Below are positions 1 to 64,000 of a DNA stretch of 64,000 nucleotides, piece by piece. Within the stretch, counting starts at the first letter, position 1. Each line of letters starts with the position of its first letter. The stretch spans positions 1-64,000 of the forward strand of contig CAUJDN010000033.1 of assembly GCA_963169195.1 (NCBI GenBank), written 5' to 3'. The translations under genes and the position numbers were made by a program. A model generated the notes under the pieces. It searched no databases. It saw only the letters and a program-made list of their open reading frames with translations, and was not told where the DNA came from. The DNA comes from Acidobacteriota bacterium. Its GTDB lineage: Bacteria; Acidobacteriota; Vicinamibacteria; Vicinamibacterales; UBA2999.

Positions 1-135
1 TGAGAAGTGAGAGGCCGTTCGCACCTCGCTCCTGTCGCTTCAGTTTCCCATCCCCTGCTTCTCACTTCTCACTTCTCACTTCTCACTTCTCACTTCTCAC
101 TTCTCACTTCTCACTTCTCACTTCTCACTTCTCAC
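1..135. repeat. 7-bp tandem array beside rpmI stop, with an inverted partial copy
   Basis: From about 58 to 135 the heptamer CTTCTCA is repeated about eleven times with almost no variation, ending directly at the rpmI stop codon (136-138). Bases 1-12 (TGAGAAGTGAGA) are the reverse complement of part of the array, so the single strand could fold back across the 45-bp unique stretch. No spacers separate the units and the unit is far too short for CRISPR. Function unknown; on the rpmI strand it begins directly after the stop codon, in the rpmI-to-next-gene spacer. Confidence 0.9.
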
Positions 136-330
136 TTACTTGTACGGCAGCATCCGGTTCAGCTTCGGCGCGTCGGCGTCGGCGACCACGGCGGTGCCGC
201 GCATCTGCCGCTTGCTCTTCGTCGTCTTGCTCGTGAGGATGTGGCGCTTGAACGCCGCCGCCCGCACGATCTTGCCGCTGCCCGTCTTCTTGAACCGCTT
301 GGCGGCTCCACGATGTGTCTTCAGCTTCAT
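136..330 (-). CDS. rpmI: 50S ribosomal protein L35
   Basis: This 64-residue, very basic protein is L35 of the large ribosomal subunit. It opens with [20 protein letters not shown], the typical L35 N-terminus, and has the usual length. The ATG overlaps the infC stop as ATGA, so the two are probably translationally coupled. In most bacteria rplT (L20) follows; here the downstream side leaves the window at base 1 after a tandem repeat, so rplT cannot be seen. Identification rests on sequence similarity and on the thrS-infC-rpmI gene order. Confidence 0.96.
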
Positions 331-926
331 GATCCGCTCTTCACTTCCTCGGCTTCGGGCCGCGCGGCCGTCCTCTTCGGCGATGCGCCCTTCTTCGCGG
401 TGAGGATGGTGTGCATCTGGTTGCCTTCCTGGCGCGGCATGGTCTCCGGCTGCGCCACGTCGACGAGCTCCTCGAGCAGGCGCATCAGGATCCGGTGCCC
501 GATCTCCGGGTGCGCCATCTCCCGCCCGCGGAAGAACACCGTCGCCTTCACCTTGTCGCCGTCCGCCAGGAAGCGCTCGATGTGGTGCTTCTTGAACTGG
601 TAATCGTGCTCGTCCACCTTCGGACGGAACTTGATCTCCTTGACCAGGATGACCTTCTGGTGCTTCTTGGCCTCGCGGCTCCGCTTCTGCTCCTGGTATT
701 GGTACTTGCCGTAGTCCATGATTCGACAGACCGGCGGCACGGCCGTGGGCGAGATTTCCACCAGGTCCAGCCCCTTCTGGCGCGCGAGCGCCAGCGCCTG
801 CGGGGGTGGCATGATGCCCAGCTGCTGTCCGGTATCGTCGATGACACGGATCTCGCGCACGCGGATGCGCTCGTTGATACGAAGCCGGTCGTCCCGGCGG
901 CCCGTGCGATTACGATCGAAGGCGAT
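327..926 (-). CDS. infC: Translation initiation factor IF-3, AUC start
   Basis: IF-3 binds the 30S subunit and checks start-codon pairing. The 199-residue product has the N-domain motif [15 protein letters not shown], the linker [20 protein letters not shown] and the C-domain [14 protein letters not shown]. No ATG, GTG or TTG lies at a sensible place. An ATC at 926-924 follows a GGAGG (936-932) by six bases and gives an N-terminus of normal length. IF-3 genes are known to use rare AUU/AUC/AUA starts, which IF-3 itself represses. A start further upstream would run into thrS, whose stop is only 26 bases away. The gene lies between thrS and rpmI and overlaps rpmI by 4 bases. Confidence 0.93.
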
Positions 927-936
927 AGTGGTCCTC
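924..936 (-). promoter_or_regulatory. Shine-Dalgarno and AUC start of infC
   Basis: Read on the minus strand, GGAGG at 936-932 is followed by a six-base spacer and then ATC at 926-924. This spacing decides the start. A non-AUG start here is the known basis of IF-3 autoregulation in Enterobacteria; that it works the same way here is inference. Confidence 0.8.
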
Positions 937-952
937 CATCCGGCAAAGACTC

Positions 953-2884
953 CTAGGATAACTGCTTCGAGCCCACCTCGGCAAGCGCGTCGGCGAGGAA
1001 CCGGTCCAGCGGCCGGGCGCCCAGGTCGCCTTTCGACCGGCTGCGCACCGCCACCGCCCGGTCCGCCGCCTCCCGGTCGCCCACCACCAGCATGTAGGGC
1101 ACCTTCTGGAGTTGCGCGTCCCGGATCTTCAGGTTCACCTTCTCCTGGCGCTCGTCCACGACGGCCCTCAGGCCCGCCCCCGCCAGCGCGGCCCGGACCT
1201 GCCGGGCATAGTCCAGATGGCGGTCGGCAATGGGCAGCACCGACACCTGGACCGGCGCCAGCCAGAGCGGGAACGCCCCGGCGAAGTGCTCGATGAGGAT
1301 GGCGATGAAACGCTCGAAACTGCCGAAAATGGCGCGGTGGATCACCACCGGGCGGTGCTCGGCATTGTCCGCGCCGACGTATTTCAGGTCGAAGCGCTCG
1401 GGCGCGACGTAGTCCAGCTGGATCGTGCCGCACTGCCACTTCCGGCCGATCGCGTCGGTGATGTCGAAGTCGATCTTCGGCCCGTAGAACGCGCCGTCAC
1501 CCGCGTTGATCGTGTAGGGTTGCCTGGCCTGCTCGAGGGCTTCCTTGAGTGCGGCCTCGGCTCGATCCCACAGCGCAATCTCGCCAATGAACTTCTCCGG
1601 GCGCGTGGACAGCTTCGCCGCGTAATCCAGGCCGAAGTCCGCGTAGATGCCCTGGATCAGCCGCAGCAGCGCCTCCACCTCGCCGGCGATCTGCGATTCC
1701 ATCAGGAAGCAGTGGCCGTCGTCCTGCGAGAACTGGCGCACCCGCGTCAGCCCGCCGAGCACGCCGGACGCCTCGTTGCGGTGCAGCGGCGTCTGCTCGT
1801 GAAAGCGAATCGGCATCTCCCGGTAGCTGTGTTTCTCCGTGGAGTAGAGCAGGTAGTGGCCCGGGCAGTTCATCGCCTTCAAACCCATCGCTTCGCCGTC
1901 GGCCGACTCCACGAGGAACATGTTCTCGCGGTAATGCGACCAGTGCCCCGACAGCTCCCACAGCGCCTTGTTGTAGACGATAGGGGTCTTCACTTCCTGG
2001 TAGCCGGCGGGGAACAGCTTGCCGCGCATGTAGTCGGCCAGGGTGTTGTAGAGCGTCGCCCCCTTGCCCGTCCAGAATCCCGCGCCCGGCGCCCAGGGGT
2101 GGAACGTGAAGAGCCCCAGGTCCCTCCCCAGCCGGCGGTGGTCGCGTCTCTTCGCTTCCTCGATCCGGGCGAGGTGCTCGTCCAGTTCCTTCTGCGAGAA
2201 GAACGCCGTGCCGTAGATCCGCTGCATCGGCTGGTTGCGCGCGTCGCCCTTCCAGTACGCGTTCGACGTCGCCGTCAGCTTGAACGCCTTGAGCCGGCCC
2301 GTGCTGGGAACGTGCGGGCCCACACAGAAATCCACGAAGGTGTCGCGGTCCTTGATCGTGTAGCAGGACACGTGCGACTGGCCCGCCGTTTTCTCTTCGA
2401 TGAGCTGCACCTTGAGGGGCTCGCCGCGTGTGTGGAAGAACGCGATGGCCTCGTCACGCGGCCACATCTGGCGCTCGTAACGGAAGTCACCCGCCGCCAG
2501 TTCCCGCATCCTGGCCTCGATGGCCTCCAGGTCCTCGGGCACGAACGGACGTTCGACCACGAAATCGTAGAAGAAGCCATCCTCGATGGCCGGCCCGATG
2601 CCGCACTGCACCCCCGGGAAGAGTGCCGTGACCGCCGCGGCCATCAGGTGCGCCGTCGAGTGGCGATACAGCTCCAGCGCCTCGGGACTCTTGCTGGTGA
2701 CGATGCGGACCGAGGCGTCGGCGGAGAGGGGGAAGTCCAGGTCCACCATCCGGTCGTCCACCCAGGCCGCGAGCGCCGCCTCGGCCAGGCGCGGCGAGAT
2801 GGCCGCGGCGACGGACCGCACGGGAGATCCGGTCTCCACCTGCTTCTGGGAGCCGTCCGGGAGCGTGACTGTGATGTGCGACAT
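953..2884 (-). CDS. thrS: Threonyl-tRNA synthetase
   Basis: ThrRS charges tRNA-Thr with threonine. The 643-residue protein has the full bacterial layout: an N-terminal TGS domain (from MSHITVTLPDGSQKQVETG), the editing domain with HSTAHLMAAAV (about residues 75-85), and the class II catalytic core with MNCPGHYLLY and the motif-2 stretch RFHEQTPLHRNEASGVLGGL, followed by the anticodon-binding domain. The reading frame stays open further upstream to 3001, but that part overlaps the tRNA gene and has no homology, so the ATG at 2884 is chosen. It is first in a thrS-infC-rpmI operon and may be cotranscribed with the tRNA upstream. Confidence 0.97.
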   Translation of the reverse strand: MSHITVTLPDGSQKQVETGSPVRSVAAAISPRLAEAALAAWVDDRMVDLDFPLSADASVRIVTSKSPEALELYRHSTAHLMAAAVTALFPGVQCGIGPAIEDGFFYDFVVERPFVPEDLEAIEARMRELAAGDFRYERQMWPRDEAIAFFHTRGEPLKVQLIEEKTAGQSHVSCYTIKDRDTFVDFCVGPHVPSTGRLKAFKLTATSNAYWKGDARNQPMQRIYGTAFFSQKELDEHLARIEEAKRRDHRRLGRDLGLFTFHPWAPGAGFWTGKGATLYNTLADYMRGKLFPAGYQEVKTPIVYNKALWELSGHWSHYRENMFLVESADGEAMGLKAMNCPGHYLLYSTEKHSYREMPIRFHEQTPLHRNEASGVLGGLTRVRQFSQDDGHCFLMESQIAGEVEALLRLIQGIYADFGLDYAAKLSTRPEKFIGEIALWDRAEAALKEALEQARQPYTINAGDGAFYGPKIDFDITDAIGRKWQCGTIQLDYVAPERFDLKYVGADNAEHRPVVIHRAIFGSFERFIAILIEHFAGAFPLWLAPVQVSVLPIADRHLDYARQVRAALAGAGLRAVVDERQEKVNLKIRDAQLQKVPYMLVVGDREAADRAVAVRSRSKGDLGARPLDRFLADALAEVGSKQLS

Positions 2885-2956
2885 GGACGTGATGTGGCCC
2901 GCCTTCGCGCGATGTGCTCCGGCGAGGCAGCCTTGCCATGCGCCGGGAGCGAAGGC

Positions 2957-3033
2957 TGGTAGGCACGGGCAGACTCGAACTGCCGACCTCCTGCGTGTCA
3001 AGCAGGCGCTCTAACCAACTGAGCTACGCGCCT
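2957..3033 (-). tRNA. tRNA-Val (anticodon GAC), CCA encoded
   Basis: The 77-base cloverleaf folds cleanly. The acceptor stem pairs 3033-3027 with 2967-2961 (one G-U). The D arm carries GCTCAGTTGGTTAGAGC. The anticodon stem CCTGC/GCAGG closes the loop TTGACAC with anticodon GAC, and the T arm GGCAG TTCGAGT CTGCC is perfect. The 3' CCA is in the DNA (2959-2957). It reads GUC codons, a common valine codon in this G+C-rich genome. It lies just upstream of thrS on the same strand. Confidence 0.96.
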
Positions 3034-3067
3034 ATGCCGTCTGACGGACCGACGTGCCGAGTGCCCA

Positions 3068-3073
3068 AGTATA
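3068..3073 (-). promoter_or_regulatory. -10 element for tRNA-Val
   Basis: TATACT on the minus strand, 34 bases before the mature tRNA 5' end and inside the short gap after the CTP-like gene. No good -35 hexamer is seen. Confidence 0.5.
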
Positions 3074-3083
3074 CCAGACGCGC

Positions 3084-4253
3084 CTACGCTGCCTTCTGGC
3101 CGGTCAGGCTTTCGATGGCCTTCTCGATCATGCCATCGCCGTCCGGTGGGGCCTGGCCGAATTCGAGGACTGGCTGCTCCACGGCGAGATCGGGGACGAG
3201 CCCCTTCTCGTGGAGGGCGCCGCCTCCAGGGAGCAGGTAATAGAGGTGCGTCAGCAGCAGCCCGCTGCCATCGGGCAGCTTCACGAGCTTCTGCCGGGCA
3301 GCCCGCCCCCTGGTGCGCTCGCCGACGATCTGTGCGCGCCGGTTGCCCTGGAGGGCCCCGGCGAACAGCTCCGCGGCGCCCGCCGTTCCGTTGTCGGCGA
3401 GCAGCGCCACCGGCAACGTGATGGCGCCGTCCCCGCTGGCCGTGGCGATGGGCTCCTTCTCCTTCCCGCGGTCCTGCCGAAACGCGAGGGTCCCGCTCGA
3501 CACGAAGAGCCGTGCGGCCGCGAGGCCCGTCTCGACGTCGCCGAACGCGTTGCCGCGCACGTCGATGACCAGCCGCGCGACGCCGGCCTTCTGGAGCGCC
3601 TCGGCCTCGCGCCGGACCTGCTCCGCGGTGTCGCGACCGAACTCCGGGACGCGGAGATAGCCCGTGCCTGGCGCGGCCACCCTTCCCTGGACGGCCAGGA
3701 CCGGCAGCGTTTCGCGCGCGAGCTCGACCTCGTGCGGCTCGGCCGCGTTACCCCGGAGCACGGTGAGGCGGACGGTCGTCCCGGGCTTGCCACCTAGCCG
3801 CCTCATGCCCTCGACGACCGACGTGTCGCGCGTGGACTGCCCGTCGATGGCGCGAATGTAGTCCCCGGGCTGCAGGCCCGCGCGCGCCGCGGGGGACCCG
3901 TCCCGCGCTGCGATGACCCGCAGGTAGTACTGCCGTGTGAGCTCGAGGCCCGTCTGGCCCTCGGCCGGCGCCTCGCCCTTCTCGAACGCCGCCACCTGCT
4001 CGACGTCCAGGTAGGCCGTGTCCGGGTCCAGCCCGTCGGCCAGACCGTGCATGGCCCCGTGCATGACCTTCTCCACGTCCACGTCCTCGACGTAGTTGTT
4101 CGTGATGAGCGTGACGACGTCCTCGAAGATGCGGAGGTGCTGGTAGCTCTCCTCCCGCGCCGCCATGGCCCTGCTCATGACGCCCCCGACCGCCGCGAAC
4201 ACGACGATGGGAATGGACAGGGCGAGCACGATGAGGCGGCCGCGTCGGTTCAT
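3084..4253 (-). CDS. CTP-like (S41) protein lacking catalytic Ser and Lys
   Basis: A 389-residue protein of the C-terminal processing peptidase family: an N-terminal signal anchor (about 4-28), an S41 N-domain, a PDZ domain (about 95-175) and an S41 core. The catalytic motif normally read as GTASASE is here GTAGAAE, with Gly at about residue 292 in place of the nucleophile. The motif normally read as GKG is GRA, with Arg at about 317 in place of the general base. It is therefore predicted to be a non-proteolytic scaffold. The ATG at 4253 overlaps the upstream stop as ATGA behind GGAG; an earlier ATG at 4271 is less likely. It is coupled to the EnvC-like gene, so a shared role in septal or peptidoglycan control is inferred. 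Confidence 0.88.
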   Translation of the reverse strand: MNRRGRLIVLALSIPIVVFAAVGGVMSRAMAAREESYQHLRIFEDVVTLITNNYVEDVDVEKVMHGAMHGLADGLDPDTAYLDVEQVAAFEKGEAPAEGQTGLELTRQYYLRVIAARDGSPAARAGLQPGDYIRAIDGQSTRDTSVVEGMRRLGGKPGTTVRLTVLRGNAAEPHEVELARETLPVLAVQGRVAAPGTGYLRVPEFGRDTAEQVRREAEALQKAGVARLVIDVRGNAFGDVETGLAAARLFVSSGTLAFRQDRGKEKEPIATASGDGAITLPVALLADNGTAGAAELFAGALQGNRRAQIVGERTRGRAARQKLVKLPDGSGLLLTHLYYLLPGGGALHEKGLVPDLAVEQPVLEFGQAPPDGDGMIEKAIESLTGQKAA

Positions 4254-5449
4254 GGTGAACTCCTGAGCCATTGTAGGGGATTGACGGGCCGGCCGTCGAC
4301 GCGCACCTCGAAGTAGAGGGCGGCGTTTCCGGCCGGAGCCAGCCCGGCCAGGCCGACGGCCTCGCCCCTCGCAATCGCCGTGTCGCGGACCACCAGCGCC
4401 TCGCGAAGGTGCCCGTACAACGTGAACGACTGGTGGCCGTGATCGACGATGACCAGCGTGCCGAAGCCGGCGAAGGGGGCCGCATACGCCACGCGCCCGC
4501 CGTGCACGGCCCGGACCCGGGTCCCTTCGTCGGCGGCGATCTCGATGCCGTTTCGGACGATCGACGTGCCGAATCGGCCTTCGCGGCTCGGGCCGAACCG
4601 CGACACGATCCGGCCCCGCACGGGCCAGTCCAGTGCGCCACGGAAGGGCTCGAACGGCAGGTCGGCCGGTGTGTCACCCATGTTGACGACGGCCTGTTGC
4701 AGCGCGGCCTGCGCCTGCTGCAGCTCGGCCACGTACTGCGCGGCCAGGTCGCGGCGCGCATCCAGCGCGTCGATGGCCGCGTTGCGCGCCCGCACCGTCC
4801 TCTCCAGGGCGGCCCGCGCGTCCGAGGCCGTCTGCTGAAGGCGTGCCACCTCGGCACGACGCGTCTCGAGGTCGGCCAGTGCCGTGCGCTCGGCGGCGAG
4901 CGTCCGCCGGTGTGTCTCGACGCGAACGCGATCGAGCGTGGCGACGGCGGCGACGCCGCGCGTCAACCGGCCGAAGGCGCGAGGGTCGTCCGCCGAGAGC
5001 AGGAGGCGCGCGTAGCCTCCGCGCCCTCGCTTGTAGATGGACACGAGTCGCTCGGCCACGCCCGGCGTATTGGCGACGCGCTCGGCCTCGAGGTCTGCCA
5101 CGCGCCGCGCCGCGACATCTCGATCCGCGGTCACCTGGACCAGCCGGGCATCGGCCGAGGCGACCTGCTCCTGGGCGATGGCGCGCGCGAGCGCGAGCGC
5201 GCGCAGGTCGGTGAGGAGCGTTCGGGCCCGGGCCGCCAGCTCGTCGGCTTCCTTCTGGAGGGCCCGGATCCGTTCCGTGGCCCGGGCGGCCAGCGCCTTC
5301 GCCGCGCCGGCGGTGGCCTGGCTCGGGGCGGGAAGCTTCGTCGTCCCGGGCGTCTGCGCGGCCCCGGACTCCTGACTCCCGGCCGGGACTGCCACGCCGG
5401 GTGTGACGATCCAGGCGGCAAGGCCCCACGCGAGAACACGGCGACGCAT
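4250..5449 (-). CDS. EnvC-like murein hydrolase activator (degenerate LytM/M23)
   Basis: 399 residues: signal peptide (from MRRRVLAWGLAAW), long coiled coil (about 45-270), then a LytM domain. All zinc ligands of active M23 enzymes are missing: HxxxD is RNGIE, and the HLHFEVR motif is ALYFEVRVDGRPVNPLQWL, closely like the C-end of EnvC. EnvC-type proteins do not cut peptidoglycan but activate N-acetylmuramyl amidases during cell division, with the coiled coil contacting FtsEX. That role is expected here. The open frame extends to 5620, but the start at 5449 gives the signal peptide and sits 9 bases after TACAAT. It is followed by the CTP-like gene with an ATGA overlap. Confidence 0.88.
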   Translation of the reverse strand: MRRRVLAWGLAAWIVTPGVAVPAGSQESGAAQTPGTTKLPAPSQATAGAAKALAARATERIRALQKEADELAARARTLLTDLRALALARAIAQEQVASADARLVQVTADRDVAARRVADLEAERVANTPGVAERLVSIYKRGRGGYARLLLSADDPRAFGRLTRGVAAVATLDRVRVETHRRTLAAERTALADLETRRAEVARLQQTASDARAALERTVRARNAAIDALDARRDLAAQYVAELQQAQAALQQAVVNMGDTPADLPFEPFRGALDWPVRGRIVSRFGPSREGRFGTSIVRNGIEIAADEGTRVRAVHGGRVAYAAPFAGFGTLVIVDHGHQSFTLYGHLREALVVRDTAIARGEAVGLAGLAPAGNAALYFEVRVDGRPVNPLQWLRSSP

Positions 5450-5458
5450 CCTGGCGCA

Positions 5459-5468
5459 ATTGTAAGAT
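5459..5468. promoter_or_regulatory. Overlapping divergent -10 elements
   Basis: The ten bases ATTGTAAGAT contain TACAAT on the minus strand (5464-5459), nine bases before the EnvC-like ATG, and TAAGAT on the plus strand (5463-5468), six bases before the ATG at 5475. The two -10 boxes share two bases, so polymerase could bind in only one direction at a time. Both transcripts would have almost no leader. Confidence 0.6.
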
Positions 5469-5474
5469 CGGTTG

Positions 5475-5795
5475 ATGCCGACGCCCCCGGAAACCGCCCC
5501 GGTGACCATCTCCCGGGGAGAGCTGCTCTGGTTGACCATCAGTACCTGGATCGGCGGGGTGTTCACACTGACGCTCTTGCCGATGCTCCTCGTGCCGAGG
5601 CTCGGGATCCCGGTCGGCATGGCCCTGTCCTACCTGGTGTTCTTCATCGAGTGGCAGCCGGTACAGCTCATCACGCAGCGCGTGCTGGGGACCAGCCCGA
5701 CCGTGATTCGCATGCTGGCCCTGGTCGCCAGCGCCGCGGCCGTGGCGTTCTACCTGCGCGACGTCCTGGCCGGCGCGGTCGCGGCTCCTTCGTAG
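5475..5795 (+). CDS. Small membrane protein, unknown function
   Basis: 106 residues, not recognised as a named family. Hydrophobic segments at about 16-38, 44-58 and 76-97 suggest three membrane spans. A TTG directly before the ATG gives an alternative start. The ATG lies six bases after TAAGAT, suggesting a leaderless mRNA. It is divergent from the EnvC-like gene, and its 3' end overlaps the converging AlkP-like gene by 46 bp. Nothing else codes in 5475-5749, which supports it as a real gene. Confidence 0.65.
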   Translation: MPTPPETAPVTISRGELLWLTISTWIGGVFTLTLLPMLLVPRLGIPVGMALSYLVFFIEWQPVQLITQRVLGTSPTVIRMLALVASAAAVAFYLRDVLAGAVAAPS

Positions 5796-7768
5796 TTCCG
5801 GGGACTGGCCGTGGCGAGGCGCGATGCGCCTTCGATCTCCGTGTCCGTCCGGCCGAAGTAGCCGAGGATGGTCGGGGCGACATCGAGCACGCTCAGCTCC
5901 GCCGTCGACAGGGGCACCGAGGACAGCCACACGCCGGGCACCGTGCGCTCGTCCACCGACGCGTGCTCCGCACTCCAGCGCTCGCGGTTCCGATCGATGG
6001 CCGCGGCGGCGGCCCCCCCCAGCAGGGTGTCCCAGCTGGTGCGGTAGCCCGGGGCGAAGGTGACGACGAGGTCCGGCGCGCCAGCGGCGTGTGGGCCCGT
6101 GAACAACTCCCGACCCTGGCGCACGCGCGACACGACCCGCCGTCCCGAGAGCGGATCGGTGAGCCCCTCCAGCCCTTCCCGTAGTCGCTGGATCACCGCG
6201 TCGTAGGCCGCCCCTGGCTCGACGGTTCCCCGCGCGTCGCGGCCACGCAGGTTGACGTAGATGTGCCCCGCCCCCATCGCCCGCGCGGTGGTCCGGCTCC
6301 AGTCCACCGTGTCCTCCCACAGCGAGGGATCGGGCAGGGCGGCGAGGGTCACTGGCGGTGGCGGTGCGTGCCACGCGAGCAGTCCCTCGCTGGTCAGCCA
6401 GCGGTTCAGATCCACGACGTGGCGTGCCGTGTACAGCCCGTAGGGGGACACCACCATGAGGTCCACGCCACGGGGCAGTCGCTCGCGAACCTGGCCGACG
6501 AGTTCGTCCAGCCTGAGATACATGCGCTCGATCGTGTCGGCCAGGCTGGGTGCCAACGCCCGGTCATGGGCCGCATGAGCGGGGTCGATGAACCGCCACA
6601 TCAGCCGGCCGGTCGTGTCAAGGGTCTCGATGCCGGCGACGATGAGGTGCCAGTCCGCCGCGTCCACGTGATTGAGCAGGGCCTCCGCGCGATCCGCGAA
6701 CGTCTCCTCCTGGGCGGCGACGAAGAGCGCATCGGGCAGCCATCCGTCCGCCAGCGCCCACCCCGCCTCCGGCCATGCCAGCGTGCGATAGGCGCCGAGG
6801 CGATCGAACAGCCGGGCGGCGGCCGACGCGGGGGCGGAGATGGGGGACGGCGGGGATGCGGGATGCCACTGCACGGGCGACACGTAGAGCCGGACATCGG
6901 TGCCGGCGTGGGCGAGATAGAGCTGCACGAGGCCGCGGACTCGCGTCAGGGCGCCGACGCGTGCGGAGACCTCGACCCATCGGCTGCGCTGCCCCTCGGC
7001 CAGGTACACCGACCCGTCCGCGATCTCCACGTTCGCGGAGCGCGCTTCGGGATTCCACGTCACCGTGAGGGGCAGGTCCACCCGTGCCGGCGCGCGGAGG
7101 CCCACCAGTGTGGTCCGCGCGATGCCGCGCGAGAAGGCGAGTCGCTCGACCCGGCCCCCATAGCGTGTCGGCCCCACCTGGGACGGTGGCACGTCGGAAG
7201 CCAGCCAGGTGTAGCCGGCGCCGAGGCCCCCGCCCCAGTCCGGGAGCGGCGTGCCCGCGATGAGGCTGCCGCGCGGGACGGGCAGCGGCGGGAAGGTTCC
7301 CGGCACGAAGAGGACGCGGGCACGCGCGCCAGCCCTTCCCAGGCTCACCCAGAAGGGCTCGGCGTCCACGACACGCGCGTACGCCGTACCGCCCGACCAC
7401 CATCGCCCGAACCACCGCCGGGACGCGCGCGGCTCGAGCGCAGCCGCTCGTGGCCGGCCCGTGACGGGGTCGGGCGTGATCAGGTCGAACACGCCGTGCC
7501 TGCCCGGGTTGACGCCCGTGGCCAGCGAGGCCCAGGCGGAAGCCGGCTCGGCACCCGGCGTCGACGTCACGCGCGCGATGCCTGAGGTGCGCGCCAGTTC
7601 GGCCAGGTGCGGCGCTCGCCCCTGCCGGATGAGCCGCTCCGTGATCTCGGGGTCCATGCCGTCCACGGCGAGGACGACGAGCCGCCGTGTCGACGGGCCC
7701 GGCGTGGGCGCGCACGCCATCGCGGCCAGCAGGGCGGCAGCCAGGCACAAGCTCCGCACGCCGCGCAT
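5750..7768 (-). CDS. Alkaline-phosphatase-superfamily lipoprotein (type I phosphodiesterase-like)
   Basis: 672 residues. A lipoprotein signal (LLAAMAC, Cys at about 19) is followed by a nucleotide pyrophosphatase/phosphodiesterase fold. VLAVDGMDP (about 32-40) carries the first metal Asp, SAWASLATGVNPGRHGVFD (about 77-95) the nucleophile region with Thr or Ser, and VSPYGLY and DVAPTILGYFG are late motifs. Such enzymes cleave phosphoesters at the envelope; the substrate is unknown. A GTG at 7759 is an alternative start and would sit nine bases after TATAAG, while the ATG at 7768 directly abuts it. It is divergent from ruvX. Confidence 0.8.
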   Translation of the reverse strand: MRGVRSLCLAAALLAAMACAPTPGPSTRRLVVLAVDGMDPEITERLIRQGRAPHLAELARTSGIARVTSTPGAEPASAWASLATGVNPGRHGVFDLITPDPVTGRPRAAALEPRASRRWFGRWWSGGTAYARVVDAEPFWVSLGRAGARARVLFVPGTFPPLPVPRGSLIAGTPLPDWGGGLGAGYTWLASDVPPSQVGPTRYGGRVERLAFSRGIARTTLVGLRAPARVDLPLTVTWNPEARSANVEIADGSVYLAEGQRSRWVEVSARVGALTRVRGLVQLYLAHAGTDVRLYVSPVQWHPASPPSPISAPASAAARLFDRLGAYRTLAWPEAGWALADGWLPDALFVAAQEETFADRAEALLNHVDAADWHLIVAGIETLDTTGRLMWRFIDPAHAAHDRALAPSLADTIERMYLRLDELVGQVRERLPRGVDLMVVSPYGLYTARHVVDLNRWLTSEGLLAWHAPPPPVTLAALPDPSLWEDTVDWSRTTARAMGAGHIYVNLRGRDARGTVEPGAAYDAVIQRLREGLEGLTDPLSGRRVVSRVRQGRELFTGPHAAGAPDLVVTFAPGYRTSWDTLLGGAAAAAIDRNRERWSAEHASVDERTVPGVWLSSVPLSTAELSVLDVAPTILGYFGRTDTEIEGASRLATASPRNYEGAATAPARTSRR

Positions 7769-7776
7769 CTTATACT
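7769..7776. promoter_or_regulatory. Overlapping divergent -10 elements
   Basis: CTTATACT reads TATACT on the plus strand (7771-7776), six bases before the ruvX GTG, and TATAAG on the minus strand (7774-7769), next to the phosphodiesterase start. The shared TATA core implies one direction fires at a time. Confidence 0.6.
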
Positions 7777-7782
7777 GGCGGG

Positions 7783-8214
7783 GTGAGGGCGCTCGGCATC
7801 GACTACGGCGCGCGCCGGATTGGCCTTGCGCTGAGCGATGCCACCGGCACGCTGGCGTCGCCGTGGCGGCTGGTCGAGCGGCCGTCGTCGGACGCGGACA
7901 CGCTGCGGCTGATCGTCGAAATCATCGAGCGACTTCAGCGGGACGACGAAGGGCTCGATGCCGTGGTGGTCGGCTGGCCTCGCCGCCTCGATGGCACGCC
8001 CACGGACCAGACCTCCAGGATCGAGGCATTCGCGCGGGGGCTCGAGACGCGGACGGGCCCGCGCATCGTGCTGCAGGACGAGCGGTTGTCGAGCCACGAA
8101 GCCGAGCAGCGCCTCAGCGAGCGCGGCCACCGCGATTGGCGTGCGCGCAAGAAGAAGCTCGATGCCGCCGCCGCCGCCGTCATCCTGCAGGACTACCTCG
8201 ATCACCGCTCCTGA
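7783..8214 (+). CDS. ruvX: Holliday junction resolvase-like YqgF/RuvX
   Basis: 143 residues of the YqgF/RuvX family, which has an RNase H-like fold and acts in 16S rRNA 5' maturation and possibly on DNA junctions. Visible motifs are LGIDYGARRIGLALSD (first acidic residue), VVVGWPRRLDGT, and LQDERLSSHEAEQRL; the late Asp lies in KKKLDAAAAAVILQDYL. The GTG at 7783 has no Shine-Dalgarno and lies six bases after TATACT, so the transcript should start at or next to this codon. mltG follows after three bases, a common pair. Confidence 0.93.
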   Translation: MRALGIDYGARRIGLALSDATGTLASPWRLVERPSSDADTLRLIVEIIERLQRDDEGLDAVVVGWPRRLDGTPTDQTSRIEAFARGLETRTGPRIVLQDERLSSHEAEQRLSERGHRDWRARKKKLDAAAAAVILQDYLDHRS

Positions 8215-8217
8215 TCC

Positions 8218-9252
8218 ATGCACGTCGTCAAGGGCCTGTCGATCGTCGCCATCGTCGCGGGCACGGCCGCCGCCGGCGCCGCGTGGTGGCTGTACGCGCG
8301 CGTGCACGAGCCGTTTCAAGGGTTCGCGGATCCCGGGCAGTTCGTGGACATCCCGCAGGGCACCGGCGCGGGCGGCATCGGCGCCCGCCTGGCCGAGGCC
8401 GGTGTCGTCCGGGACGCCACCACCTTCCGCGTCGCGTTGTGGGTGACGGGCCGTGCCCGCGACCTGAAGGCGGGCGAGTACCGCTTCGACCGTGCGTCGA
8501 GCGCGGTGGAGGTCATCGACCGCATCGCGCGTGGCGATGTCTACAAGCGACTGGTCACATTCCGCGAGGGCCTCATCATTCCCGACATGGCCGCCGTGTT
8601 CGAAGAGCGCGGGTTCGGGCCGGCCGCGGAGTTCGGGCGGGCGGCGAAGAACCGGGCGCTCGTGGCGGACCTCGACCCGGAGGCCCGCGACCTCGAAGGC
8701 TACCTGTTCCCCGAGACCTACGCCTTGCCCCGGGGGACCACCGCCGACGAGCTGGTGGCGCAGATGGTGGGGCTCTTCCGTCGGCGCTATTCGGAGGGCC
8801 TGCAGGCCGAGGCCGCCGCCGCGGGCCTGTCCACGCGGCAGGTCGTGACGCTGGCCTCCCTCGTGGAGACGGAGACGGCGCGCGCCGAGGAGCGGCCACT
8901 GGTGGCGGCCGTGTACCGCAACCGCCTGGCCATCGGCATGGGGATGCAGGCCGATCCCACCGTCATCTATGCGCTTCGCCAAGTCGGCCGCTACGACGGC
9001 AACCTCTCGAGGGCCGACCTGCAGTTCGACTCGCCCTACAACACCTATCGCTACGCCGGCCTGCCTCCGGGCCCGATCGCGTCGCCGGGGCTCGCCTCCA
9101 TCGAGGCGGTCCTCCGCCCGGCCGATGTGCGGCACCTGTATTTCGTCAGCCGCAACGACGGCTCGCACGTCTTTGCCGACACGCTGGCCGAGCACAACCG
9201 CAACGTGCAGGAGTGGCAGGTCCGCTATTTCCGCGAGCGCCGATCGCGCTAG
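8218..9252 (+). CDS. mltG: Endolytic peptidoglycan transglycosylase MltG
   Basis: 344 residues. One N-terminal membrane segment (about 5-25), then a LysM-like domain and the YceG/MltG catalytic domain. The catalytic Glu is in LASLVETET (about residue 219), followed by the family motifs QADPTVIYAL, SPYNTYRYAGLPPGPIASPG and YLYF-like LYFVSRNDGSHVF. MltG cuts nascent glycan strands in the periplasm and sets their length. It is cotranscribed with ruvX. Confidence 0.94.
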   Translation: MHVVKGLSIVAIVAGTAAAGAAWWLYARVHEPFQGFADPGQFVDIPQGTGAGGIGARLAEAGVVRDATTFRVALWVTGRARDLKAGEYRFDRASSAVEVIDRIARGDVYKRLVTFREGLIIPDMAAVFEERGFGPAAEFGRAAKNRALVADLDPEARDLEGYLFPETYALPRGTTADELVAQMVGLFRRRYSEGLQAEAAAAGLSTRQVVTLASLVETETARAEERPLVAAVYRNRLAIGMGMQADPTVIYALRQVGRYDGNLSRADLQFDSPYNTYRYAGLPPGPIASPGLASIEAVLRPADVRHLYFVSRNDGSHVFADTLAEHNRNVQEWQVRYFRERRSR

Positions 9253-9280
9253 CGCGAACGGCCGCCCGCGGCCGATGGAC

Positions 9281-9296
9281 TGGCAACCGGTTTGCA
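9281..9296 (+). promoter_or_regulatory. Sigma-54-type promoter of the CBS gene
   Basis: TGGCA at 9281-9285 and TTGCA at 9292-9296 place the invariant GG and GC exactly twelve bases apart, matching the RpoN consensus. The predicted start of transcription is near 9306 and the ATG is at 9338. No sigma-54 activator gene lies nearby. Confidence 0.55.
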
Positions 9297-9337
9297 GTTT
9301 TCACCGGGGATGGCAAGGACATGCCAGGGAGGCAGTC

Positions 9338-9790
9338 ATGAGGGTGTTCGAGGTAATGAGCGAGAACGTCGCGACCATCGAGCCGCAGACTCCCGCGGCG
9401 ACGGCGGCGCAGCTCATGCGGTCGAAGGGCATTCATCACCTGGTGGTCATGCGCGACGGTGTCCTCCAGGGCGTGGTATCCGCGCGAGACCTGCCCGACT
9501 CGGTCACCGCGGGGCGCGGCAGGAAGAATGTCGAAGAGGTCATGCAGACGCACGTCGTGACCGTCGGGCCCAACGCGCTCACCACCCGGGCCGCGAACGT
9601 GATGCGCGGCCGGGCCATCGGTTCGCTCGTCGTGGTGCAGCGCGGCAAGGTCCTGGGCATCGTGACCGTCAGCGACCTGCTGGATCTTGTGGGCCGGGGC
9701 GCGGGCCGCCAGCCGAAGCGCGCGGGCCGGCCCATACTCAGGACGCGGGTGCCACACCGCAAGCGGCAGGGTGCCGGCGGCGCCTGGTAG
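9338..9790 (+). CDS. CBS-pair domain protein
   Basis: 150 residues with two CBS motifs (about 1-60 and 65-125), beginning MRVFEVMSENVATIEPQTPA and repeated as VEEVMQTHVVTVGPNALTT. CBS pairs bind adenine nucleotides and act as energy or redox sensors. A basic tail (about 128-150) follows. The start is set by AGGGAGG five bases before ATG 9338. A sigma-54-type promoter lies upstream and a UspA gene follows, so regulation with other stress functions is likely. No partner domain is present, so it may act on another protein. Confidence 0.85.
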   Translation: MRVFEVMSENVATIEPQTPAATAAQLMRSKGIHHLVVMRDGVLQGVVSARDLPDSVTAGRGRKNVEEVMQTHVVTVGPNALTTRAANVMRGRAIGSLVVVQRGKVLGIVTVSDLLDLVGRGAGRQPKRAGRPILRTRVPHRKRQGAGGAW

Positions 9791-9888
9791 TCCCGGGGGA
9801 CAGCGGCGTCGGTGTGCTGGAATGGACTGGCCGGGAATCCGGCAGTCGCAGCAGCCGGCGCGCCGGTTTGCCGTCGGACGGAAGACCA

Positions 9889-9906
9889 GCCGCCCCGCAG
9901 GGCGGC
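9889..9906 (+). promoter_or_regulatory. GC hairpin just before UspA ribosome binding site
   Basis: A perfect 7-bp stem (9889-9895 with 9900-9906) with a 4-base loop sits directly before AGGAGGAG (9907-9914). It has no T tract, so it is more likely to affect mRNA stability or ribosome access than to terminate. Confidence 0.4.
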
Positions 9907-9920
9907 AGGAGGAGACCGCC

Positions 9921-10415
9921 ATGATTGCGCTCGAGAACATCCTGGTCCCGACAGATTTCGGCCCTCCCTCGGAGCTGGCGCTGGTGTACGGCCGGCATTT
10001 CGCGCGGCAGTTCGGTGCCGTCCTGCACGTGCTCCACACGGTGGAGAGCGTGATGCTGCCCGGTGGAGCCGAGGTGCCGATGCCGGCGGTCCAGCAGGTG
10101 GAAAAGGGCCTCCTCGAGGTCGGGCAGCGCCAGATGGCGAGCGCGGTGACCGACGATGACCGCGCGTCGCTGCGGGTGGTCGAGGTGGTCAGGCAGGCAC
10201 CGTCTGCGGCCGCTGACATCCTCGAGTACGCGCGCGCCCACCACGTCGACCTCATCGTCATGGGCACGCACGGGCGCGGAGCCCTCGAGCACCTGTTGAT
10301 GGGCAGCGTCGCCGAGCGCGTGGTGCGGCGGGCGCCCTGCCCGGTGCTGACCGTGCGGTCTCCCGGGCGCGACTTCGTCCAGCCCGATGCGCTCGCGCCG
10401 GCCAGGCCGGTCTGA
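9921..10415 (+). CDS. Universal stress protein (UspA family)
   Basis: 164 residues with one Usp domain. It starts ENILVPTDFGPPSELAL and has the ATP-binding motif MGTHGRGALEHLLMGSVAE (about 113-131) ending in the typical APCPVLTVR, so it should bind ATP. The role is cytoplasmic stress tolerance; exact action unknown. Strong AGGAGGAG ribosome site. It lies between the CBS gene and the HAD-ATPase fusion, 20 bases before the latter. Confidence 0.92.
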   Translation: MIALENILVPTDFGPPSELALVYGRHFARQFGAVLHVLHTVESVMLPGGAEVPMPAVQQVEKGLLEVGQRQMASAVTDDDRASLRVVEVVRQAPSAAADILEYARAHHVDLIVMGTHGRGALEHLLMGSVAERVVRRAPCPVLTVRSPGRDFVQPDALAPARPV

Positions 10416-10435
10416 ACACGCCGCGGAGGGGTCCG

Positions 10436-12199
10436 GTGAAACTGTCGGCCTTTGCCCTGGACTTCGACGGGACGCTGACCTTCGACGGCCGCCTGCCGTC
10501 CCCCGTGGCGGAGGCCATCGCGGACGCGCGGCGGCACGGCATCGTCATGGTGCTCGCGACGGGGCGCCGGCTGGACGACCTGCACGCCTGTGCCGGCGAA
10601 CTCACCATCTTCGACGCCATCGTCGGCGAGAACGGGGCCGTGCTGGAGTTCCCGGCCCGGGGGCGGCGCGCCGTGCTGGCGCGTCCGCCGGCGCCGGTGT
10701 TCCTCGAGCAGCTGACGCAACGCGGTGTGCCGTTCGTCGTCGGCTCGTCGATCGTGGAGACCGACGGCGGCGCCGCGCCGGTGGTGCTGGAGGTCCTGCA
10801 CCGGCTCCAGCTGCCGCTCGTCCTGGCCTTCAACCGCGGGCGCCTCATGATCCTGCCGCCGGCCATCGCCAAGTCCACGGGCCTGCGCGAGGCGCTGAGG
10901 TCCATCCGCGTGTCGCTGCACAACACCATCGCCATCGGCGATGCCGAGAACGACCACGACATGCTCGACGCATGCGAGGTCGGGGTGGCGGTGGGCTGGG
11001 GCAGCGCGGCCCTGAAGGCCGTGGCCGACGAGGTCGTCGAGGGTCGTGGACCCGATGCCGTGGCCCGGTACATCCAGCGCGCGTCGCGCCAGACACGGCT
11101 TTCGGCCGCCCAGATGGGTCGGCGATCGATGCTGCTCGGCCACCGGACGAACAGGGCGGAGCTGCGGCTCGCCCTGCGCGGGCGGACGATCCTGATCGGT
11201 GGCGAGCCCGGCTCCGGCAAGTCGGCCCTGGCGGGACTGCTGTGCGAGCAGTTGATCCTGCAGGGCTACTGCGTGTGCGTCCTGGACGCCGAAGGGGACT
11301 TCGTGTCGCTCCGGACACTGCCCGGCGTCGTCGTGCTCGGAGGCGAAGACGCGCTGCCCACGGCGCGCGAGCTGACGCGCACGCTCGAGTACCCCGACGT
11401 CAGCGTCGTCATCGATCTCAGCAAGACGCCGCATCGCGACAAGGTGACGTACGTGCGCGGCGTCCTGCCCCTGTTGAACACGCTGCGTCGGCGCACCGGC
11501 CTGCCTCACAAGATCCTGCTCGACGAGGCGCACTACTTCCTGTGGGCCGGCAGCGTGAACCACCTGATCGACCCGGAACTGGCCGGCTACATCATCGTGA
11601 CCTATCGGCTCTCGACGATATCGCCGGATGCGCGCCTGCCTCAGGACACCGTGGCCATCCTGCGGCGCGAGTCGGACGCCCACGAGGTGCAAGCCCTGGC
11701 CGCGATGTGCTGCCCGGCCTCGGGCCAGGCCCTCCCGAAATCGCTGGTGGCCCGGCTGGGACCGGAGGAGGCGGTGCTGCTGCCCGGGGCCGACGAGGCG
11801 CACGGCGAGGTCGTGCGGTTCACGGTCGCGCCGCGGTTGACCGAGCACGTGCGGCACCGTTCCAAGTACCTCGACATGCCCATCGCGGACGCACAGGCGT
11901 TCGTGTTCGGCGAGGGGCCCCGCGCGCGCCCGCACGCGCGGACCATGAAGGAGTTCATGTCGCTGCTGGGCAGCCAGCCGCCCGCCGTCCTGCAGGGGCA
12001 CCTGCGCCGGCACGATTTCTCGCGGTGGATCGAGCACGTCTTCCGCGACGGGCCACTGGCGGCGCGGGTGCGCGGCATCGAGGACTGGAGCGAGCGGGAC
12101 GACATGGCGAGGGACGCGGCCGAGGCCATCAGCCAGGCCATTCGGGCGCGGTACGAGCCGCCCGTCGAGCCCTTCGCCCGCACCCGCTCCACTGCGTGA
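10436..12199 (+). CDS. HAD phosphatase fused to HerA/FtsK-like P-loop ATPase
   Basis: 587 residues in two joined modules. Residues 1-215 are a Cof-type HAD hydrolase: nucleophile motif ALDFDGTLTFDG, motif II LATGRR, motif IV IAIGDAENDHDML (about 165-177). Residues 235-490 are an ATPase with P-loop GGEPGSGKSALAG (about 253-265) and Walker B KILLDEAHYFL (D363-E364), resembling HerA-type ATPases. The C-end (about 500-575, from TMKEFMSLLGSQPP) resembles small uncharacterised acidobacterial domains. GTG start behind GGAGGGG. The frame is unbroken, so the fusion is real in this sequence. Role unknown; neighbours suggest stress response. Confidence 0.78.
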   Translation: MKLSAFALDFDGTLTFDGRLPSPVAEAIADARRHGIVMVLATGRRLDDLHACAGELTIFDAIVGENGAVLEFPARGRRAVLARPPAPVFLEQLTQRGVPFVVGSSIVETDGGAAPVVLEVLHRLQLPLVLAFNRGRLMILPPAIAKSTGLREALRSIRVSLHNTIAIGDAENDHDMLDACEVGVAVGWGSAALKAVADEVVEGRGPDAVARYIQRASRQTRLSAAQMGRRSMLLGHRTNRAELRLALRGRTILIGGEPGSGKSALAGLLCEQLILQGYCVCVLDAEGDFVSLRTLPGVVVLGGEDALPTARELTRTLEYPDVSVVIDLSKTPHRDKVTYVRGVLPLLNTLRRRTGLPHKILLDEAHYFLWAGSVNHLIDPELAGYIIVTYRLSTISPDARLPQDTVAILRRESDAHEVQALAAMCCPASGQALPKSLVARLGPEEAVLLPGADEAHGEVVRFTVAPRLTEHVRHRSKYLDMPIADAQAFVFGEGPRARPHARTMKEFMSLLGSQPPAVLQGHLRRHDFSRWIEHVFRDGPLAARVRGIEDWSERDDMARDAAEAISQAIRARYEPPVEPFARTRSTA

Positions 12200-12223
12200 C
12201 CGACGCCCGGAGCCCGCCGTGAT

Positions 12224-13132
12224 CTACCGCTCGTTCCAGCGCAGCTTCTGCCTCAGCACCTCGAAGTAGCTGCGATTCGACGCGCGCACGAGCCGGAGGG
12301 GCCGCGGCGCCCGCGAGATCGTGACCGCTCGGCCCGGCGGGAGCGGGAAGCCTGACTGCCCGTCGAAGGTGACGTAGATCTCGTCCCCCGCATTCGTGCC
12401 GGTGGCCAGCACGCGCACGTCGCGCTCGGCGGGGATGACGATGGGACGGTTGGTCAGGGCGTGGGGCGCGATGGGCGTGATGACCAGCGCGTCCATCGCC
12501 GGGTGGACGATGGGGCCGCCGGCCGAGAGGTTGTACGCCGTGGACCCGGTCGGGCTGGCGACAATGAGGCCATCGGCCTTGACCGTGGTCAGGAACTGGT
12601 CGCCGACCCAGACCGACACGTCCACCATGCGCGAGAGCGCGGTGCGCGTGAAGACCACGTCGTTGAGGGCGACGAAGCCGCCGCCGTGGTTGCGGGGGCC
12701 GCCGCCCGCCGCCTCGTTGCCCGCGGCCTGCTCATCGCACGCCACGACGGCTCGCAGCATCATCCGATCGTCGTGGGTGGCCTGACCGGTGACCACCGCC
12801 TCCAGCGAGGCGAACAGTTCGGGCCTCGTGATCTCGGTGAGAAACCCCAACGAGCCGAAGTTCACGCCCAGGATGGGGATGTCGCGTCCGGCGGCGGCAA
12901 TGCGGTCGGCCATGGCCAGCAGCGTGCCATCGCCGCCCAGCACGAGCACCAGGTCCACGCTCCCGGGCATGTGCTCGCGATCCACGACCCGGCGATCGCC
13001 CGGCGGCAACGTGGCCGCGGCATCGGGCGACCAGGACACCTCCACCTCCCGGGCCGCCAGCCACGACTCGAGTGCCACGAGGGTCTCGGCGGCGTCTGGC
13101 AGGTGCGGCTTGGTGACGACGCCGATGGTCAC
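12224..13132 (-). CDS. nadK: NAD kinase
   Basis: 302 residues. NAD kinase makes NADP from NAD and ATP in the cytoplasm. Motifs: LVLGGDGTLLAMADR (about 63-77), VNFGSLGFLTE, NDVVFTR, and the glycine-rich SPTGSTAYNLSAGGPIVHP (about 195-213). GTG start at 13132 overlaps the tlyA stop as GTGA. An insertion of about 15 residues (AAGNEAAGGGPRNHGG) before ALNDVV is longer than in many homologues. It is the last gene but one strand-neighbour of a tight operon and converges with the HAD-ATPase gene. Confidence 0.95.
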   Translation of the reverse strand: MTIGVVTKPHLPDAAETLVALESWLAAREVEVSWSPDAAATLPPGDRRVVDREHMPGSVDLVLVLGGDGTLLAMADRIAAAGRDIPILGVNFGSLGFLTEITRPELFASLEAVVTGQATHDDRMMLRAVVACDEQAAGNEAAGGGPRNHGGGFVALNDVVFTRTALSRMVDVSVWVGDQFLTTVKADGLIVASPTGSTAYNLSAGGPIVHPAMDALVITPIAPHALTNRPIVIPAERDVRVLATGTNAGDEIYVTFDGQSGFPLPPGRAVTISRAPRPLRLVRASNRSYFEVLRQKLRWNER

Positions 13133-13878
13133 GAGCGTGCCTCGAGGAGCATCAGGAACTCCTTGTTGCCCTGGGCGCCGGTGATGGGCGACTCGACCAG
13201 CGCCAGGCGCCCCAATCCTACTTCAGCGGCCGCGGCGGTCACGTCGTCGATGACGCGGGCATGCACCGCGGGGTCGGACACGACGCCCTTCCTGCCCACG
13301 TCGCGGCGCCCGGCCTCGAACTGCGGCTTGACCAGCGCCACGACACGGGCACCCGGGGCGAGGAGGGCCGGCAGGACGGGGAAGATGAGGGCGAGGGAGA
13401 TGAACGACACGTCGATGGTCACGACATCGGCGCCGTCGCCGAGGCCCGGGAGATCCGCAGGCGAGAGGTACCGGGCGTTGACACCCTCGATGACCGTGAT
13501 GCGGGGATCGGTCCGGAGCTTCCAGTGCAGCTGGCCGTGCCCGACGTCGAGGGCGATCACATGGCGCGCACCGCGCTGCAGCAGCACGTCGGTGAAGCCG
13601 CCCGTGGACGCCCCGATGTCGAGGGCCAGCGCCCCGGTGACGTCGATACCGAACGCGTCGAGCGCGTGCGCGAGCTTGAGGCCGCCGCGGCTCACCCAGG
13701 GGTGCTCCGGGCCGATGACACGGACATCGGCGTGCACGTCCACCATCGTGCCGGCCTTCTGGGCGGCGTGGCCGCCGACATCCACCTGCCCGGCCAGGAT
13801 GAGCGCGCGAGCTCTCTCGCGGGATTCGGCCAGCCCCCTGTGCACGAGCAGGGCGTCGAGGCGCATGCGCGTGGTCAT
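13129..13878 (-). CDS. tlyA: TlyA-family rRNA 2'-O-methyltransferase / hemolysin A-like
   Basis: 249 residues: an N-terminal S4 RNA-binding domain (RLDALLVHRGLAESRERARA) and an FtsJ-like Rossmann methyltransferase with DIGASTGGFTDVLLQRGA (SAM-binding, about 85-102), IALDVGHGQLHWKLR and LVKPQFEAGR. The family methylates 16S and 23S rRNA in some bacteria; the older name hemolysin is probably misleading. The start at ATG 13878 overlaps the polyprenyl synthase stop (ATGA). Position between ispA and nadK is a common order. Confidence 0.92.
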   Translation of the reverse strand: MTTRMRLDALLVHRGLAESRERARALILAGQVDVGGHAAQKAGTMVDVHADVRVIGPEHPWVSRGGLKLAHALDAFGIDVTGALALDIGASTGGFTDVLLQRGARHVIALDVGHGQLHWKLRTDPRITVIEGVNARYLSPADLPGLGDGADVVTIDVSFISLALIFPVLPALLAPGARVVALVKPQFEAGRRDVGRKGVVSDPAVHARVIDDVTAAAAEVGLGRLALVESPITGAQGNKEFLMLLEARS

Positions 13879-14825
13879 GTGCGCCGGTCGACGATCCAGC
13901 GCGCGATGCCCGCGAGGGGCGTGTCCGCCAGGCCCGCCTCGTCCAGAGCGGCGTGCGCGCGGGAGAGGCACTGGGCGGCGAGCGCCTTCGATTCCGCGAG
14001 GCCGTACAGCGAGACACAGGTGGGCTTGCCGGACGCCGCGTCCTTGCCGGCCGTCTTGCCCAGGTCGGCCGAGGCGCCCTCGACGTCGAGGATGTCGTCC
14101 ACGATCTGGAACGCGAGGCCGATCTCGCGCGCGTAGCGATCGAGCGCGTCCAGCACGCGCGGGCCCGCGCCGCCCATGATGGCGCCAGCCAGGACCGACG
14201 CGCGGATGAGCGCCCCCGTCTTGCGGGCGTGCATGTCGGTGAGCGCGGCCGCGTCCATGGCCGGCGGGCGCTGACCGGCCCGGTCGCCGCGCGCGTGATG
14301 GCGCGAGGGGGCGGCGTCGAGGTCGAGCGCCTGGCCGCCCACCATGCCCATGGCCCCGGCGGCCTCGGCGATCACCTGGATCGCCGACAGCGTCCGCGAT
14401 GCCAGGTCGGGGTCGCGGGTGTCCGGCCGTCGCGCGAGGATCGCGAAGGCCTCGGCCTGCAGCCCGTCCCCGGCGAGGATGGCCATGCCCTCGCCGTGCA
14501 CGACGTGGGACGTGGGCCGCCCCCTTCGCAGGGAGTCGTCGTCCATGGCGGGCAGGTCGTCGTGGATGAGCGAATAGGTGTGGATCAACTCCACCGCGCA
14601 GGCGGCCGGCATGGCCAGCGCCCTGACGTCGTGCCGGGGACCGCGGTGCACGGCCTCGCATGCGGCGAGGACCAGGATGGGCCGGAGACGCTTGCCGCCG
14701 CCGAGCAGCGAGTAGCGCATGGCATCGAACACGACCGGCGGGCACCGCGGGGGCGCCGGGAGCGCCTCGGCCAGCGCCGTTTCGACTTCGGCGCGGCGCG
14801 CCTCGAGGTAGTCGGCCAGGTCCAC
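13875..14825 (-). CDS. ispA: Polyprenyl (farnesyl/geranylgeranyl) diphosphate synthase
   Basis: 316 residues of the trans-isoprenyl diphosphate synthase family. First Asp-rich motif HDDLPAMDDDSLRRGRPT (about 88-105) and second motif QIVDDILDVEGA (about 235-246) are intact, as is GGGKRLRP. The residues before the first motif, LIHTYSLIHDD, suit a short-chain (C15-C20) product. A charged insertion of about 15 residues (from PSRHHARGDRAGQRPP) interrupts the middle. GTG start. The operon with xseB is classical (xseB-ispA-dxs in E. coli), but no dxs is seen here. Confidence 0.92.
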   Translation of the reverse strand: MDLADYLEARRAEVETALAEALPAPPRCPPVVFDAMRYSLLGGGKRLRPILVLAACEAVHRGPRHDVRALAMPAACAVELIHTYSLIHDDLPAMDDDSLRRGRPTSHVVHGEGMAILAGDGLQAEAFAILARRPDTRDPDLASRTLSAIQVIAEAAGAMGMVGGQALDLDAAPSRHHARGDRAGQRPPAMDAAALTDMHARKTGALIRASVLAGAIMGGAGPRVLDALDRYAREIGLAFQIVDDILDVEGASADLGKTAGKDAASGKPTCVSLYGLAESKALAAQCLSRAHAALDEAGLADTPLAGIARWIVDRRT

Positions 14826-14832
14826 CGCGGGG

Positions 14833-15078
14833 TCAGGCCTCGTCGTCGCGGTCCAGCCCGAGGGCCGGCGACGCAGGGCGCGCCTCGCCCCGCTCGTTGA
14901 GGACGTCGATCCGGCGCTCCGCGGCCTCGAGGCGCTCGTGGCAGTACCGCGACAGGGTCACGCCGCGCTCGTAGAGCGCGAGCGACGTCTCGAGCGGCAG
15001 GTCGCCTTCCTCGAGCTTCTTGACGATGCCCTCGAGCTCGGCGATGGCGGCTTCGAAGTCCTTGATCGTGGGATCCAT
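14833..15078 (-). CDS. xseB: Exodeoxyribonuclease VII small subunit
   Basis: 81 residues with the family core FEAAIAELEGIVKKLEEGDL and LETSLALYERG, forming a helical hairpin. Several XseB chains bind one XseA to form ExoVII, which degrades single-stranded DNA. It lies between xseA and ispA. TACAAT (15100-15095) is 16 bases upstream and may give an internal promoter. Confidence 0.95.
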   Translation of the reverse strand: MDPTIKDFEAAIAELEGIVKKLEEGDLPLETSLALYERGVTLSRYCHERLEAAERRIDVLNERGEARPASPALGLDRDDEA

Positions 15079-15113
15079 GGCGGACGCGTGATTGATTGTA
15101 TCGCGTGAGTCGC

Positions 15114-16592
15114 CTACGGCTCCGTCACGCGCGCGCGGATCTCGCCGCGTTCGAGCGTCACACGGATGGCGTCGCCGGCGCGGACCGTGCCGGCATCGCG
15201 CAGGACCGTCCTGCGCTCGCCGTCCCAGCAGACGGCGTAGCCGCGGCCGAGCACCGCGAGCGGGCTCAGCCCGCCCAGTGCCGCAGCCGTAGCCTGGAAC
15301 CGCGACTGCATCCGGTGCAGCCGGCGGGCCATCGCCCCGTCCAGCTTCCCACGCTCGGCGATGAGGGTCACGCGAAGCCTGCCGAGGCGGTGGCGGGGAT
15401 CGAACTGCGACAGGCCGCGGCGCAGCGTTTCCACGCGCCGCCGGCGGTCTTCGAGCCCGTCGCGCGCCGCGACCGACAGGCTGGCCGAGAGATCCGAGAG
15501 GTGGCGGGCCCGCCAGGCCAGCCGTCCCGGAAGGCCCGCGTAGCCCGGGCGCGCGAGCAGGCCGTTCAGCCGCACCTCGAGGCGGCCCAGGCGCCCGCGC
15601 ACCGCCCCGTCGAGCCGGTGCGCGAGACGATCGATGTGCGCCTGGAACTCGTCCTTCTTCCGCACGACCATCTCGGCGGCCGCCGAGGGCGTGGGCGCGC
15701 GAAGGTCCGCCGCGAAGTCGGCAATCGTGAAGTCTGTTTCATGGCCGACGGCGGCGATCACAGGAACCGGGGAGGCCGCGATGGCCCGCGCCACCGCCTC
15801 CTCGTTGAAGGCCCACAGGTCTTCGAGCGATCCGCCGCCACGGCCGACAATGATCACGTCCACGCCCTCGATGCGGTGTGCCAGGCGCAGGGCGCGTGCA
15901 ATGTCGCCCGCCGCACCCTCGCCCTGCACGCGCGTGGGCGAGATCACGAGGTGCGCATTCGGGTAGCGTCGGCGCAGCACGCGCACGATATCGCGAAGCG
16001 CCGCGCCATCGATGGACGTGACGATGCCGATGCGCCGCGGCAGTACCGGCAGCGGGCGCTTGCGACCCTCGTCGAACAGACCCTCGGCGGCCAGCTTCCT
16101 CTTCAACTGCTCGAAGGCGAGCTGCAGCGGGCCGTACCCCTGCGGCTCCATGTGCTCGCACACCAGTTGGTACTCGCCCTTCGGCTCGTACACACTGAGG
16201 CGGCCCCGGGCCACCACGTGGAGGCCGTCTTCCGGGCGGAACTTGAGCAGCCGCAGCGCCGAGCGGAAGACCACGCCCTTCACCTGGGCCCCGGCGTCCT
16301 TCAACGTGAAATAGAAGTGCCCGGAGTTCCAGACGCGCCCGTTCGAGATCTCGCCTTCCACCCAGACGTCGACGAACTCGGACTCGAGCAGGCCGCGGAG
16401 GCGGGCCGACAACTCGGATACCGAGAGGATGCGATGCCGGGACCCGGACGGGGACGCAGATGGCGCAGATGGTGCGGGGGGGACGCCTGGTGGCGGCGGG
16501 GCTGCGCGGCCGGGGCGAGGCGCGTGCCCACCGCCAGGCGGCCTGGGTTCCACGGGGGCCGGGGGGGGATCGTCGAACGGGAGTTGGCTCAT
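15114..16592 (-). CDS. xseA: Exodeoxyribonuclease VII large subunit
   Basis: 492 residues. After a 50-residue Pro/Ala/Gly-rich N-terminal extension, an OB-fold (about 58-150: LSVSELSARLRGLLE, VWVEGEISNGRVWNSGHFYF) and the ExoVII catalytic domain follow, with RIGIVTSIDGAALRDI, VIIVGRGGGSLEDLWAFNEE and AAVGHETDFTIADFAADLRA. The extension is partly encoded by a CGCAGATGG-type simple repeat (about 16452-16476), so it is probably a recent expansion. The ATG overlaps the ymdB stop (ATGA). Confidence 0.95.
   Translation of the reverse strand: MSQLPFDDPPPAPVEPRPPGGGHAPRPGRAAPPPPGVPPAPSAPSASPSGSRHRILSVSELSARLRGLLESEFVDVWVEGEISNGRVWNSGHFYFTLKDAGAQVKGVVFRSALRLLKFRPEDGLHVVARGRLSVYEPKGEYQLVCEHMEPQGYGPLQLAFEQLKRKLAAEGLFDEGRKRPLPVLPRRIGIVTSIDGAALRDIVRVLRRRYPNAHLVISPTRVQGEGAAGDIARALRLAHRIEGVDVIIVGRGGGSLEDLWAFNEEAVARAIAASPVPVIAAVGHETDFTIADFAADLRAPTPSAAAEMVVRKKDEFQAHIDRLAHRLDGAVRGRLGRLEVRLNGLLARPGYAGLPGRLAWRARHLSDLSASLSVAARDGLEDRRRRVETLRRGLSQFDPRHRLGRLRVTLIAERGKLDGAMARRLHRMQSRFQATAAALGGLSPLAVLGRGYAVCWDGERRTVLRDAGTVRAGDAIRVTLERGEIRARVTEP
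16452..16476. repeat. Short CGCAGATGG-type repeat inside xseA
   Basis: Two copies of the nonamer CGCAGATGG in a row within the low-complexity N-terminal coding region. The same word recurs in another gene near 44300-44345. Confidence 0.6.
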
Positions 16593-17416
16593 CGCCTGGC
16601 GGCCTCCTCGGCGGCGGCGAGGGCGTCGATGTCGGCTGCGCTCAGGCTGAGACGTTCAATGGCCGAGGCACGCCCGCTCTGCGGGTCGGCGGTCACGATG
16701 ACACCGTTCAGGCGCGGATCGCCGGTGGCGGGCTCGAACCGGGTTGGCATGCCGGTGCGGAAACGGGCCAGGACCCCGGCACGGTCCATCCCGATGACCC
16801 CGTCGTGCGGCCCCGTCATGCCCGCATCCGTCAGGCAGGCCGTGCCGCCGGGCAGGATGCGTTCGTCGGCGGTCTGCACGTGCGTGTGCGTGCCGATGAC
16901 CGCGCTTGCGCGGCCGTCCAGGAACCAGCAGAGCGCAATCTTCTCCGAGGTCGTCTCCGCGTGCACGTCCACGAGGATGACCGACGCGCCCTGCGCGCGC
17001 AGGGACGCCACTTCGCGATCGGCGACGGCGAACGGATCGTCGATCAGCGAGAGGAACACGCGGCCCATCACGCTCAGGACGCCCACGGCCGTCCCGTCCT
17101 CCGCCCGGACGATCGTTGCGCCACGGCCGGGCGTGCCGGCAGGGTAGTTGGCCGGGCGGAGCAGGCGCGGCTCGCGCTCGATGACCTCGATGATCTCCTT
17201 CTTGTCCCAGATATGGTTGCCGCCGGTGATGACGTGGACGCCGGCCTTGAAGATGTCCTCGGCGTTCTCGCGCGTGATGCCCGCCCCGGCCGCCGCGTTC
17301 TCGCCGTTGGCCACTACCAGGTCGAGACCGTGGGCGCGGACGAGCGGCCCGACGGCCCGCTTCACCAGATCGCGGCCCGGTCGCCCGACGATGTCGCCGA
17401 TGAAGAGCAGCTTCAC
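16589..17416 (-). CDS. ymdB: YmdB-family metallophosphoesterase (2',3'-cNMP phosphodiesterase)
   Basis: 275 residues matching the YmdB family, dinuclear-metal enzymes that split 2',3'-cyclic nucleotides and affect sporulation and biofilm choices in Bacillus. Metal ligands are in FIGDIVGRPGR, VVANGENAAAG, TGGNHIWDKKE, LVDVHAETTSEK and IGTHTHVQTADE. GTG start at 17416, immediately after the Hsp20 stop with no gap. The gene sits between hsp20 and xseA; the xseA start overlaps its stop. Confidence 0.93.
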   Translation of the reverse strand: MKLLFIGDIVGRPGRDLVKRAVGPLVRAHGLDLVVANGENAAAGAGITRENAEDIFKAGVHVITGGNHIWDKKEIIEVIEREPRLLRPANYPAGTPGRGATIVRAEDGTAVGVLSVMGRVFLSLIDDPFAVADREVASLRAQGASVILVDVHAETTSEKIALCWFLDGRASAVIGTHTHVQTADERILPGGTACLTDAGMTGPHDGVIGMDRAGVLARFRTGMPTRFEPATGDPRLNGVIVTADPQSGRASAIERLSLSAADIDALAAAEEAARR

Positions 17417-17869
17417 CTAGACCCCGGATTCCACGGGCACGAGGATCTCCCGTCCGCGCCGCTCGTCGAGGCGGGGCAGGACGACCCGCAGTTCGCCGTG
17501 GGCCAGGGTTGCACGGGCCCGCCCCGCGTCCACGGCCGCGTGAATACGGACCGCGCGCGCGAAGCGCCCGAAGTCGCGCTCGACCAGGTGATAGCTCGTC
17601 GGCGTGCGCGACGGCTCCGTGCGCTCCTTCTCGCCCACGATGAGCAGCACGCCGCCCTTGATCATGATGCGGATGGCGTCGGGAGTGAGGCCGGGAACGT
17701 CCACCAGCACCTCGACGGTCGACTCCGTTTCGAGCACGTCGAGCGTCGGCGAGCACTCGCCCGACACGAACGGGCGGCGATCCGGCCGGCCGCGGGCCAG
17801 ATCCTCGAAGAGGCGCCGCACTTCGTGCGCGAGATCCGGCGGGTCCGGCGGGGATGCGAGGTACGACAT
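17417..17869 (-). CDS. Small heat-shock protein, Hsp20 family
   Basis: 150 residues with an alpha-crystallin domain (about 48-145). DVLETESTVEVLVDVPGL and the late ATLAHGELRVVLPR (the A-x-x-x-G-x-L signature) are seen. The C-terminal IxI motif is weak (ILVPV). Such proteins hold unfolding clients. The frame is open upstream to 17998, but the ATG at 17869 lies seven bases from TAGAAT and gives the normal length. It heads the ymdB-xseA-xseB-ispA-tlyA-nadK operon, which is unusual company. Confidence 0.88.
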   Translation of the reverse strand: MSYLASPPDPPDLAHEVRRLFEDLARGRPDRRPFVSGECSPTLDVLETESTVEVLVDVPGLTPDAIRIMIKGGVLLIVGEKERTEPSRTPTSYHLVERDFGRFARAVRIHAAVDAGRARATLAHGELRVVLPRLDERRGREILVPVESGV

Positions 17870-17876
17870 CGTCCCG

Positions 17877-17882
17877 ATTCTA
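17877..17882 (-). promoter_or_regulatory. -10 element, leaderless start of hsp20
   Basis: TAGAAT on the minus strand, seven bases before ATG 17869, with no Shine-Dalgarno between. The whole downstream operon could be read from here. Confidence 0.6.
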
Positions 17883-17933
17883 GCGCGGCGGACGGGCAAG
17901 CGATCTGCGAGCGGGCGCTCCGCCTCACGCGCA

Positions 17934-17949
17934 TGGCCGGGATTATGCA
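17934..17949 (+). promoter_or_regulatory. Possible sigma-54-type promoter of cytochrome c gene
   Basis: TGGC at 17934-17937 and TGCA at 17946-17949 keep the 12-base GG-to-GC distance, but the -12 box has A in place of one T. The ATG is 67 bases further on. Weak evidence. Confidence 0.3.
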
Positions 17950-18015
17950 GCCCGTCGGGGACAGGCGCGCCGTTGACGGATTCCCGGCAAGCGCGCATCG
18001 ATTCGGGGGTGTGCC

Positions 18016-18447
18016 ATGTGTGGTCTCCGTGCAGGTTCCCTGGTCATGGCTGCGGGCATCGCGGCCGCGTCGGCTGCCATCACGCTGGCGGCGCCGCAGG
18101 GCCCCTCGGCGGGCGTGGCGATGCGCGGTCCCGTCGAGGAGGGCGCCGACATGTATCGCGGCTATTGCGCCCCGTGCCATGGCGCCAAGGGCATCGGCGA
18201 CGGCCCGGTGGCGGCGGCCCTCCAGACGAAGCCCACCGATCTGACCCGCCTGGCCGCGGCCAACCAGGGTCAGTTCCCCGCCCAGCGCGTCGCAATGGTC
18301 CTGGACTTCGGTGTCATGGTGCCCGCACACGGGTCCACTGACATGCCGACGTGGGGCTCGACGTTCCGCGTGATGGGCGACGAAGCCACGGTCCGCCGGC
18401 GCATCACGGCGCTGACGCGGTACCTGGAAACCATTCAGAAGAAGTAA
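18016..18447 (+). CDS. Periplasmic class I cytochrome c
   Basis: 143 residues: signal peptide (about 1-26), then one heme-binding motif CAPCH (about 51-55) after MYRGYC, and a likely Met ligand in DMPTWGSTF (about 110). The spacing suits a small monoheme electron carrier like those attached to alcohol or sugar oxidations, or c5/c6 types. It stands alone between a divergent Hsp20 and dnaK; its redox partner cannot be told. Confidence 0.85.
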   Translation: MCGLRAGSLVMAAGIAAASAAITLAAPQGPSAGVAMRGPVEEGADMYRGYCAPCHGAKGIGDGPVAAALQTKPTDLTRLAAANQGQFPAQRVAMVLDFGVMVPAHGSTDMPTWGSTFRVMGDEATVRRRITALTRYLETIQKK

Positions 18448-18457
18448 GGCCGCCGGT

Positions 18458-18481
18458 TCCGAGCGGCTCCGGTCGCTCGGA
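18458..18481 (+). terminator. Hairpin after cytochrome c gene
   Basis: Perfect 8-bp arms (18458-18465 with 18474-18481) around an 8-base loop, 10 bases after the stop. The following CTCTGTCT is only modestly T-rich, so intrinsic termination is uncertain. Confidence 0.45.
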
Positions 18482-18522
18482 CTCTGTCTATAACATGAGT
18501 ATGTCACGCTAAGATTCTCTGC

Positions 18523-18551
18523 TTGACACACGCTAATGTTGTGGCTATTCT
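18523..18551 (+). promoter_or_regulatory. Sigma-70 consensus promoter of dnaK
   Basis: TTGACA (18523-18528) and TATTCT (18546-18551) are separated by exactly 17 bases. It is the best -35/-10 pair in the window. Transcription should start near 18558, giving a leader of about 26 bases with GGGAGG. No CIRCE or HAIR repeat is seen, so no HrcA or HspR control is evident. Confidence 0.8.
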
Positions 18552-18583
18552 TGGTGCAACGAGCGGGAGGCGACACAATCCAC

Positions 18584-20476
18584 ATGGCAAAGAGCAGGGT
18601 TATCGGTATTGACCTCGGCACGACGAACTCCGTGGTGGCGGTCATCGAGAGCGGTCAGCCGGCGGTCGTGGTGAACCAGGAGGGCGCCCGTACGACGCCC
18701 TCGGTGGTGGGCATCACGAAGGAGGGCGAGCGGCTGGTCGGCCAGGTGGCCAAGCGCCAGGCCGTCACCAACCCCGAGAACACGGTGTTCTCGGTGAAGC
18801 GCTTCATGGGCCGGAAGTTCACGGAGGTTGCCGACGAGTCGCGCCGCGTGCCCTACACGGTGGTGGCGGCGGCCAATGGCGACGCGTGGATTGACGTGCG
18901 CGGGAAGCAGTATTCGCCGCCCGAGATCTCGGCCATGGTGCTGCAGAAGCTGAAGCAGGCGGCCGAGGACTACCTGGGCGAGAAGATCACCGACGCCGTC
19001 ATCACCGTGCCGGCCTATTACAACGTCGCCCAGCGGCAGGCCACCAAGGACGCTGGGAAGATCGCCGGGCTCAACGTCCAGCGCATCGTCAACGAGCCCA
19101 CGGCGGCTGCCCTGGCCTACGGCCTCGACAAGCAGGCGGACGAGACCATCGCGGTGTACGACCTCGGCGGCGGCACGTTCGACATCTCCATCCTCGAGGT
19201 GGGCGGCGGCGTGGTGGAGGTGAAGTCCACCAACGGCGACACGCACTTGGGCGGCGACGACTTCGACCAGGCGGTGATGGAGCACCTCATCGCGGAGTTC
19301 AAGAAGGCCGAGGGCATCGATCTCGGCCGGGACCGCATGGCGCTCCAGCGCCTGAAGGAAGCGGCCGAGAAGGCGAAGATCGAGCTGTCGTCCGTCATGG
19401 AGACCGAGGTGAACCTGCCGTTCATCACGGCGGATGCTTCGGGCCCCAAGCACCTCACGCTGAAGCTCACGCGCGCGATGCTCGAGAAGCTGGTCGAGCC
19501 GCTCGTGCAGCGGACGCTCGGGCCGGTGAAGCAGGCCCTGGCCGACGCCGGCCTGAAGCCGGCCGACGTCGACGAAGTGGTGCTGGTGGGCGGCTCCACG
19601 CGCATGCCGCGTGTGCAGCAGGTGGTCAAGGAGTTGTTCGGCAGGGAGCCGCACAAGGGCGTCAACCCCGATGAAGTGGTCGCCGTTGGCGCGGCGCTCC
19701 AGGGTGGCGTCCTGGCGGGCGAGGTCAAGGACCTCCTCCTGCTGGACGTCACGCCGCTCTCGCTCGGGATCGAGACGCTTGGCGGCGTGATGACGACGCT
19801 CATCTCTCGCAACACGACCATTCCGACGAAGAAGAGCGAGATCTTCTCGACGGCGGCCGACAGCCAGACCTCGGTCGAGGTGCACGTGCTGCAGGGCGAG
19901 CGGCAGTTCGCGCAGGACAACCGGACGCTCGGCCGCTTCCACCTGGTGGGGCTGCCGCCGGCGCCACGCGGCGTGCCGCAGATCGAGGTGACCTTCGACA
20001 TCGACGCCAACGGCATCGTGAACGTGGCGGCGAAGGACAAGGCCACCGGCAAGGAGCAGACCATCACCATCAGCGGATCGAGCGGCCTGCACAAGGACGA
20101 GGTCGAGCGCATGGTGAAGGACGCCGACGCGCACGCCGCCGACGACAAGGCGCGACGCGAGACCATCGACGCGCGCAACCAGGTGGATGCGCTCGTCTAC
20201 TCGGTGGAGAAGACCCTCGCCGAGAACCGGAGCCGGCTCGACGCGGCGCTCGTGGGCCGCGCGGAGGCCGCGCTCGACGCCGCCCGCACCGCGGTCAAGG
20301 GTGACGACAAGGACGCCATCGCCCGGGCCGGCGACGAGGTGCAGAAGGCGTCGCACGCGGTGGCCGAGGCGCTCTACCAGGCGCAGCAGGCGCCGCCCGC
20401 ATCCGGCGCGTCGCCGCCGGGCCCCGACGTCAGGGACGCCGAGGTGGTGGATGCGGAGTTTGCGGAGACCAAGTGA
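18584..20476 (+). CDS. dnaK: Molecular chaperone DnaK (Hsp70)
   Basis: 630 residues. ATPase domain with [14 protein letters not shown] (about 7-20), the phosphate loop [13 protein letters not shown] and [13 protein letters not shown]; the linker [19 protein letters not shown]; substrate domain and helical lid to the end, finishing DAEVVDAEF, near the usual DVIDAEF tail. ATG 18584 fits the family N-terminus; upstream in-frame codons to 18536 fall in the promoter. grpE and dnaJ are not next to it; an Hsp20 gene follows after 13 bases, likely in one operon closed by the terminator at 20972. Confidence 0.97.
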
Positions 20477-20489
20477 GGAGATGAGAACC

Positions 20490-20933
20490 ATGGCCATTGC
20501 GCGATTCGACCCGTTCCGTGACCTGGCGGTCCTGCAGGACCGGATGAACCGCATCTTCGGCGAGCCCTATGGCCCGCGCGAGGAGGGCGTGCTCAGCAAC
20601 TGGGTGCCGGCGGTGGATATCTTCGAGAACGACAAGAAGGAGCTGGTCCTCAAGGCCGAGCTGCCCGACGTGAAGAAGGACGATGTGTCGGTGACGGTGG
20701 AGAACAACACCCTCACGCTGAGCGGCGAGCGGAAGTTCGACAGCGAGGTGAAGAAGGAGAACTACCACCGCATCGAGCGTGCCTACGGCAGCTTCAGCCG
20801 TTCGTTCTCGCTGCCGGCCACGGTGGACACCGGGAAGATCGGCGCCGAGTTCAAGAACGGCGTGCTCACGGTGCGGCTGCCGTTCCGCGAGGAGGCCAAG
20901 CCGCGGGCCATCAGCGTCGAAGTGGGCTCCTAG
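20490..20933 (+). CDS. Small heat-shock protein, Hsp20 family
   Basis: 147 residues, close to class A bacterial small heat-shock proteins. WVPAVDIFENDKKELVLKAE opens the alpha-crystallin domain (about 38-135), and GAEFKNGVLTVRLPF carries the conserved A-x-x-x-G-x-L signature. Two ATGs are possible; 20490 lies nine bases after GAGGAG, while 20481 touches it, so 20490 is chosen. It differs strongly from the Hsp20 at 17417-17869, so they are not recent duplicates. Confidence 0.94.
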   Translation: MAIARFDPFRDLAVLQDRMNRIFGEPYGPREEGVLSNWVPAVDIFENDKKELVLKAELPDVKKDDVSVTVENNTLTLSGERKFDSEVKKENYHRIERAYGSFSRSFSLPATVDTGKIGAEFKNGVLTVRLPFREEAKPRAISVEVGS

Positions 20934-20971
20934 CCGCGTCGACGCAGGTGACGACTCGTCCGTCACACGTG

Positions 20972-21000
20972 AAAGAGCCCGGTCATCGACCGGGCTCTTT
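20972..21000. terminator. Strong bidirectional intrinsic terminator
   Basis: A perfect 13-bp stem (20972-20984 with 20988-21000) with a 3-base loop, A-rich on the left and CTTT on the right. It lies between the convergent Hsp20 and winged-helix genes and can serve both. Confidence 0.85.
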
Positions 21001-21060
21001 CCGTTCCTGCGTGGCTCGCTTCCAGCGTCTCATCGCGCGTCGCGCTTCTCTCGCCATCCG

Positions 21061-21369
21061 CTATCCACCATCCGCCCGGACGTACGTCGCGTGCGCCGTG
21101 CACGTGAGGAACCCGCTGGCGACGAGGTGCGACAGCACGCGATCGCAGGTCTGGACGTCGAGACCCCAGAGGCAGCGAGCCTGATCGCGCGTGAGACAGA
21201 GGCCGGGCATCTCCTGATACTCGGCGCGCACGCGCCTGGCCACCTGCTCGATCGACGCGGGCACGGGCGCCGCCGACGCATCGACCTTGGCGGCACGAGC
21301 CTTGGGCACGCGCGCGAGCACGTCCGCGGATGGAGGAACGGCCTTCGAGGAGTTCCAGTTGACGGCCAT
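21061..21369 (-). CDS. Small winged-helix-like protein, unknown function
   Basis: 102 residues. The N-terminal third is low in structure; residues 45-95 (EQVARRVRAEYQEMPGLCLT, then QARCLWGLDVQTCDRVLSHL and VASGFL) look like a winged helix-turn-helix. Similar proteins seem common in acidobacterial genomes, but no function is known. GGAGA precedes ATG 21369. It is divergent from the P-type ATPase, so it could regulate it; that is inference only. Confidence 0.72.
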   Translation of the reverse strand: MAVNWNSSKAVPPSADVLARVPKARAAKVDASAAPVPASIEQVARRVRAEYQEMPGLCLTRDQARCLWGLDVQTCDRVLSHLVASGFLTCTAHATYVRADGG

Positions 21370-21558
21370 GGCGGTCTCCAACGGTTGAGCGAGAGCACGC
21401 GGCTGGCCGGGGGAGGGGAGGCAGGCGCCAGCTGCGTTCATCTTGCGCCCCTTCGCCGCGATTGTCCAGCCCGAATGGCCACCTGGAGGATTCGATTTGC
21501 CACTCCAGGCGGGGGGCCGTGGGGTACAGTCGCTGGAAGCGTCGCTCGCCCGTCTCAC
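21370..21558. other. Divergent intergenic region
   Basis: 189 bp between the winged-helix gene and the P-ATPase. TACAGT at 21525-21530 may be a -10 for the ATPase, 28 bases before its ATG. No yybP-ykoY-like manganese riboswitch or clear operator palindrome was found. Confidence 0.4.
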
Positions 21559-24027
21559 ATGCCCGGACTGTCCACCGCCGAAGCGGCCGCACGGCTCCAG
21601 TCGGCCGGCCCCAATGCGCTTCCCGAGCCTCCGCACGATCCGCTGTGGCGGCGGTTCCTCCGGCAGTTCGAAAGCCCCCTCATCTACATCCTGATCGTCG
21701 CGCTGGGCTTCGATCTCGGCGTGTGGGTGTGGGAAGGCGCCCACGGCTGGCCGGCCGACGCCATTGCCATCGCGACCATCCTGCTGCTCAATGCCGGACT
21801 CGGCCTGTATCAGGAGCGGAGGTCCGAGGCGGCGCTCGCCCGACTGAAGGCCCTCGGGGCAGCCCAGGTGTGGGTGCTGCGGGATGACCAGCTGGTCCGC
21901 CGCCCGAGCGCCGATCTGGTGCCGGGCGACTGGGTGCGGCTGGAAGCCGGCGACCGCGTGCCGGCGGACGGACGCCTGCGTGACGAGCACGGTGCCATGC
22001 TCGACGAATCGGTGCTGACGGGTGAGTCGGTCCCGGTGGACAAGGGCCTGGGCGACGAGGTGTTCAGCGGCACGCTCCTCGTGCGTGGCAGGACCTACCT
22101 CGAGATCGAGCGGACCGGGGCCGGCAGTGCCATGGGACGCCTGGCGACGATGCTCGGCAGTATCGTCGCGGGGAAGACCCCGCTCGAGCGCCGGGTGGAC
22201 CAGCTGGGACGGCAGATCGCGCGGTGGGTCCTCCTGCTCGCGGCCGGCCTGACCCTGATGGGGATTCTCGCCGAGGGCATCGGCCAGGCAGCCCGGATGA
22301 TGGTTCTCGCCGTCGCGCTGGCCGTCGCCGCCGTGCCCGAGGGCCTCCCGGCCGTGCTCACCGTGGCGCTGGCGCTGGGCGTCGAGCGCATGGCACGGCA
22401 GCGCGCGGTCGTCCGGCGCCTGGCCGCGGTCGAGGCGCTCGGATCGGTCACCGTCATCGCCACCGACAAGACCGGGACGCTCACCGAGAACCGGATGGAG
22501 GTGCGATCCCTCGACACACCCGAGCCGGAGCGCGCCATGCGGGCGATGGTGCTGGCCAACGACGCGGACCCGGCCTACGGCGCCGGGGACCCGCTGGATC
22601 TCGGGCTCCTGCAGTACGCGGAGGCGCACGGGGTCGATGTGGCAGGCCTGCGCGCGGCACTGCCGATCGAATCGGAACGGGCGTTCGACAGCGCGTGGAA
22701 GTACGCCCGCGTCACCGTCCGGGAGAATGGCCGGCTCACCAGTTACCTGAAGGGGGCCCCCGAGGTGCTCCTCGAGCGCTGTGCGCTCGAGGCCGGCGAG
22801 CTGGCGTCGTGGCGTGAGAAGGCCGATGCGTATGCGCGGGAGGGGTACCGCGTCCTGGCGCTGGCCTCGGCGCCGGGCGAAACCGAGCGCGACCTGATCA
22901 TGCTGGGCCTGGTGCTCTTCTGGGATCCACCGCGCCCCGAAGTCGGCCACGCCGTGGGCGAAGCGCGCGCGGCGGGCATCCGCGTGCTGATGATCACCGG
23001 CGACCATCCCGCCACGGCACTTGCCGTCGCACGCCAGATCGGCATTCCCGGCGCGCGGGTCCTGACGGGGGAGGATCTGAGCGACTACAGCGGACCGGCC
23101 CTGGCGGCTGCGGCGGCCGAGGTGAACGTCTTCGCCCGCGTTCAGCCCGAGCAGAAACTCCGGCTCGTCGAGAATCTCCAGCACCGGGGAGAGATCGTCG
23201 CGATGACGGGCGATGGCGTGAACGACGCGCCGGCGCTGAAGCGCTCGGACGTCGGCGTGGCCATGGGACAGCGCGGATCGGACGTGAGCCGTGAGGTCTC
23301 CGATCTCGTGCTCCTGGACGACAACTTCGCGACGATTGTCGGCGCGGTCGAGGAGGGCCGCGCCATCTACGAGAACATCCAGAAGTTCCTCCGCTTTCTC
23401 TTCTCGACCAACCTCTCAGAGGTCCTCCTCGTCGGTGCGGGGGTCGTCCTGGCCTACCTGCTCGGACTCCGCGACGTGGACGACGGCCCGCTGCTGCCGC
23501 TGACCGCGGCCCAGATCCTGTGGATCAACCTCGTCACCGACGGCCTGCCCGCGCTGGCGCTGGCCTTCGACCGCACGCCCGGCGTCATGCGGCAGCCCCC
23601 GCGGTCGCCGGATGCGCCGCTCCTGGATCAGCCGTCCATGCGGTTCATCGTGGGTGCCGGATCCATGAAGGCCGCGCTGGCGCTGGGCCTGCTGGGCCTG
23701 GTCCCGTTGCTCGGCCACGAGCCCGAGGTCGCGCGCGCGGTGACGTTTCACTTCATGGCCATCGGCCAGCTCCTGCTCACCTATCCCTCCCGGCACACGT
23801 GGACCGCTCCGCTGCCCAATGTCTACCTGCATCTCGCGGTCGCCGGCGGCATCGCCATCCAGATGGCGGCCGCCTTCTGGCCGGTGACCGCGACGCTGTT
23901 TGGCGCCAGCCTCGCGCTGCCGCTCTGGGGCCTGGTCTTCGGTGCGGCCCTGCTGTCGTGGGCCCTGGCCGAGTCGTGGTCGCGCATGATCTGGCGGAGC
24001 CAGCGCCCCGGAGGCGCTGCCCCATGA
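21559..24027 (+). CDS. P-type Ca2+-type (IIA) cation ATPase
   Basis: 822 residues with the full P2A layout: cytosolic N-end, M1-M2, actuator loop with [16 protein letters not shown]3-M4 with [14 protein letters not shown] (calcium-type PEGLP), phosphorylation motif [11 protein letters not shown] (about 304), a compact nucleotide domain with [11 protein letters not shown], hinge [16 protein letters not shown], and M5-M10 with [15 protein letters not shown] in M6. These match SERCA/PMR1 relatives that export Ca2+ or Mn2+. The frame is open far upstream; ATG 21559 fits the family N-terminus. It overlaps the next gene, an exchanger, as ATGA, so both likely control the same ion. Confidence 0.92.
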
Positions 24028-25019
24028 CCTGGCTCCTGTTCCTCCTGGCGGCGCTGGTGATCGTTGCCGCCGGCACACGCCTGGCTCGTTACGGCGACGT
24101 GATCGGCGAGAAGAGCGGCCTCGGCCGGAGCTGGATCGGCGTCGTGCTGCTCGCGGCCACCACGAGCCTGCCGGAACTCTTCACCGGCTTCGGCGCCACG
24201 GCTCTCTCGTCGCTGCCCGACATCGCCGCCGGCGATGTGCTGGGCAGCTGCATGTTCAACCTGCTCATCCTGTCGATGATGGACGCCATTCAGCCGGAAC
24301 CGCTCAGCGCCAGGGCGCACCAGGGGCACGTGCTGTCCATTGCCCTGGGCACGCTCCTCATCGGCATCGCAGGCCTGGGCCTGGCCGGCGGCGCCTCGAT
24401 GCCGCGACTGGGGTGGGTGGGCGTCACGACCCCGGCCCTCGTCCTGCTGTACTTCCTGTCCATGCGGGCCATCTTCACCCACGAGCGCCAGCGCCGCGCC
24501 CGCGAAACCGCGGAAGTGGCCGAACATCTCGAATACGAGGACATCCCGACGCGCGTGGCGGTCACGCACTACACCGTGGCGGCGGTGTTCGTCGTCGGCG
24601 CGGCGCTCTGGCTCCCCGAACTGGGAGCGAGGCTGGCCCGGGAAACCGGGCTCGGCGAAGCCTTCGTGGGAAGCCTGTTCATCGCGATCACCACGTCGCT
24701 GCCCGAGATCGTCGTCTCGCTGACCGCGGTCCGCATCGGGGCGCTGGACCTGGGGATCGCGAACGTGCTGGGGAGCAACCTCTTCAACGTCTTGATCCTG
24801 GCGCTCGACGACGTGTTCTACCGCGAGGGCCCGCTCCTGGCTGCGGTGGGGGAGGGGCACGTGGTGTCCGTGCTCGCCGTGGTCATGATGTACGCGCTCT
24901 TCCTGGCGGGACTGACCTACAAGGCGCTGACCAAGCGCTTCGTCGTGGCCTGGGATACGGGCGCCATCGTGGCAGTCTACGCGGCCGCCGTAGCGCTGGT
25001 CTACCTGCTTAGGGGATGA
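24024..25019 (+). CDS. Na+/Ca2+ exchanger-family protein (CaCA)
   Basis: 331 residues, about ten membrane spans, in two inverted halves. The alpha-1 repeat TTSLPELFTGFGAT with AGDVLGSCMFNLLIL and the alpha-2 repeat TTSLPEIVVSLTAV with ANVLGSNLFNVLIL carry the ion-binding Glu and Asn. A central cytoplasmic loop with HERQRRARETAEVAEH joins them. It should exchange Ca2+ for Na+ or H+ at the inner membrane. It is coupled to the P-ATPase by an ATGA overlap. Confidence 0.92.
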   Translation: MTWLLFLLAALVIVAAGTRLARYGDVIGEKSGLGRSWIGVVLLAATTSLPELFTGFGATALSSLPDIAAGDVLGSCMFNLLILSMMDAIQPEPLSARAHQGHVLSIALGTLLIGIAGLGLAGGASMPRLGWVGVTTPALVLLYFLSMRAIFTHERQRRARETAEVAEHLEYEDIPTRVAVTHYTVAAVFVVGAALWLPELGARLARETGLGEAFVGSLFIAITTSLPEIVVSLTAVRIGALDLGIANVLGSNLFNVLILALDDVFYREGPLLAAVGEGHVVSVLAVVMMYALFLAGLTYKALTKRFVVAWDTGAIVAVYAAAVALVYLLRG

Positions 25020-25045
25020 TCGGCTGGTCGATTCGAGAGGGAGAC

Positions 25046-26419
25046 ATGAGCGCACGCGCCCGGCTTCGAGACGTCATCATCTGCGGCACCGATTTCACGC
25101 GCCCAGCCCAGCAGGCCGCGGACGTGGCTGCGACCCTGGCCGCGACCCTTGGCCGACCGCTGCTCCTCATCCATGCCGTGACGCCGGCGGCCGGCGCGCG
25201 GACCGCGCGCGCCTGGAATGCGCTGGCCCAGCCCAGGCGCGACGACCTTCGCGCCGAAGCCGCGCGCCTGGCCGCCCGCGGCGCCACCATCGTCGATGAA
25301 CTGCACCGGGGACATGCCGACGAGGTGCTGGCGGCACGCGCCCGCGAGACTGCCGCCCGGCTGATCGTCGTGGCCTCGATTGGCAGTCGCAGCGGTGGAC
25401 CGCAGCTGCTGGGCAGTGTTTCCGAGCGAACGGCCGAGTCGGCGCCCGTCCCGACACTGGTCGTGCGCGATGCCGTGCCGTTCCGCGCCTGGCTGGACGG
25501 CCTGCGGCCCCTCAGCGTGTTCGTGGGCTTCGACTTCACGATCTCGGGAGAGGCCGCTTTCGACTTCGTGCACGAGCTGCGCCGGGCGGGCCCGTGCACC
25601 GTGACGGTGGGGCAGGCCCACGTGCCCGACGACCTCGCCCGCGTGGGCCCTCCCGAGGCCGCCTGGTCGGCGGCCGGGCTGGCGGCCGCCGGAGAGGTGC
25701 TCGAGCGCGCGCTCCGCGACCGCGCGCGCACACTGCTCGACGACGAGCCCGAACGGGTGATGACCCGGCCGGCAGGCGGTCGGGCGGACGTCACGCTCGT
25801 CGAGATGGCCCGCGAGGCACAGGCGGACCTCATCGTGACAGGCACCCACCAGGTCCGCGGGCTTCCGCGTCTGTTCGCGACATCGGTTTCAAGAGGCGTG
25901 CTAACGCATGCTCCCTTGAGCGTGGCCATCGCTCCGGCCACCGCGACGCGCCGGCGACTGCCGGCGGTGCCGCCCGTCCGGAGGGTGCTCGTCACCACCG
26001 ATTTCTCGCCGCGCGGTAACCGCGCGGTGGCGCACGCCTTCGGGCTGACGCCTTCGGGCGGTACCGTTCGGCTCGTCCACGTGGTGCATCCGCGGGCCGT
26101 CGCGGGGGGCGAGTTCGAAACGGCGCTCACGCCGGGCGTCCGGCACGACCGCTACGTTCATCAGTGCGGGCGACGGCTCAGGGAGCTGATTCCCCCTGAG
26201 GCCGGTCCCCTGGGCATCTCGGTCGACACCGTCGTCGTCGAGCGCGACGATGCGGCCCGCGGTATCTGCGAAGAGGCCGAGCGGTTTGGCGCCGACGTGA
26301 TCGTAATGGGTTCACAGGGCCGATCGGCCCTGGGCCGGGTCGTGCTGGGCTCGGTGGCCCAGGCCGTGATGGCCGCCAGCACACGGCCGGTCTTCGTCGT
26401 CCGGTCGCCGAAAGCGTGA
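25046..26419 (+). CDS. Protein with three tandem universal-stress domains
   Basis: 457 residues. Three Usp-like units: about 1-140 (DVIICGTDFTRPAQQAADVA ... LLGSVSERT), about 145-310 (PLSVFVGFDFTISGEAAFDF ... VTGTHQVRGLPRL) and about 320-457 (RRVLVTTDFSPRGNRAVAHA ... MGSQGRSALGRVVLGSVAQ). Only the third has an intact ATP motif G-x2-G-x9-G-S; the first two are degenerate. ATG 25046 follows AGAGGGAG; an in-frame ATG at 25016 overlapping the exchanger stop is an alternative. Operon position suggests a link to ion stress. Confidence 0.85.
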   Translation: MSARARLRDVIICGTDFTRPAQQAADVAATLAATLGRPLLLIHAVTPAAGARTARAWNALAQPRRDDLRAEAARLAARGATIVDELHRGHADEVLAARARETAARLIVVASIGSRSGGPQLLGSVSERTAESAPVPTLVVRDAVPFRAWLDGLRPLSVFVGFDFTISGEAAFDFVHELRRAGPCTVTVGQAHVPDDLARVGPPEAAWSAAGLAAAGEVLERALRDRARTLLDDEPERVMTRPAGGRADVTLVEMAREAQADLIVTGTHQVRGLPRLFATSVSRGVLTHAPLSVAIAPATATRRRLPAVPPVRRVLVTTDFSPRGNRAVAHAFGLTPSGGTVRLVHVVHPRAVAGGEFETALTPGVRHDRYVHQCGRRLRELIPPEAGPLGISVDTVVVERDDAARGICEEAERFGADVIVMGSQGRSALGRVVLGSVAQAVMAASTRPVFVVRSPKA

Positions 26420-26433
26420 CCGCTGGAGGTCGT

Positions 26434-26778
26434 ATGACTCTGTTCCTGGTGCATTGGGTGGTCGTGGCGATTGGCCTTGCCGCGGCCGCATACATCGTTC
26501 CGGGGGTCAGCGTGACGTCCGGCGCCGCCCTGGCCGTCGGTGCGCTGGTGCTCGGCTTCGTGAACGCCGTTGTCAAGCCGGTCCTGACCGTCCTGACGCT
26601 CCCGCTGACCGTGGTGACGCTGGGGCTCTTCTACTTTGTCGTCAATGCCGCGGCCTTCGGGCTGGCAGCCGCGCTGGTGCCGGGCTTCACGGTCGCGTCC
26701 TTCTGGGCGGCCCTCTTCGGCGCGCTCGTCGTGAGCCTGGTTTCGTGGTTCATCGGGGGGTTCCTGGGAGGAAAGTAG
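26434..26778 (+). CDS. Phage-holin family / YvlD-like membrane protein (DUF360)
   Basis: 114 residues with four membrane spans. The pattern LVLGFVNAVVKPVLTVLTLP then LTVVTLGLFYFVVNAA is typical of the YvlD family, widespread membrane proteins of unknown role despite the holin name. GGAGGT precedes ATG 26434. Probably last gene of the ATPase operon. Confidence 0.85.
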   Translation: MTLFLVHWVVVAIGLAAAAYIVPGVSVTSGAALAVGALVLGFVNAVVKPVLTVLTLPLTVVTLGLFYFVVNAAAFGLAAALVPGFTVASFWAALFGALVVSLVSWFIGGFLGGK

Positions 26779-26818
26779 GGGCGTGCCCTGGGCATGACGG
26801 TCCCGGCCGGCCCCGTGC

Positions 26819-26824
26819 TACACT
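26819..26824 (+). promoter_or_regulatory. Extended -10 element before the omega-like gene
   Basis: TACACT with TG one base upstream, eight bases before ATG 26833; predicted mRNA has at most one or two leader bases. Confidence 0.6.
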
Positions 26825-26832
26825 GGCCTGCT

Positions 26833-27156
26833 ATGTCCGACGTGGAAATCCAGACCGACCACTCCGAAGCCGCGCAGGAGCCCCTCGAGCGCCCGCAGGC
26901 GCCGCCCATCGAGAGTCGCTTCCTGTTCGTGGACGTCGCGGCGCTCCGTGCGAAGCAGCTTCGCCGCGGGGCCAAGTCGCGCCTCGAGCCCGTCGAGCCG
27001 GAGGCGCCGGCCGTGCCCGCTCCGCCGGTGGCGCCGCTCCCCGGTATGCCCGCCCCCCGCAAGATCAAGGCCGAGCGTGTGGCGATGCAGGAGGTGCGCC
27101 ACGGTCTCGTGGAGTGGCAGCTGCCCGACTTCAAGGCTGTCTTCGACATTCGCTGA
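26833..27156 (+). CDS. rpoZ: Probable RNA polymerase omega subunit with Pro-rich insert
   Basis: 107 residues. ESRFLFVDVAALRAKQLRRGA (split here as SRFLFVDVAALRAKQLRRGA) resembles the first helices of RpoZ, where the family reads like YxxILVAAKRARQLxxG, and AERVAMQEVRHGLVEWQLP resembles its later part. Between them lies a Pro/Ala/Val-rich insert (about 55-80). Omega helps assemble RNA polymerase and binds ppGpp in some phyla. The usual neighbours gmk and coaBC are absent. Other small helical proteins could share this pattern, so the call is moderate. Confidence 0.62.
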   Translation: MSDVEIQTDHSEAAQEPLERPQAPPIESRFLFVDVAALRAKQLRRGAKSRLEPVEPEAPAVPAPPVAPLPGMPAPRKIKAERVAMQEVRHGLVEWQLPDFKAVFDIR

Positions 27157-27212
27157 CGGTTGCCGGCTCGAGCGGAACCCGGGCCCGCCACGGTTCGTCT
27201 TCTCTGGATGAG

Positions 27213-27554
27213 ATGATCGAACTGCTGCTCTTCGGTGGGCTCGTGGCCGCCGGCCTGGCCGTCGTGGCCGTCCTCGGGTTCGTCTTCTTCCTCATCAAGC
27301 TGGTGTTGTGGGTCGTGCTGCTGCCGTTCCGGCTGCTGCTGAAGGCCCTCATGATTCCGGTGTGGCTCACCCTGGGGGCGCTGGGCGTTGCGGCTGGCGC
27401 CGTGCTGCTCCCCGTCATCCTCATCGCCCTCGCCGCGGTAGCCGTGATTGGCATCGTCGGCACGCTCCTCGCGCTGCTGCTGCCCGCGGTGCCCTTCATC
27501 CTGCTCGGCCTCGTGGTGTGGGCCATGTTCCGCAAGGCGCCTGTCGTCGCCTGA
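27213..27554 (+). CDS. Small membrane protein, unknown
   Basis: 113 residues, almost wholly hydrophobic, with two to four spans (about 4-40, 48-75, 76-105) and few charges. No family recognised. ATG 27213 is preceded by GGATGAG, a fair ribosome site. It stands between the omega-like gene and surE on the same strand. Confidence 0.65.
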   Translation: MIELLLFGGLVAAGLAVVAVLGFVFFLIKLVLWVVLLPFRLLLKALMIPVWLTLGALGVAAGAVLLPVILIALAAVAVIGIVGTLLALLLPAVPFILLGLVVWAMFRKAPVVA

Positions 27555-27564
27555 GCCCCCACCG

Positions 27565-27570
27565 TATGAT
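27565..27570 (+). promoter_or_regulatory. -10 element before surE
   Basis: TATGAT eight bases before ATG 27579, with no Shine-Dalgarno; leaderless start likely. Confidence 0.55.
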
Positions 27571-27578
27571 GGTGCGCC

Positions 27579-28400
27579 ATGAACATGGTGCGCCTCCCGC
27601 TCGTCTGCCTCGCCCTTCTCCTCCTCTGGGTCCCCGCCTCCGGCCAGGCGCCGTATCGCATCCTGGTCACCAATGACGATGGCGTGCGTGCTCCGGGGCT
27701 GAATGCCCTGGTGCAGGCGCTCGGGACCGTGGGTCAGGTCACGGTCGTGGCGCCCGCCGAGAACCAGAGCGGCAAGGGGCACTCGATCACCATCACGGAC
27801 CCCGTCTACGTGGACGAGGTCAGGCTCGCGAGCGGCATCGCCGCCCTTGGCCTGACGGCGACTCCGGCCACCTGCGTGAAGCTCGGCGTCCTGTCGCTGA
27901 TGAAGGAGCGTCCGCACCTGGTCGTCTCGGGCATCAATCGCGGCGTGAACGCGGGCCGCGTGGCTTACGTGTCAGGCACGGTCGGCGCCGCGCGGGAGGG
28001 AGCGATGCAGGGCATCCCGTCCATCGCTTCGTCGATGGACATCGCGAACGGGTGGAGCGACTACAAAGCAGCCGCGACGTTCACGGCGCAGGTCGCGGCC
28101 GTGGTGAAGAAGACCGGGCTGCCCGTCGGAGTGTTCCTGAACGTGAACGTGCCCGCGGGGACCCCCAAGGGGCTCCGCGTGGCCGCGCAGAGCATGGAGA
28201 CGGGCCAGGAAACGTGGGTCGAACACAAGAACCCGCGGGGGCGCCGCTATTTCTGGAACGACTACCGCGAGCCCGAGAAGGACGCCAACCTCACCACCGA
28301 CGTCGCCGCGCTGGCGCAGGGATACGTGGCCGTGACACCGTTGCGCGCCACCGAGTACGACCGCTCGACGGCGAATCGCCTGAAGGCGCTGTTGAAGTAG
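27579..28400 (+). CDS. surE: SurE-family nucleotidase with signal peptide
   Basis: 273 residues. SurE hydrolyses nucleoside monophosphates with a divalent metal. Intact motifs: ILVTNDDGVRAPG (metal Asp pair, about 28-40), APAENQSGKGHSIT, VSGINRGVNAG and YVSGTVGAAREGA. The first 23 residues (MVRLPLVCLALLLLWVPASGQ after the first two) form a signal peptide, so the enzyme should act in the periplasm, whereas SurE is usually cytoplasmic. The normal pcm and rpoS neighbours are missing. It stands alone, followed by an 89-bp gap with a degenerate repeat. Confidence 0.9.
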   Translation: MNMVRLPLVCLALLLLWVPASGQAPYRILVTNDDGVRAPGLNALVQALGTVGQVTVVAPAENQSGKGHSITITDPVYVDEVRLASGIAALGLTATPATCVKLGVLSLMKERPHLVVSGINRGVNAGRVAYVSGTVGAAREGAMQGIPSIASSMDIANGWSDYKAAATFTAQVAAVVKKTGLPVGVFLNVNVPAGTPKGLRVAAQSMETGQETWVEHKNPRGRRYFWNDYREPEKDANLTTDVAALAQGYVAVTPLRATEYDRSTANRLKALLK

Positions 28401-28427
28401 TCCGGGAACCCGGGCCGGGGGAGACAG

Positions 28428-28475
28428 GGACAGGTTCTCGGGTTCTGCGGTTCGGTGGTTCTGGAGTTCCTTGGA
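28428..28475. repeat. Degenerate GGTTCTGN repeat
   Basis: About five imperfect copies of a GGTTCTCG/GGTTCTGC/GGTTCTGG octamer between the convergent surE and gatA ends, similar to the arrays at 30257 and 44614. Confidence 0.55.
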
Positions 28476-28489
28476 ATGTCCGCCCATGC

Positions 28490-29935
28490 TCACTGCTCGA
28501 GCACGTGCGCGGCGGCGAAGAGCGTCGCCTCGTCGAACATGCGTCCCGTGAGCTGGACGCCGATGGGCAGGCGGTCGGGTGAGAGCCCCGCCGGGATGCT
28601 GATGGCGGGCAGGCCCGTCAGGTTCGCGCTCACCGTGAACACATCGCTCAGGTACATCTGAATCGGGTCGTCGGTCTTCTCGCCGAGTTTGAATGCCGGT
28701 GTCGGTGTCGTCGGCATGGCGACGACGTCGCACGCCGCGAACGCGTGTGCGTAGTCCTGGCGGAGCAGGGTGCGCACCTGCTGCGCCTTCAGGTAGTAGG
28801 CGTCGTAGTAGCCCGCGCTGAGGACATAGGTGCCGAGCATGACACGGCGCTTCACCTCGGCGCCGAACCCCTCGTCCCGCGTGCGGTCGTACATCTCCCG
28901 CAGGCCGTCCTCCCGGCCAAGCGCCGTGCGGTGGCCATAGCGCACGCCGTCGTAGCGCGCGAGGTTGGACGAGGCCTCCGCGGTGGCGATGAGGTAGTAG
29001 ACGGGAATGGCGAATCGGGCGTGCGGGAGCTCGATGTCCACCAGCCGTGCCCCGGCGGCGCGCCACCGCTCGAGCGCCTCGGCGAACGCGCGCTGCACCG
29101 CTGCGTCCACGCCTTCGCCGACGAACGCCCGCGGCACGCCGATGCGAAGGCCGGAGACGCCGCGGTCGAGCGCGGCGAGGTAGTCGGGGACGGGTTCGGC
29201 GGACGAGGTCGCGTCGAGCGGGTCGTGACCGGCGATGGCCTGCAGCACGAGCGCGGCGTCTTCGGCCGTGTGCGCGAGCGGGCCAATCTGGTCGAGCGAC
29301 GAGGCAAAGGCCAGCAGGCCGTACCGCGAGACGCGGCCGTAGGTGGGCTTGACGCCTACCAGGCCACAGAAGGCGGCCGGCTGCCGGATCGACCCCCCGG
29401 TGTCGGAGCCGAGCGCGACGGACACCATGCGTGAGGCGACCGCCGCGGCCGATCCGCCGCTGCTGCCGCCGGGCGTGCGCGACACATCCCAGGGATTCCT
29501 CGTGGCGCCGAGGGCCGAGTTCTCGGTGGAGGAGCCCATCGCGAACTCGTCCAGGTTGGTCTTGCCGATGACGATGGCGCCGGCGGCCTCGAGGCGCTGC
29601 ACGACCGTTGCCGAGTAGGGCGGCAGGAACCCCCGCAGGATGCGTGACGAGGCCGTCGTGGGGACGCCGGCCGTACACATGTTGTCCTTGAGGGCGACGG
29701 GCACACCGAGCAGCGGCGGCCCGTCCGGCCTGCCGCCGCCGGCCTGCCGTGCCCCGTCCAGGGCGGCGGCCCGCGCGAGGGCGCGCTCGTACATCACGGT
29801 ATTGAACGCGGAGACGCGCGCTTCCTCTGCCCGGATGCGGTCCAGGAAAGCCTGGCAGACTTCCGTGGCCGTGCGCGCGCCGGTGGCCACGTCCCGCGCG
29901 ATGGCGCGGGCCCGCTGCTCGATGATGGCGCCCAT
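28490..29935 (-). CDS. gatA: Asp/Glu-tRNA amidotransferase subunit A
   Basis: 481 residues of the amidase-signature family. Catalytic triad: Lys in [12 protein letters not shown] (about 80), cis-Ser in [13 protein letters not shown] (about 155) and Ser in [12 protein letters not shown] (about 179). GatA frees ammonia from glutamine for GatB to amidate Glu-tRNA-Gln or Asp-tRNA-Asn. GatC lies upstream and the genes overlap by one base (TGATG); gatB is not in the window. Confidence 0.96.
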
Positions 29936-30228
29936 CAGATGACCCGCGGCACCTTGAAGAGGCCGGCCTCCGGCGCGGCATCCGGCGCGTTGGCGAGGGC
30001 CTCGGCCCTGGGCAACGACGCGATGACGATGTCGGGGCGCTCGACCGGCAGGTTGAGCACGTGGGCCGTGGGTTCGACACCGGACGTGTCGAGCGTGCGG
30101 ATCTGCTCGACGTAGACGAGGATGTCACCGAGCTGCCGGGTGAACAAGTCCAGTTCGTCGTCGGTGAGGTCCAGGCGCGCCAGTTCGGCGATCTTCGCCA
30201 CGTCGGCGCGGGTCAGCATCGTGGACAT
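29935..30228 (-). CDS. gatC: Asp/Glu-tRNA amidotransferase subunit C
   Basis: 97 residues. [20 protein letters not shown] and [22 protein letters not shown] are typical of GatC, a small belt that holds GatA to GatB. The ATG at 30228 sits nine bases after TACAAT; an ATG three codons later is possible. Confidence 0.94.
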
Positions 30229-30237
30229 AGACCGATC

Positions 30238-30243
30238 ATTGTA
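30238..30243 (-). promoter_or_regulatory. -10 element of gatCA
   Basis: TACAAT on the minus strand, nine bases before ATG 30228, next to the tandem repeat upstream. Confidence 0.55.
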
Positions 30244-30256
30244 GTGCGGAGGAGTG

Positions 30257-30360
30257 GGGTTCTGAGGTTCTGGGGTTCTGAGGTTCTGGGGTTCTGAGGT
30301 TCTGGGGTTCTGAGGTTCTGAGGTTCTGAGGTTCTCGGGTTCTCACGGTTCTCGGGTTCG
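30257..30360. repeat. 8-bp GGTTCTGA tandem array overlapping the rnz stop
   Basis: About thirteen copies of an octamer alternating GGTTCTGA and GGTTCTGG, decaying to GGTTCTCG at the right end. The last copies encode the final residues (RTREP) of RNase Z and contain its stop. It separates rnz from the gatCA promoter. No spacers; not CRISPR. Confidence 0.9.
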
Positions 30361-31260
30361 CGGGCTTGCCGCGCCGAACCCCGCTTCGCCCTCGACAACG
30401 GGCGAAGGCGGGCTCAGATCGATGAGCGTCGCCTCGTCGAGCAGCCAGGTGCGACCTGAGTAGCCGCTGCCGGCCACCTGGCGTGCCAGCGTGGCGACGG
30501 CTGCGGGCCGTTCGTAGCGGATCGACAGATGCTGCAGGACCAGCTGCTTCACGCCGGCGAGGCGCGCGACCTCCAGGGCTTCCTCCGTGGTGGCGTGGAT
30601 GGGCTCGCGCCGATCGGCGGGAGCCAGGAAGGTGGCATCGTGAACGAGCAGGTCGGCGCCCCGCACCTCGTCCGGCCGAAGGGGCATGGCGTCCCCGCTG
30701 TGCGCGAAGACGATGTGGCGCGCCTCCTCCATGAGCGTGTCACGCAGCCCCTGCCTGGCACGCGCCTCGACCTCACGCTGGGAGAGGGACGCGAACTCGG
30801 GCTTCAGGCGCCGCCGCGGCTCGACGACGCGGTAGCCGAGCGCCGGTTCGCCTGGTGTATGTCGCACGGCAAAGGCCTCGAGGACACGGCCTTTGGCGAG
30901 GGGCGCGGCGCGTCCCGGTGTCATGGCGACCCACGTCAGCGGGAAGGCAACGCCGGCATACGCGCTCCCGAGCAGGTCCCGCGCCGCCTGGACGCCGCGC
31001 GAGCCCTCCGGGTGAAAGATGGTGAGCGGCTTGTCCCGGGCGCCCTTGCCGAAGCGGCGAGCGGCCACCAGGCCTGGCAGTCCCAGCACGTGGTCGGAAT
31101 GGCCGTGGGTGATGGCCAGCCAGGAGGGTGAAAAGACGCTGGAGCCGAGTGCGAGCTGGAGTCCCTCGCCCGCGTCGACGAGCAGCTGCAGCGGCCTGTG
31201 CCACAGCCAGTTGCTGTACATGCCGCGCGAGAAGCCCGCGAGATCGGCGGCGACGTTCAT
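30343..31260 (-). CDS. rnz: Ribonuclease Z / MBL-fold tRNA 3'-processing-like hydrolase
   Basis: 305 residues. Metallo-beta-lactamase motif THGHSDHVLGLPGL (about 52-65), the late Asp and His ligands in LVHDATFL and LVLQHLSIRY, and an exosite-like HTPGEPALGYRV place it with RNase Z, which trims tRNA 3' ends. The N-terminus is a little unusual (AGFSRGMYSNWLWHRPLQLL), so it may be a diverged member. ATG 31260 overlaps the TetR stop (ATGA). Its last residues come from the tandem repeat. Confidence 0.8.
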   Translation of the reverse strand: MNVAADLAGFSRGMYSNWLWHRPLQLLVDAGEGLQLALGSSVFSPSWLAITHGHSDHVLGLPGLVAARRFGKGARDKPLTIFHPEGSRGVQAARDLLGSAYAGVAFPLTWVAMTPGRAAPLAKGRVLEAFAVRHTPGEPALGYRVVEPRRRLKPEFASLSQREVEARARQGLRDTLMEEARHIVFAHSGDAMPLRPDEVRGADLLVHDATFLAPADRREPIHATTEEALEVARLAGVKQLVLQHLSIRYERPAAVATLARQVAGSGYSGRTWLLDEATLIDLSPPSPVVEGEAGFGAASPRTREP

Positions 31261-31889
31261 GACGCCGCGCGCACGCGGCGGGTGCCGCCGCGCCGGGCGG
31301 GCGCCGCGGTGTACGGGGCGAGCAGCACCTCGAGATTCGCCTTCACCCATGCCTCCGGCGTGGTGTGGGTGCCGACGGCGTTCCAGGTGAGGAGCGAACC
31401 GCGCACCATTGCGATGGTGGCGCGCGCCAGCACACCGGGACAGCAGGCGATGACTTCGCCGCGTGCCTGCGCCTCGGCCATCAGTGCGGCCATCTCGCGC
31501 TCGAGTGCGGCATCGTGCCGCTCCGCGCACCGGCGGAACTCCTGGTCCTCGACGCTCAGCTGCAGGAAGGCGAGCAGGTTGGCGAGCTGCTGGGGATTGT
31601 CCGCGATGTCCCGCACACACTGAGAAACGGCGGTGATGGCGCACAGGGGCGAGCCGCTCCGGCGTCGGTGCTCGCGGAAGGAGTCGGCCATGCCGGCAAT
31701 GCCGTGCTCGGCGACGGCGAGCAGCAGTTTCTTCTTGGTCTTGAAGCGGAGCAGCAGGGTGGCGGGGGCGAGACCGACCTCCCGCGCCACGTCCTCGAGG
31801 CGAAGGCGCGCGGGCCCATGCCGGGACAGGAGCCGGGCCGCCGCCTCGAGGATGGCGGCGTCGGAGGCGGTCTTGGGCCGCGGTGACAT
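31257..31889 (-). CDS. TetR-family regulator
   Basis: 210 residues with an N-terminal TetR helix-turn-helix (about 12-58: ILEAAARLLSRHGPARLRLE, VGLAPATLLLRFKTKKKLLL) and a ligand domain. It is divergent from the efflux operon with a perfect palindrome between the starts, so it most likely represses that operon and itself and responds to an efflux substrate. The ATG lies seven bases after TAAAGT, so its mRNA is probably leaderless. rnz follows in the same operon. Confidence 0.9.
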   Translation of the reverse strand: MSPRPKTASDAAILEAAARLLSRHGPARLRLEDVAREVGLAPATLLLRFKTKKKLLLAVAEHGIAGMADSFREHRRRSGSPLCAITAVSQCVRDIADNPQQLANLLAFLQLSVEDQEFRRCAERHDAALEREMAALMAEAQARGEVIACCPGVLARATIAMVRGSLLTWNAVGTHTTPEAWVKANLEVLLAPYTAAPARRGGTRRVRAAS

Positions 31890-31896
31890 GGACGCT

Positions 31897-31906
31897 ACTT
31901 TACAAT
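31897..31906. promoter_or_regulatory. Face-to-face -10 elements for tetR and the efflux operon
   Basis: TAAAGT on the minus strand (31902-31897), seven bases before the tetR ATG, and TACAAT on the plus strand (31901-31906), overlapping by two bases. The plus start of transcription should be near 31913, inside the operator. Confidence 0.6.
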
Positions 31907-31924
31907 AAATGAACCGTCATTTAT
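31905..31924. promoter_or_regulatory. TetR operator palindrome
   Basis: Perfect 8-bp inverted repeat ATAAATGA / TCATTTAT with a 4-base centre ACCG. It overlaps the plus -10 and transcription start, and is very A+T-rich against its surroundings. A bound repressor would block both promoters. Confidence 0.8.
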
Positions 31925-31989
31925 CATCATCGCTTCCGCCGATCCGCATCCGGGCACCCGTCCGGTCCCGCGGCGGCGTCCAACCCATC

Positions 31990-33138
31990 ATGCCTGTACC
32001 GTCCCCACGATCCACGTTTGCGTTCCTTGCAGTCCTCGTCGCGGCCGCGTGCGGCGGCAACGGCGCGCCTGGCGCCGCCGGTGTCCCCGGCGGCCAGGGG
32101 GGCGGCCGCCCGCCGATGCCCGTGGACGTGCGCACGCTTGCCGAGCAGCCGGTCGAGCAGACCGGCGACTACGTCGCCACATTGAAGTCGCGACGCTCCA
32201 CGACCATCCAGCCGCAGGCGGAAGGCTTTCTCACGCGCATCGCCGTCCGATCGGGCGATGCGGTGCGGCAGGGGGCCTTCCTCTTCGAGATCGACTCGGC
32301 GCCCCAGCAGGCCGGCCTGGCCGCGCTCGAGAGCACACGGGCGGTCCGTGCGGCCGAGCTCGAGTACGCGAAGCAGGAGGCATCACGGGCACAGTCCCTC
32401 TTCGCCGCCGGGGCGGTGAGCCAGCGCGAGCTGGAGCAGGCGGAGACGGCCCAGCGCACCTCGGAGGCCGCCCTGAGGGCCGTGGACGAGCAGTTACGAC
32501 AGCAGCAGGCCGAGCTCGCGTACTTCCGCGTGACGGCGCCGAGCGCCGGCGTCGTCGGCGATGTCCCGGTGCGCGTGGGCGACCGGGTGACCAAGAGCAC
32601 CGTGTTGACGACCGTCGAGGAGAACGACGTCCTCGAGATCTACGTGAACGTGCCCGTCTCCCAGGCGCCGGCGCTGGCGGTCGGCCTGCCCGTGCGCATC
32701 GTGGACGAGGACAACCAGGTGCTGGCCACCAACCGGATCACCTTCGTGTCGCCCACCGTGGAACCCACGCAGACGGTGCTGGCCAAGGCGGCGCTCGTCG
32801 ATGGACGCGGCCGGTTCCGCGCCAACCAGTTCGTGCGCGCCCAGGTCGTCTGGCGCACCGAGCCCGGCCTCACCATCCCGGTCACCGCCGTCGTGCGGGT
32901 CAACGGTCAATACTTCGCCTACGTCGTCGAGAAACAGGGCGAGATGACCGTGGCACGCCAGAAGGCCGTGACGCTCGGCGGCGTGATTGGCAGCGACTAC
33001 GTGGTCCAGGGCGGCCTGGCGGCAGGCGAGCAGGTGATCACCGGCGGCATCCAGAAGATCGGCGACGGCGCGCCTGTGATGGCCGGCGGCCCAGGGGCCC
33101 CCGGCGGCGGCGCTCCCGCGGAGAAGAAGGCCTCCTAG
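31990..33138 (+). CDS. RND efflux periplasmic adaptor (membrane fusion) lipoprotein
   Basis: 382 residues of the AcrA/MexA type. A lipoprotein signal (LAVLVAAACGG, Cys at about 21) is followed by a beta-barrel/lipoyl region (TTIQPQAEGFLTRIAVRSGD), a coiled-coil hairpin (about 115-165), the second lipoyl half (FRVTAPSAGVVGDVPVRVGD), and a membrane-proximal domain. The open frame begins at 31909, but that ATG lies inside the operator, so 31990 is preferred. The stop is two bases before the permease start. It should link the permease to the channel. Confidence 0.93.
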   Translation: MPVPSPRSTFAFLAVLVAAACGGNGAPGAAGVPGGQGGGRPPMPVDVRTLAEQPVEQTGDYVATLKSRRSTTIQPQAEGFLTRIAVRSGDAVRQGAFLFEIDSAPQQAGLAALESTRAVRAAELEYAKQEASRAQSLFAAGAVSQRELEQAETAQRTSEAALRAVDEQLRQQQAELAYFRVTAPSAGVVGDVPVRVGDRVTKSTVLTTVEENDVLEIYVNVPVSQAPALAVGLPVRIVDEDNQVLATNRITFVSPTVEPTQTVLAKAALVDGRGRFRANQFVRAQVVWRTEPGLTIPVTAVVRVNGQYFAYVVEKQGEMTVARQKAVTLGGVIGSDYVVQGGLAAGEQVITGGIQKIGDGAPVMAGGPGAPGGGAPAEKKAS

Positions 33139-33140
33139 CC

Positions 33141-36100
33141 ATGTTCACCGACGTCTTCATCAGGCGGCCCGTCCTGGCGACGGTCTGCTCGCTGCTCATC
33201 ATCCTCGCCGGGGCGATCGCCATCCCGACGCTCCCCATCGCCCGCTATCCGGAACTTGCGCCGCCTTCGGTGCAGGTGCTGGCGTTCTACACCGGCGCGA
33301 ACGCGCAGACGGTGGAGAGCGCCGTCACCACGCCCCTCGAGCAGGCCATCAACGGCGTCGAGGGCATGACCTACATCCAGTCCTCGTCGACCAACGCGGG
33401 TGTGTCGACGATCACCGTCACGTTCGACATCTCCCGCAACCAGGACCTGGCCGCGGTGGACGTGCAGAACCGCGTGAACTCCGCGCTGGGCCGCATGCCG
33501 GCCGACGTGCGGACCAACGGCATCACGGTCACCAAGGTGAGCGCGGGCTTCATGGGCGGCCTCGGGTTCTTCAGCCAGGACAATCGGTACAGCAACCAGT
33601 TCATCAGCAACTACCTGGACCTGTACGTCCGGGACGCCATCAAGCGCGTGCCGGGGGTGGGCGACGTCATCATCTTCGGCGAGCGCCGCTACGCGATGCG
33701 CCTGTGGCTCGATCCGGCCCGCCTGGCGGCGCGCCAGCTGACCGCCGGGGACGTGATGAACGCGCTGCGCGAGCAGAACGTGCAGGTCGCCGCCGGCGCG
33801 CTGGGCGATCAGCCCGCCCCGGCCGGGCAGATGTTCACGATGAGCGTCCGGGCGGTCGGCCGCCTCACCGAGGTGTCGGAGTTCGAGAACGTCGTGGTCC
33901 AGGCCGGCCCGGACGGCGCGCTGGTCCGCCTCAGTGACGTGGGCCGCGTGGAGCTGGGGGCAGAGCAGTACGCGGCGAACCTCCGGTTCCTGGGCCTCGA
34001 GGCCTCCGGGATGGGCATCGCGCTGCTGCCGTCGGCCAACGCGCTGGAGGTGTTCGACGGCGTGATGGAGACGATGGCCCGCCTCGAGCCGGGCTTCCCG
34101 CCCGGACTCGAATGGCGCCTGGCCTTCGACAACGTGAGCGTCGTGCGCGAGTCGATCATCGAGGTGCTGAAGACGCTGGCCGAGGCCATCGGGCTGGTCA
34201 TCGTGGTGATGTTCCTGTTCCTGCAGAACTGGCGGAGCACGATCATTCCGGCCGTCACGATCCCCGTCTCCCTGGTCGGCACCTTCGCCTTCATCAAGCT
34301 GTTCGACTTCTCGATCAACACGCTGACGCTCTTCGGCATCGTGCTCGCCACGGGTATCGTCGTGGACGACGCGATCGTGGTCATCGAGAACATCGAGCGC
34401 CACATGAGCGAGTACAAGAAGAGCGCCCGCCGGGCCGCCATCGACGCCATGCGCGAGGTGCTCAGCGCGGTCGTCGTCATCGGCATCGTCCTCGTGGCGG
34501 TGTTCGTCCCGGTGGCGCTCTTCCCGGGGGTCACCGGCCGGCTCTACCAGCAGTTCTCGCTCACGATCGCGTTTGCCGTCGTGCTGTCGGTGTTCAACGC
34601 GGTGACGCTGACGCCGGCGCTGTCGGCGCTGCTCCTGGACAAGGAGAGCCACAGCCACGGCGTGTTCTTCAACACCGTCAACGCCATCATCGACGGCGGC
34701 ACACGGTTCTACGTGACGGTCGTTCGCGGTGCCCTGCGCTTCCGCTACGCGATGCTGGTGCTGTTCGCGGGCGGGCTGTGGGCCACGTACACGCTGCTGC
34801 AGGTGGTGCCCACGGCCTTCGTGCCAGAGGAGGACGAGGGCTTCCTCATCTGCGTGGTGCAGGCGCCGGCGGGGGCCTCGCTCGAGTACACGACCGAGAT
34901 CGCCAAGAAGGCGGAGCAGATCCTCTACGCCGATCCGGACATCGCGGCGGCGTTCTCGGTGATGGGCTTCAGCTTCGCGGGCGCGGCGCCGAACAACGGG
35001 CTCATCTTCACTCGCCTGAAGGACTACGCCGAGCGCGCGGGGCCCGAGCACTCGCTGCGCGCGGTGCTCGACCGCGTCAGCGGCCCGCTCTTCATGATTC
35101 CCGGCGCCATCGTCGTCGCGTTCCCGCCCCCCGCCATCCAGGGGCTGTCCACCTTCGGCGGCTTCCAGTTCGAGGTGCTGGACCAGACCAACAGCGCGGA
35201 CATCGGCGGGCTGGCGCAGGCGACCTTCGGGCTGATCGGCGCGGGCAACCGGAGCGGGCGCGTGCAGGGGCTCTTCAGCAGCTTCCGCGCGGACGACCCG
35301 CAGCTGGTGGTGGAGATCGATCGCGACAGGGCGCGCAGCCTCGGGCTGCCGCTCCGCGAGGTCACCGACGCCCTGCAGGTGTTCCTGGGGTCGTCCTACG
35401 TGAACGACTTCGACTTCAACAACCGCGCCTACCGCGTGTATGCGCAGGCGGACCAGCGGTTCCGGGCGACGCCCGCGGACCTGACGCAGCTCTACGCGCG
35501 GGCTGCCAGCGGCGCCATGGTGCCGCTCGACACCGTCGTGCGGATGAAGGAGACGACGTCACCGCAGGTCATCAGCCACTTCAACCTGTTCCGCTCCGCC
35601 GAGATCACCGGCAACGCGGCCCCGGGACTGAGCTCCGGGCAGGCGCTGCAGGCGATGGAGGACCTGGCCCGCCAGACCCTTCCGCCCGGCGTCGGTTTCG
35701 CCTGGGCGGGGCAGTCGCTCGAGGAGATCAAGGCCGGCACGCAGGCGAGCCTCATCTTCGGCCTCTCGGTGATCCTGGTCTACCTCGTGCTGGCCGCGCA
35801 GTACGAGAGCTGGGTGCTGCCGTTCATCATCCTGCTGGGCGTGCCGCTGGCGGTGATCGGCGCCCTGTCGGCGCAGCTGCTCCGGGGACTCGCCAACGAC
35901 GTCTTCTGCCAGATCGGGCTGGTGTTGCTCATCGGGCTGGCCGCGAAGAACTCCATCCTCATCGTGGAGTTCGCCGAGCAGATGCGCGCGCGGGGACTGT
36001 CCATCGTCGATGCCGCGGTCGAAGCATCGCGTATCCGACTGCGGCCCATCCTGATGACGTCGTTCGCCTTCATCCTGGGGGTGCTGCCGCTGGCCCTGGC

Positions 36101-37649
36101 CACGGGCGCTGGAGCGGCGGCCCGCAACTCGGTCGGCACGGCCGTGGCCGGCGGGATGCTGGCCTCCACGTTCCTGTCGATCCTCTTCATCCCCGTGCTC
36201 TACGTCATCATCCGCACGCTGGCGCCTGGCAAGGTGCGCGGGCAGGATGAGGAGGCCGAGGCGCCGGGCGGCCCGGGTCACGCTGCCACCGCAGGCGCCG
36301 TGGTCGTGCTGGTCCTCGCCGTTGCCGCGCCGGCCATGGCGCAGGCTGCGGATGCCGGGCCCACCCTGGCGCCGGCCACGCTCACCGCGGCGCTGACCGC
36401 CAGCGCGGGCCAGTCGGCGCCTCCGCCCCCGCCTGCCGGGCAGCCTGCCGTACCTGTGCCCACGGTCGCGTTCGACCAGGCGGTGGCGGCGGCGGGGGAC
36501 CAGAACCTCGCCGTCCGGATCGTCGCCAACAACGTGCTCCGGGCCGAGGCCCTGCTCCAGCAGGTGCGCGCGTCGGCGATGCCCTTCGTCAACGTGACTG
36601 TGGTGAACTCGACGCTGGACGGGGATCGTGGGTTCGACGGGCTGGTGGTGCAACCGCAGAACCAGTGGACGCTGGCGCCCACCGTCGGCATGCCGGTCCT
36701 GGCGGCCGCGGCCTGGGCCGCGCGCGCGCAGCAGGCGGACCGCATCGAGATCGCGCGGCTCGACACGGCCGACGCGCGGCGGCAGATCGCGGTCTCGGCC
36801 GCGACGGCGTACCTGGCCGTCATCACGCAGAAGCGCCTCGTGGACGTGCAGCAGCGTGCCCTCGAAACGTCGCGCGCGCAGTTCGACTACAACCGGAAGC
36901 GGCTCGAGGGCGGCGTCGGCAGCCGGTTGAACGCGCTGCGTGCGCAGCAGATCGTCTCGAGCGACGAAGCGCTGCTCGAGGTGGCGCGCCTGAACGTGCA
37001 GCGCGCGCAGGAGGCGCTGGGCGTGCTGCTCGACGCCGACGGGCCGCGCGACGTGGCCGGCGAGCCGGCGTTCGAGGTGCCCGTCATCGGCGAGCCGGAG
37101 TCCTGGCTGGCCTCACGCACCGACTACCGCCTGTTCAGCGCCCGGCGCGACCTCTCCGATCGCATCGTGAGGGACAGCAAGCGCGACTGGTGGCCGACGG
37201 CCAACGTGTCGTTCGATCCCACGTATGTCGCGCCTGCCGGCCTCTTCCAGCCCTCGGGGACCTGGCGGCTCACGGTGTCGCTGATCCAGCCCGTGTACGA
37301 CGGCGGCCGCCGTCGAGGGCTGCGGCGCGAGCGGGAAGCCAACTTGAGCGACAGCGAACTGGCGCTGGAGCAGCTCGCCCTGCAGGCGCGGGCCGAGGTG
37401 CGGACGGCACGCGCGGCCGTGGAGTACCACGAGCGCGCCCTGGCCAGCGCGCGGGCGGCGGCCGCGGCGGCCAATGAAGTGCTGACGATCACCATCACGG
37501 CGTTCGACGCGGGTGCGACGACGAACATCGAGGTGATCGACGCGCAGCGCTCGGCGCGGGACCTCGAAACCGCCGTGGCCCAGGCCGAAGACCGCGTGCG
37601 GCAGGCGCGGCTGGATCTGCTCGTCGCCATGGGGCGGTTCCCGCAGTAG
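33141..37649 (+). CDS. RND efflux permease fused to TolC-family outer-membrane channel
   Basis: One open frame of 1502 codons. Residues 1-1035 are a complete HAE1-type RND pump: twelve spans, proton relay D409-D410 in GIVVDDAIVVIEN and K936 in GLAAKNSILIVEFAEQ. After an acidic linker (about 1036-1050) comes a hydrophobic stretch AVVVLVLAVAAPAMAQA (about 1053-1069) that looks like a signal peptide with an AMA cleavage site. Residues 1085-1502 are a TolC-like channel with two repeats of coiled coil and DWWPTANVSFDPTY and PVYDGGRRRGLRREREAN motifs. Normally these are two genes; cleavage by signal peptidase could separate them. Located after the adaptor under TetR control. Confidence 0.88.
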   Translation: MFTDVFIRRPVLATVCSLLIILAGAIAIPTLPIARYPELAPPSVQVLAFYTGANAQTVESAVTTPLEQAINGVEGMTYIQSSSTNAGVSTITVTFDISRNQDLAAVDVQNRVNSALGRMPADVRTNGITVTKVSAGFMGGLGFFSQDNRYSNQFISNYLDLYVRDAIKRVPGVGDVIIFGERRYAMRLWLDPARLAARQLTAGDVMNALREQNVQVAAGALGDQPAPAGQMFTMSVRAVGRLTEVSEFENVVVQAGPDGALVRLSDVGRVELGAEQYAANLRFLGLEASGMGIALLPSANALEVFDGVMETMARLEPGFPPGLEWRLAFDNVSVVRESIIEVLKTLAEAIGLVIVVMFLFLQNWRSTIIPAVTIPVSLVGTFAFIKLFDFSINTLTLFGIVLATGIVVDDAIVVIENIERHMSEYKKSARRAAIDAMREVLSAVVVIGIVLVAVFVPVALFPGVTGRLYQQFSLTIAFAVVLSVFNAVTLTPALSALLLDKESHSHGVFFNTVNAIIDGGTRFYVTVVRGALRFRYAMLVLFAGGLWATYTLLQVVPTAFVPEEDEGFLICVVQAPAGASLEYTTEIAKKAEQILYADPDIAAAFSVMGFSFAGAAPNNGLIFTRLKDYAERAGPEHSLRAVLDRVSGPLFMIPGAIVVAFPPPAIQGLSTFGGFQFEVLDQTNSADIGGLAQATFGLIGAGNRSGRVQGLFSSFRADDPQLVVEIDRDRARSLGLPLREVTDALQVFLGSSYVNDFDFNNRAYRVYAQADQRFRATPADLTQLYARAASGAMVPLDTVVRMKETTSPQVISHFNLFRSAEITGNAAPGLSSGQALQAMEDLARQTLPPGVGFAWAGQSLEEIKAGTQASLIFGLSVILVYLVLAAQYESWVLPFIILLGVPLAVIGALSAQLLRGLANDVFCQIGLVLLIGLAAKNSILIVEFAEQMRARGLSIVDAAVEASRIRLRPILMTSFAFILGVLPLALATGAGAAARNSVGTAVAGGMLASTFLSILFIPVLYVIIRTLAPGKVRGQDEEAEAPGGPGHAATAGAVVVLVLAVAAPAMAQAADAGPTLAPATLTAALTASAGQSAPPPPPAGQPAVPVPTVAFDQAVAAAGDQNLAVRIVANNVLRAEALLQQVRASAMPFVNVTVVNSTLDGDRGFDGLVVQPQNQWTLAPTVGMPVLAAAAWAARAQQADRIEIARLDTADARRQIAVSAATAYLAVITQKRLVDVQQRALETSRAQFDYNRKRLEGGVGSRLNALRAQQIVSSDEALLEVARLNVQRAQEALGVLLDADGPRDVAGEPAFEVPVIGEPESWLASRTDYRLFSARRDLSDRIVRDSKRDWWPTANVSFDPTYVAPAGLFQPSGTWRLTVSLIQPVYDGGRRRGLRREREANLSDSELALEQLALQARAEVRTARAAVEYHERALASARAAAAAANEVLTITITAFDAGATTNIEVIDAQRSARDLETAVAQAEDRVRQARLDLLVAMGRFPQ

Positions 37650-37705
37650 AAGGCAAGAGACAGAGGGCAGAAGAGGGAAGACGGAAGCCGCTCCGCCGTG
37701 CGACC
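37650..37705. other. Purine-rich spacer
   Basis: About 40 bases of AGA/GGA-rich simple sequence after the efflux stop; no gene or hairpin seen. Confidence 0.4.
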
Positions 37706-38299
37706 ATGCGGGGCATGTCCAGGGACTTCGTCCTCGGCGTCGACCTCGACGGCACGTGCGCCGACTTCTACGGCGGGCTGCGGCCCATCGCGGCCGAGTG
37801 GCTTGGCGTCAGCGCCGACACGCTCGGCACGGAGGTGTCGTGGAACCTGCCCGAGTGGGGCGTGGCACAGGCGCCCGGCGGCTACCCGAAGCTGCACCAG
37901 TTCGCGGTCACCCAGCGCGACCTCTTCCGAGTGCTGAAGCCCATGCCTGGGGCCCCGCAGGCCCTGCGGCGGCTCTCGGAGATGGGCGTGCGCGTCCGCA
38001 TCATCACCCACCGCCTGCTCCTCAAGAACTTCCACCGCGTGGCCGTGCAGCAGACCGTGGACTGGCTGGACGGCCACGACATTCCCTACTGGGACCTGTG
38101 CTTCCTGGCGGACAAGGCCGCGGTCGGCGCCGATCTCTACGTCGAGGACTCGCCGGCCAACGTCGAGGCGCTCCGTCGCGAGGGGCACCCGACCATCGTC
38201 TTCACCAGTTCGACGAACCGCCACCTGCCCGGCCCGCGCGCCGACACGTGGGACGAGGTGTTCCGGATGGTGGTCCAGCGGCTGGACCAGGAGCCGTGA
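37706..38299 (+). CDS. 5'(3')-deoxyribonucleotidase-like HAD protein (NT5C type)
   Basis: 197 residues. Nucleophile motif LGVDLDGTCADFYGGL (about 10-25), motif II IITHR (about 98-102) and late acidic motif LYVEDSPANVEAL place it in the NT5C/YqfW group of 5'-nucleotidases that dephosphorylate dNMPs. It may balance nucleotide pools. ATG 37706 or 37715 are both possible. It stands alone. Confidence 0.8.
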   Translation: MRGMSRDFVLGVDLDGTCADFYGGLRPIAAEWLGVSADTLGTEVSWNLPEWGVAQAPGGYPKLHQFAVTQRDLFRVLKPMPGAPQALRRLSEMGVRVRIITHRLLLKNFHRVAVQQTVDWLDGHDIPYWDLCFLADKAAVGADLYVEDSPANVEALRREGHPTIVFTSSTNRHLPGPRADTWDEVFRMVVQRLDQEP

Positions 38300-38315
38300 C
38301 CTCCGTCCGGGTCCG

Positions 38316-38555
38316 CTACCCGCCGCGCGCGCCCCGCCGTTCCACCCGCTCGACGCGCCCGCGCACCTGGCACGACAGTGCTTTCACCAGCATCAGGTCT
38401 TCCTCCTGTTTCGCGCGGAGTTCCGCCAGCCGGTGATCGAGACGGCGCTCGAGTGCCTCGGTCTGCCGCTCCAGTGCGTCGAAGCGTTCGCCCAGGCGTC
38501 GTTCCAGCACCGTCAGTTGTTCCGCAAGGTCGCCACGCGCGTTCTCCCCGGCCAT
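38316..38555 (-). CDS. Small coiled-coil protein, unknown
   Basis: 79 residues, mostly a single charged helix with heptads (LAEQLTVLERRLGERFDALE, RQTEALERRLDHRLAELRAK) and an Arg-rich tail. No family recognised. GGAGGAGG precedes ATG 38555. It converges on the nucleotidase gene. Confidence 0.6.
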   Translation of the reverse strand: MAGENARGDLAEQLTVLERRLGERFDALERQTEALERRLDHRLAELRAKQEEDLMLVKALSCQVRGRVERVERRGARGG

Positions 38556-38582
38556 GCCGCCTCCTCCGCGCGCGGACCCCAC

Positions 38583-38791
38583 GAGCGCACTCAGGGACGT
38601 GCAGGGGCCGGGCCAGCAGCCTGCGTGCGCGCGCGGGTCGGTGCGGGGCTCGGTTCAGGCCGAATCCTGCCGCAAACGGGCCCGCCCCTCCGCCGAAGGG
38701 GGTCGACCGGTGGCAGGTTCTTCACCCTGGTTCGCCGAACGCGCGGGCAGTTTCCGCGGCCTGGTGCGCGGCAGCGAGATGGATCGTCGGC
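38583..38791. other. Intergenic region, no feature seen
   Basis: About 210 bp between the divergent coiled-coil and L,D-transpeptidase genes. No tandem repeat or strong hairpin noticed. Confidence 0.4.
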
Positions 38792-38797
38792 TAGAAT
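38792..38797 (+). promoter_or_regulatory. -10 element, leaderless L,D-transpeptidase gene
   Basis: TAGAAT eight bases before ATG 38806 and no Shine-Dalgarno. Confidence 0.6.
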
Positions 38798-38805
38798 CGC
38801 GGACC

Positions 38806-39558
38806 ATGGTGATGTTTCGGAACGCCGTTGCCGCCCTGTTCGGGGCGGTCGCAATCGCCGCGTCCGGCGCCGGTGTACACGCAGGAGCTTCGCCGCTGCT
38901 GGCGGGCGCGCGCCAGCTGATTCTGGTCGTCACGCCCGGTTGGGACGACGTGCAGGGCCAGCTGCGCCGCTTCGAGCGCGAGGGGCCGGGGCAGCCGTGG
39001 AGGCCGGTCGGCCAGGCGGGGACGATAGTTGTGGGCAGAAACGGCACCGCGTGGGATCCGCTGGCGTCCCCCGTGGTTCCTGGGCCGCGGAAGGCTGAAG
39101 GAGACGGCCGCTCTCCGGCAGGCGTGTTTGCCCTCGGGCGCGCGTTTGGATTTGCTCCCGCCGCGGATGCCGCCTGGCTGAAGCTGCCGTACCTGCCCGT
39201 GGTCGAGGGCATCGAGTGCGTGGACGACCCGGCCTCAACCGTCTACAACCAGATCGTGGATCGGCGCCGCGTCCAGTCGCCCGACTGGAAGAGCTCCGAG
39301 CGGATGCGGGACGTCGGCGAGGCCTATCGCTGGGGTGTGGTCGTCCACTACAACACGCCCGCCGTGGCGAAGCGGGGATCGTGCATCTTCCTGCACATCG
39401 GCGGCGAGGGCGGGCGCGGCACCGCGGGCTGCACCGCGATGCCCGCCACCGACCTGCGCGCGGTGATGGAATGGCTGGATCCGGGACGGGCGCCGGTCCT
39501 GGTGCAGCTGCCCGCTGCCGCCTACGAGAAGCTGAAAGGGGAGTGGGTGCTGCCCTAG
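38806..39558 (+). CDS. Exported L,D-transpeptidase-like (YkuD-fold) protein
   Basis: 250 residues. Signal peptide (about 1-27), then a YkuD-like domain. SPAGVFALGRAFG, YNQIVDRRRVQSPDWKSSER and the active-site region FLHIGGEGGRGTAGCTAMPA (catalytic Cys at about 205, His at about 193) match L,D-transpeptidase/YcgG-type YkuD proteins. They cross-link peptidoglycan or act on related bonds in the periplasm. The start codon is fixed by the -10 eight bases upstream. The stop overlaps that of the converging GAF kinase. Confidence 0.83.
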   Translation: MVMFRNAVAALFGAVAIAASGAGVHAGASPLLAGARQLILVVTPGWDDVQGQLRRFEREGPGQPWRPVGQAGTIVVGRNGTAWDPLASPVVPGPRKAEGDGRSPAGVFALGRAFGFAPAADAAWLKLPYLPVVEGIECVDDPASTVYNQIVDRRRVQSPDWKSSERMRDVGEAYRWGVVVHYNTPAVAKRGSCIFLHIGGEGGRGTAGCTAMPATDLRAVMEWLDPGRAPVLVQLPAAAYEKLKGEWVLP

Positions 39559-40562
39559 GCGCGGCGTTTCTTCATCTGCACCACTCGCCCGCCCTCCTCG
39601 AAGCCGACCTCGTCCATCAACTGGTTGATGAGGAACACGCCGCGGCCGCTGGCCTTCAGCACGTTGTCGCCTTCCAGCGGGTTGGGCACGCTCGCCGCGT
39701 CGAAACCGGGGCCCGGGTCGCGGACGACGATCACCACCTCGCCCTTCGCGTCCGACGTGACGATGCACTGCACCTGCTGGGACGGATCGTTCCGGCACCC
39801 GTGCCGGATGGCGTTGGCGAGCGCCTCGTCGAGCGCCAGCTCCACGGGCATCAGCTCGTCGTCCGACCACCCCTTGCCCTGCAACAGCTGCTTCACGCCC
39901 TCGCTCACCGTCGGGATGGACGCGGGCTCCGCGGGAATGACGATGTTCATCTCGCAGACGGAGCAGTAGGGCATCAGGGCGCTCAGCTTGTCGACCTTCT
40001 CGAGCGACGCCCTCAGCTCCGCGATCAGCTGCGTCTGCTCGGCCTCGGCCCTGTCGCGCTCGTTCAGCGCCGTGTCCAGCTCGTTCAGGTTCCGGCGGAG
40101 CTCGAGCTGCGCCTGCGCCTGGCGGCGCAGGGCGTCGAGCGCCTGTCTCTGTTCCGGTGTCAGCCGCCGCGGCTCGGTGTCCACGACGCAGATGGTGCCG
40201 ACTGCGAGCCCGTCGGGGGTGATGAGCGGCGCGCCGGCGTAGAAGCGGATGTGAGGCGCGCCCACCACCATCGGGTTGTTCCTGAACCGGTCGTCGTCGG
40301 ATGCGTCGGGCACCTCCAGGATGTCGGGCTGTCTGATGGCGTGCGCGCAGAACGCGATGCTGCGGTCGGTTTCCCGGAAGCCCATGCCGACCTCCGACTT
40401 GAACCACTGCCGCTTCTCGTCGACGAGGGTGATGGTGGCCATGGGCGTGCCGCAGATATGCGAGGCCAGCATCGCGAGGTCGTCGAACGCCTGCTCCGGC
40501 TCGGTGTCCAGGATGCGATAGCGGCGCAGGGCGGCGAGGCGGGCCGGTTCGTCGGTGGGCAT
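39555..40562 (-). CDS. GAF-domain protein with anti-sigma-type HATPase
   Basis: 335 residues. A GAF domain (about 1-165: RILDTEPEQAFDDLAMLAS, FCAHAIRQPDILEVPDASDD), a coiled coil (about 165-205), a Cys pair motif MPYCSVCEMN (about 210-219), and an RsbW-like HATPase domain (about 222-330) with ELALDEALANAIRHG (N box) and VVRDPGPGFD (G1 box). No phosphate-accepting His domain is present, so it is more like a serine kinase/anti-sigma than a two-component kinase. The Cys pair might sense metal or redox. Its partner is unknown. Confidence 0.85.
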   Translation of the reverse strand: MPTDEPARLAALRRYRILDTEPEQAFDDLAMLASHICGTPMATITLVDEKRQWFKSEVGMGFRETDRSIAFCAHAIRQPDILEVPDASDDDRFRNNPMVVGAPHIRFYAGAPLITPDGLAVGTICVVDTEPRRLTPEQRQALDALRRQAQAQLELRRNLNELDTALNERDRAEAEQTQLIAELRASLEKVDKLSALMPYCSVCEMNIVIPAEPASIPTVSEGVKQLLQGKGWSDDELMPVELALDEALANAIRHGCRNDPSQQVQCIVTSDAKGEVVIVVRDPGPGFDAASVPNPLEGDNVLKASGRGVFLINQLMDEVGFEEGGRVVQMKKRRA

Positions 40563-40702
40563 GCCGGTGATGATGCTGCTATTGGAGGATACGCCGGATC
40601 GACGCAGGGCGTTCGGACTGGGACCATTGGACGCCCGCGCCCGGCCAGCTGCGCGTCCACGCCTATGACGCGTGGGGCAGTCGGTGGGGTCCCGGTCTGG
40701 TC

Positions 40703-42295
40703 TCATCGGCACAGGAACAGGCCCGGGGGGAGTTCCTCGCCTGCCTCGCACGGGTCCTCGGACAACGTGGGTGCGCCCGTGCGCCTCGCCTCGTCCGCAT
40801 AGGCCTTGACGCGGATGAAGTCGTTGGCCGAGACGCGGACGCGCTCCCCGGCGAGGAAGGTCACGTGGTACGCGTTCCGGAAGCGCGCCCAGGCCACGGT
40901 GACCCCGCGCGCCTCGAGCGCGTCGGCGAGCGCCTGCCGGCGGTCCGGCAGGGGATGTGTCGCGCGCTCGCGCGTGAGGGCCATCACGTCCGAGGTGTTC
41001 AGCGCGCACCAGAGCACGACCGCAGCGCCCAGGCCGGCACGGATGGTGGGCGCACGCCACCCCTGCAGCGCCATCACCAGTGCGCCGACCGGCATGAGCA
41101 GCCCCAGCAGGTTGTAGCGCATCGTCTCGACACGGATGCTGCTGCAGGTGAGGAAGCCGTACACGAGAGTCGAGATGAACCCGACGAGGACGAGGTAGGA
41201 AGCGAGGTGAGTCACGCCGGGAGCCGGACGTCGGGAAACGGGAGCGGGCTGACGCAGGTCGGGAGAGGGGTCACCTCCGGCGGGAACCGGGGCAGCGGAG
41301 TCGCGCGGCGCACGAGCCCCGGCGACCGAGTGCCACGCGCCAGCGAGCAGGCCGGCGGCGGTGATGGCGGCGACCCACGGCCCGAGGCCGGGGAGGCCCG
41401 AATACACGCCGGTGAGCACGCCGTAATCGGCGAGCGGCGCCGGGGTGCCGCCGACGAGGCGCGGCAAGTGGTCGGAGACGAGCAGGCTGGCGCGCTCCGG
41501 CCATGTGGACGGGTCGATGCAGATACGTCCGCCGAATGTGTCCACCATCGTCGCCACCAGGGCGGGATCGTCACCGCGCGTGCCCGGGCCGAGGCCGTGG
41601 GCGAACGGCCGGACCGCGGCAGCCACGCTGCGCACGGCCAGGAAGGCCACGCCCGCCACGGCCCACCGGCGGGCCTTCTCGAGCAGCCGCCCGCGCCACG
41701 CGCGGCGTTCCGCGCCGGAGCCGCCTGTGAGGCCGAGCGCATCCATCACGAGCAGCGCCGCGGCCCCGTAGGCCGTGAACTCACGGTGCAGCACCCCTAC
41801 GCCGAGCGTGATCCCGAACAGCCACGGGCGCGCCCGCGTCATCCAGAGCAGCAGCACGTACAGAAACGGCTCGACGTTGCCGCCGTTGGCCTCGGTCATG
41901 CGCGCGGCCATGCCGGCCGCCGGGAGCGCGAGCGGCAGCACCGCAAGAGCCGCGGTACCGGCGGTGATGCCCGCCTCGCGGACGAGGATGCGGAGCAGGA
42001 GCACGACCACCGCGATGTTGACCGCGACCAGCGGCAGCTTGAGCGCGGTGACCGAGGGCGACGACACCGCCATCAGCGGCGCGGCCAGCCACGCTTCGAC
42101 GGCGAGCATGTAGTTCTGCCCGTAGTAGTAGAGCGGGAGCGCGCGGCCTTCGCTGACGTGCTTCGCCATCAGCCCGACGATGGCCTGATCCGAATCGAAG
42201 TGTGTGCCGGGCCACCAGACGAACGGGAAGGCGCGGAGGATGACGAGGCCGGCGAGGGCCGTCGCGGTGATCAGGCTGGCGTGTCGAGACGGCAT
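40703..42295 (-). CDS. Multi-span membrane protein, GT-C glycosyltransferase-like
   Basis: 530 residues with about ten to twelve spans. The first periplasmic loop carries WWPGTHFDSDQAIVGLMAKH, with an acidic motif typical of the GT-C fold (ArnT/PMT type), and YYYGQNYMLAVEAWLAAP follows. Such enzymes move sugars from polyprenyl phosphate to proteins or glycans. The C-terminal soluble part lacks known motifs. ATG 42295 gives a typical N-end. It is divergent from the large membrane protein at 42326, and both could be in one surface-sugar pathway. Confidence 0.65.
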   Translation of the reverse strand: MPSRHASLITATALAGLVILRAFPFVWWPGTHFDSDQAIVGLMAKHVSEGRALPLYYYGQNYMLAVEAWLAAPLMAVSSPSVTALKLPLVAVNIAVVVLLLRILVREAGITAGTAALAVLPLALPAAGMAARMTEANGGNVEPFLYVLLLWMTRARPWLFGITLGVGVLHREFTAYGAAALLVMDALGLTGGSGAERRAWRGRLLEKARRWAVAGVAFLAVRSVAAAVRPFAHGLGPGTRGDDPALVATMVDTFGGRICIDPSTWPERASLLVSDHLPRLVGGTPAPLADYGVLTGVYSGLPGLGPWVAAITAAGLLAGAWHSVAGARAPRDSAAPVPAGGDPSPDLRQPAPVSRRPAPGVTHLASYLVLVGFISTLVYGFLTCSSIRVETMRYNLLGLLMPVGALVMALQGWRAPTIRAGLGAAVVLWCALNTSDVMALTRERATHPLPDRRQALADALEARGVTVAWARFRNAYHVTFLAGERVRVSANDFIRVKAYADEARRTGAPTLSEDPCEAGEELPPGLFLCR

Positions 42296-42309
42296 CGGCG
42301 GGGCGCGCG

Positions 42310-42316
42310 TAGAATA
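42310..42316. promoter_or_regulatory. Palindromic shared -10 element
   Basis: TAGAATA reads TAGAAT on the plus strand (ten bases before ATG 42326) and TATTCT on the minus strand (15 bases before ATG 42295). One seven-base core may serve both directions. Confidence 0.5.
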
Positions 42317-42325
42317 CGCCGAACC

Positions 42326-44608
42326 ATGCCGGCGCTTCACGCCCTCCGCCCGTTCCTCCGCGCGGCAACGGCGGCGTGCCTGGTCGCGGGGGCGTGGGGA
42401 CTTGCGTTCCCGCGCGCGTCGATGCCGCCCGTGTCACCGCTCGGCGATCAGATGGTGTACGCGCCAACCGACCCGACGGCGCTGGTCCTGCTGGAGCCGA
42501 TCCTCCATGCGCCCTGGCTGGGCGAGACCCCTCGAGGGGGTGGCCTGATTGCGGCGATCCTTGCCGCCGTTGGCGCGACGGGTGTGGCCGTCTTTGCCGG
42601 CGCGAGCGTGCTGGCCACGGTATTCGTCGTCGGGGCGCTCATGGTCGATGCGTCGTTCGGCGCGGCGTTGTCGCACGGCGCGCCGCTGGCGGTGGCCGTG
42701 AGCCTCGTCTGGCTGGCCGCCGGCGCCGCCTTCGACGAGCATCAGCGCGTGTCACCCGCGCGGCCGTGGTTCAACCCGGCGGCCGCCATCCTGCTCTGGG
42801 CCACGGCGGCCTGGTTCCACTGGATTGCGGCCGTCGCCTGGCCCATCGTGCTCGCGGCGCTCAGGCGCACGCCACGGCGACCCGCGCGGGGCGCCTGGAC
42901 GCTGGCGTCACTGGGGGTGGGCGTCGCCGCGTTCGCGGCGCACTTCCACTGGATGGCCATGGTTGCGGGCGCTCATGCCTTCGCGCCCGACACGGTCCTC
43001 ACCACGCGCGACGCCATGGCGGTCGCGTTCGATTCGCGTCCCAGGATGCCGGCGGGCAGCTACGTGGCGGCCGACCTCACCACGGGCGTGTCGTACCTCG
43101 CCACGGGCCTGGCCGGCGTCGCCCTGGTGTTCGGTGGGCTCGCGCCCTGGTGGCGCCGTGCGGTGACGCTCTCGGTGCTCCTTGCGGCCGCGGTGATGGC
43201 CGGCTGGCCCGAGTGGCGGGCGGATGTGATTCGCTTCGGGGCCTGGGGGTTGACGCCGTTGGCGGCCGTGGGGTTGAGCTGGGTGTCGAGGCAGGTGGCG
43301 CGCGAGCGCCTGGTGGCCGTGGCCACCATCGTCGTGGGCGCCATCCTGGTGGCGGAGACGGTCGTGCTGGGCTGGCGGCCGCTGAGCGGGCAGGACGCCC
43401 GCGGGTTCCGGGATGTGCTCGAGGGCGCGCTGCGCACGGAGGCCGCGCGCCCGGCGGTGCTCGTGGCGGAGGACACGCGTCTTGACTCGGCGCTCGCCGC
43501 CTGGTCCGACCCACGCGCGGGCACGACGCGCATCGTGCAGGACGGGCGCGCAGTGGCTGCGGCCATCGCCGAGGGCCGCGCCGTCCTGGCCGGTCCCGTC
43601 GGGCGGCAGCACCTCGAGCTGGCGGGGTTCACGTTCATCCGACGCATCACGATCATCGAGCCGGCGCCCTTCGTGATGTCGCTGGCTGTTTCCGCCCTGC
43701 GGTGCGCGACCGTACTCGGCGACCGGTGGAGCCAGTTGCCGGGCCTCGAGTATACGGGTCGCCTCGGCATCGAGTTGCCGGCCGGTGTGGCCGGTGAGAT
43801 GCAGCTCATCGTGGGTGACGCGCTGCCCGTCCGGATCGACGTCGAGTCCATGGTCGGCGACGCACCAGCCGTGCTGACCGAGCCGCTGCTGAGCGGCCCT
43901 GGTGTCTCGGCGCCGCCGCCGGACCTCTGGTTCGATGGCGGGACCCCGGAGGACGGGCCACACACGATCAGGCGCGTCCGCCTCTCGGCGCATCCGACGC
44001 GCGCCTCGTGGCTGAGCGTGCAGCTGGGCCGCCGCGCGCCGCGCGTGATTGCCCGACTGGTGGGCATGGACGAGCGGGCGCGCGGACGGATCTGTGCCGC
44101 GCCCATCGGTCGCGATCCGCTCTTTGGCGACGACACCGTCGCCGAGTCGATCGCGCTGGGCGACGCGCACGTGTTCGGGACCGGTTGGTACGGCCTTCAG
44201 CGCGACGGGACCGCCACGTTTCGCTGGGCCGACGCCGATGCCGTGGTCCTGGTGCCGTCAATGGGCCGCATGGGCGTGGAGGTGGCCCTGGACGCAGAAC
44301 GGGCAGATGGAGTGGGGGCCGCAGATGGCGGAGATGACGCAGATGGACGGAGTCCAGCACCGCGGCGACGCGTGATGGCGCGCGAGGCGGTCACGCTGAC
44401 GCTGCGCGTGAATGGCGTCGACGCCGGCACGCACGAAGTGGGAGGCGGCGCACGTCGCTACCGGTGGCCCGTGCCGGCGGGGGTGTGGCTGGAGGGGACC
44501 AACGAGCTCTGGTGGCACACCTCGCGCGCCGTGCGGCCGGCGGACACCGGCGGCACGGATACGCGGCGCCTCGCCCTGAGGGTGACGGGGATCGAGGTCA
44601 GCCGCTGA
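42326..44608 (+). CDS. Large membrane protein with periplasmic C-half, unknown
   Basis: 760 residues. The first 350 hold about nine spans; the remainder is soluble, probably periplasmic, with beta-rich stretches. No named family recognised; the arrangement resembles some GT-C or O-antigen-type envelope proteins (an early acidic motif was not clear). Residues about 655-680 (DGVGAADGGDDADGRS) are low-complexity and encoded by a GCAGATGG simple repeat. It starts at ATG 42326, next to the divergent GT-C-like gene. Function unknown. Confidence 0.6.
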   Translation: MPALHALRPFLRAATAACLVAGAWGLAFPRASMPPVSPLGDQMVYAPTDPTALVLLEPILHAPWLGETPRGGGLIAAILAAVGATGVAVFAGASVLATVFVVGALMVDASFGAALSHGAPLAVAVSLVWLAAGAAFDEHQRVSPARPWFNPAAAILLWATAAWFHWIAAVAWPIVLAALRRTPRRPARGAWTLASLGVGVAAFAAHFHWMAMVAGAHAFAPDTVLTTRDAMAVAFDSRPRMPAGSYVAADLTTGVSYLATGLAGVALVFGGLAPWWRRAVTLSVLLAAAVMAGWPEWRADVIRFGAWGLTPLAAVGLSWVSRQVARERLVAVATIVVGAILVAETVVLGWRPLSGQDARGFRDVLEGALRTEAARPAVLVAEDTRLDSALAAWSDPRAGTTRIVQDGRAVAAAIAEGRAVLAGPVGRQHLELAGFTFIRRITIIEPAPFVMSLAVSALRCATVLGDRWSQLPGLEYTGRLGIELPAGVAGEMQLIVGDALPVRIDVESMVGDAPAVLTEPLLSGPGVSAPPPDLWFDGGTPEDGPHTIRRVRLSAHPTRASWLSVQLGRRAPRVIARLVGMDERARGRICAAPIGRDPLFGDDTVAESIALGDAHVFGTGWYGLQRDGTATFRWADADAVVLVPSMGRMGVEVALDAERADGVGAADGGDDADGRSPAPRRRVMAREAVTLTLRVNGVDAGTHEVGGGARRYRWPVPAGVWLEGTNELWWHTSRAVRPADTGGTDTRRLALRVTGIEVSR
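44290..44352. repeat. GCAGATGG-type repeat in coding sequence
   Basis: Three exact copies of GCAGATGG and a related GAGATGAC, in frame within the large membrane protein; same word as in xseA near 16455. Confidence 0.65.
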
Positions 44609-44613
44609 CAGTG

Positions 44614-44676
44614 GAACGTCAGAACCTCAGAACCCCAGAACCTCAGAACCCCAGAACCTCAGAACCTCAGAACCTG
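44614..44676. repeat. 8-bp tandem array between convergent stops
   Basis: About seven copies of TCAGAACC/CCAGAACC, the reverse complement of the octamer at 30257. The array fills almost the whole gap between the stop at 44608 and the FKBP stop at 44677. Confidence 0.88.
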
Positions 44677-45123
44677 CTAAGGCACCGACACGAGCTCCAC
44701 TTCGAAGAGCAGGGTGGCGTTTGGAGGGATCCGCGACGAATCCGGCGTCGAGCTTCCGTACGCCAGCTCCGGCGGGATCACGAGCCGGCGAAGCCCGCCC
44801 ACCCGCATCCCGGGGATGCCCTGGCTCCAGCCGGCGATGACGTTGGCGCCGAGCTGGAATCGGACGTTGCGATTCGAGTCGAATTGCGAGCCCTTGTTCT
44901 CGGCTGCCGTGTTGCTGTACAGCCATCCCGTGTAGTTGACCGTGACGGCCTGGCCGGCCACGGCGACCGAGCCGGTGCCGGCGCGCAGGTCCGTGATGCC
45001 AAACGGGGCCGTGCCCGTCGGGGGAAGCGACGGGGCGGTCGGAGAGTCGCTGCCCCCTCCGCAGGCGGTGGAGGCAACCAGGGCAAGGGCGGCGAGCGAG
45101 GCGAGGAGATGTCGTCGGGTCAT
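44677..45123 (-). CDS. FKBP-type peptidyl-prolyl isomerase lipoprotein
   Basis: 148 residues. Lipoprotein signal (LALVASTAC, Cys at about 21), a short Ser/Pro linker, then one FKBP domain: VTVNYTGWLYSNTAAENKGS, QFDSN, GANVIAGWSQGIPGMRVGG and RRLVIPPELAYGS. It should help fold envelope proteins. ATG 45123 is preferred over one four codons earlier. TATGAT (45155-45150) lies 26 bases upstream. Confidence 0.93.
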   Translation of the reverse strand: MTRRHLLASLAALALVASTACGGGSDSPTAPSLPPTGTAPFGITDLRAGTGSVAVAGQAVTVNYTGWLYSNTAAENKGSQFDSNRNVRFQLGANVIAGWSQGIPGMRVGGLRRLVIPPELAYGSSTPDSSRIPPNATLLFEVELVSVP

Positions 45124-45149
45124 GTCGGTCTGCAACAGGCGCTCGTCCG

Positions 45150-45155
45150 ATCATA
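45150..45155 (-). promoter_or_regulatory. -10 element for the FKBP gene
   Basis: TATGAT on the minus strand, 26 bases before the start; unlike many neighbours this leaves a short leader. Confidence 0.4.
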
Positions 45156-45182
45156 AACGAAGGGGGAGAACCCCCAGAGCCT

Positions 45183-47384
45183 CTACTTGACGAACAGCAT
45201 CTCCCGATACGTCGGCATCGGGTAGAGCTCGTGCGGGATGACCACTTCGAGCTGATCCCCGAGATCGCGGAGCGCGGCCATCGCGGGGACGATGGTGTCG
45301 CGCATGTACCTCGCGTGGTGCTCGGGTGAGCCGCCGTTGTGCTCCAGGGCGTGGGCCAGCTTCTCCGTCTGCGCCCGAAAGCGATCCACCAGGCCGACGA
45401 CCTTCGCCAGGTGCTTCGCGCCTTCCTTGCTCGGCACGCCGCCCGCCTTGGCCGCGGCCACGCTCTCGCCGACGCGCTTCTGGTACTCGAGGCCGGCCGG
45501 GAGGATGTACCGGTTGGCCATCAACACCATCAGCTGCGCCTCCACGTTGATGGTCTTGCTGTAGTTCTCGAGGTTGATCTCGTAGCGCGCGCGCAGCTCG
45601 CGCTCGTTGAGCACCTTGAACTTCTCGAAGACCTTCACGACGGCGGGCTGCACGATCTGCGGCAGGGCGTCCACGGTGTTCTTCAGGTTCAACAGGCCCC
45701 GGTTCGCGGCTTCGTGCTGCCACTCCTCCGCATAGCCGTTGCCGTTGAAGATAACCCGCTTGTGCAGCTTGACGGTCTTCTTGAGGAGGGCCGCCACGGC
45801 GTCGTTGAACGCCTCCTTGCGGCTGGCGGTCCTGCCCCGGGTGGCGGCGAGCATCTTCTCCAGCTCGGTGGCCATCGCGTCCAGCGACTCGGCGACCGCC
45901 ACGTTGAGGCACGTGGTCGGGAACGCCACGTTCTGCGTGGAGCCCACCGCGCGGAACTCGAACTTGTTGCCCGTGAAGGCGAAGGGCGACGTGCGGTTGC
46001 GATCCCCGGCGTCGCGGGGCAGCTTGGGCAGCACGGACACGCCGATATCGAGCAGGCCGCCGTGCTTGGTGCTCCGGGCCCCGCCCCTCTCGATCTGCTC
46101 GAAGATGTCGGTGAGCATGTCGCCGAGGAACACCGACAGGATGGCCGGCGGCGCCTCGTTGGCCCCGAGCCGGTGATCGTTGCCCGCGTGGGCGACCGAC
46201 ATCCGCAGCAGCCCCTGGAAGGTGTCCACCGCGCGGATGACAGCCGTGCAGAAGAACAGGAACTGCATGTTGGCGTGCGGCGTGTCGCCCGGGTTCAGCA
46301 GGTTGTTCCCCAGGTCGTCGCCCATGCTCCAGTTGACGTGCTTGCCCGAGCCGTTCATGCCCGCGAACGGCTTCTCGTGGACGAGGCAGGCCAGCCCGTA
46401 GCGCGGCGCCACGCGCTTCAGCGTCTCCATCGTCATCATCTGGTGATCCGTGGCGACGTTCGCGCTCTCGAACATCGGCGCGACCTCGTACTGGGACGGA
46501 GCCACCTCGTTGTGGCGCGTCTTGATCGGCACACCCACGCGATAGAGCTCCGCTTCGGTCTCGGCCATGCAGGCGAGCACGCGCTCGGGGATCGACCCGA
46601 AGTACTGATCCTCCAGCTCCTGGCCCTTCGGCGGCCGGGCACCGAACAGCGTGCGGCCGGCGTTGATGAGGTCCGGCCGTGCGAAGTAGAAGTGGCGGTC
46701 GATGAGGAAGTACTCCTGCTCGGGGCCGCAGGTGGGGGTGACCCGCGTGGCGTGCGAGCCGAACAGCTTCAGCACGCGCACGGCCTGCGCCGACAGCGCT
46801 TCCATCGAGCGGAGCAGCGGCGTCTTCTTGTCCAGCGCCTCACCGGTCCAGCTGACGAACGCGGTCGGGATGACCAGCGTCGCGCTGTTGCCGTTCATCA
46901 GCAGCCACGGCGCGCTGGTCGGGTCCCAGGCCGTGTAGCCCCGCGCCTCGAACGTGCTGCGCATGCCGCCCGACGGGAAACTCGAGGCATCGGGCTCGCC
47001 GCGCACCAGTTCCTTGCCGCTGAACTCGGCCAGCGCGCGGCCATCGTCCGTCGGGTTGAAGAAGCTGTCGTGCTTCTCGGCCGTGATGCCGGTCATGGGC
47101 TGGAACCAGTGCGTGAAGTGCGACGCACCGTGCTCCACGGCCCAGTCCTTCAGGGCCGTCGCGATGGCATCCGCCGTGGAGATGTCCAGCGCCTGGCCCC
47201 GGGTGATGGTGTCACGCAGCGACTTGTAGACGGGCTTGGGCAGCCGGGCCTGCTGGACCGTGTCCGTGAACGCCAACGCGCCGAACACGTCGCCGACGTG
47301 GACCGGCGGCTTCAACCGCCGGCTGCCTTCCATGGCCCACGCCGTGATGCCCTTCACCGCCTCGCCCAGAGCTGCGGAACCCAT
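45183..47384 (-). CDS. glnN: Glutamine synthetase, class III
   Basis: 733 residues, the length of GSIII, with features not shared by the short [39 protein letters not shown] (metal Glu), [32 protein letters not shown] and [19 protein letters not shown]. It makes glutamine from glutamate, ammonia and ATP in a dodecamer. ATG 47384 follows GGGAGACAGG; the open frame to 47498 is not needed. No PII or amt gene is near. The promoter region upstream (47385-47696) has no certain sigma-54 site. Confidence 0.96.
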
Positions 47385-47696
47385 GATGTGCCTGTCTCCC
47401 TGCTGCACCCGGCTGCTGACCGTCCACGGCCCCGGGGTGCGACCGGAACCGGAGAAGTACGGATGAGAAGTGCAAAGTATGCACGATTCGTCCTTCATTC
47501 TGCAATAAGGAAGTCACGTCAATGTCTCTATTGGCCGCTTTCTGGCGAAGTGACTCTCGGAAAATGCATAAGTAGCAGATTTGTCCAACCTCTTCCATGT
47601 TTCCTCGGGAACTGGAGGCAGGCCATGGATGGCGAATACACAGCGAAGCATCCTGGTCCCCTTGGACCCGCGCGGCCTTCGCGTTTCCGGGACCGG
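47385..47696. other. 312-bp upstream region of glnN
   Basis: The longest gene-free stretch. It is locally A+T-richer (47460-47620). It holds the inverted repeat GTGCA-N5-TGCAC at 47470-47484 and, on the minus strand, a possible TTGCAG/CATACT promoter around 47503-47474. A sigma-54-like TTGCA lacks its GG partner. It probably contains the regulatory sites of glnN. Confidence 0.5.
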
Positions 47697-48578
47697 CTAG
47701 AAGACGGGAACGATTGTCCGGGCGGGGCAGGACGGCGCCGGCAGGCTGGCCGTGCCGTTCACCACGGCCGGATACGCCAGTTCGGCCATCAGGGCGTAGC
47801 CGGCATCGCTGGGATGGAAGCCGTCGGCGGAAAAGCTCGAGGGCTGGACGATACGCGGGTCGCACATGAGGTCCACGACGAGCACGTTGCGGCTGGTCAT
47901 GGCGTTCACCTGGTCCGACAGGCCCGTCGCAATGCGCTGCATGACGCTCCGCTCGATGGTGCTGCGCCCCGCCAGATACGGCGCCCCGGCCAGGTTGGGC
48001 AGGTTGTACGCGACGATGCGCGTGTTGGGGGCCCGGGCGCGGATGCGCGACGCGAACTCGACAAAATCGTTACCCCACTGACGAACGTGGTGGTCGATGA
48101 AGCCGCGCACATCGCCGCCACCCAGGCCTGCGCTGACGGCCCCGCCGATGATGTTGGCATCGTTGCCGCCCGCGAAAATCGTGACGATGGTCGTCCCCGG
48201 AGGGACGAAGGGCGGGTAGCGTTCGAGGAAATTGCCCGGGACGTCGCGCCCGATCTGCGTGGCCAGGTCCAAGATCGCCGGCGACAGCACCGCGCCCGGG
48301 ACCGAGAGGTTCACATAGCTCACCGCGCTGCCGTTGGCCGCGAGCCGGCGCCTGAGGGTCTGCGCGTAGCCCGTGCCGTTCTCGCAGCCCAGGTCGAACG
48401 GCGCGCAGACGATGCTGCTCCCGTAGCCGATGCCGTCGCTGGCTCCGAGGACCGTGTAACTGATGGCCGACCCGGTGCCGCCCGGGCTTGGCGAGGTGGG
48501 TGACTCGGGACCGCGGCTGCAGGCTGCCGATGCCGCGAGGGCCACGACGATGGTCAGGAGACAGCGCGAGCGGAGCAT
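47697..48578 (-). CDS. SGNH/GDSL hydrolase lipoprotein
   Basis: 293 residues. Lipoprotein signal (AASAAC, Cys at about 20), Ser/Pro linker, then an SGNH fold: LGASDGIGYG (the Ser of block I, GASD instead of GDS), NLSVPGAVL, IFAGGND (block III Asn) and DGFHPSDAGYALMA (Asp-His of block V). It should be an esterase at the envelope; the substrate is unknown. Confidence 0.87.
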   Translation of the reverse strand: MLRSRCLLTIVVALAASAACSRGPESPTSPSPGGTGSAISYTVLGASDGIGYGSSIVCAPFDLGCENGTGYAQTLRRRLAANGSAVSYVNLSVPGAVLSPAILDLATQIGRDVPGNFLERYPPFVPPGTTIVTIFAGGNDANIIGGAVSAGLGGGDVRGFIDHHVRQWGNDFVEFASRIRARAPNTRIVAYNLPNLAGAPYLAGRSTIERSVMQRIATGLSDQVNAMTSRNVLVVDLMCDPRIVQPSSFSADGFHPSDAGYALMAELAYPAVVNGTASLPAPSCPARTIVPVF

Positions 48579-48648
48579 CGCTGCCTATTGTGCAAGATTT
48601 GCGCCTTCGCCCTGGTGGTTTTTGCTTTTCACTTCCGGCGCCCGCCTG

Positions 48649-48654
48649 TAAGGT
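48649..48654 (+). promoter_or_regulatory. -10 element, leaderless acyl-CoA ligase gene
   Basis: TAAGGT six bases before GTG 48661; no Shine-Dalgarno between. Confidence 0.45.
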
Positions 48655-48660
48655 GTCCTC

Positions 48661-50376
48661 GTGTCGCCCCACCGCCCGTGGACCGAGTTCTACCATCCGC
48701 AGACCGCACGCGACCTTCCGCCGCCGGCGCATCCGCACCTGCCGGCCCTCATCCGGGCCTCGGCGGCGGCCTTCGGCACGAAGACGGCCTTCACGCTGGG
48801 GCTGCCCAACGGGTCGCAGGGTGGCCTGACCTTCGCCGAGGTGGACGTGCTGTCGGACCGCTTCGCCGTGTACCTGCGCGAGGTGGCCGGGTTCCAGCCC
48901 GGGGATCGATTGTCCATCCAGATGCCGAACTGCCTGGCGTATCCGGTCGCCGTCTTCGGCGCGCTCAAGGCCGGCCTGGTGATGGTCAACACCAACCCGC
49001 TCTACACGCCGCACGAGATGGCGCACCAGTTCGCGGACAGCGGCTCAGCCGGGCTCGTGACCATCGACCTCTTCGCGCCGAAGGTGGCGGAGGCGCTGCC
49101 GAAGACCTCGATTCGCACCGTCGTCGTGGTCTCGATCGCCGACCTGCTGCCACCGCTCAGGCGCGCACTCGTGTGGGCGGTCCAGAAGTACATCAAGAAG
49201 ATGATCCCGCCCGTGACGTTCCCGCACGTCGGATTCCGGCGCGCGCTGGCCGATGGCGCGGCGAGGATGTCGGCGGGGGCCGACCCGGGGGTGTACCAGA
49301 AGTCGCTGACGCGCGACACGCTGGCGGCCCTCCAGTACACGGGGGGAACAACGGGTGTGGCCAAGGGCGCGATGCTCACGCACGGGAACCTCCTGGCCAA
49401 CATCGAGCAGTGCGTCCAGGTGTGGCAGCCGTGGCTGCGCATCGGCGAGGAGGTGATGCTGACGGCGTTGCCGCTGTACCACATTTTCGCCTTCACGGCG
49501 AACCTGATGCTCTTCTGGGTGACGGGCGGGCGGGACATCCTCGCGCCCAGTCCCCGCCCGCTCGGCAACCTCCGGACGGTGATGGAGACCGAGCCCATCA
49601 CGTGGTTCACGGGCGTGAACACGCTGTTTGCCGGCCTGATGCACGAGGAGTGGTTCCTGAAGAGGACGTCGTGGACCTTCCGCGGATCGGTCGCCGGCGG
49701 CATGGCCCTGGTGCCCGCGGTGGGCGAGCGATGGGAGCAGGTCACCAGGACGCCCATCTATCAGGGCTACGGCCTGACCGAGACGTCGCCGGTCGTGACC
49801 CTGAACCCGTTCCATCGCGTGAAGCGCGCCTCCATCGGCGTGCCCCTGCCGGGCACCGATGTGCGCATCGTGGACGAGGGCGGGCATGACGTCCCGCCGG
49901 GCGAGGCGGGGGAGCTGATCGTGAAGGGGCCGCAGGTGATGCCGGGCTACTGGCAGCGCCCGGATGAAACAGCGCGCGCCATTCGGGACGGCTGGTTCTA
50001 CACCGGCGACATCGCCCGGATGGACGAGGATGGCTACTTCTTCATCGTCGATCGCAAGAAGGACATGATTCTCGTCAGCGGCTTCAACGTCTATCCGAAC
50101 GAGGTCGAGGCGGTCATCGCGTCGCACCCCGGCGTGCAGGACTGCGCCGTCGTCGGTGTGCCGGACGAGGACACGGGCGAGTGGGTGGTCGCGTATGTGA
50201 TTCGGAAGGACCGCGGCCTGACCGTCGAGGCGATTCGCGAGCACTGCCGACAGTCGCTCACGGCCTACAAGGTGCCGAAGCTGGTGATCTTTCGCGACGA
50301 GCTGCCGAAGTCGCCGGTGGGTAAAGTACTCCGCAAGGACCTGCGCGAGGACGCGGCCAGCGCGAAGCGCGGCTGA
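48661..50376 (+). CDS. fadD: Long-chain fatty acid-CoA ligase
   Basis: 571 residues of the adenylate-forming family. P-loop-like LQYTGGTTGVAKGAML (about 221-236), YQGYGLTETSP (about 365-375), GWFYTGDIARMDEDGYFFI and the catalytic-Lys motif KSPVGKVLRKDLR (about 548-560) are intact. The acyl-binding region (ALPLYHIFAFTANLM) fits the FadD group. It activates fatty acids for beta-oxidation or lipid synthesis. GTG start; leaderless -10 upstream. The next genes run in the same direction. Confidence 0.93.
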   Translation: MSPHRPWTEFYHPQTARDLPPPAHPHLPALIRASAAAFGTKTAFTLGLPNGSQGGLTFAEVDVLSDRFAVYLREVAGFQPGDRLSIQMPNCLAYPVAVFGALKAGLVMVNTNPLYTPHEMAHQFADSGSAGLVTIDLFAPKVAEALPKTSIRTVVVVSIADLLPPLRRALVWAVQKYIKKMIPPVTFPHVGFRRALADGAARMSAGADPGVYQKSLTRDTLAALQYTGGTTGVAKGAMLTHGNLLANIEQCVQVWQPWLRIGEEVMLTALPLYHIFAFTANLMLFWVTGGRDILAPSPRPLGNLRTVMETEPITWFTGVNTLFAGLMHEEWFLKRTSWTFRGSVAGGMALVPAVGERWEQVTRTPIYQGYGLTETSPVVTLNPFHRVKRASIGVPLPGTDVRIVDEGGHDVPPGEAGELIVKGPQVMPGYWQRPDETARAIRDGWFYTGDIARMDEDGYFFIVDRKKDMILVSGFNVYPNEVEAVIASHPGVQDCAVVGVPDEDTGEWVVAYVIRKDRGLTVEAIREHCRQSLTAYKVPKLVIFRDELPKSPVGKVLRKDLREDAASAKRG

Positions 50377-50394
50377 CGGCGTCCCCCGGTGCCC

Positions 50395-51360
50395 ATGGAC
50401 AACCTCTGCCACACGCTGACGGGCGCGGCGCTCGGCCAGGCGGGGTTGGCGTCGCGCACCCGCTACGGCATGGCCACCCTCATGGTGGCGGCGAACCTTC
50501 CCGACGTGGACGTCGCAGTGTTCCTGACGGACACCCTGCCCGTGTCGTTCCGCCGCGGCTGGACGCACGGCATCCTGGCGCAGGTGATCCTTCCGCTCGT
50601 GCTCGCCGGCATCGTCTGGGCGATCGGCAGGAACCGGAACGCACCCGAGCGCACCCGCCCGCCCCTGCCCGCACCCGATTCCACCCGCTTCGGCCCGCTG
50701 CTGCTGCTCTCCTACATCGGCCTCGCCTCGCACATCGTCCTCGACTACCTGAACAGCTACGGTCTGCGGCTGCTGATGCCGTTCTCGGGGCACTGGTTCT
50801 ACGGCGATGCGCTGTTCATCGTGGACCCGTGGATGTGGGGCGTGCTCGGCGCGGGCGTGCTGCTGGCCACGGTGGCCGGCCGCCGCGGCGCGGCCGCACC
50901 GGGGCGCCCGGCACGGGTCGCGCTGGTGCTGGCCGCGGCCTACACCGTCGCGATGCTGGCCTCCAGCCTCTGGGCCCGGTCCGCCGTCCGTGCGGGCCTG
51001 ACAAGGGCAGGGCGCCCGGCGGACACGCGCTTCATGGTGACGCCCGTGTTCGCCAACCCGTTCCGGCGCGAGGTCCTCGTGGATAATGGGGACCGGTACG
51101 AGAAGGGATTCATCTGGTTCGAGCCCGGCCCCCGCTTCCGCCCCGCCGGGTACGGCGTGGACAAAGGTCTCGGGCTCCCCGAGGCCCGCGCGGCGCTGGC
51201 CACGCCCCGGGCCCGGGCCTACCTGCGGTGGTCTCGCTTTCCGTTCGTGGTGGTGGATCGCACGGAGGCGCCGCCGCGCCTGTGGCTCAACGACTATCGG
51301 TACTCCGATGCCTCGGGCCGGGTCGGGTGGGCGGGCCTGGTCGTGCCGATCGAGGAGTGA
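50395..51360 (+). CDS. Membrane-bound metal-dependent hydrolase (DUF457/YdjM type)
   Basis: 321 residues, four to five spans in the first 200. Conserved His/Asp motifs: MDNLCHTLTGAALGQAGL, AANLPDVDVAVF, RGWTHGILAQV and LASHIVLDYLNSYGLRLLMP; these form the probable metal site of the family. The C-terminal 110 residues are soluble. ATG 50395 gives the family start; a GTG two codons earlier is possible. Confidence 0.83.
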   Translation: MDNLCHTLTGAALGQAGLASRTRYGMATLMVAANLPDVDVAVFLTDTLPVSFRRGWTHGILAQVILPLVLAGIVWAIGRNRNAPERTRPPLPAPDSTRFGPLLLLSYIGLASHIVLDYLNSYGLRLLMPFSGHWFYGDALFIVDPWMWGVLGAGVLLATVAGRRGAAAPGRPARVALVLAAAYTVAMLASSLWARSAVRAGLTRAGRPADTRFMVTPVFANPFRREVLVDNGDRYEKGFIWFEPGPRFRPAGYGVDKGLGLPEARAALATPRARAYLRWSRFPFVVVDRTEAPPRLWLNDYRYSDASGRVGWAGLVVPIEE

Positions 51361-51374
51361 AGGCGGAACGCCTT
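51360..51374. promoter_or_regulatory. Inverted repeat before -10 of the S1/P1 gene
   Basis: AAGGCG-GAA-CGCCTT, a perfect 6-3-6 palindrome in the -35 position. The word AAGGCGGAA recurs at 62752 before the aconitase promoter. Confidence 0.4.
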
Positions 51375-51377
51375 CTG

Positions 51378-51383
51378 TACAAT
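51378..51383 (+). promoter_or_regulatory. -10 element, leaderless S1/P1-like gene
   Basis: TACAAT six bases before ATG 51390; the predicted first transcribed base is the A of the start codon. Confidence 0.65.
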
Positions 51384-51389
51384 TCACGT

Positions 51390-52277
51390 ATGCGCTTCTT
51401 CGGGCCCCTGCTCCTCGTGCTGATCCTCCCGGTCCCCTCGTTCGCCTGGGGGTTCGAGGCGCACAAGCTGATTGCCGACCGCGCCATCGCGCTGCTGCCC
51501 GCGCCGTTGAGGCCGCTGTTCGAGGAGCGGCGGGTGTTCATCGTGGAGCGCTCGATCGATCCGGACCTGTGGCGCACCGCCGGGTTCGAGTCCGAGCCGC
51601 CGAACCACTTCCTCGACATGGACCACGAGGCCTTCGGGCCCTACCCGTTCGAGGCGCTGCCCCGCGACTACGATGCCGCCGTGCAGAGGTTCGGGCGCGA
51701 GTTCGTGCACCGGCAGGGGCTGCTGCCGTGGCGCGTGCAGGAGTTCTACGGGCAGCTGCAGCGCGCCTTCGAGTCGCTCAAGCGGCAGAACCCTCCGGCG
51801 TACGTGCTCGACGACATCGCCTTCTACACCGCCATCCTCTTCCACTACGTGTCCGACGGGCACGTGCCGCTCCATGCCGTCGTGAACTACGACGGCCAGC
51901 TGACGAACCAGCACGGGCTGCACGGCCGGTGGGAGAGCGATCTGTTCGAGCGGAACCGCGCGGCGCTGACGATTGCCCCGGCGGCACCGCACGCGGTGTC
52001 GGACCCCCGCGCGTTCATGTTCGACGTGCTCCTGGCGTCCAACCGCGCGTCCGGAGCGGTGTTCGACGCGGACCGCAAGGCATCCGAGGGCCGCGAGTTC
52101 TACGACGACCAGTACTTCGAGGCCTTCAAGGCTGCGGCGTTGCCCGGCCTTGAGCGCCGCCTGAACGACTCGATCTCGGCGGTGGCGGCCGTCATCACCG
52201 GTGCGTGGGAGCAGGCCGGCCGCCCGACGGTGCCGACGCGGCTGGCGCGAACGCCGCGGCGCATCCGTCGTCCATAG
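51390..52277 (+). CDS. Exported S1/P1 nuclease / phospholipase C-like zinc enzyme
   Basis: 295 residues. Signal peptide ending PSFA, so that the mature protein starts with Trp (WGFEAHKLIADRA), as in S1/P1 nucleases and Bacillus phospholipase C where the N-terminal Trp binds zinc. Further ligands: HFLDMDHE and HYVSDGHVPLHAVVNYDG. These trinuclear-zinc enzymes cut single-stranded nucleic acids or phospholipids. Substrate not clear. Positioned between DUF457 and KHE1-like genes. Confidence 0.85.
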   Translation: MRFFGPLLLVLILPVPSFAWGFEAHKLIADRAIALLPAPLRPLFEERRVFIVERSIDPDLWRTAGFESEPPNHFLDMDHEAFGPYPFEALPRDYDAAVQRFGREFVHRQGLLPWRVQEFYGQLQRAFESLKRQNPPAYVLDDIAFYTAILFHYVSDGHVPLHAVVNYDGQLTNQHGLHGRWESDLFERNRAALTIAPAAPHAVSDPRAFMFDVLLASNRASGAVFDADRKASEGREFYDDQYFEAFKAAALPGLERRLNDSISAVAAVITGAWEQAGRPTVPTRLARTPRRIRRP

Positions 52278-52281
52278 AAGT

Positions 52282-52965
52282 GTGAACGTCTACCTCATTC
52301 CCCTGGGCCCCGGCCGGCTCGAGCCCTACTTCGAGCACGAAGATCAGGACGAGGCGGCGCCCGCAGGCGACCAGCCCCCGGGCCTGTTCGCCCGGATGAG
52401 CGCACGCTTCTCCGCGATGATCCGCGACGCGGAGCGCGAGCGTCACGAGCGCACCCATGCGGCGCCCTCGACGGTCCTGGCGCGCGTGCGGCACAAGCTG
52501 CTGGGGTGGGTGGCCGAACGTGTTGCCGAGCAGCGCCTGCTGTGGCACCTGCGGCGGGTGGACGAGGCCACGCTGCACGTCCCGGACACGATGGACCGGG
52601 ATGCGGGGTTCCGGGACTTCCGGGCGCTCCTGCAGAAGGATCACGATCGGCACCTGCGCCTGATGCTGCTGCACCTGCTGGGCCTCGTCGCGTCGGCGCC
52701 GTTCATGGTCGTGCCCGGGCCCAACCTCTTCGGCTACTTCTTCACGTTCACCGTGGTCGGGCACTTCCTCGCGTTTCGCGGTGCGCGGCGCGGGCTGTCC
52801 GGCGTGCGCTGGACGGTGATGCCAAGCGCCGGACTCTCCACGCTCGGACGCGCCCTGTCGGCGCCGGGGCCCGAGCGTTATCGGCTCATTCACGAGGCGG
52901 GCGAACACCTGCAACTGCCGCGCCTGGCGCGGTTCGTGGAGCGGATGGCCGCTCCATCCGCGTGA
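52282..52965 (+). CDS. Mitochondrial K+-H+ exchange-related (KHE1-like) family protein
   Basis: 227 residues. It begins [20 protein letters not shown], has a charged middle with [19 protein letters not shown] and a hydrophobic part [20 protein letters not shown] then [18 protein letters not shown]. This order resembles the KHE1-related family known from yeast mitochondria and some bacteria; the call rests on recall of that pattern. GTG start at 52282 right after the upstream stop. Two membrane-associated helices likely. Role uncertain. Confidence 0.6.
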
Positions 52966-52971
52966 TATTCT
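52966..52971 (+). promoter_or_regulatory. Extended -10 element, leaderless lpxD
   Basis: TATTCT with TG one base upstream (the TG belongs to the previous stop), seven bases before GTG 52979. Confidence 0.6.
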
Positions 52972-52978
52972 CGACGCC

Positions 52979-54022
52979 GTGACCCTAGGCGACCTGGCCG
53001 CCGCGCTCGGCTGCCCGCTCGAAGGCAACGGCAGCGCCGACATCGTGCGGGTGGCCAGGATCGAGGAGGCCGGCCCCGGGGATCTCACCTTCCTCGTCAA
53101 CATGAAGTACGCGCACGCGCTGGCGGCGACGCGCGCGTCGGCCGTGATTGCCGCGCCCGGGGTGGGTGGCGCTCCGTGCGCCGTCATCAGGAGCACGGAG
53201 CCCTACGTGACGCTGGCGCGCGCGGTGGCGATGCTGGCCCCGCCGGACCGGCCCGAGGTGGGCGTCCATCCCCTGGCCGCCGTGGACCCGTCGGCCGACG
53301 TGGCGCCATCGGCCTCGGTGGGTCCGTTTGCCGTGGTGGCCGCCCGCGCCCGCGTGGGCGCGCGCACGATCCTGCACCCGCACGTGGTCATCGGGGCCGG
53401 CGCCGTCGTCGGGCCCGACTGCGTGCTGCACGCGCACGTCTCAATCCGGGAGCGGTGCGCGCTGGGGGCACGGGTCGTGGTGCAGGACGGCGCGGTCGTC
53501 GGAAGCGATGGGTTCGGATTTGCCACCGCGGCTGACGGGACGCACGTGAAGATCCCCCAGTTGGCGCCGGTCGTCATCGAGGACGACGTGGAGATCGGGG
53601 CGAACACGACGATCGACCGGCCTGCGGTGGGCGAAACCCGTGTGGGGGCGGGCACCAAGATCGACAACCTGGTGCAGATCGCGCACGGGGTCCGCGTCGG
53701 TCGGCACACGCTGCTGGCCGCCCAGGTCGGCATCGCCGGCAGCACGACCGTGGGGGACTCGGTGATGCTCGGCGGGCAGGTGGGTGTCACCGGCCATGTG
53801 GCGATCGGCGACCACGTCAAGGCGGTGGCGAAGACGGGCATCACCAACTCGGTGGACGCAGGCGGGTTCGTGTCGGGCTACCCGGCGATTCCGAACATGG
53901 AGTGGCGGCGGGCGTCGGCCGTGTTCCGCACGCTGCCCGAGATGCGCAAGCGTCTGAAGGACCTCGAGCAGCGGCTCGAGGCGCTGGAAGGGAAGCCGGG
54001 TTCACCCGCATGCGGCGATTGA
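52979..54022 (+). CDS. lpxD: UDP-3-O-acylglucosamine N-acyltransferase LpxD
   Basis: 347 residues. N-terminal uridine-binding domain (about 1-100: [31 protein letters not shown]), then a left-handed beta-helix of hexapeptide repeats (about 105-300) with the catalytic His in [20 protein letters not shown], and a C-terminal helix. LpxD adds the N-linked acyl chain in lipid A synthesis. GTG start; leaderless -10. The next gene starts within its last codons. Confidence 0.95.
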
Positions 54023-55377
54023 TGAGGCGTGGGATGGCGGTGGTGGCGGCGGCGCTCGTGTGGGGCGCCTCCACGTCGGCGGCGTCGCGGCCGCCGAAGT
54101 TCGTCTATCAGCGGCTGCAGCTGCCCAACGGCCTGACGGCGGTCCTGCACCAGGACCGTTCCACCCCGATCGTCAACGTCCAGCTCTGGTATCACGTGGG
54201 CTCGAAGGACGAGCGGCCCGGCCGGACCGGGTTCGCGCACCTCTTCGAGCACCTCATGTTCAAGGGCTCGCGCAACGTCGAGCCCGAGCAGCACACCTCC
54301 ATCGTGGCGTCGGTGGGTGGGCAGGCCAACGCCTACACGAACGAGGACACCACGGTGTTCTGGCAGACGGTGCCGTCGCAGTTCCTGCCGCTCGTCCTCT
54401 GGATGGAGGCCGACCGCATGGCGACGCTGCGCATCGACGAGGACACCTTCGTGCGGGAGCGCGAGGTCGTGAAGGAAGAGCGCCGCATGCGGGTCGAGAA
54501 CCAGCCGTACGGCCGGTTGAACGAGATCATCTACGAGCAGGCGTTCACACAGCACCCCTACCGGCACCCGGTCATCGGCAGCATGGACGACCTGAACGCC
54601 GCGACCATCGACGACGTGCGCGACTTCTACGCCACGTACTACGTGCCGTCGAACGTCACCGTGGTCCTCTCGGGCGACTTCGACATGGACCAGGCCGTCG
54701 GCCTGGTGAACCAGTACCTGGGCCGCGTTCCCAAGGCCGGGCAGCCGGTGCCGCGCGACATCCCGCGCGAGCCGCCGCAGACGCAGGAGCGGCGCGCCGT
54801 CGTCGAGGACGCGGTGCCGCTGCCCGCGGTGGTCGTGGCGCACCACATCACCTACGACGGGCACCCGGACGCCTATCCGCTGCACATCGCCGCCAAGGTG
54901 CTGTCCGACGGCCAGAGCTCCCGCATCTACCGGACGCTCGTCTACGAGTCCGGCCTGGCCCTGACGGCCTTCGGGCAGGCCAATCTCATCGAGCACCCGA
55001 ACCTCTTCTACGCCGTGGCCATCGTCAACCCCGGGCAGACGCCGGCGGCCGTGGAGAAGGCGCTCATCGCGGAGCTCGATCGGATGAAGGCCGACGGCGT
55101 GACCCCCCGCGAGCTGCAGCGCTCGAAGAACCAGTTCGCGCGCGACTACATTCTGGGCCGCGAGACCGTGCAGCAGAAGGCCACGCACCTGGCGCACGCC
55201 GAGGTGCTGCACGCCGACATCACGACGGCGGACGGCGAGTTCGACATCTTCCAGAACATCACGCAGGCCGACGTCCAGCGCGTGGCGAAGACGTACTTCC
55301 GGCCCGAGACGCGCGTTGTCATTCACGTGATGCCGAAAGGGACGGGCGCGCAGGGTGCGGCGGAGGCGCGGCGATGA
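54010..55377 (+). CDS. M16-family zinc peptidase, catalytic subunit
   Basis: 455 residues. Signal peptide (about 1-24) then M16 halves. The inverted zinc motif is intact: [14 protein letters not shown] (HxxEH, about 76-80) with the distal Glu in [12 protein letters not shown]. RYxxP-like basic substrate-binding residues are near [10 protein letters not shown]. It is exported, unlike many M16 enzymes, and should pair with the next gene. ATG 54010 overlaps lpxD by 13 bases. Confidence 0.9.
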
Positions 55378-56831
55378 GGACGTTCGTCGTCGCCGCGCTG
55401 TCGCTCACCGTGCTCACGTCGGTGGCCGTGGGGCAGGCTGCGCAGTCGTGGCCGCGCGAGTTCCCGCCGCGACCGCTCCAGCCTCGGCCGGTGACCTTCC
55501 CGGAGTTCGAAGTCCGCAAGATGGCCAACGGGCTGACGGTGGTGCTGGTGAGCCAGAACGAGCAACCCGCCATCAGCGTGCGGATGATCGTGCGGGCGGG
55601 CGCCGCACAGGATCCCAAGGGCAAGATGGGCCTGGCCATGCTCACCGCGACCCTGCTCGACCAGGGGGCGGGCGCCCGCACCGCGCAGCAGCTGGCCGAC
55701 GAGGTGGACTTCATCGGCGGACTGCTCGGCACCGGTGCAGGCACGGACCTGAGCTTCGTGAACACGGTGGTGATGAGGGACGACTACGCCACCGGCCTGG
55801 CGCTGATGGCCGACGTCGTGCGGCGTCCGACGTTCCTGTCCGAGGAAATCGAGCGGCAGCGCCAGCAGGCGCTGTCGGGCCTGAAGGTGGCGGCCGAGGA
55901 TCCGGACTCGGTGGCGGGCCTGGTCATCGACCGCCTGATCTTCGGGTTCCACCCGTACGGTCTGCCGGGGGCGGGCACCGCCGAGTCGCTGCAGTCACTG
56001 ACGCGTGACGACTTCGTGGAGTTCCACCGCCGGCACTTCGTCCCGAACAACGCGCTGGTGGCCGTGGTCGGCGACGTGACGCACGCCGACGCCATGGCGG
56101 GCATCGAGAGGTACTTTGGGGACTGGAAGCCCGGCGAGGTCCCGGCCTTCAATCCCATCGCGCCTCCCGAGCCGACGCGGCGGGTCATCGTGATCGATCG
56201 CCCCGACGCCGTGCAGACGGAGATCCGCCTGGGGCAGCTCGCCATCCCGCGCAGACACGCGGACTTCGACGCGCTCAACCAGGCGGTGAAGATCCTGGGC
56301 GGCGAGGGCGCCAACCGCCTGCAGCAGGTGCTCCGCAGCCAGCGCCAGCTCACCTACGGCGCCTCTGCCGACCTCGACAGCTACAAGTGGAGCGGCGCCA
56401 TCGTGGCCGACACCGACACGCAGACGGCGACGACGGCCGAGGCGTTGCGGCTCGCCGTCGACGAGTTCGCACGTCTGCAGCGCGAGCGCGTCGGTGAGAG
56501 CGAGCTGGAGGCGGCCCAGGACTACACCGTCGGGCATTTCCCCCTCACCATCGAGACGCCGGACCAGATTGCGACGCAGGTGCTGAACCAGCTGTTCTAC
56601 GAGCTCCCGGTCGACGACCTGCCGAAGTACCGCGAGCGAATCCTGGGCGTCACCCCCGACGATGTCCAGCGGGTGGCCCGCGCCTTCGTGCGGCCGGACC
56701 GGCTGTCGGTCGTGCTCGTCGGCAACGCCAGCCAGTTCGTGGACAGCCTGAAGGGCATTGGTTTCGCCGAGTACGAGCGCATTCCCATCGACCGCGTCGA
56801 TCTGCTCTCGGCCGACCTGAAGAAGCCGTGA
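55374..56831 (+). CDS. M16-family protein, non-catalytic partner
   Basis: 485 residues: signal peptide (about 1-20), M16 halves. The zinc motif is absent: where HxxEH should be, the protein reads GLAMLTATLLDQG. The glycine-rich loop and the second-half RQLTYGASADLDSY remain. It should form a heterodimer with the preceding active subunit, like the alpha and beta subunits of mitochondrial processing peptidase. Overlap ATGA with its partner. Confidence 0.9.
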   Translation: MRTFVVAALSLTVLTSVAVGQAAQSWPREFPPRPLQPRPVTFPEFEVRKMANGLTVVLVSQNEQPAISVRMIVRAGAAQDPKGKMGLAMLTATLLDQGAGARTAQQLADEVDFIGGLLGTGAGTDLSFVNTVVMRDDYATGLALMADVVRRPTFLSEEIERQRQQALSGLKVAAEDPDSVAGLVIDRLIFGFHPYGLPGAGTAESLQSLTRDDFVEFHRRHFVPNNALVAVVGDVTHADAMAGIERYFGDWKPGEVPAFNPIAPPEPTRRVIVIDRPDAVQTEIRLGQLAIPRRHADFDALNQAVKILGGEGANRLQQVLRSQRQLTYGASADLDSYKWSGAIVADTDTQTATTAEALRLAVDEFARLQRERVGESELEAAQDYTVGHFPLTIETPDQIATQVLNQLFYELPVDDLPKYRERILGVTPDDVQRVARAFVRPDRLSVVLVGNASQFVDSLKGIGFAEYERIPIDRVDLLSADLKKP

Positions 56832-58024
56832 AGGTGATGATCTCGTGCGGCGAGCCGTCCGGCGATCTCTATGCCGGCGCGCTGGTTCGCGCCCTCGCCG
56901 CGCGCGACCCCGAGCTGCAGGCGTTCGGCCTCGGCGGCGAGCGCCTGGCCGCCGCCGGGGCGCGGCTCGTGGCCGATTTCCACGGACTGTCGGTGACGGG
57001 CCTCACCGAGGCGCTGAAGGTCCTGCCTCGCTCGTGGGCGACCTACAGACAGCTCGTGGCGGCCGCGCGTGACGAGCGCCCGGACGTGCTCGTCCTCGTC
57101 GACTATCCCGACTTCAACTTCAGGCTCATGCGCGCCGTGAAGGCCCTGGGCGTGCCCATCGTCTACTACATCAGCCCACAGCTCTGGGCGTGGCGCGCCG
57201 GGCGCATGAGAACGATGAAGGCGCTGGTGGATCGGGTGCTCGTCATCTTCCCCTTCGAGGAGGCGATCTACCACGGGGAGGGCGTGGACGTGGCCTTCGT
57301 CGGCCATCCGCTGCTCGAGATGGTGGCGCCGTCGGCGGACCGGCCGACGCTGGCGCGGCGCTTCGGGCTCGATCCGGCGCGGCCCGTCGTGGCGCTCCTG
57401 CCCGGCAGCCGCGCCAACGAGCTGGAGCGGCTGGGGCCGATCCTGGCCGACGCCCGCGCGCGGATTGCCGCCCGCGTGCCGGGCGCCCAGTTTCTCGTCG
57501 CTCGCGCTCCGCACCTGGCGGACCGGTGGTTCGCGGCGTTCGAGGAGGCCGGCGCGGCAGCCCCGGTCTCCCGTCCATCCGCATCGGGTGGGGATCGCCG
57601 GGACCTCGGTCCCGTCCCCACCCGCATCGTCGAGGGGCAGACCGACGACGTGTTGAGCGTGAGCGATGTCGTGCTCACGGCCTCGGGTACGGCCACGGTG
57701 CAGACGGCCATGCACGGCAAGCCGATGGTGGTGCTCTACAGACTGTCGCCGCTCACATACAGGCTGGGCAAGCCGCTGGCGAAGGTGGACATGTACGCGA
57801 TGGTGAACCTCATCGCCGGCCGGCGCGTCGTGCGGGAACTGATTCAGGATGAGTGCACCGTGGAGGCCGTGGCAGACGAGGCCGTCAGCCTGCTCACCGA
57901 CGCGGCGAAGCGGGACGCCATGTCGCGGGCGCTGGCCGAGGTGAAGGCCGCGCTCGGTGGCCCGGGCGCCAGCGGCCGGGCGGCGGACGCCGTCGTGGAC
58001 CTCGTCAGGCGGGTGCGCGGTTAG
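56828..58024 (+). CDS. lpxB: Lipid-A-disaccharide synthase LpxB
   Basis: 398 residues of the GT19 family. SCGEPSGDLYAGALV (about 5-19), VLVDYPDFNFRL, YYISPQLWAWRAGRM, FVGHPLLE, ALLPGSRANELERL and TASGTATVQTAMHGKPMVVLYR are conserved. LpxB condenses UDP-diacylglucosamine with lipid X. An insertion of about 20 residues (about 247-265, PSASGGDRRDLGPVP) is encoded by a strong palindrome. GTG start overlaps the M16 stop (GTGA). Confidence 0.95.
   Translation: MKVMISCGEPSGDLYAGALVRALAARDPELQAFGLGGERLAAAGARLVADFHGLSVTGLTEALKVLPRSWATYRQLVAAARDERPDVLVLVDYPDFNFRLMRAVKALGVPIVYYISPQLWAWRAGRMRTMKALVDRVLVIFPFEEAIYHGEGVDVAFVGHPLLEMVAPSADRPTLARRFGLDPARPVVALLPGSRANELERLGPILADARARIAARVPGAQFLVARAPHLADRWFAAFEEAGAAAPVSRPSASGGDRRDLGPVPTRIVEGQTDDVLSVSDVVLTASGTATVQTAMHGKPMVVLYRLSPLTYRLGKPLAKVDMYAMVNLIAGRRVVRELIQDECTVEAVADEAVSLLTDAAKRDAMSRALAEVKAALGGPGASGRAADAVVDLVRRVRG
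57586..57623. repeat. Palindromic element inside lpxB
   Basis: Outer arms 57586-57594 and 57615-57623 are perfect 9-bp complements. Inner arms 57599-57605 and 57608-57614 are perfect 7-bp complements with a 2-base loop; a 4-base bulge lies on the left. It codes for a segment that looks inserted relative to LpxB. Confidence 0.7.
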
Positions 58025-58136
58025 CCCACGGGGCGGGTGGCGGCCGGCCCGCACCGCGATCGCCCGGTGCGCCGATCCCCGGCCTCGCCGCGGCCTGTCG
58101 GGACAATCTGCGGCTGTATCCGGCGCTGCGTCCCGC

Positions 58137-58142
58137 TACACT
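58137..58142 (+). promoter_or_regulatory. -10 element, leaderless start of the 58149 operon
   Basis: TACACT six bases before ATG 58149 without a Shine-Dalgarno; it should drive the whole overlapping operon to 62634. Confidence 0.6.
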
Positions 58143-58148
58143 CACTGG

Positions 58149-58685
58149 ATGCGTGCCCTCGTCGCCATCCTCGTCCTGGCCAGCGGCCTGCCGCTCTCGG
58201 CCATCACCGTCCAACCGCTGTCGTTCGTCGAGCTCGTGGACGACTCGATGGCCATCGTCCACGGCCGCGTGACGGAGGTGCACGGGCAGTGGACCGCGGA
58301 CCGGCGCGGCATCGAGAGCCTGATCCGTGTCGAGGCCTTCGACTATTTCAAGGGAGACCTTGGGGCGGCGATCACCGTACGGGTTCCCGGCGGGCAGGTG
58401 GGAACCTTCGTCAACCTCCTCCCCGGGGCCGCCCGCTTCTCGGCGGGGGACCGCGTGGTGCTGTTCCTGAAGGCGACGGGCCCCTCCATTCCCATCGTCA
58501 CGGGCACGACGCAGGGCGTGTTCCGCGTGACCGCCGATCCACGGTCGGGCGACCTGGTGGTCGTTCCTCCGATCCTCGGCACCGAGGGGGCGCCCGGGCG
58601 CCTGGTGCGCGGGGATGCCGCGCGCCGGCCCATGTCGATGGCGGCATTCGGGGCGGCCGTTCGCAGCGTGCAGGTGGCCCGATGA
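58149..58685 (+). CDS. Exported protein, unknown function
   Basis: 178 residues. Signal peptide (about 1-18), then a beta-rich domain with SFVELVDDSMAIVHGRVTEV, GDLGAAITVRVPGGQVG and SAGDRVVLFLKATGP. Similar proteins often stand before matrixin-type proteases, but I know no function. Its stop overlaps the protease start (ATGA), so the two are probably made together. Confidence 0.7.
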   Translation: MRALVAILVLASGLPLSAITVQPLSFVELVDDSMAIVHGRVTEVHGQWTADRRGIESLIRVEAFDYFKGDLGAAITVRVPGGQVGTFVNLLPGAARFSAGDRVVLFLKATGPSIPIVTGTTQGVFRVTADPRSGDLVVVPPILGTEGAPGRLVRGDAARRPMSMAAFGAAVRSVQVAR

Positions 58686-59677
58686 CGCGCGTCGTGGCGT
58701 TCGCGATGGTCGTGGTGACCGCGCTGGCCCATCCAGCGCCCGCACTGGCGTACCTGAAGTTCGGCTTCCGCATCGGTGACCGCACCGTGGACGTGAGGTG
58801 GTCGATGGCCCCGGTGCCCTACTTCGTCAACGAACGTGACGGTCCGGGCGTGACCTCGGCCGAGTTCCGCGATGCCGTCGCCGGCGCGGCCGTGACGTGG
58901 CAGGCTGTTGCCGGCACGACGATCGGGTTCCAGTACCAGGGCTTCACGGTCGCGCCACCGGCCGGGATGGACGGGCGCAACACGCTGGGATTTCTCGACC
59001 GGCCCGATCTGGACCGGGTGCTGGGGTCGACCAGCCTGCTCCTCGATGCGGCGACGGGATCGCTGATCGAAGCGGACGTCTTCTTCAACACGCGGTTCCC
59101 ATGGTCCGCGGCCCCTCAGGGCGTGCCCGGCCGCGTGGACATCGCATCGGTGGTGCTGCACGAGTTCGGGCACTTCCTCGGGCTGGGCCACTCGGCGATC
59201 GGCGAGACCGAGCGGATCGCGACCGGCGGCCGCCGCGTGCTGGGCTCGGGTGCGGTGATGTTTCCCATCGCGCTCACCCCGGGCTCCGTGTCCGATCGCA
59301 CGCTGCAGGCCGATGACACCGCCGCCGCGATGGATTTGTATGCCGTGGAGGCCGATCGCGGCGAGACCGGCAGTATCCGCGGGCGGGTCGTGAAGCACGG
59401 CCGCGGCGTCTTTGGCGCGCACGTCGTCGCGTTCAACCCGGCGACCGGGTCCCTCGTGGGCGGATTCACGCTGAGCGCCGACGGCCAGTTCGTCATCGCG
59501 GCCCTCGTGCCGGGCCCGTACATCATCAGGGTCGAGCCCCTCGACGATGCGGACGTGGAGAGCTTCCTGTCGGGCGAGGTGGACGTGGATTTCAAGGTGG
59601 CCTACGCCCCACGGATGGTCGTGGCACCGCGAGGGGGATCGTCCGGCGACGTGGCAATCACGGTGGAGCCGAAGTGA
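58682..59677 (+). CDS. Matrixin-family (M10) metalloprotease, exported
   Basis: 331 residues: signal peptide (about 1-23), catalytic domain with the metzincin motif VVLHEFGHFLGLGH (about 157-170) and the Met-turn SGAVMFPIA, then a carboxypeptidase-regulatory-like beta domain (about 235-310: SIRGRVVKHGRGVFGAHVVA). It should cut proteins outside the inner membrane. No propeptide cysteine switch was seen. Confidence 0.9.
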   Translation: MTRVVAFAMVVVTALAHPAPALAYLKFGFRIGDRTVDVRWSMAPVPYFVNERDGPGVTSAEFRDAVAGAAVTWQAVAGTTIGFQYQGFTVAPPAGMDGRNTLGFLDRPDLDRVLGSTSLLLDAATGSLIEADVFFNTRFPWSAAPQGVPGRVDIASVVLHEFGHFLGLGHSAIGETERIATGGRRVLGSGAVMFPIALTPGSVSDRTLQADDTAAAMDLYAVEADRGETGSIRGRVVKHGRGVFGAHVVAFNPATGSLVGGFTLSADGQFVIAALVPGPYIIRVEPLDDADVESFLSGEVDVDFKVAYAPRMVVAPRGGSSGDVAITVEPK

Positions 59678-60381
59678 GCGGCGCGCGACTTCGTGCCGTC
59701 GCCAGGCTGCTCTGTGGCTGCCTGTGCATCGCCGGGACGGCGCAGGCGCAAGGGGGCCGCGAGGGGCCATCGCTTCGGCGGCACCACGTGACGCTGACCG
59801 GCGGCGTCACATGGACGGGCGGCTACGCCATCGGGGATGCGACGGCCCAGCTTCGCGGCAACGCGGTCGGCACGAGCGCCCCGCCGTTCACGCTGTTCCG
59901 GGCCGAGTCGGCGATCGACGGCGCGGCGGGCGTCGAGGCGCGCGTCGGCTACGCCCTCGCGCGGCACCTCTCGATCGAGGTCGGCCTCGCCCACGCGAGG
60001 CCCGGCATCACGACCGAACTGTCGCAGGACGAGGAGGCGTCGCCCATGGCGATCGACGCGGAGCGGCTGGCGCAGTACGTGATCGACGTGGCGGCGGCGT
60101 GGCAACTGCCGCGCCCCGCCGCGGGCCGCCTTCGACCATTCGTCGCGGGCGGGGTCGGCTACCTCCGGCAGCTGTACGACGAGCGCACGCTCGTCGAGAC
60201 AGGCCGCATCTACTACGTCGGCGGTGGTGCCCGCTACTGGCTGCGCGGGGGCGACGGCCGGCAGCGCTCGCTGGGGCTTCGCGGCGATGTGCGGGCGACG
60301 TTCCGGCAGGACGGCGTGGATTTCGAGGGCAGGACCCGCGTGTGGCCCGCGATGTCGGTGATGATGTTCTGGGAACCATGA
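59674..60381 (+). CDS. Outer-membrane beta-barrel-type protein
   Basis: 235 residues. Signal peptide ending AQAQ, then alternating strands with aromatic ends (GVEARVGYALARHLSIEVGL, FVAGGVGYLRQLYDE, YYVGGGARYWLRGG, MSVMMFW). This looks like a small eight- to ten-strand barrel. No precise family. GTG start overlaps the protease stop (GTGA); its stop overlaps the ABC start (ATGA). Confidence 0.72.
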   Translation: MSGARLRAVARLLCGCLCIAGTAQAQGGREGPSLRRHHVTLTGGVTWTGGYAIGDATAQLRGNAVGTSAPPFTLFRAESAIDGAAGVEARVGYALARHLSIEVGLAHARPGITTELSQDEEASPMAIDAERLAQYVIDVAAAWQLPRPAAGRLRPFVAGGVGYLRQLYDERTLVETGRIYYVGGGARYWLRGGDGRQRSLGLRGDVRATFRQDGVDFEGRTRVWPAMSVMMFWEP

Positions 60382-61109
60382 TCGAATTCCTCGACGTGTC
60401 GTTCCGGCGCGGCAACGCGGAGGTCCTTCGCGGCGTGACGCTGTCGGTGGCGCGCGGGGACGTCGTCGCCCTGGTGGGCCGAAGCGGCGGCGGAAAGACG
60501 ACGCTGCTGCGGTGCGTGAATCGCATGCTCGAGGCGACTTCCGGTGAGGTGCGGGTGGACGGCCGGCCCGTCGCGGCGTGGGACGCGGTGGACCTCCGGC
60601 GGCATATCGGGTACGTCATCCAGGACGTCGGGCTGTTCCCCCATTGGACCGTGGCCGCCAACGTGGCCACCGTGCCGCGGTTGCTCGGATGGGCCGAGGC
60701 GCGCGTGTCGGCGCGCGTGGACGAGCTGCTCGAGGCATCGGGGCTGCCGGCCGCGGACTTCCGGGATCGATGGCCCGACGAACTGTCGGGCGGGCAGCGG
60801 CAGCGCGTGGGCCTGGCGCGCGCGCTGGCGGCGGATCCCCCGGTGGTCCTGATGGACGAGCCGTTCGCCGCGGTGGACCCGCTCACGCGTATCGAGCTGC
60901 ACCGCCAGTTTCGGCTCCTGCAGGCCAGCCGCCGTCCGACCGTCCTGCTCGTGACGCACGACCTCCGGGAAGCGGCCGCGCTCGCGGATCGCATCGCGGT
61001 GGTCGAGGCCGGGACCATCGCCGCGTGCGACAGCCCCGCGGCGCTCGAGCGCTCGCCGCACCCGGCCGTGCGCGCGTTGTTCGAGCTGGTTCCCGAGGGC
61101 CATGCCTAG
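60378..61109 (+). CDS. Osmoprotectant ABC transporter ATP-binding protein
   Basis: 243 residues of the OpuCA/ProV-like class without CBS domains. Walker A VGRSGGGKTTLLR (about 34-46), Q-loop YVIQDVGLFPHWTV, signature LSGGQRQRVGLARAL (about 136-150), Walker B VVLMDEPFAAVDPLTR and the switch His VTHDLREA. The QDVGLFPH motif is typical of glycine betaine/choline importers. It overlaps the fused permease gene by eight bases. Confidence 0.9.
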   Translation: MIEFLDVSFRRGNAEVLRGVTLSVARGDVVALVGRSGGGKTTLLRCVNRMLEATSGEVRVDGRPVAAWDAVDLRRHIGYVIQDVGLFPHWTVAANVATVPRLLGWAEARVSARVDELLEASGLPAADFRDRWPDELSGGQRQRVGLARALAADPPVVLMDEPFAAVDPLTRIELHRQFRLLQASRRPTVLLVTHDLREAAALADRIAVVEAGTIAACDSPAALERSPHPAVRALFELVPEGHA

Positions 61110-62634
61110 CGACCTTGCACGCTTTCTGCTGGAACACCGGGCCGAGTTCGCGGCGCGGCTGGGTGAGCACGTGCAGCTGGTCGTGCTCTCCAGCGTCCTG
61201 GCGGCGGCCATCGGCATCCCGCTGGGCCTGATTGCCGCCAGTCGGCCTCGGCTGGCCAGGCCCATCGTCGGCCTTGCGAACCTCGCGCAGACCGTGCCCA
61301 GCCTCGCGTTGTTCGGCTTCCTGATCCCGCTGCCGCTCGTGGGCGGCATCGGCACGCGCAGCGCGCTCGTGGCGCTGACCCTCTACGCGATCCTCCCGAT
61401 CCTGCGCGGCACCATCACCGGCATCCAGGGCGTGGACCGGGCCGTCGTCGAGTGCGCGGTGGCCATGGGCATGACGCCGCGGCAGGTGCGCTGGAAGGTG
61501 GAGTGGCCGCTGGCCCAGCCCTCCATCCAGTCGGGCCTGCGCGTCGCCGTCGTGATCGGCGTGGGCACGGCGACGATTGCCTCGGCCATCGGCGCGGGCG
61601 GGCTCGGAGACTACATCTTCCGGGGCCTGGCGATGGTGGATGCCACCGTGATCCTCGCCGGGGCGCTGCCGGCCGCCGCGCTCGCCCTCGCCGCCGACGC
61701 GGCTCTGGCGTGGCTCGGGCGCTGGTCGCAGCCGCGATCGCGCGGGCGAGCCAGGTCGGTCAGGCTCATCGGGCTGCTCGCCCTGCTCGCCCTTGGGGCG
61801 GCGGGATGGTGGGCGCGGACCGCGGGCGCCCCGGATCGGATCGTCGTCGGCTCCAAGAACTTCACCGAGCAAATCGTGCTCTCGGAGATCCTGGCGCAGC
61901 AGGTCGAGCGCGAGACGGGAATGGCCGTCGAGCGCCGATTCAATCTCGGTGGCACCACCATTGCGCACGGGGCACTGGTGGCCGGCGACATCGACGTGTA
62001 CGTCGAGTACACCGGGACGGCGCTCACGGCCATCTTCGGCGAGCCGGCGTCCTCGGATGCGCGTGCGGTCCTCTCTCGCGTGCGCGAGCGGTACCAGCCG
62101 CTGGGCGTGACCGTGCTGCCAGGTGTCGGCTTCAACAACACGTTTGCCATCCTGACCCGCACCGATCTGGCCGCGCGAGAAGGACTGCGCAGCATCAGCG
62201 ACCTTGCCCGCGTGGCTCCCCGCCTGGCCGCGGGGTTTGGCTACGAGTTCCTGGAGCGGCCGGACGGGCTGGAGGGCCTGGCCGCCGTGTACGGCCTCCG
62301 GTTCGCGTCGGCGCCGCGGGTGATGGACCTCAACCTCATCTACCGAGCCGTGGCTGCCGGCGAGATCGACGTGACGGCGGGGGACGCCACGAGCGGCCTC
62401 ATCGAGACCCTCGGGTTGACGGTACTCGTCGACGACCGTTCGTATTTCCCCGTGTACGATGCGGTTCCCGTGGCGCGGGCGGACGTTCTGCGTGCGTTTC
62501 CCGCCGTCGATCGGGCGCTGAGGGCCCTGGGAGGCCGCCTGACGGCCGAACAGATGAGGCGTCTCAACGCTGCCGTGGACCGGGACAAGCAGCGCCCCGC
62601 GGACGTGGCCCGCCAGTTCCTGCAGTCACGCTGA
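61102..62634 (+). CDS. Osmoprotectant ABC permease fused to substrate-binding domain
   Basis: 510 residues. Residues 1-230 are a ProW/OpuCB-type permease (about six spans; EAA-like motif ECAVAMGMTPRQVRWKVEWP and GAGGLGDYIFRGL). Residues 245-510 are an OpuCC/ProX-type binding domain starting IVVGSKNFTEQIVLSEILAQ, with EYTGTALTAIFGE and DLNLIYRAVAAGEIDVTAGD. Fusion of the two is known in lactic acid bacteria and others; the last span tethers the binding domain. It should import glycine betaine, choline or similar solutes. Confidence 0.9.
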   Translation: MPSDLARFLLEHRAEFAARLGEHVQLVVLSSVLAAAIGIPLGLIAASRPRLARPIVGLANLAQTVPSLALFGFLIPLPLVGGIGTRSALVALTLYAILPILRGTITGIQGVDRAVVECAVAMGMTPRQVRWKVEWPLAQPSIQSGLRVAVVIGVGTATIASAIGAGGLGDYIFRGLAMVDATVILAGALPAAALALAADAALAWLGRWSQPRSRGRARSVRLIGLLALLALGAAGWWARTAGAPDRIVVGSKNFTEQIVLSEILAQQVERETGMAVERRFNLGGTTIAHGALVAGDIDVYVEYTGTALTAIFGEPASSDARAVLSRVRERYQPLGVTVLPGVGFNNTFAILTRTDLAAREGLRSISDLARVAPRLAAGFGYEFLERPDGLEGLAAVYGLRFASAPRVMDLNLIYRAVAAGEIDVTAGDATSGLIETLGLTVLVDDRSYFPVYDAVPVARADVLRAFPAVDRALRALGGRLTAEQMRRLNAAVDRDKQRPADVARQFLQSR

Positions 62635-62745
62635 CGCCTGACATCGAGCGGACTCGTGAGGCGAGCGGTCCGTTGTCGTCCCTCTCCTCGTGAACCGGCC
62701 CGCGCTGGGCATCGACAGCGTGGCACGTCCGGGCCGCTCCGGTCG

Positions 62746-62760
62746 TTCCGCAAGGCGGAA
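62746..62760. promoter_or_regulatory. Inverted repeat before the aconitase promoter
   Basis: TTCCGC-AAG-GCGGAA, a perfect 6-3-6 palindrome 11 bases before the -10. It contains AAGGCGGAA, as at 51360. Possible operator. Confidence 0.4.
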
Positions 62761-62771
62761 GGCTTCCTTGA

Positions 62772-62777
62772 TATGAT
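62772..62777 (+). promoter_or_regulatory. -10 element of the aconitase gene
   Basis: TATGAT 15 bases before ATG 62793. A second small palindrome GATCC-GCT-GGATC (62775-62787) spans the start site. Confidence 0.5.
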
Positions 62778-62792
62778 CCGCTGGATCACATC

Positions 62793-64000
62793 ATGTCCAG
62801 GCTCGATACCTTCCAGACACGCACCACGCTCGCCGTCGGCGGCGAAGCCATCCACTACTACAGCCTCCCCGCGCTGGCGAAGGCCGGGTTCCCGGGCGTG
62901 GAGCGCCTGCCGTTCTCGTTGAAGATTCTGCTCGAGAACCTGCTGCGCCGCGAGGACAACGGCTTCGTGAAGGCCGACGACATCCGCGCCCTGGCCGGCT
63001 GGAGCCCGGCGGCCGCCGGCGGGAAGGAGATTTCCTTCATGCCCGCGCGCGTGCTGCTGCAGGACTTCACCGGCGTCCCCTGCGTGGTGGATCTGGCCGC
63101 CATGCGCGACGGCATCGTGGCCCTGGGCGGCAACCCCGACAAGGTGAACCCGCTGCAGCCGGTCGAGCTCGTCATCGATCACTCGGTGCAGGTGGACTAC
63201 TTCGGCACCCCCGACGCGCTGGCGCTGAACGCGGACCTCGAGTACCACCGCAACAGGGAGCGGTATGTGTTCCTGCGCTGGGGACAGACGGCGTTCCGGA
63301 ACTTCCGCGTGGTGCCACCCGAAACCGGCATCGTGCACCAGGTGAACATCGAGTACCTCGCGCGCGTGGTGTGCCGTGAGGAACAGGGCGGCGAGGTGGT
63401 GGCGTACCCCGACACCGTGTTCGGCACCGACTCGCACACCACGATGGTGAACGGCCTGGGCGTGGTGGGGTGGGGCGTGGGTGGCATCGAGGCGGAGGCC
63501 GCGATGCTGGGCCAGCCGAGCTCGATGCTCATCCCGCCCGTGCTGGGGTACCGCCTCACGGGGCGCCTGCCCGAGGGCGCAACGGCCACGGACCTTGTGC
63601 TCACGATCACCGAAGCGCTCAGGAAGAAGGGGGTGGTCGGCAAGTTCGTGGAGTTCTACGGGCCGGGCCTGGCGCACCTGACGATTGCGGACCGTGTGAC
63701 CCTCGGCAACATGTGCCCCGAGTACGGCGCCACCGTCGCGATCTTCCCGATCGACGCGATGACGCTCGAGTACCTGCGGCTGACCGGGCGCGACGAGGCG
63801 CAGGTCGCGCTCGTCGAGGCGTATGCCCGCGCGCAGGGGCTGTTCCGGACCGACGCGTCACCCGACGCCGCCTACACCGAGACGATCGAGCTGGACCTGG
63901 CGACCGTGGAGCCGAGCCTCGCCGGGCCGCGCCGGCCGCAGGATCGGGTCTCGTTGTCGGGCGCGAAGGCGTCGTTTGCCGCGTCGCTCGCCGATCTGAA
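62793..64000 (+). CDS. acnA: Aconitate hydratase A, 3' end outside window
   Basis: At least 402 residues, with no stop before the window ends. [17 protein letters not shown], then [46 protein letters not shown] and [20 protein letters not shown] are conserved aconitase A/IRP motifs. It isomerises citrate to isocitrate through a 4Fe-4S cluster. One cluster Cys (the first of C-x65-C-x2-C) would lie beyond the right edge or near it, so this cannot be checked. Confidence 0.95.

Follow-up and report, generated by a model that had tools for sequence, protein, structure and literature searches.

In P. aeruginosa, the protease CtpA (PaCtpA) is encoded in the operon envC-ctpA-PA5135 (PMC12569750). It was shown that either S302A or K327A alone abolishes PaCtpA activity in vivo, that H84A reduces the activity and Q331A has a minor effect, and that P245-G247 is the substrate-binding strand; the LbcA-bound PaCtpA dimer consists of one active protomer and one that remains inactive (PMC11021448). 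The PDZ domain of B. subtilis CtpB takes ligands with a C-terminal Ala (Val-Pro-Ala), and through CtpB Arg168 the binding of a ligand to this domain is coupled to activation of the protease (PMC3808539). CtpB has an NDR-PDZ-S41 architecture with a Ser309-Lys334 dyad and a C-terminal extension, while H. pylori CtpA (HpCtpA), with its Ser300-Lys325-Gln329 intact, is a hexamer with an active face.

In this paper we looked at a CTP-family gene of an Acidobacteriota bacterium (GCA_963169195.1). The analysed DNA, called the window here, is a stretch of 64,000 nucleotides that sits on an 89.7-kb contig (CAUJDN010000033.1) of a 5.0 Mb genome, 97% complete. The gene (3084-4253, minus strand, as are the features given below unless no strand is stated) is an intact open reading frame of 389 amino acids, and its ATG at 4253 overlaps the stop codon of the upstream EnvC-like gene (ATGA). 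The encoded protein (the window CTP) is similar to PaCtpA in fold, in domain order and in its position after envC, and to CtpB in its NDR-PDZ-S41 architecture and retained carboxylate-binding loop; it differs from all three proteases in the residues needed for cleavage. In the literature searched we found no paper that deals with dead CTPs or CTP pseudoproteases, or with EnvC-CTP pairs of Acidobacteriota, an absence which is no proof of novelty.

Domains and catalytic residues of the window CTP

The window CTP matches Peptidase_S41 (1.8e-35) and PDZ (9.8e-12) in Pfam, where PDZ_6 at residues 113-167 followed by the Peptidase_S41 core at 197-358 are above the cut-off; with NCBIfam TIGR00225 (prc) it reaches 199.1 bits, below the curated cut-off of 218.6. 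The closest solved structures by sequence are PaCtpA (the best PDB match, 180 bits), HpCtpA and CtpB. The hydrophobic N-terminal helix (4167-4235; Kyte-Doolittle mean 2.68 over 19 amino acids) is a predicted signal or anchor, which would place the protein in the periplasm, anchored to the membrane. The window CTP and the active acidobacterial CTP of ~540 amino acids both have a CtpB_N-like N-terminal region. The window CTP lacks the C-terminal extension that active CTPs have, and its C-terminus is shorter than that of PaCtpA. The median length in the family of short acidobacterial orthologues (the dead family) is 391 amino acids, compared with 440-554 for the canonical active CTPs, a range that leaves out one active CTP cut by a contig end at 400.

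The structural model was predicted with alignment-based AF2 (pLDDT 93.1, pTM 0.86; single-sequence AF2 gave pLDDT 43). Its best structural matches are HpCtpA (9ku0 and 9jr1, Z 38) and PaCtpA (Z 37.7; 8sxe and 7rpq are among the best matches). The model is nearer to resting CtpB (4c2e, Z 35.8, rmsd 3.3) than to active CtpB (4c2c, Z 24.6, rmsd 6.1), a likeness that may be a preference of AF2 for any CTP. The S41 fold is also matched by RBP3/IRBP, the interphotoreceptor retinoid-binding protein (Z 16-18), which is known for ligand binding and not for proteolysis; this is a vertebrate protein of tandem modules that differs in lacking the CTP PDZ arrangement and has an unrelated role.

Alignment with PaCtpA puts Gly292 (codon GGC, 3378-3380) at the nucleophile Ser302 and Arg317 (CGG, 3303-3305) at the general base Lys327. 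An earlier sequence-only reading had described a CTP-family protein with an intact frame, in which both catalytic residues are replaced at about these positions while the PDZ domain and fold motifs are kept; the two positions were exactly right, and the Pfam matches, the column comparison below, the AF2 model and its structural matches agree with the rest. Asp78 (4020-4022) takes the place of His (PaCtpA His84, HpCtpA His85), and NAFG (residues 235-238; 3540-3551) replaces the NPGG substrate-strand/oxyanion motif of active CTPs, which is the P245-G247 strand in PaCtpA. Among the PaCtpA residues that were mutated (Ser302, Lys327, His84 and Gln331), the Gln alone is kept, as Gln321 (3291-3293), and this residue is Gln in 85% of the dead family.

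The columns of 111 dead-family sequences were compared with those of 14 canonical active CTPs. Ser is found at the nucleophile column in 4% of the dead and 100% of the active sequences, Lys at the base column in 1% and 100%, and His at the His84-equivalent column in 2% and 86%; in the NPGG strand, Pro236 is found in 1% and 86% and Gly237 in 21% and 100%. Asp231, Arg233, Glu295, Gly311 and Gly316 are invariant in the two groups and therefore look structural. In the dead family the Lys column is freely variable, with R, L, A, Q, S, T, V, M, E, D and other residues in it, which is what one would expect of a site where no function is selected. Within the same order, Lys is missing from this column in all readable orthologues, and nearly all of them have Gly, Asn, Gln, Arg, Ala or Tyr in the Ser column. 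Judging from these residues, the catalytic apparatus is lost and the window CTP is probably a pseudoprotease, from which no proteolysis would be expected. A Ser/Lys pair shifted to another part of the protein was also looked for and is rejected by the columns of the orthologue alignment.

Phylogeny and selection

Orthologues are found in the families of its order, in further families of the class and across the Acidobacteriota; by a rough reading ~112 of the 119 genomes of the class have an orthologue, and those without are mostly less complete assemblies. Both Ser and Lys are absent in 106 of 111 representative acidobacterial orthologues, whereas all 23 readable CTPs from outside the phylum keep S/K/Q, so the loss is not a matter of chance. 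In a 127-row tree the 14 canonical active CTPs, including the acidobacterial one of ~540 amino acids, all group together (SH-aLRT 100). In a 67-row tree rooted on active CTPs, all short CTPs of Acidobacteriota form one clade (100/99), and the canonical active CTPs, EnvC-linked or not, are all on the opposite side. An active canonical paralogue exists in the window's own genome (L214) and in most of the sampled genomes; dead and active CTPs share ~26-32% identity and have no co-operonic link.

The dead CTP is under purifying selection across Acidobacteriota, with dN/dS values of 0.07-0.29 (pairwise Nei-Gojobori, 12 pairs). Residues 280-330, which include the dead site, have the lowest or near-lowest pN in most pairs, and nearly all copies of the gene are free of stop codons. 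It had been suggested from the sequence that the gene is probably not decaying and that its product is probably used as a scaffold or decoy. The former stands, as the losses are shared through the phylum under these dN/dS values and are not a unique event with relaxed selection; the latter is plausible, because the fold and the PDZ domain are retained and may serve binding.

In the order f41 (order/family, L253-L268), 10 of 16 readable members are SKQ and the others are AKQ, GKQ, SRQ or GRQ. These intermediates indicate that the dyad is being lost repeatedly in f41, where proteolysis may persist since most members keep Ser and Lys. This makes the order useful for the study of stepwise dyad loss (SK, AK, GK, SR and GR). 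The short CTP of the family f16 (L122-L127) has CRP at the three sites: the nucleophile is replaced by Cys, the base by Arg and the Gln by Pro. These genes lie in a different neighbourhood with no envC.

The C-terminal tail and the PDZ domain

The window CTP ends with Lys-Ala-Ala-COOH (3087-3095), a tail that sequence comparison finds conserved across the phylum. Among non-redundant dead-family proteins, 104 of 161 end with -AA-COOH and 64 of 161 with -KAA (102/154 and 63/154 in a fixed locus set). As shares of the dead family these ends amount to 66% and 41%, compared with 0.4% and 0% of background ORFs (4/1084 and 0/1084 among the other ORFs of the same loci, taken from a simple length/GC3 ORF caller). 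Homologues of the neighbouring genes (thrS, mltG, ruvX, pde, envC and infC) have an AA end in one case out of 425. A general C-terminal bias as the source of -KAA is rejected by these background and neighbour counts. Orthologues use a full mixture of codons for K-A-A and for the stop, which indicates that selection acts on the protein. Measured from the start of the last conserved helix, the C-terminal stretch of the proteins that end with AA is 14 to 32 residues long. In f41 the AA end is present in 15 of 15 members, among them proteins whose dyad is intact; the tail therefore does not depend on the loss of catalysis, and the -AA tail probably predates this loss. It was found in none of the canonical active CTPs sampled.

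The PDZ domain (3753-3956) retains the carboxylate-binding loop (CtpB Gly113-Ala116, residues 100-103 in the window CTP), in which Gly102 is 98% conserved and its neighbours are hydrophobic. After this loop, at 106-110, the motif [TS][RK][RQ][YF][YF] is common in the dead family and is not seen in active CTPs. At the position of CtpB Arg168 the window CTP has Gly (Gly154) and half of the dead family has Arg, so ligand recognition may have changed. Such a pattern would fit a domain which has retained ligand binding without driving catalysis any longer. Since CTP PDZ domains bind C-termini that end in Ala, the -KAA tail is most simply read as a PDZ-type ligand that engages a neighbouring copy of the same protein, leading to self-assembly, or else the active CTP. 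The tail points to a specific recognition event, and an event of this kind was not found in the literature searched.

The envC neighbourhood and the proposed function

The gene that overlaps the start of the window CTP (4250-5449) encodes an EnvC-like amidase activator of the LytM/M23 type (Peptidase_M23 1.3e-20), whose best NCBIfam match is EnvC with 99 bits, below the equivalog cut-off of 270. Its LytM domain looks degenerate, with RNGIE and LYFEVR compared with the HxGxD-like and LHFEVR motifs of catalytic M23 proteins, which fits an amidase activator and not a hydrolase. Upstream of envC there is a type I phosphodiesterase/nucleotide pyrophosphatase-like gene (5750-7768), and such a gene recurs just upstream of envC in several deep lineages. 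Directly downstream of the window CTP is tRNA-Val(GAC) (2957-3033), and beyond it come thrS (953-2884, no strand stated) and infC, a conserved neighbourhood. In the recurrent context envC is often preceded by the phosphodiesterase-like gene, with divergent ruvX-mltG on the upstream side and thrS-infC on the downstream side; the window has the same order.

In many lineages the dead CTP is encoded within ~100 bp after envC, and in other phyla we find ftsX-envC-ctpA with an intact, active-type CtpA; by its position after envC the dead CTP is thus the CtpA of that operon. An ftsX gene beside the dead CTP was not found in the Acidobacteriota loci that were read; in the window's own genome ftsX is on contig C14, and two Amidase_3 genes are present. 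Twenty-four genomes were tested, chosen partly by EnvC adjacency, so that the match between FtsX and EnvC in them is no random-sample correlation: all 10 genomes with FtsX have EnvC, and all 14 without FtsX keep the dead CTP. These 14 (G103, G091, G053, G054, G105, G111, G248, G204, G170, G225, G206, G257, G194 and G176) lack the FtsX extracellular domain and full-length EnvC, and have short LytM-domain matches or none. The FtsX-EnvC module has apparently been lost jointly in several lineages of Acidobacteriota. As the dead CTP is retained there, EnvC cannot be its sole partner and FtsX-EnvC is not needed for it.

Taken together, the retention of the gene, the selection on it and the conserved tail suggest that the protein works by binding and not by cutting. 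We lean, with modest confidence, to the view that it is the CtpA-type CTP of an ancestral envC-ctpA operon that is now a membrane-anchored pseudoprotease binding envelope proteins via its PDZ domain. It would be held by its anchor in the inner membrane, face the periplasm and use this domain to capture the C-termini of envelope proteins, of which cell-wall hydrolases or their activators would be the likeliest class, and would hold or sequester them without cutting. EnvC would be a likely partner where it is present, proteolysis would be done by the canonical active CTP encoded elsewhere in the genome, and the -KAA tail would engage the PDZ domain of a neighbouring copy or of the active CTP. 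A bolder version, which we put forward only tentatively, is that of a phylum-wide pseudoprotease with -KAA as its PDZ ligand, which self-assembles tail-to-PDZ or docks on the active CTP as a regulator that does not cut, in a control of cell-wall hydrolases that needs no proteolysis and has outlived FtsEX-EnvC.

Other explanations were weighed against binding of envelope proteins. One option, which we consider doubtful, is a heterotypic regulator: the dead CTP would pair via its N-terminal dimerisation region with the active CTP of ~540 amino acids, as a permanently inactive protomer or adaptor with its -KAA tail in the PDZ domain of the active partner. The half-inactive dimer of LbcA-bound PaCtpA (PMC11021448) and the binding of Ala-ending ligands such as Val-Pro-Ala by CtpB (PMC3808539) speak for such a pair, as do the N-terminal region common to both CTPs, the active paralogue in most of the sampled genomes and the likeness of the AF2 model to resting protomers; the low identity between the two, their separate loci and the missing C-terminal extension speak against it. 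The gene overlap with envC, the EnvC adjacency across many families and the FtsX and two Amidase_3 genes of the window's genome could instead point to a scaffold dedicated to EnvC, which would bind EnvC and tune amidase activation in the FtsEX-EnvC control of division. This is quite unlikely in view of the 14 genomes that keep the dead CTP without FtsX and full-length EnvC, which also speak against an EnvC-only form of the scaffold suggested earlier.

It is very improbable that the protein still acts as a protease by means of a different nucleophile or base, or that it is some other kind of hydrolase. In a few members the nucleophile position still holds Ser, or it holds Cys (the CRP proteins of f16), and f41 mostly retains Ser and Lys, but the window CTP has Gly and Arg, its His and NPGG strand are lost too, and the substitutions at the Lys column vary freely, unlike a conserved new catalytic group. 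A decaying gene that is still open by chance can be practically dismissed, as it has the loss of the catalytic residues in its favour and nothing more; such a pseudogene is rejected by the dN/dS values together with the phylum-wide retention, and the near absence of stops and the mixing of synonymous codons at a constant tail are also against it.

The likely annotation of such genes, 'S41 family peptidase', would be wrong for the dead clade. That 14 genomes retain the dead CTP although FtsX and EnvC are both missing gives a lead on how septal wall hydrolysis is controlled in these lineages. Research on CTPs treats them as proteases of the envelope by which cell-wall hydrolases are tuned; in this case the Acidobacteriota as a phylum appear to keep the body of the protein in the envC operon and to discard its catalysis. 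The dead CTP is thereby a natural case in which binding and cutting by a CTP are separated, and offers testable material.
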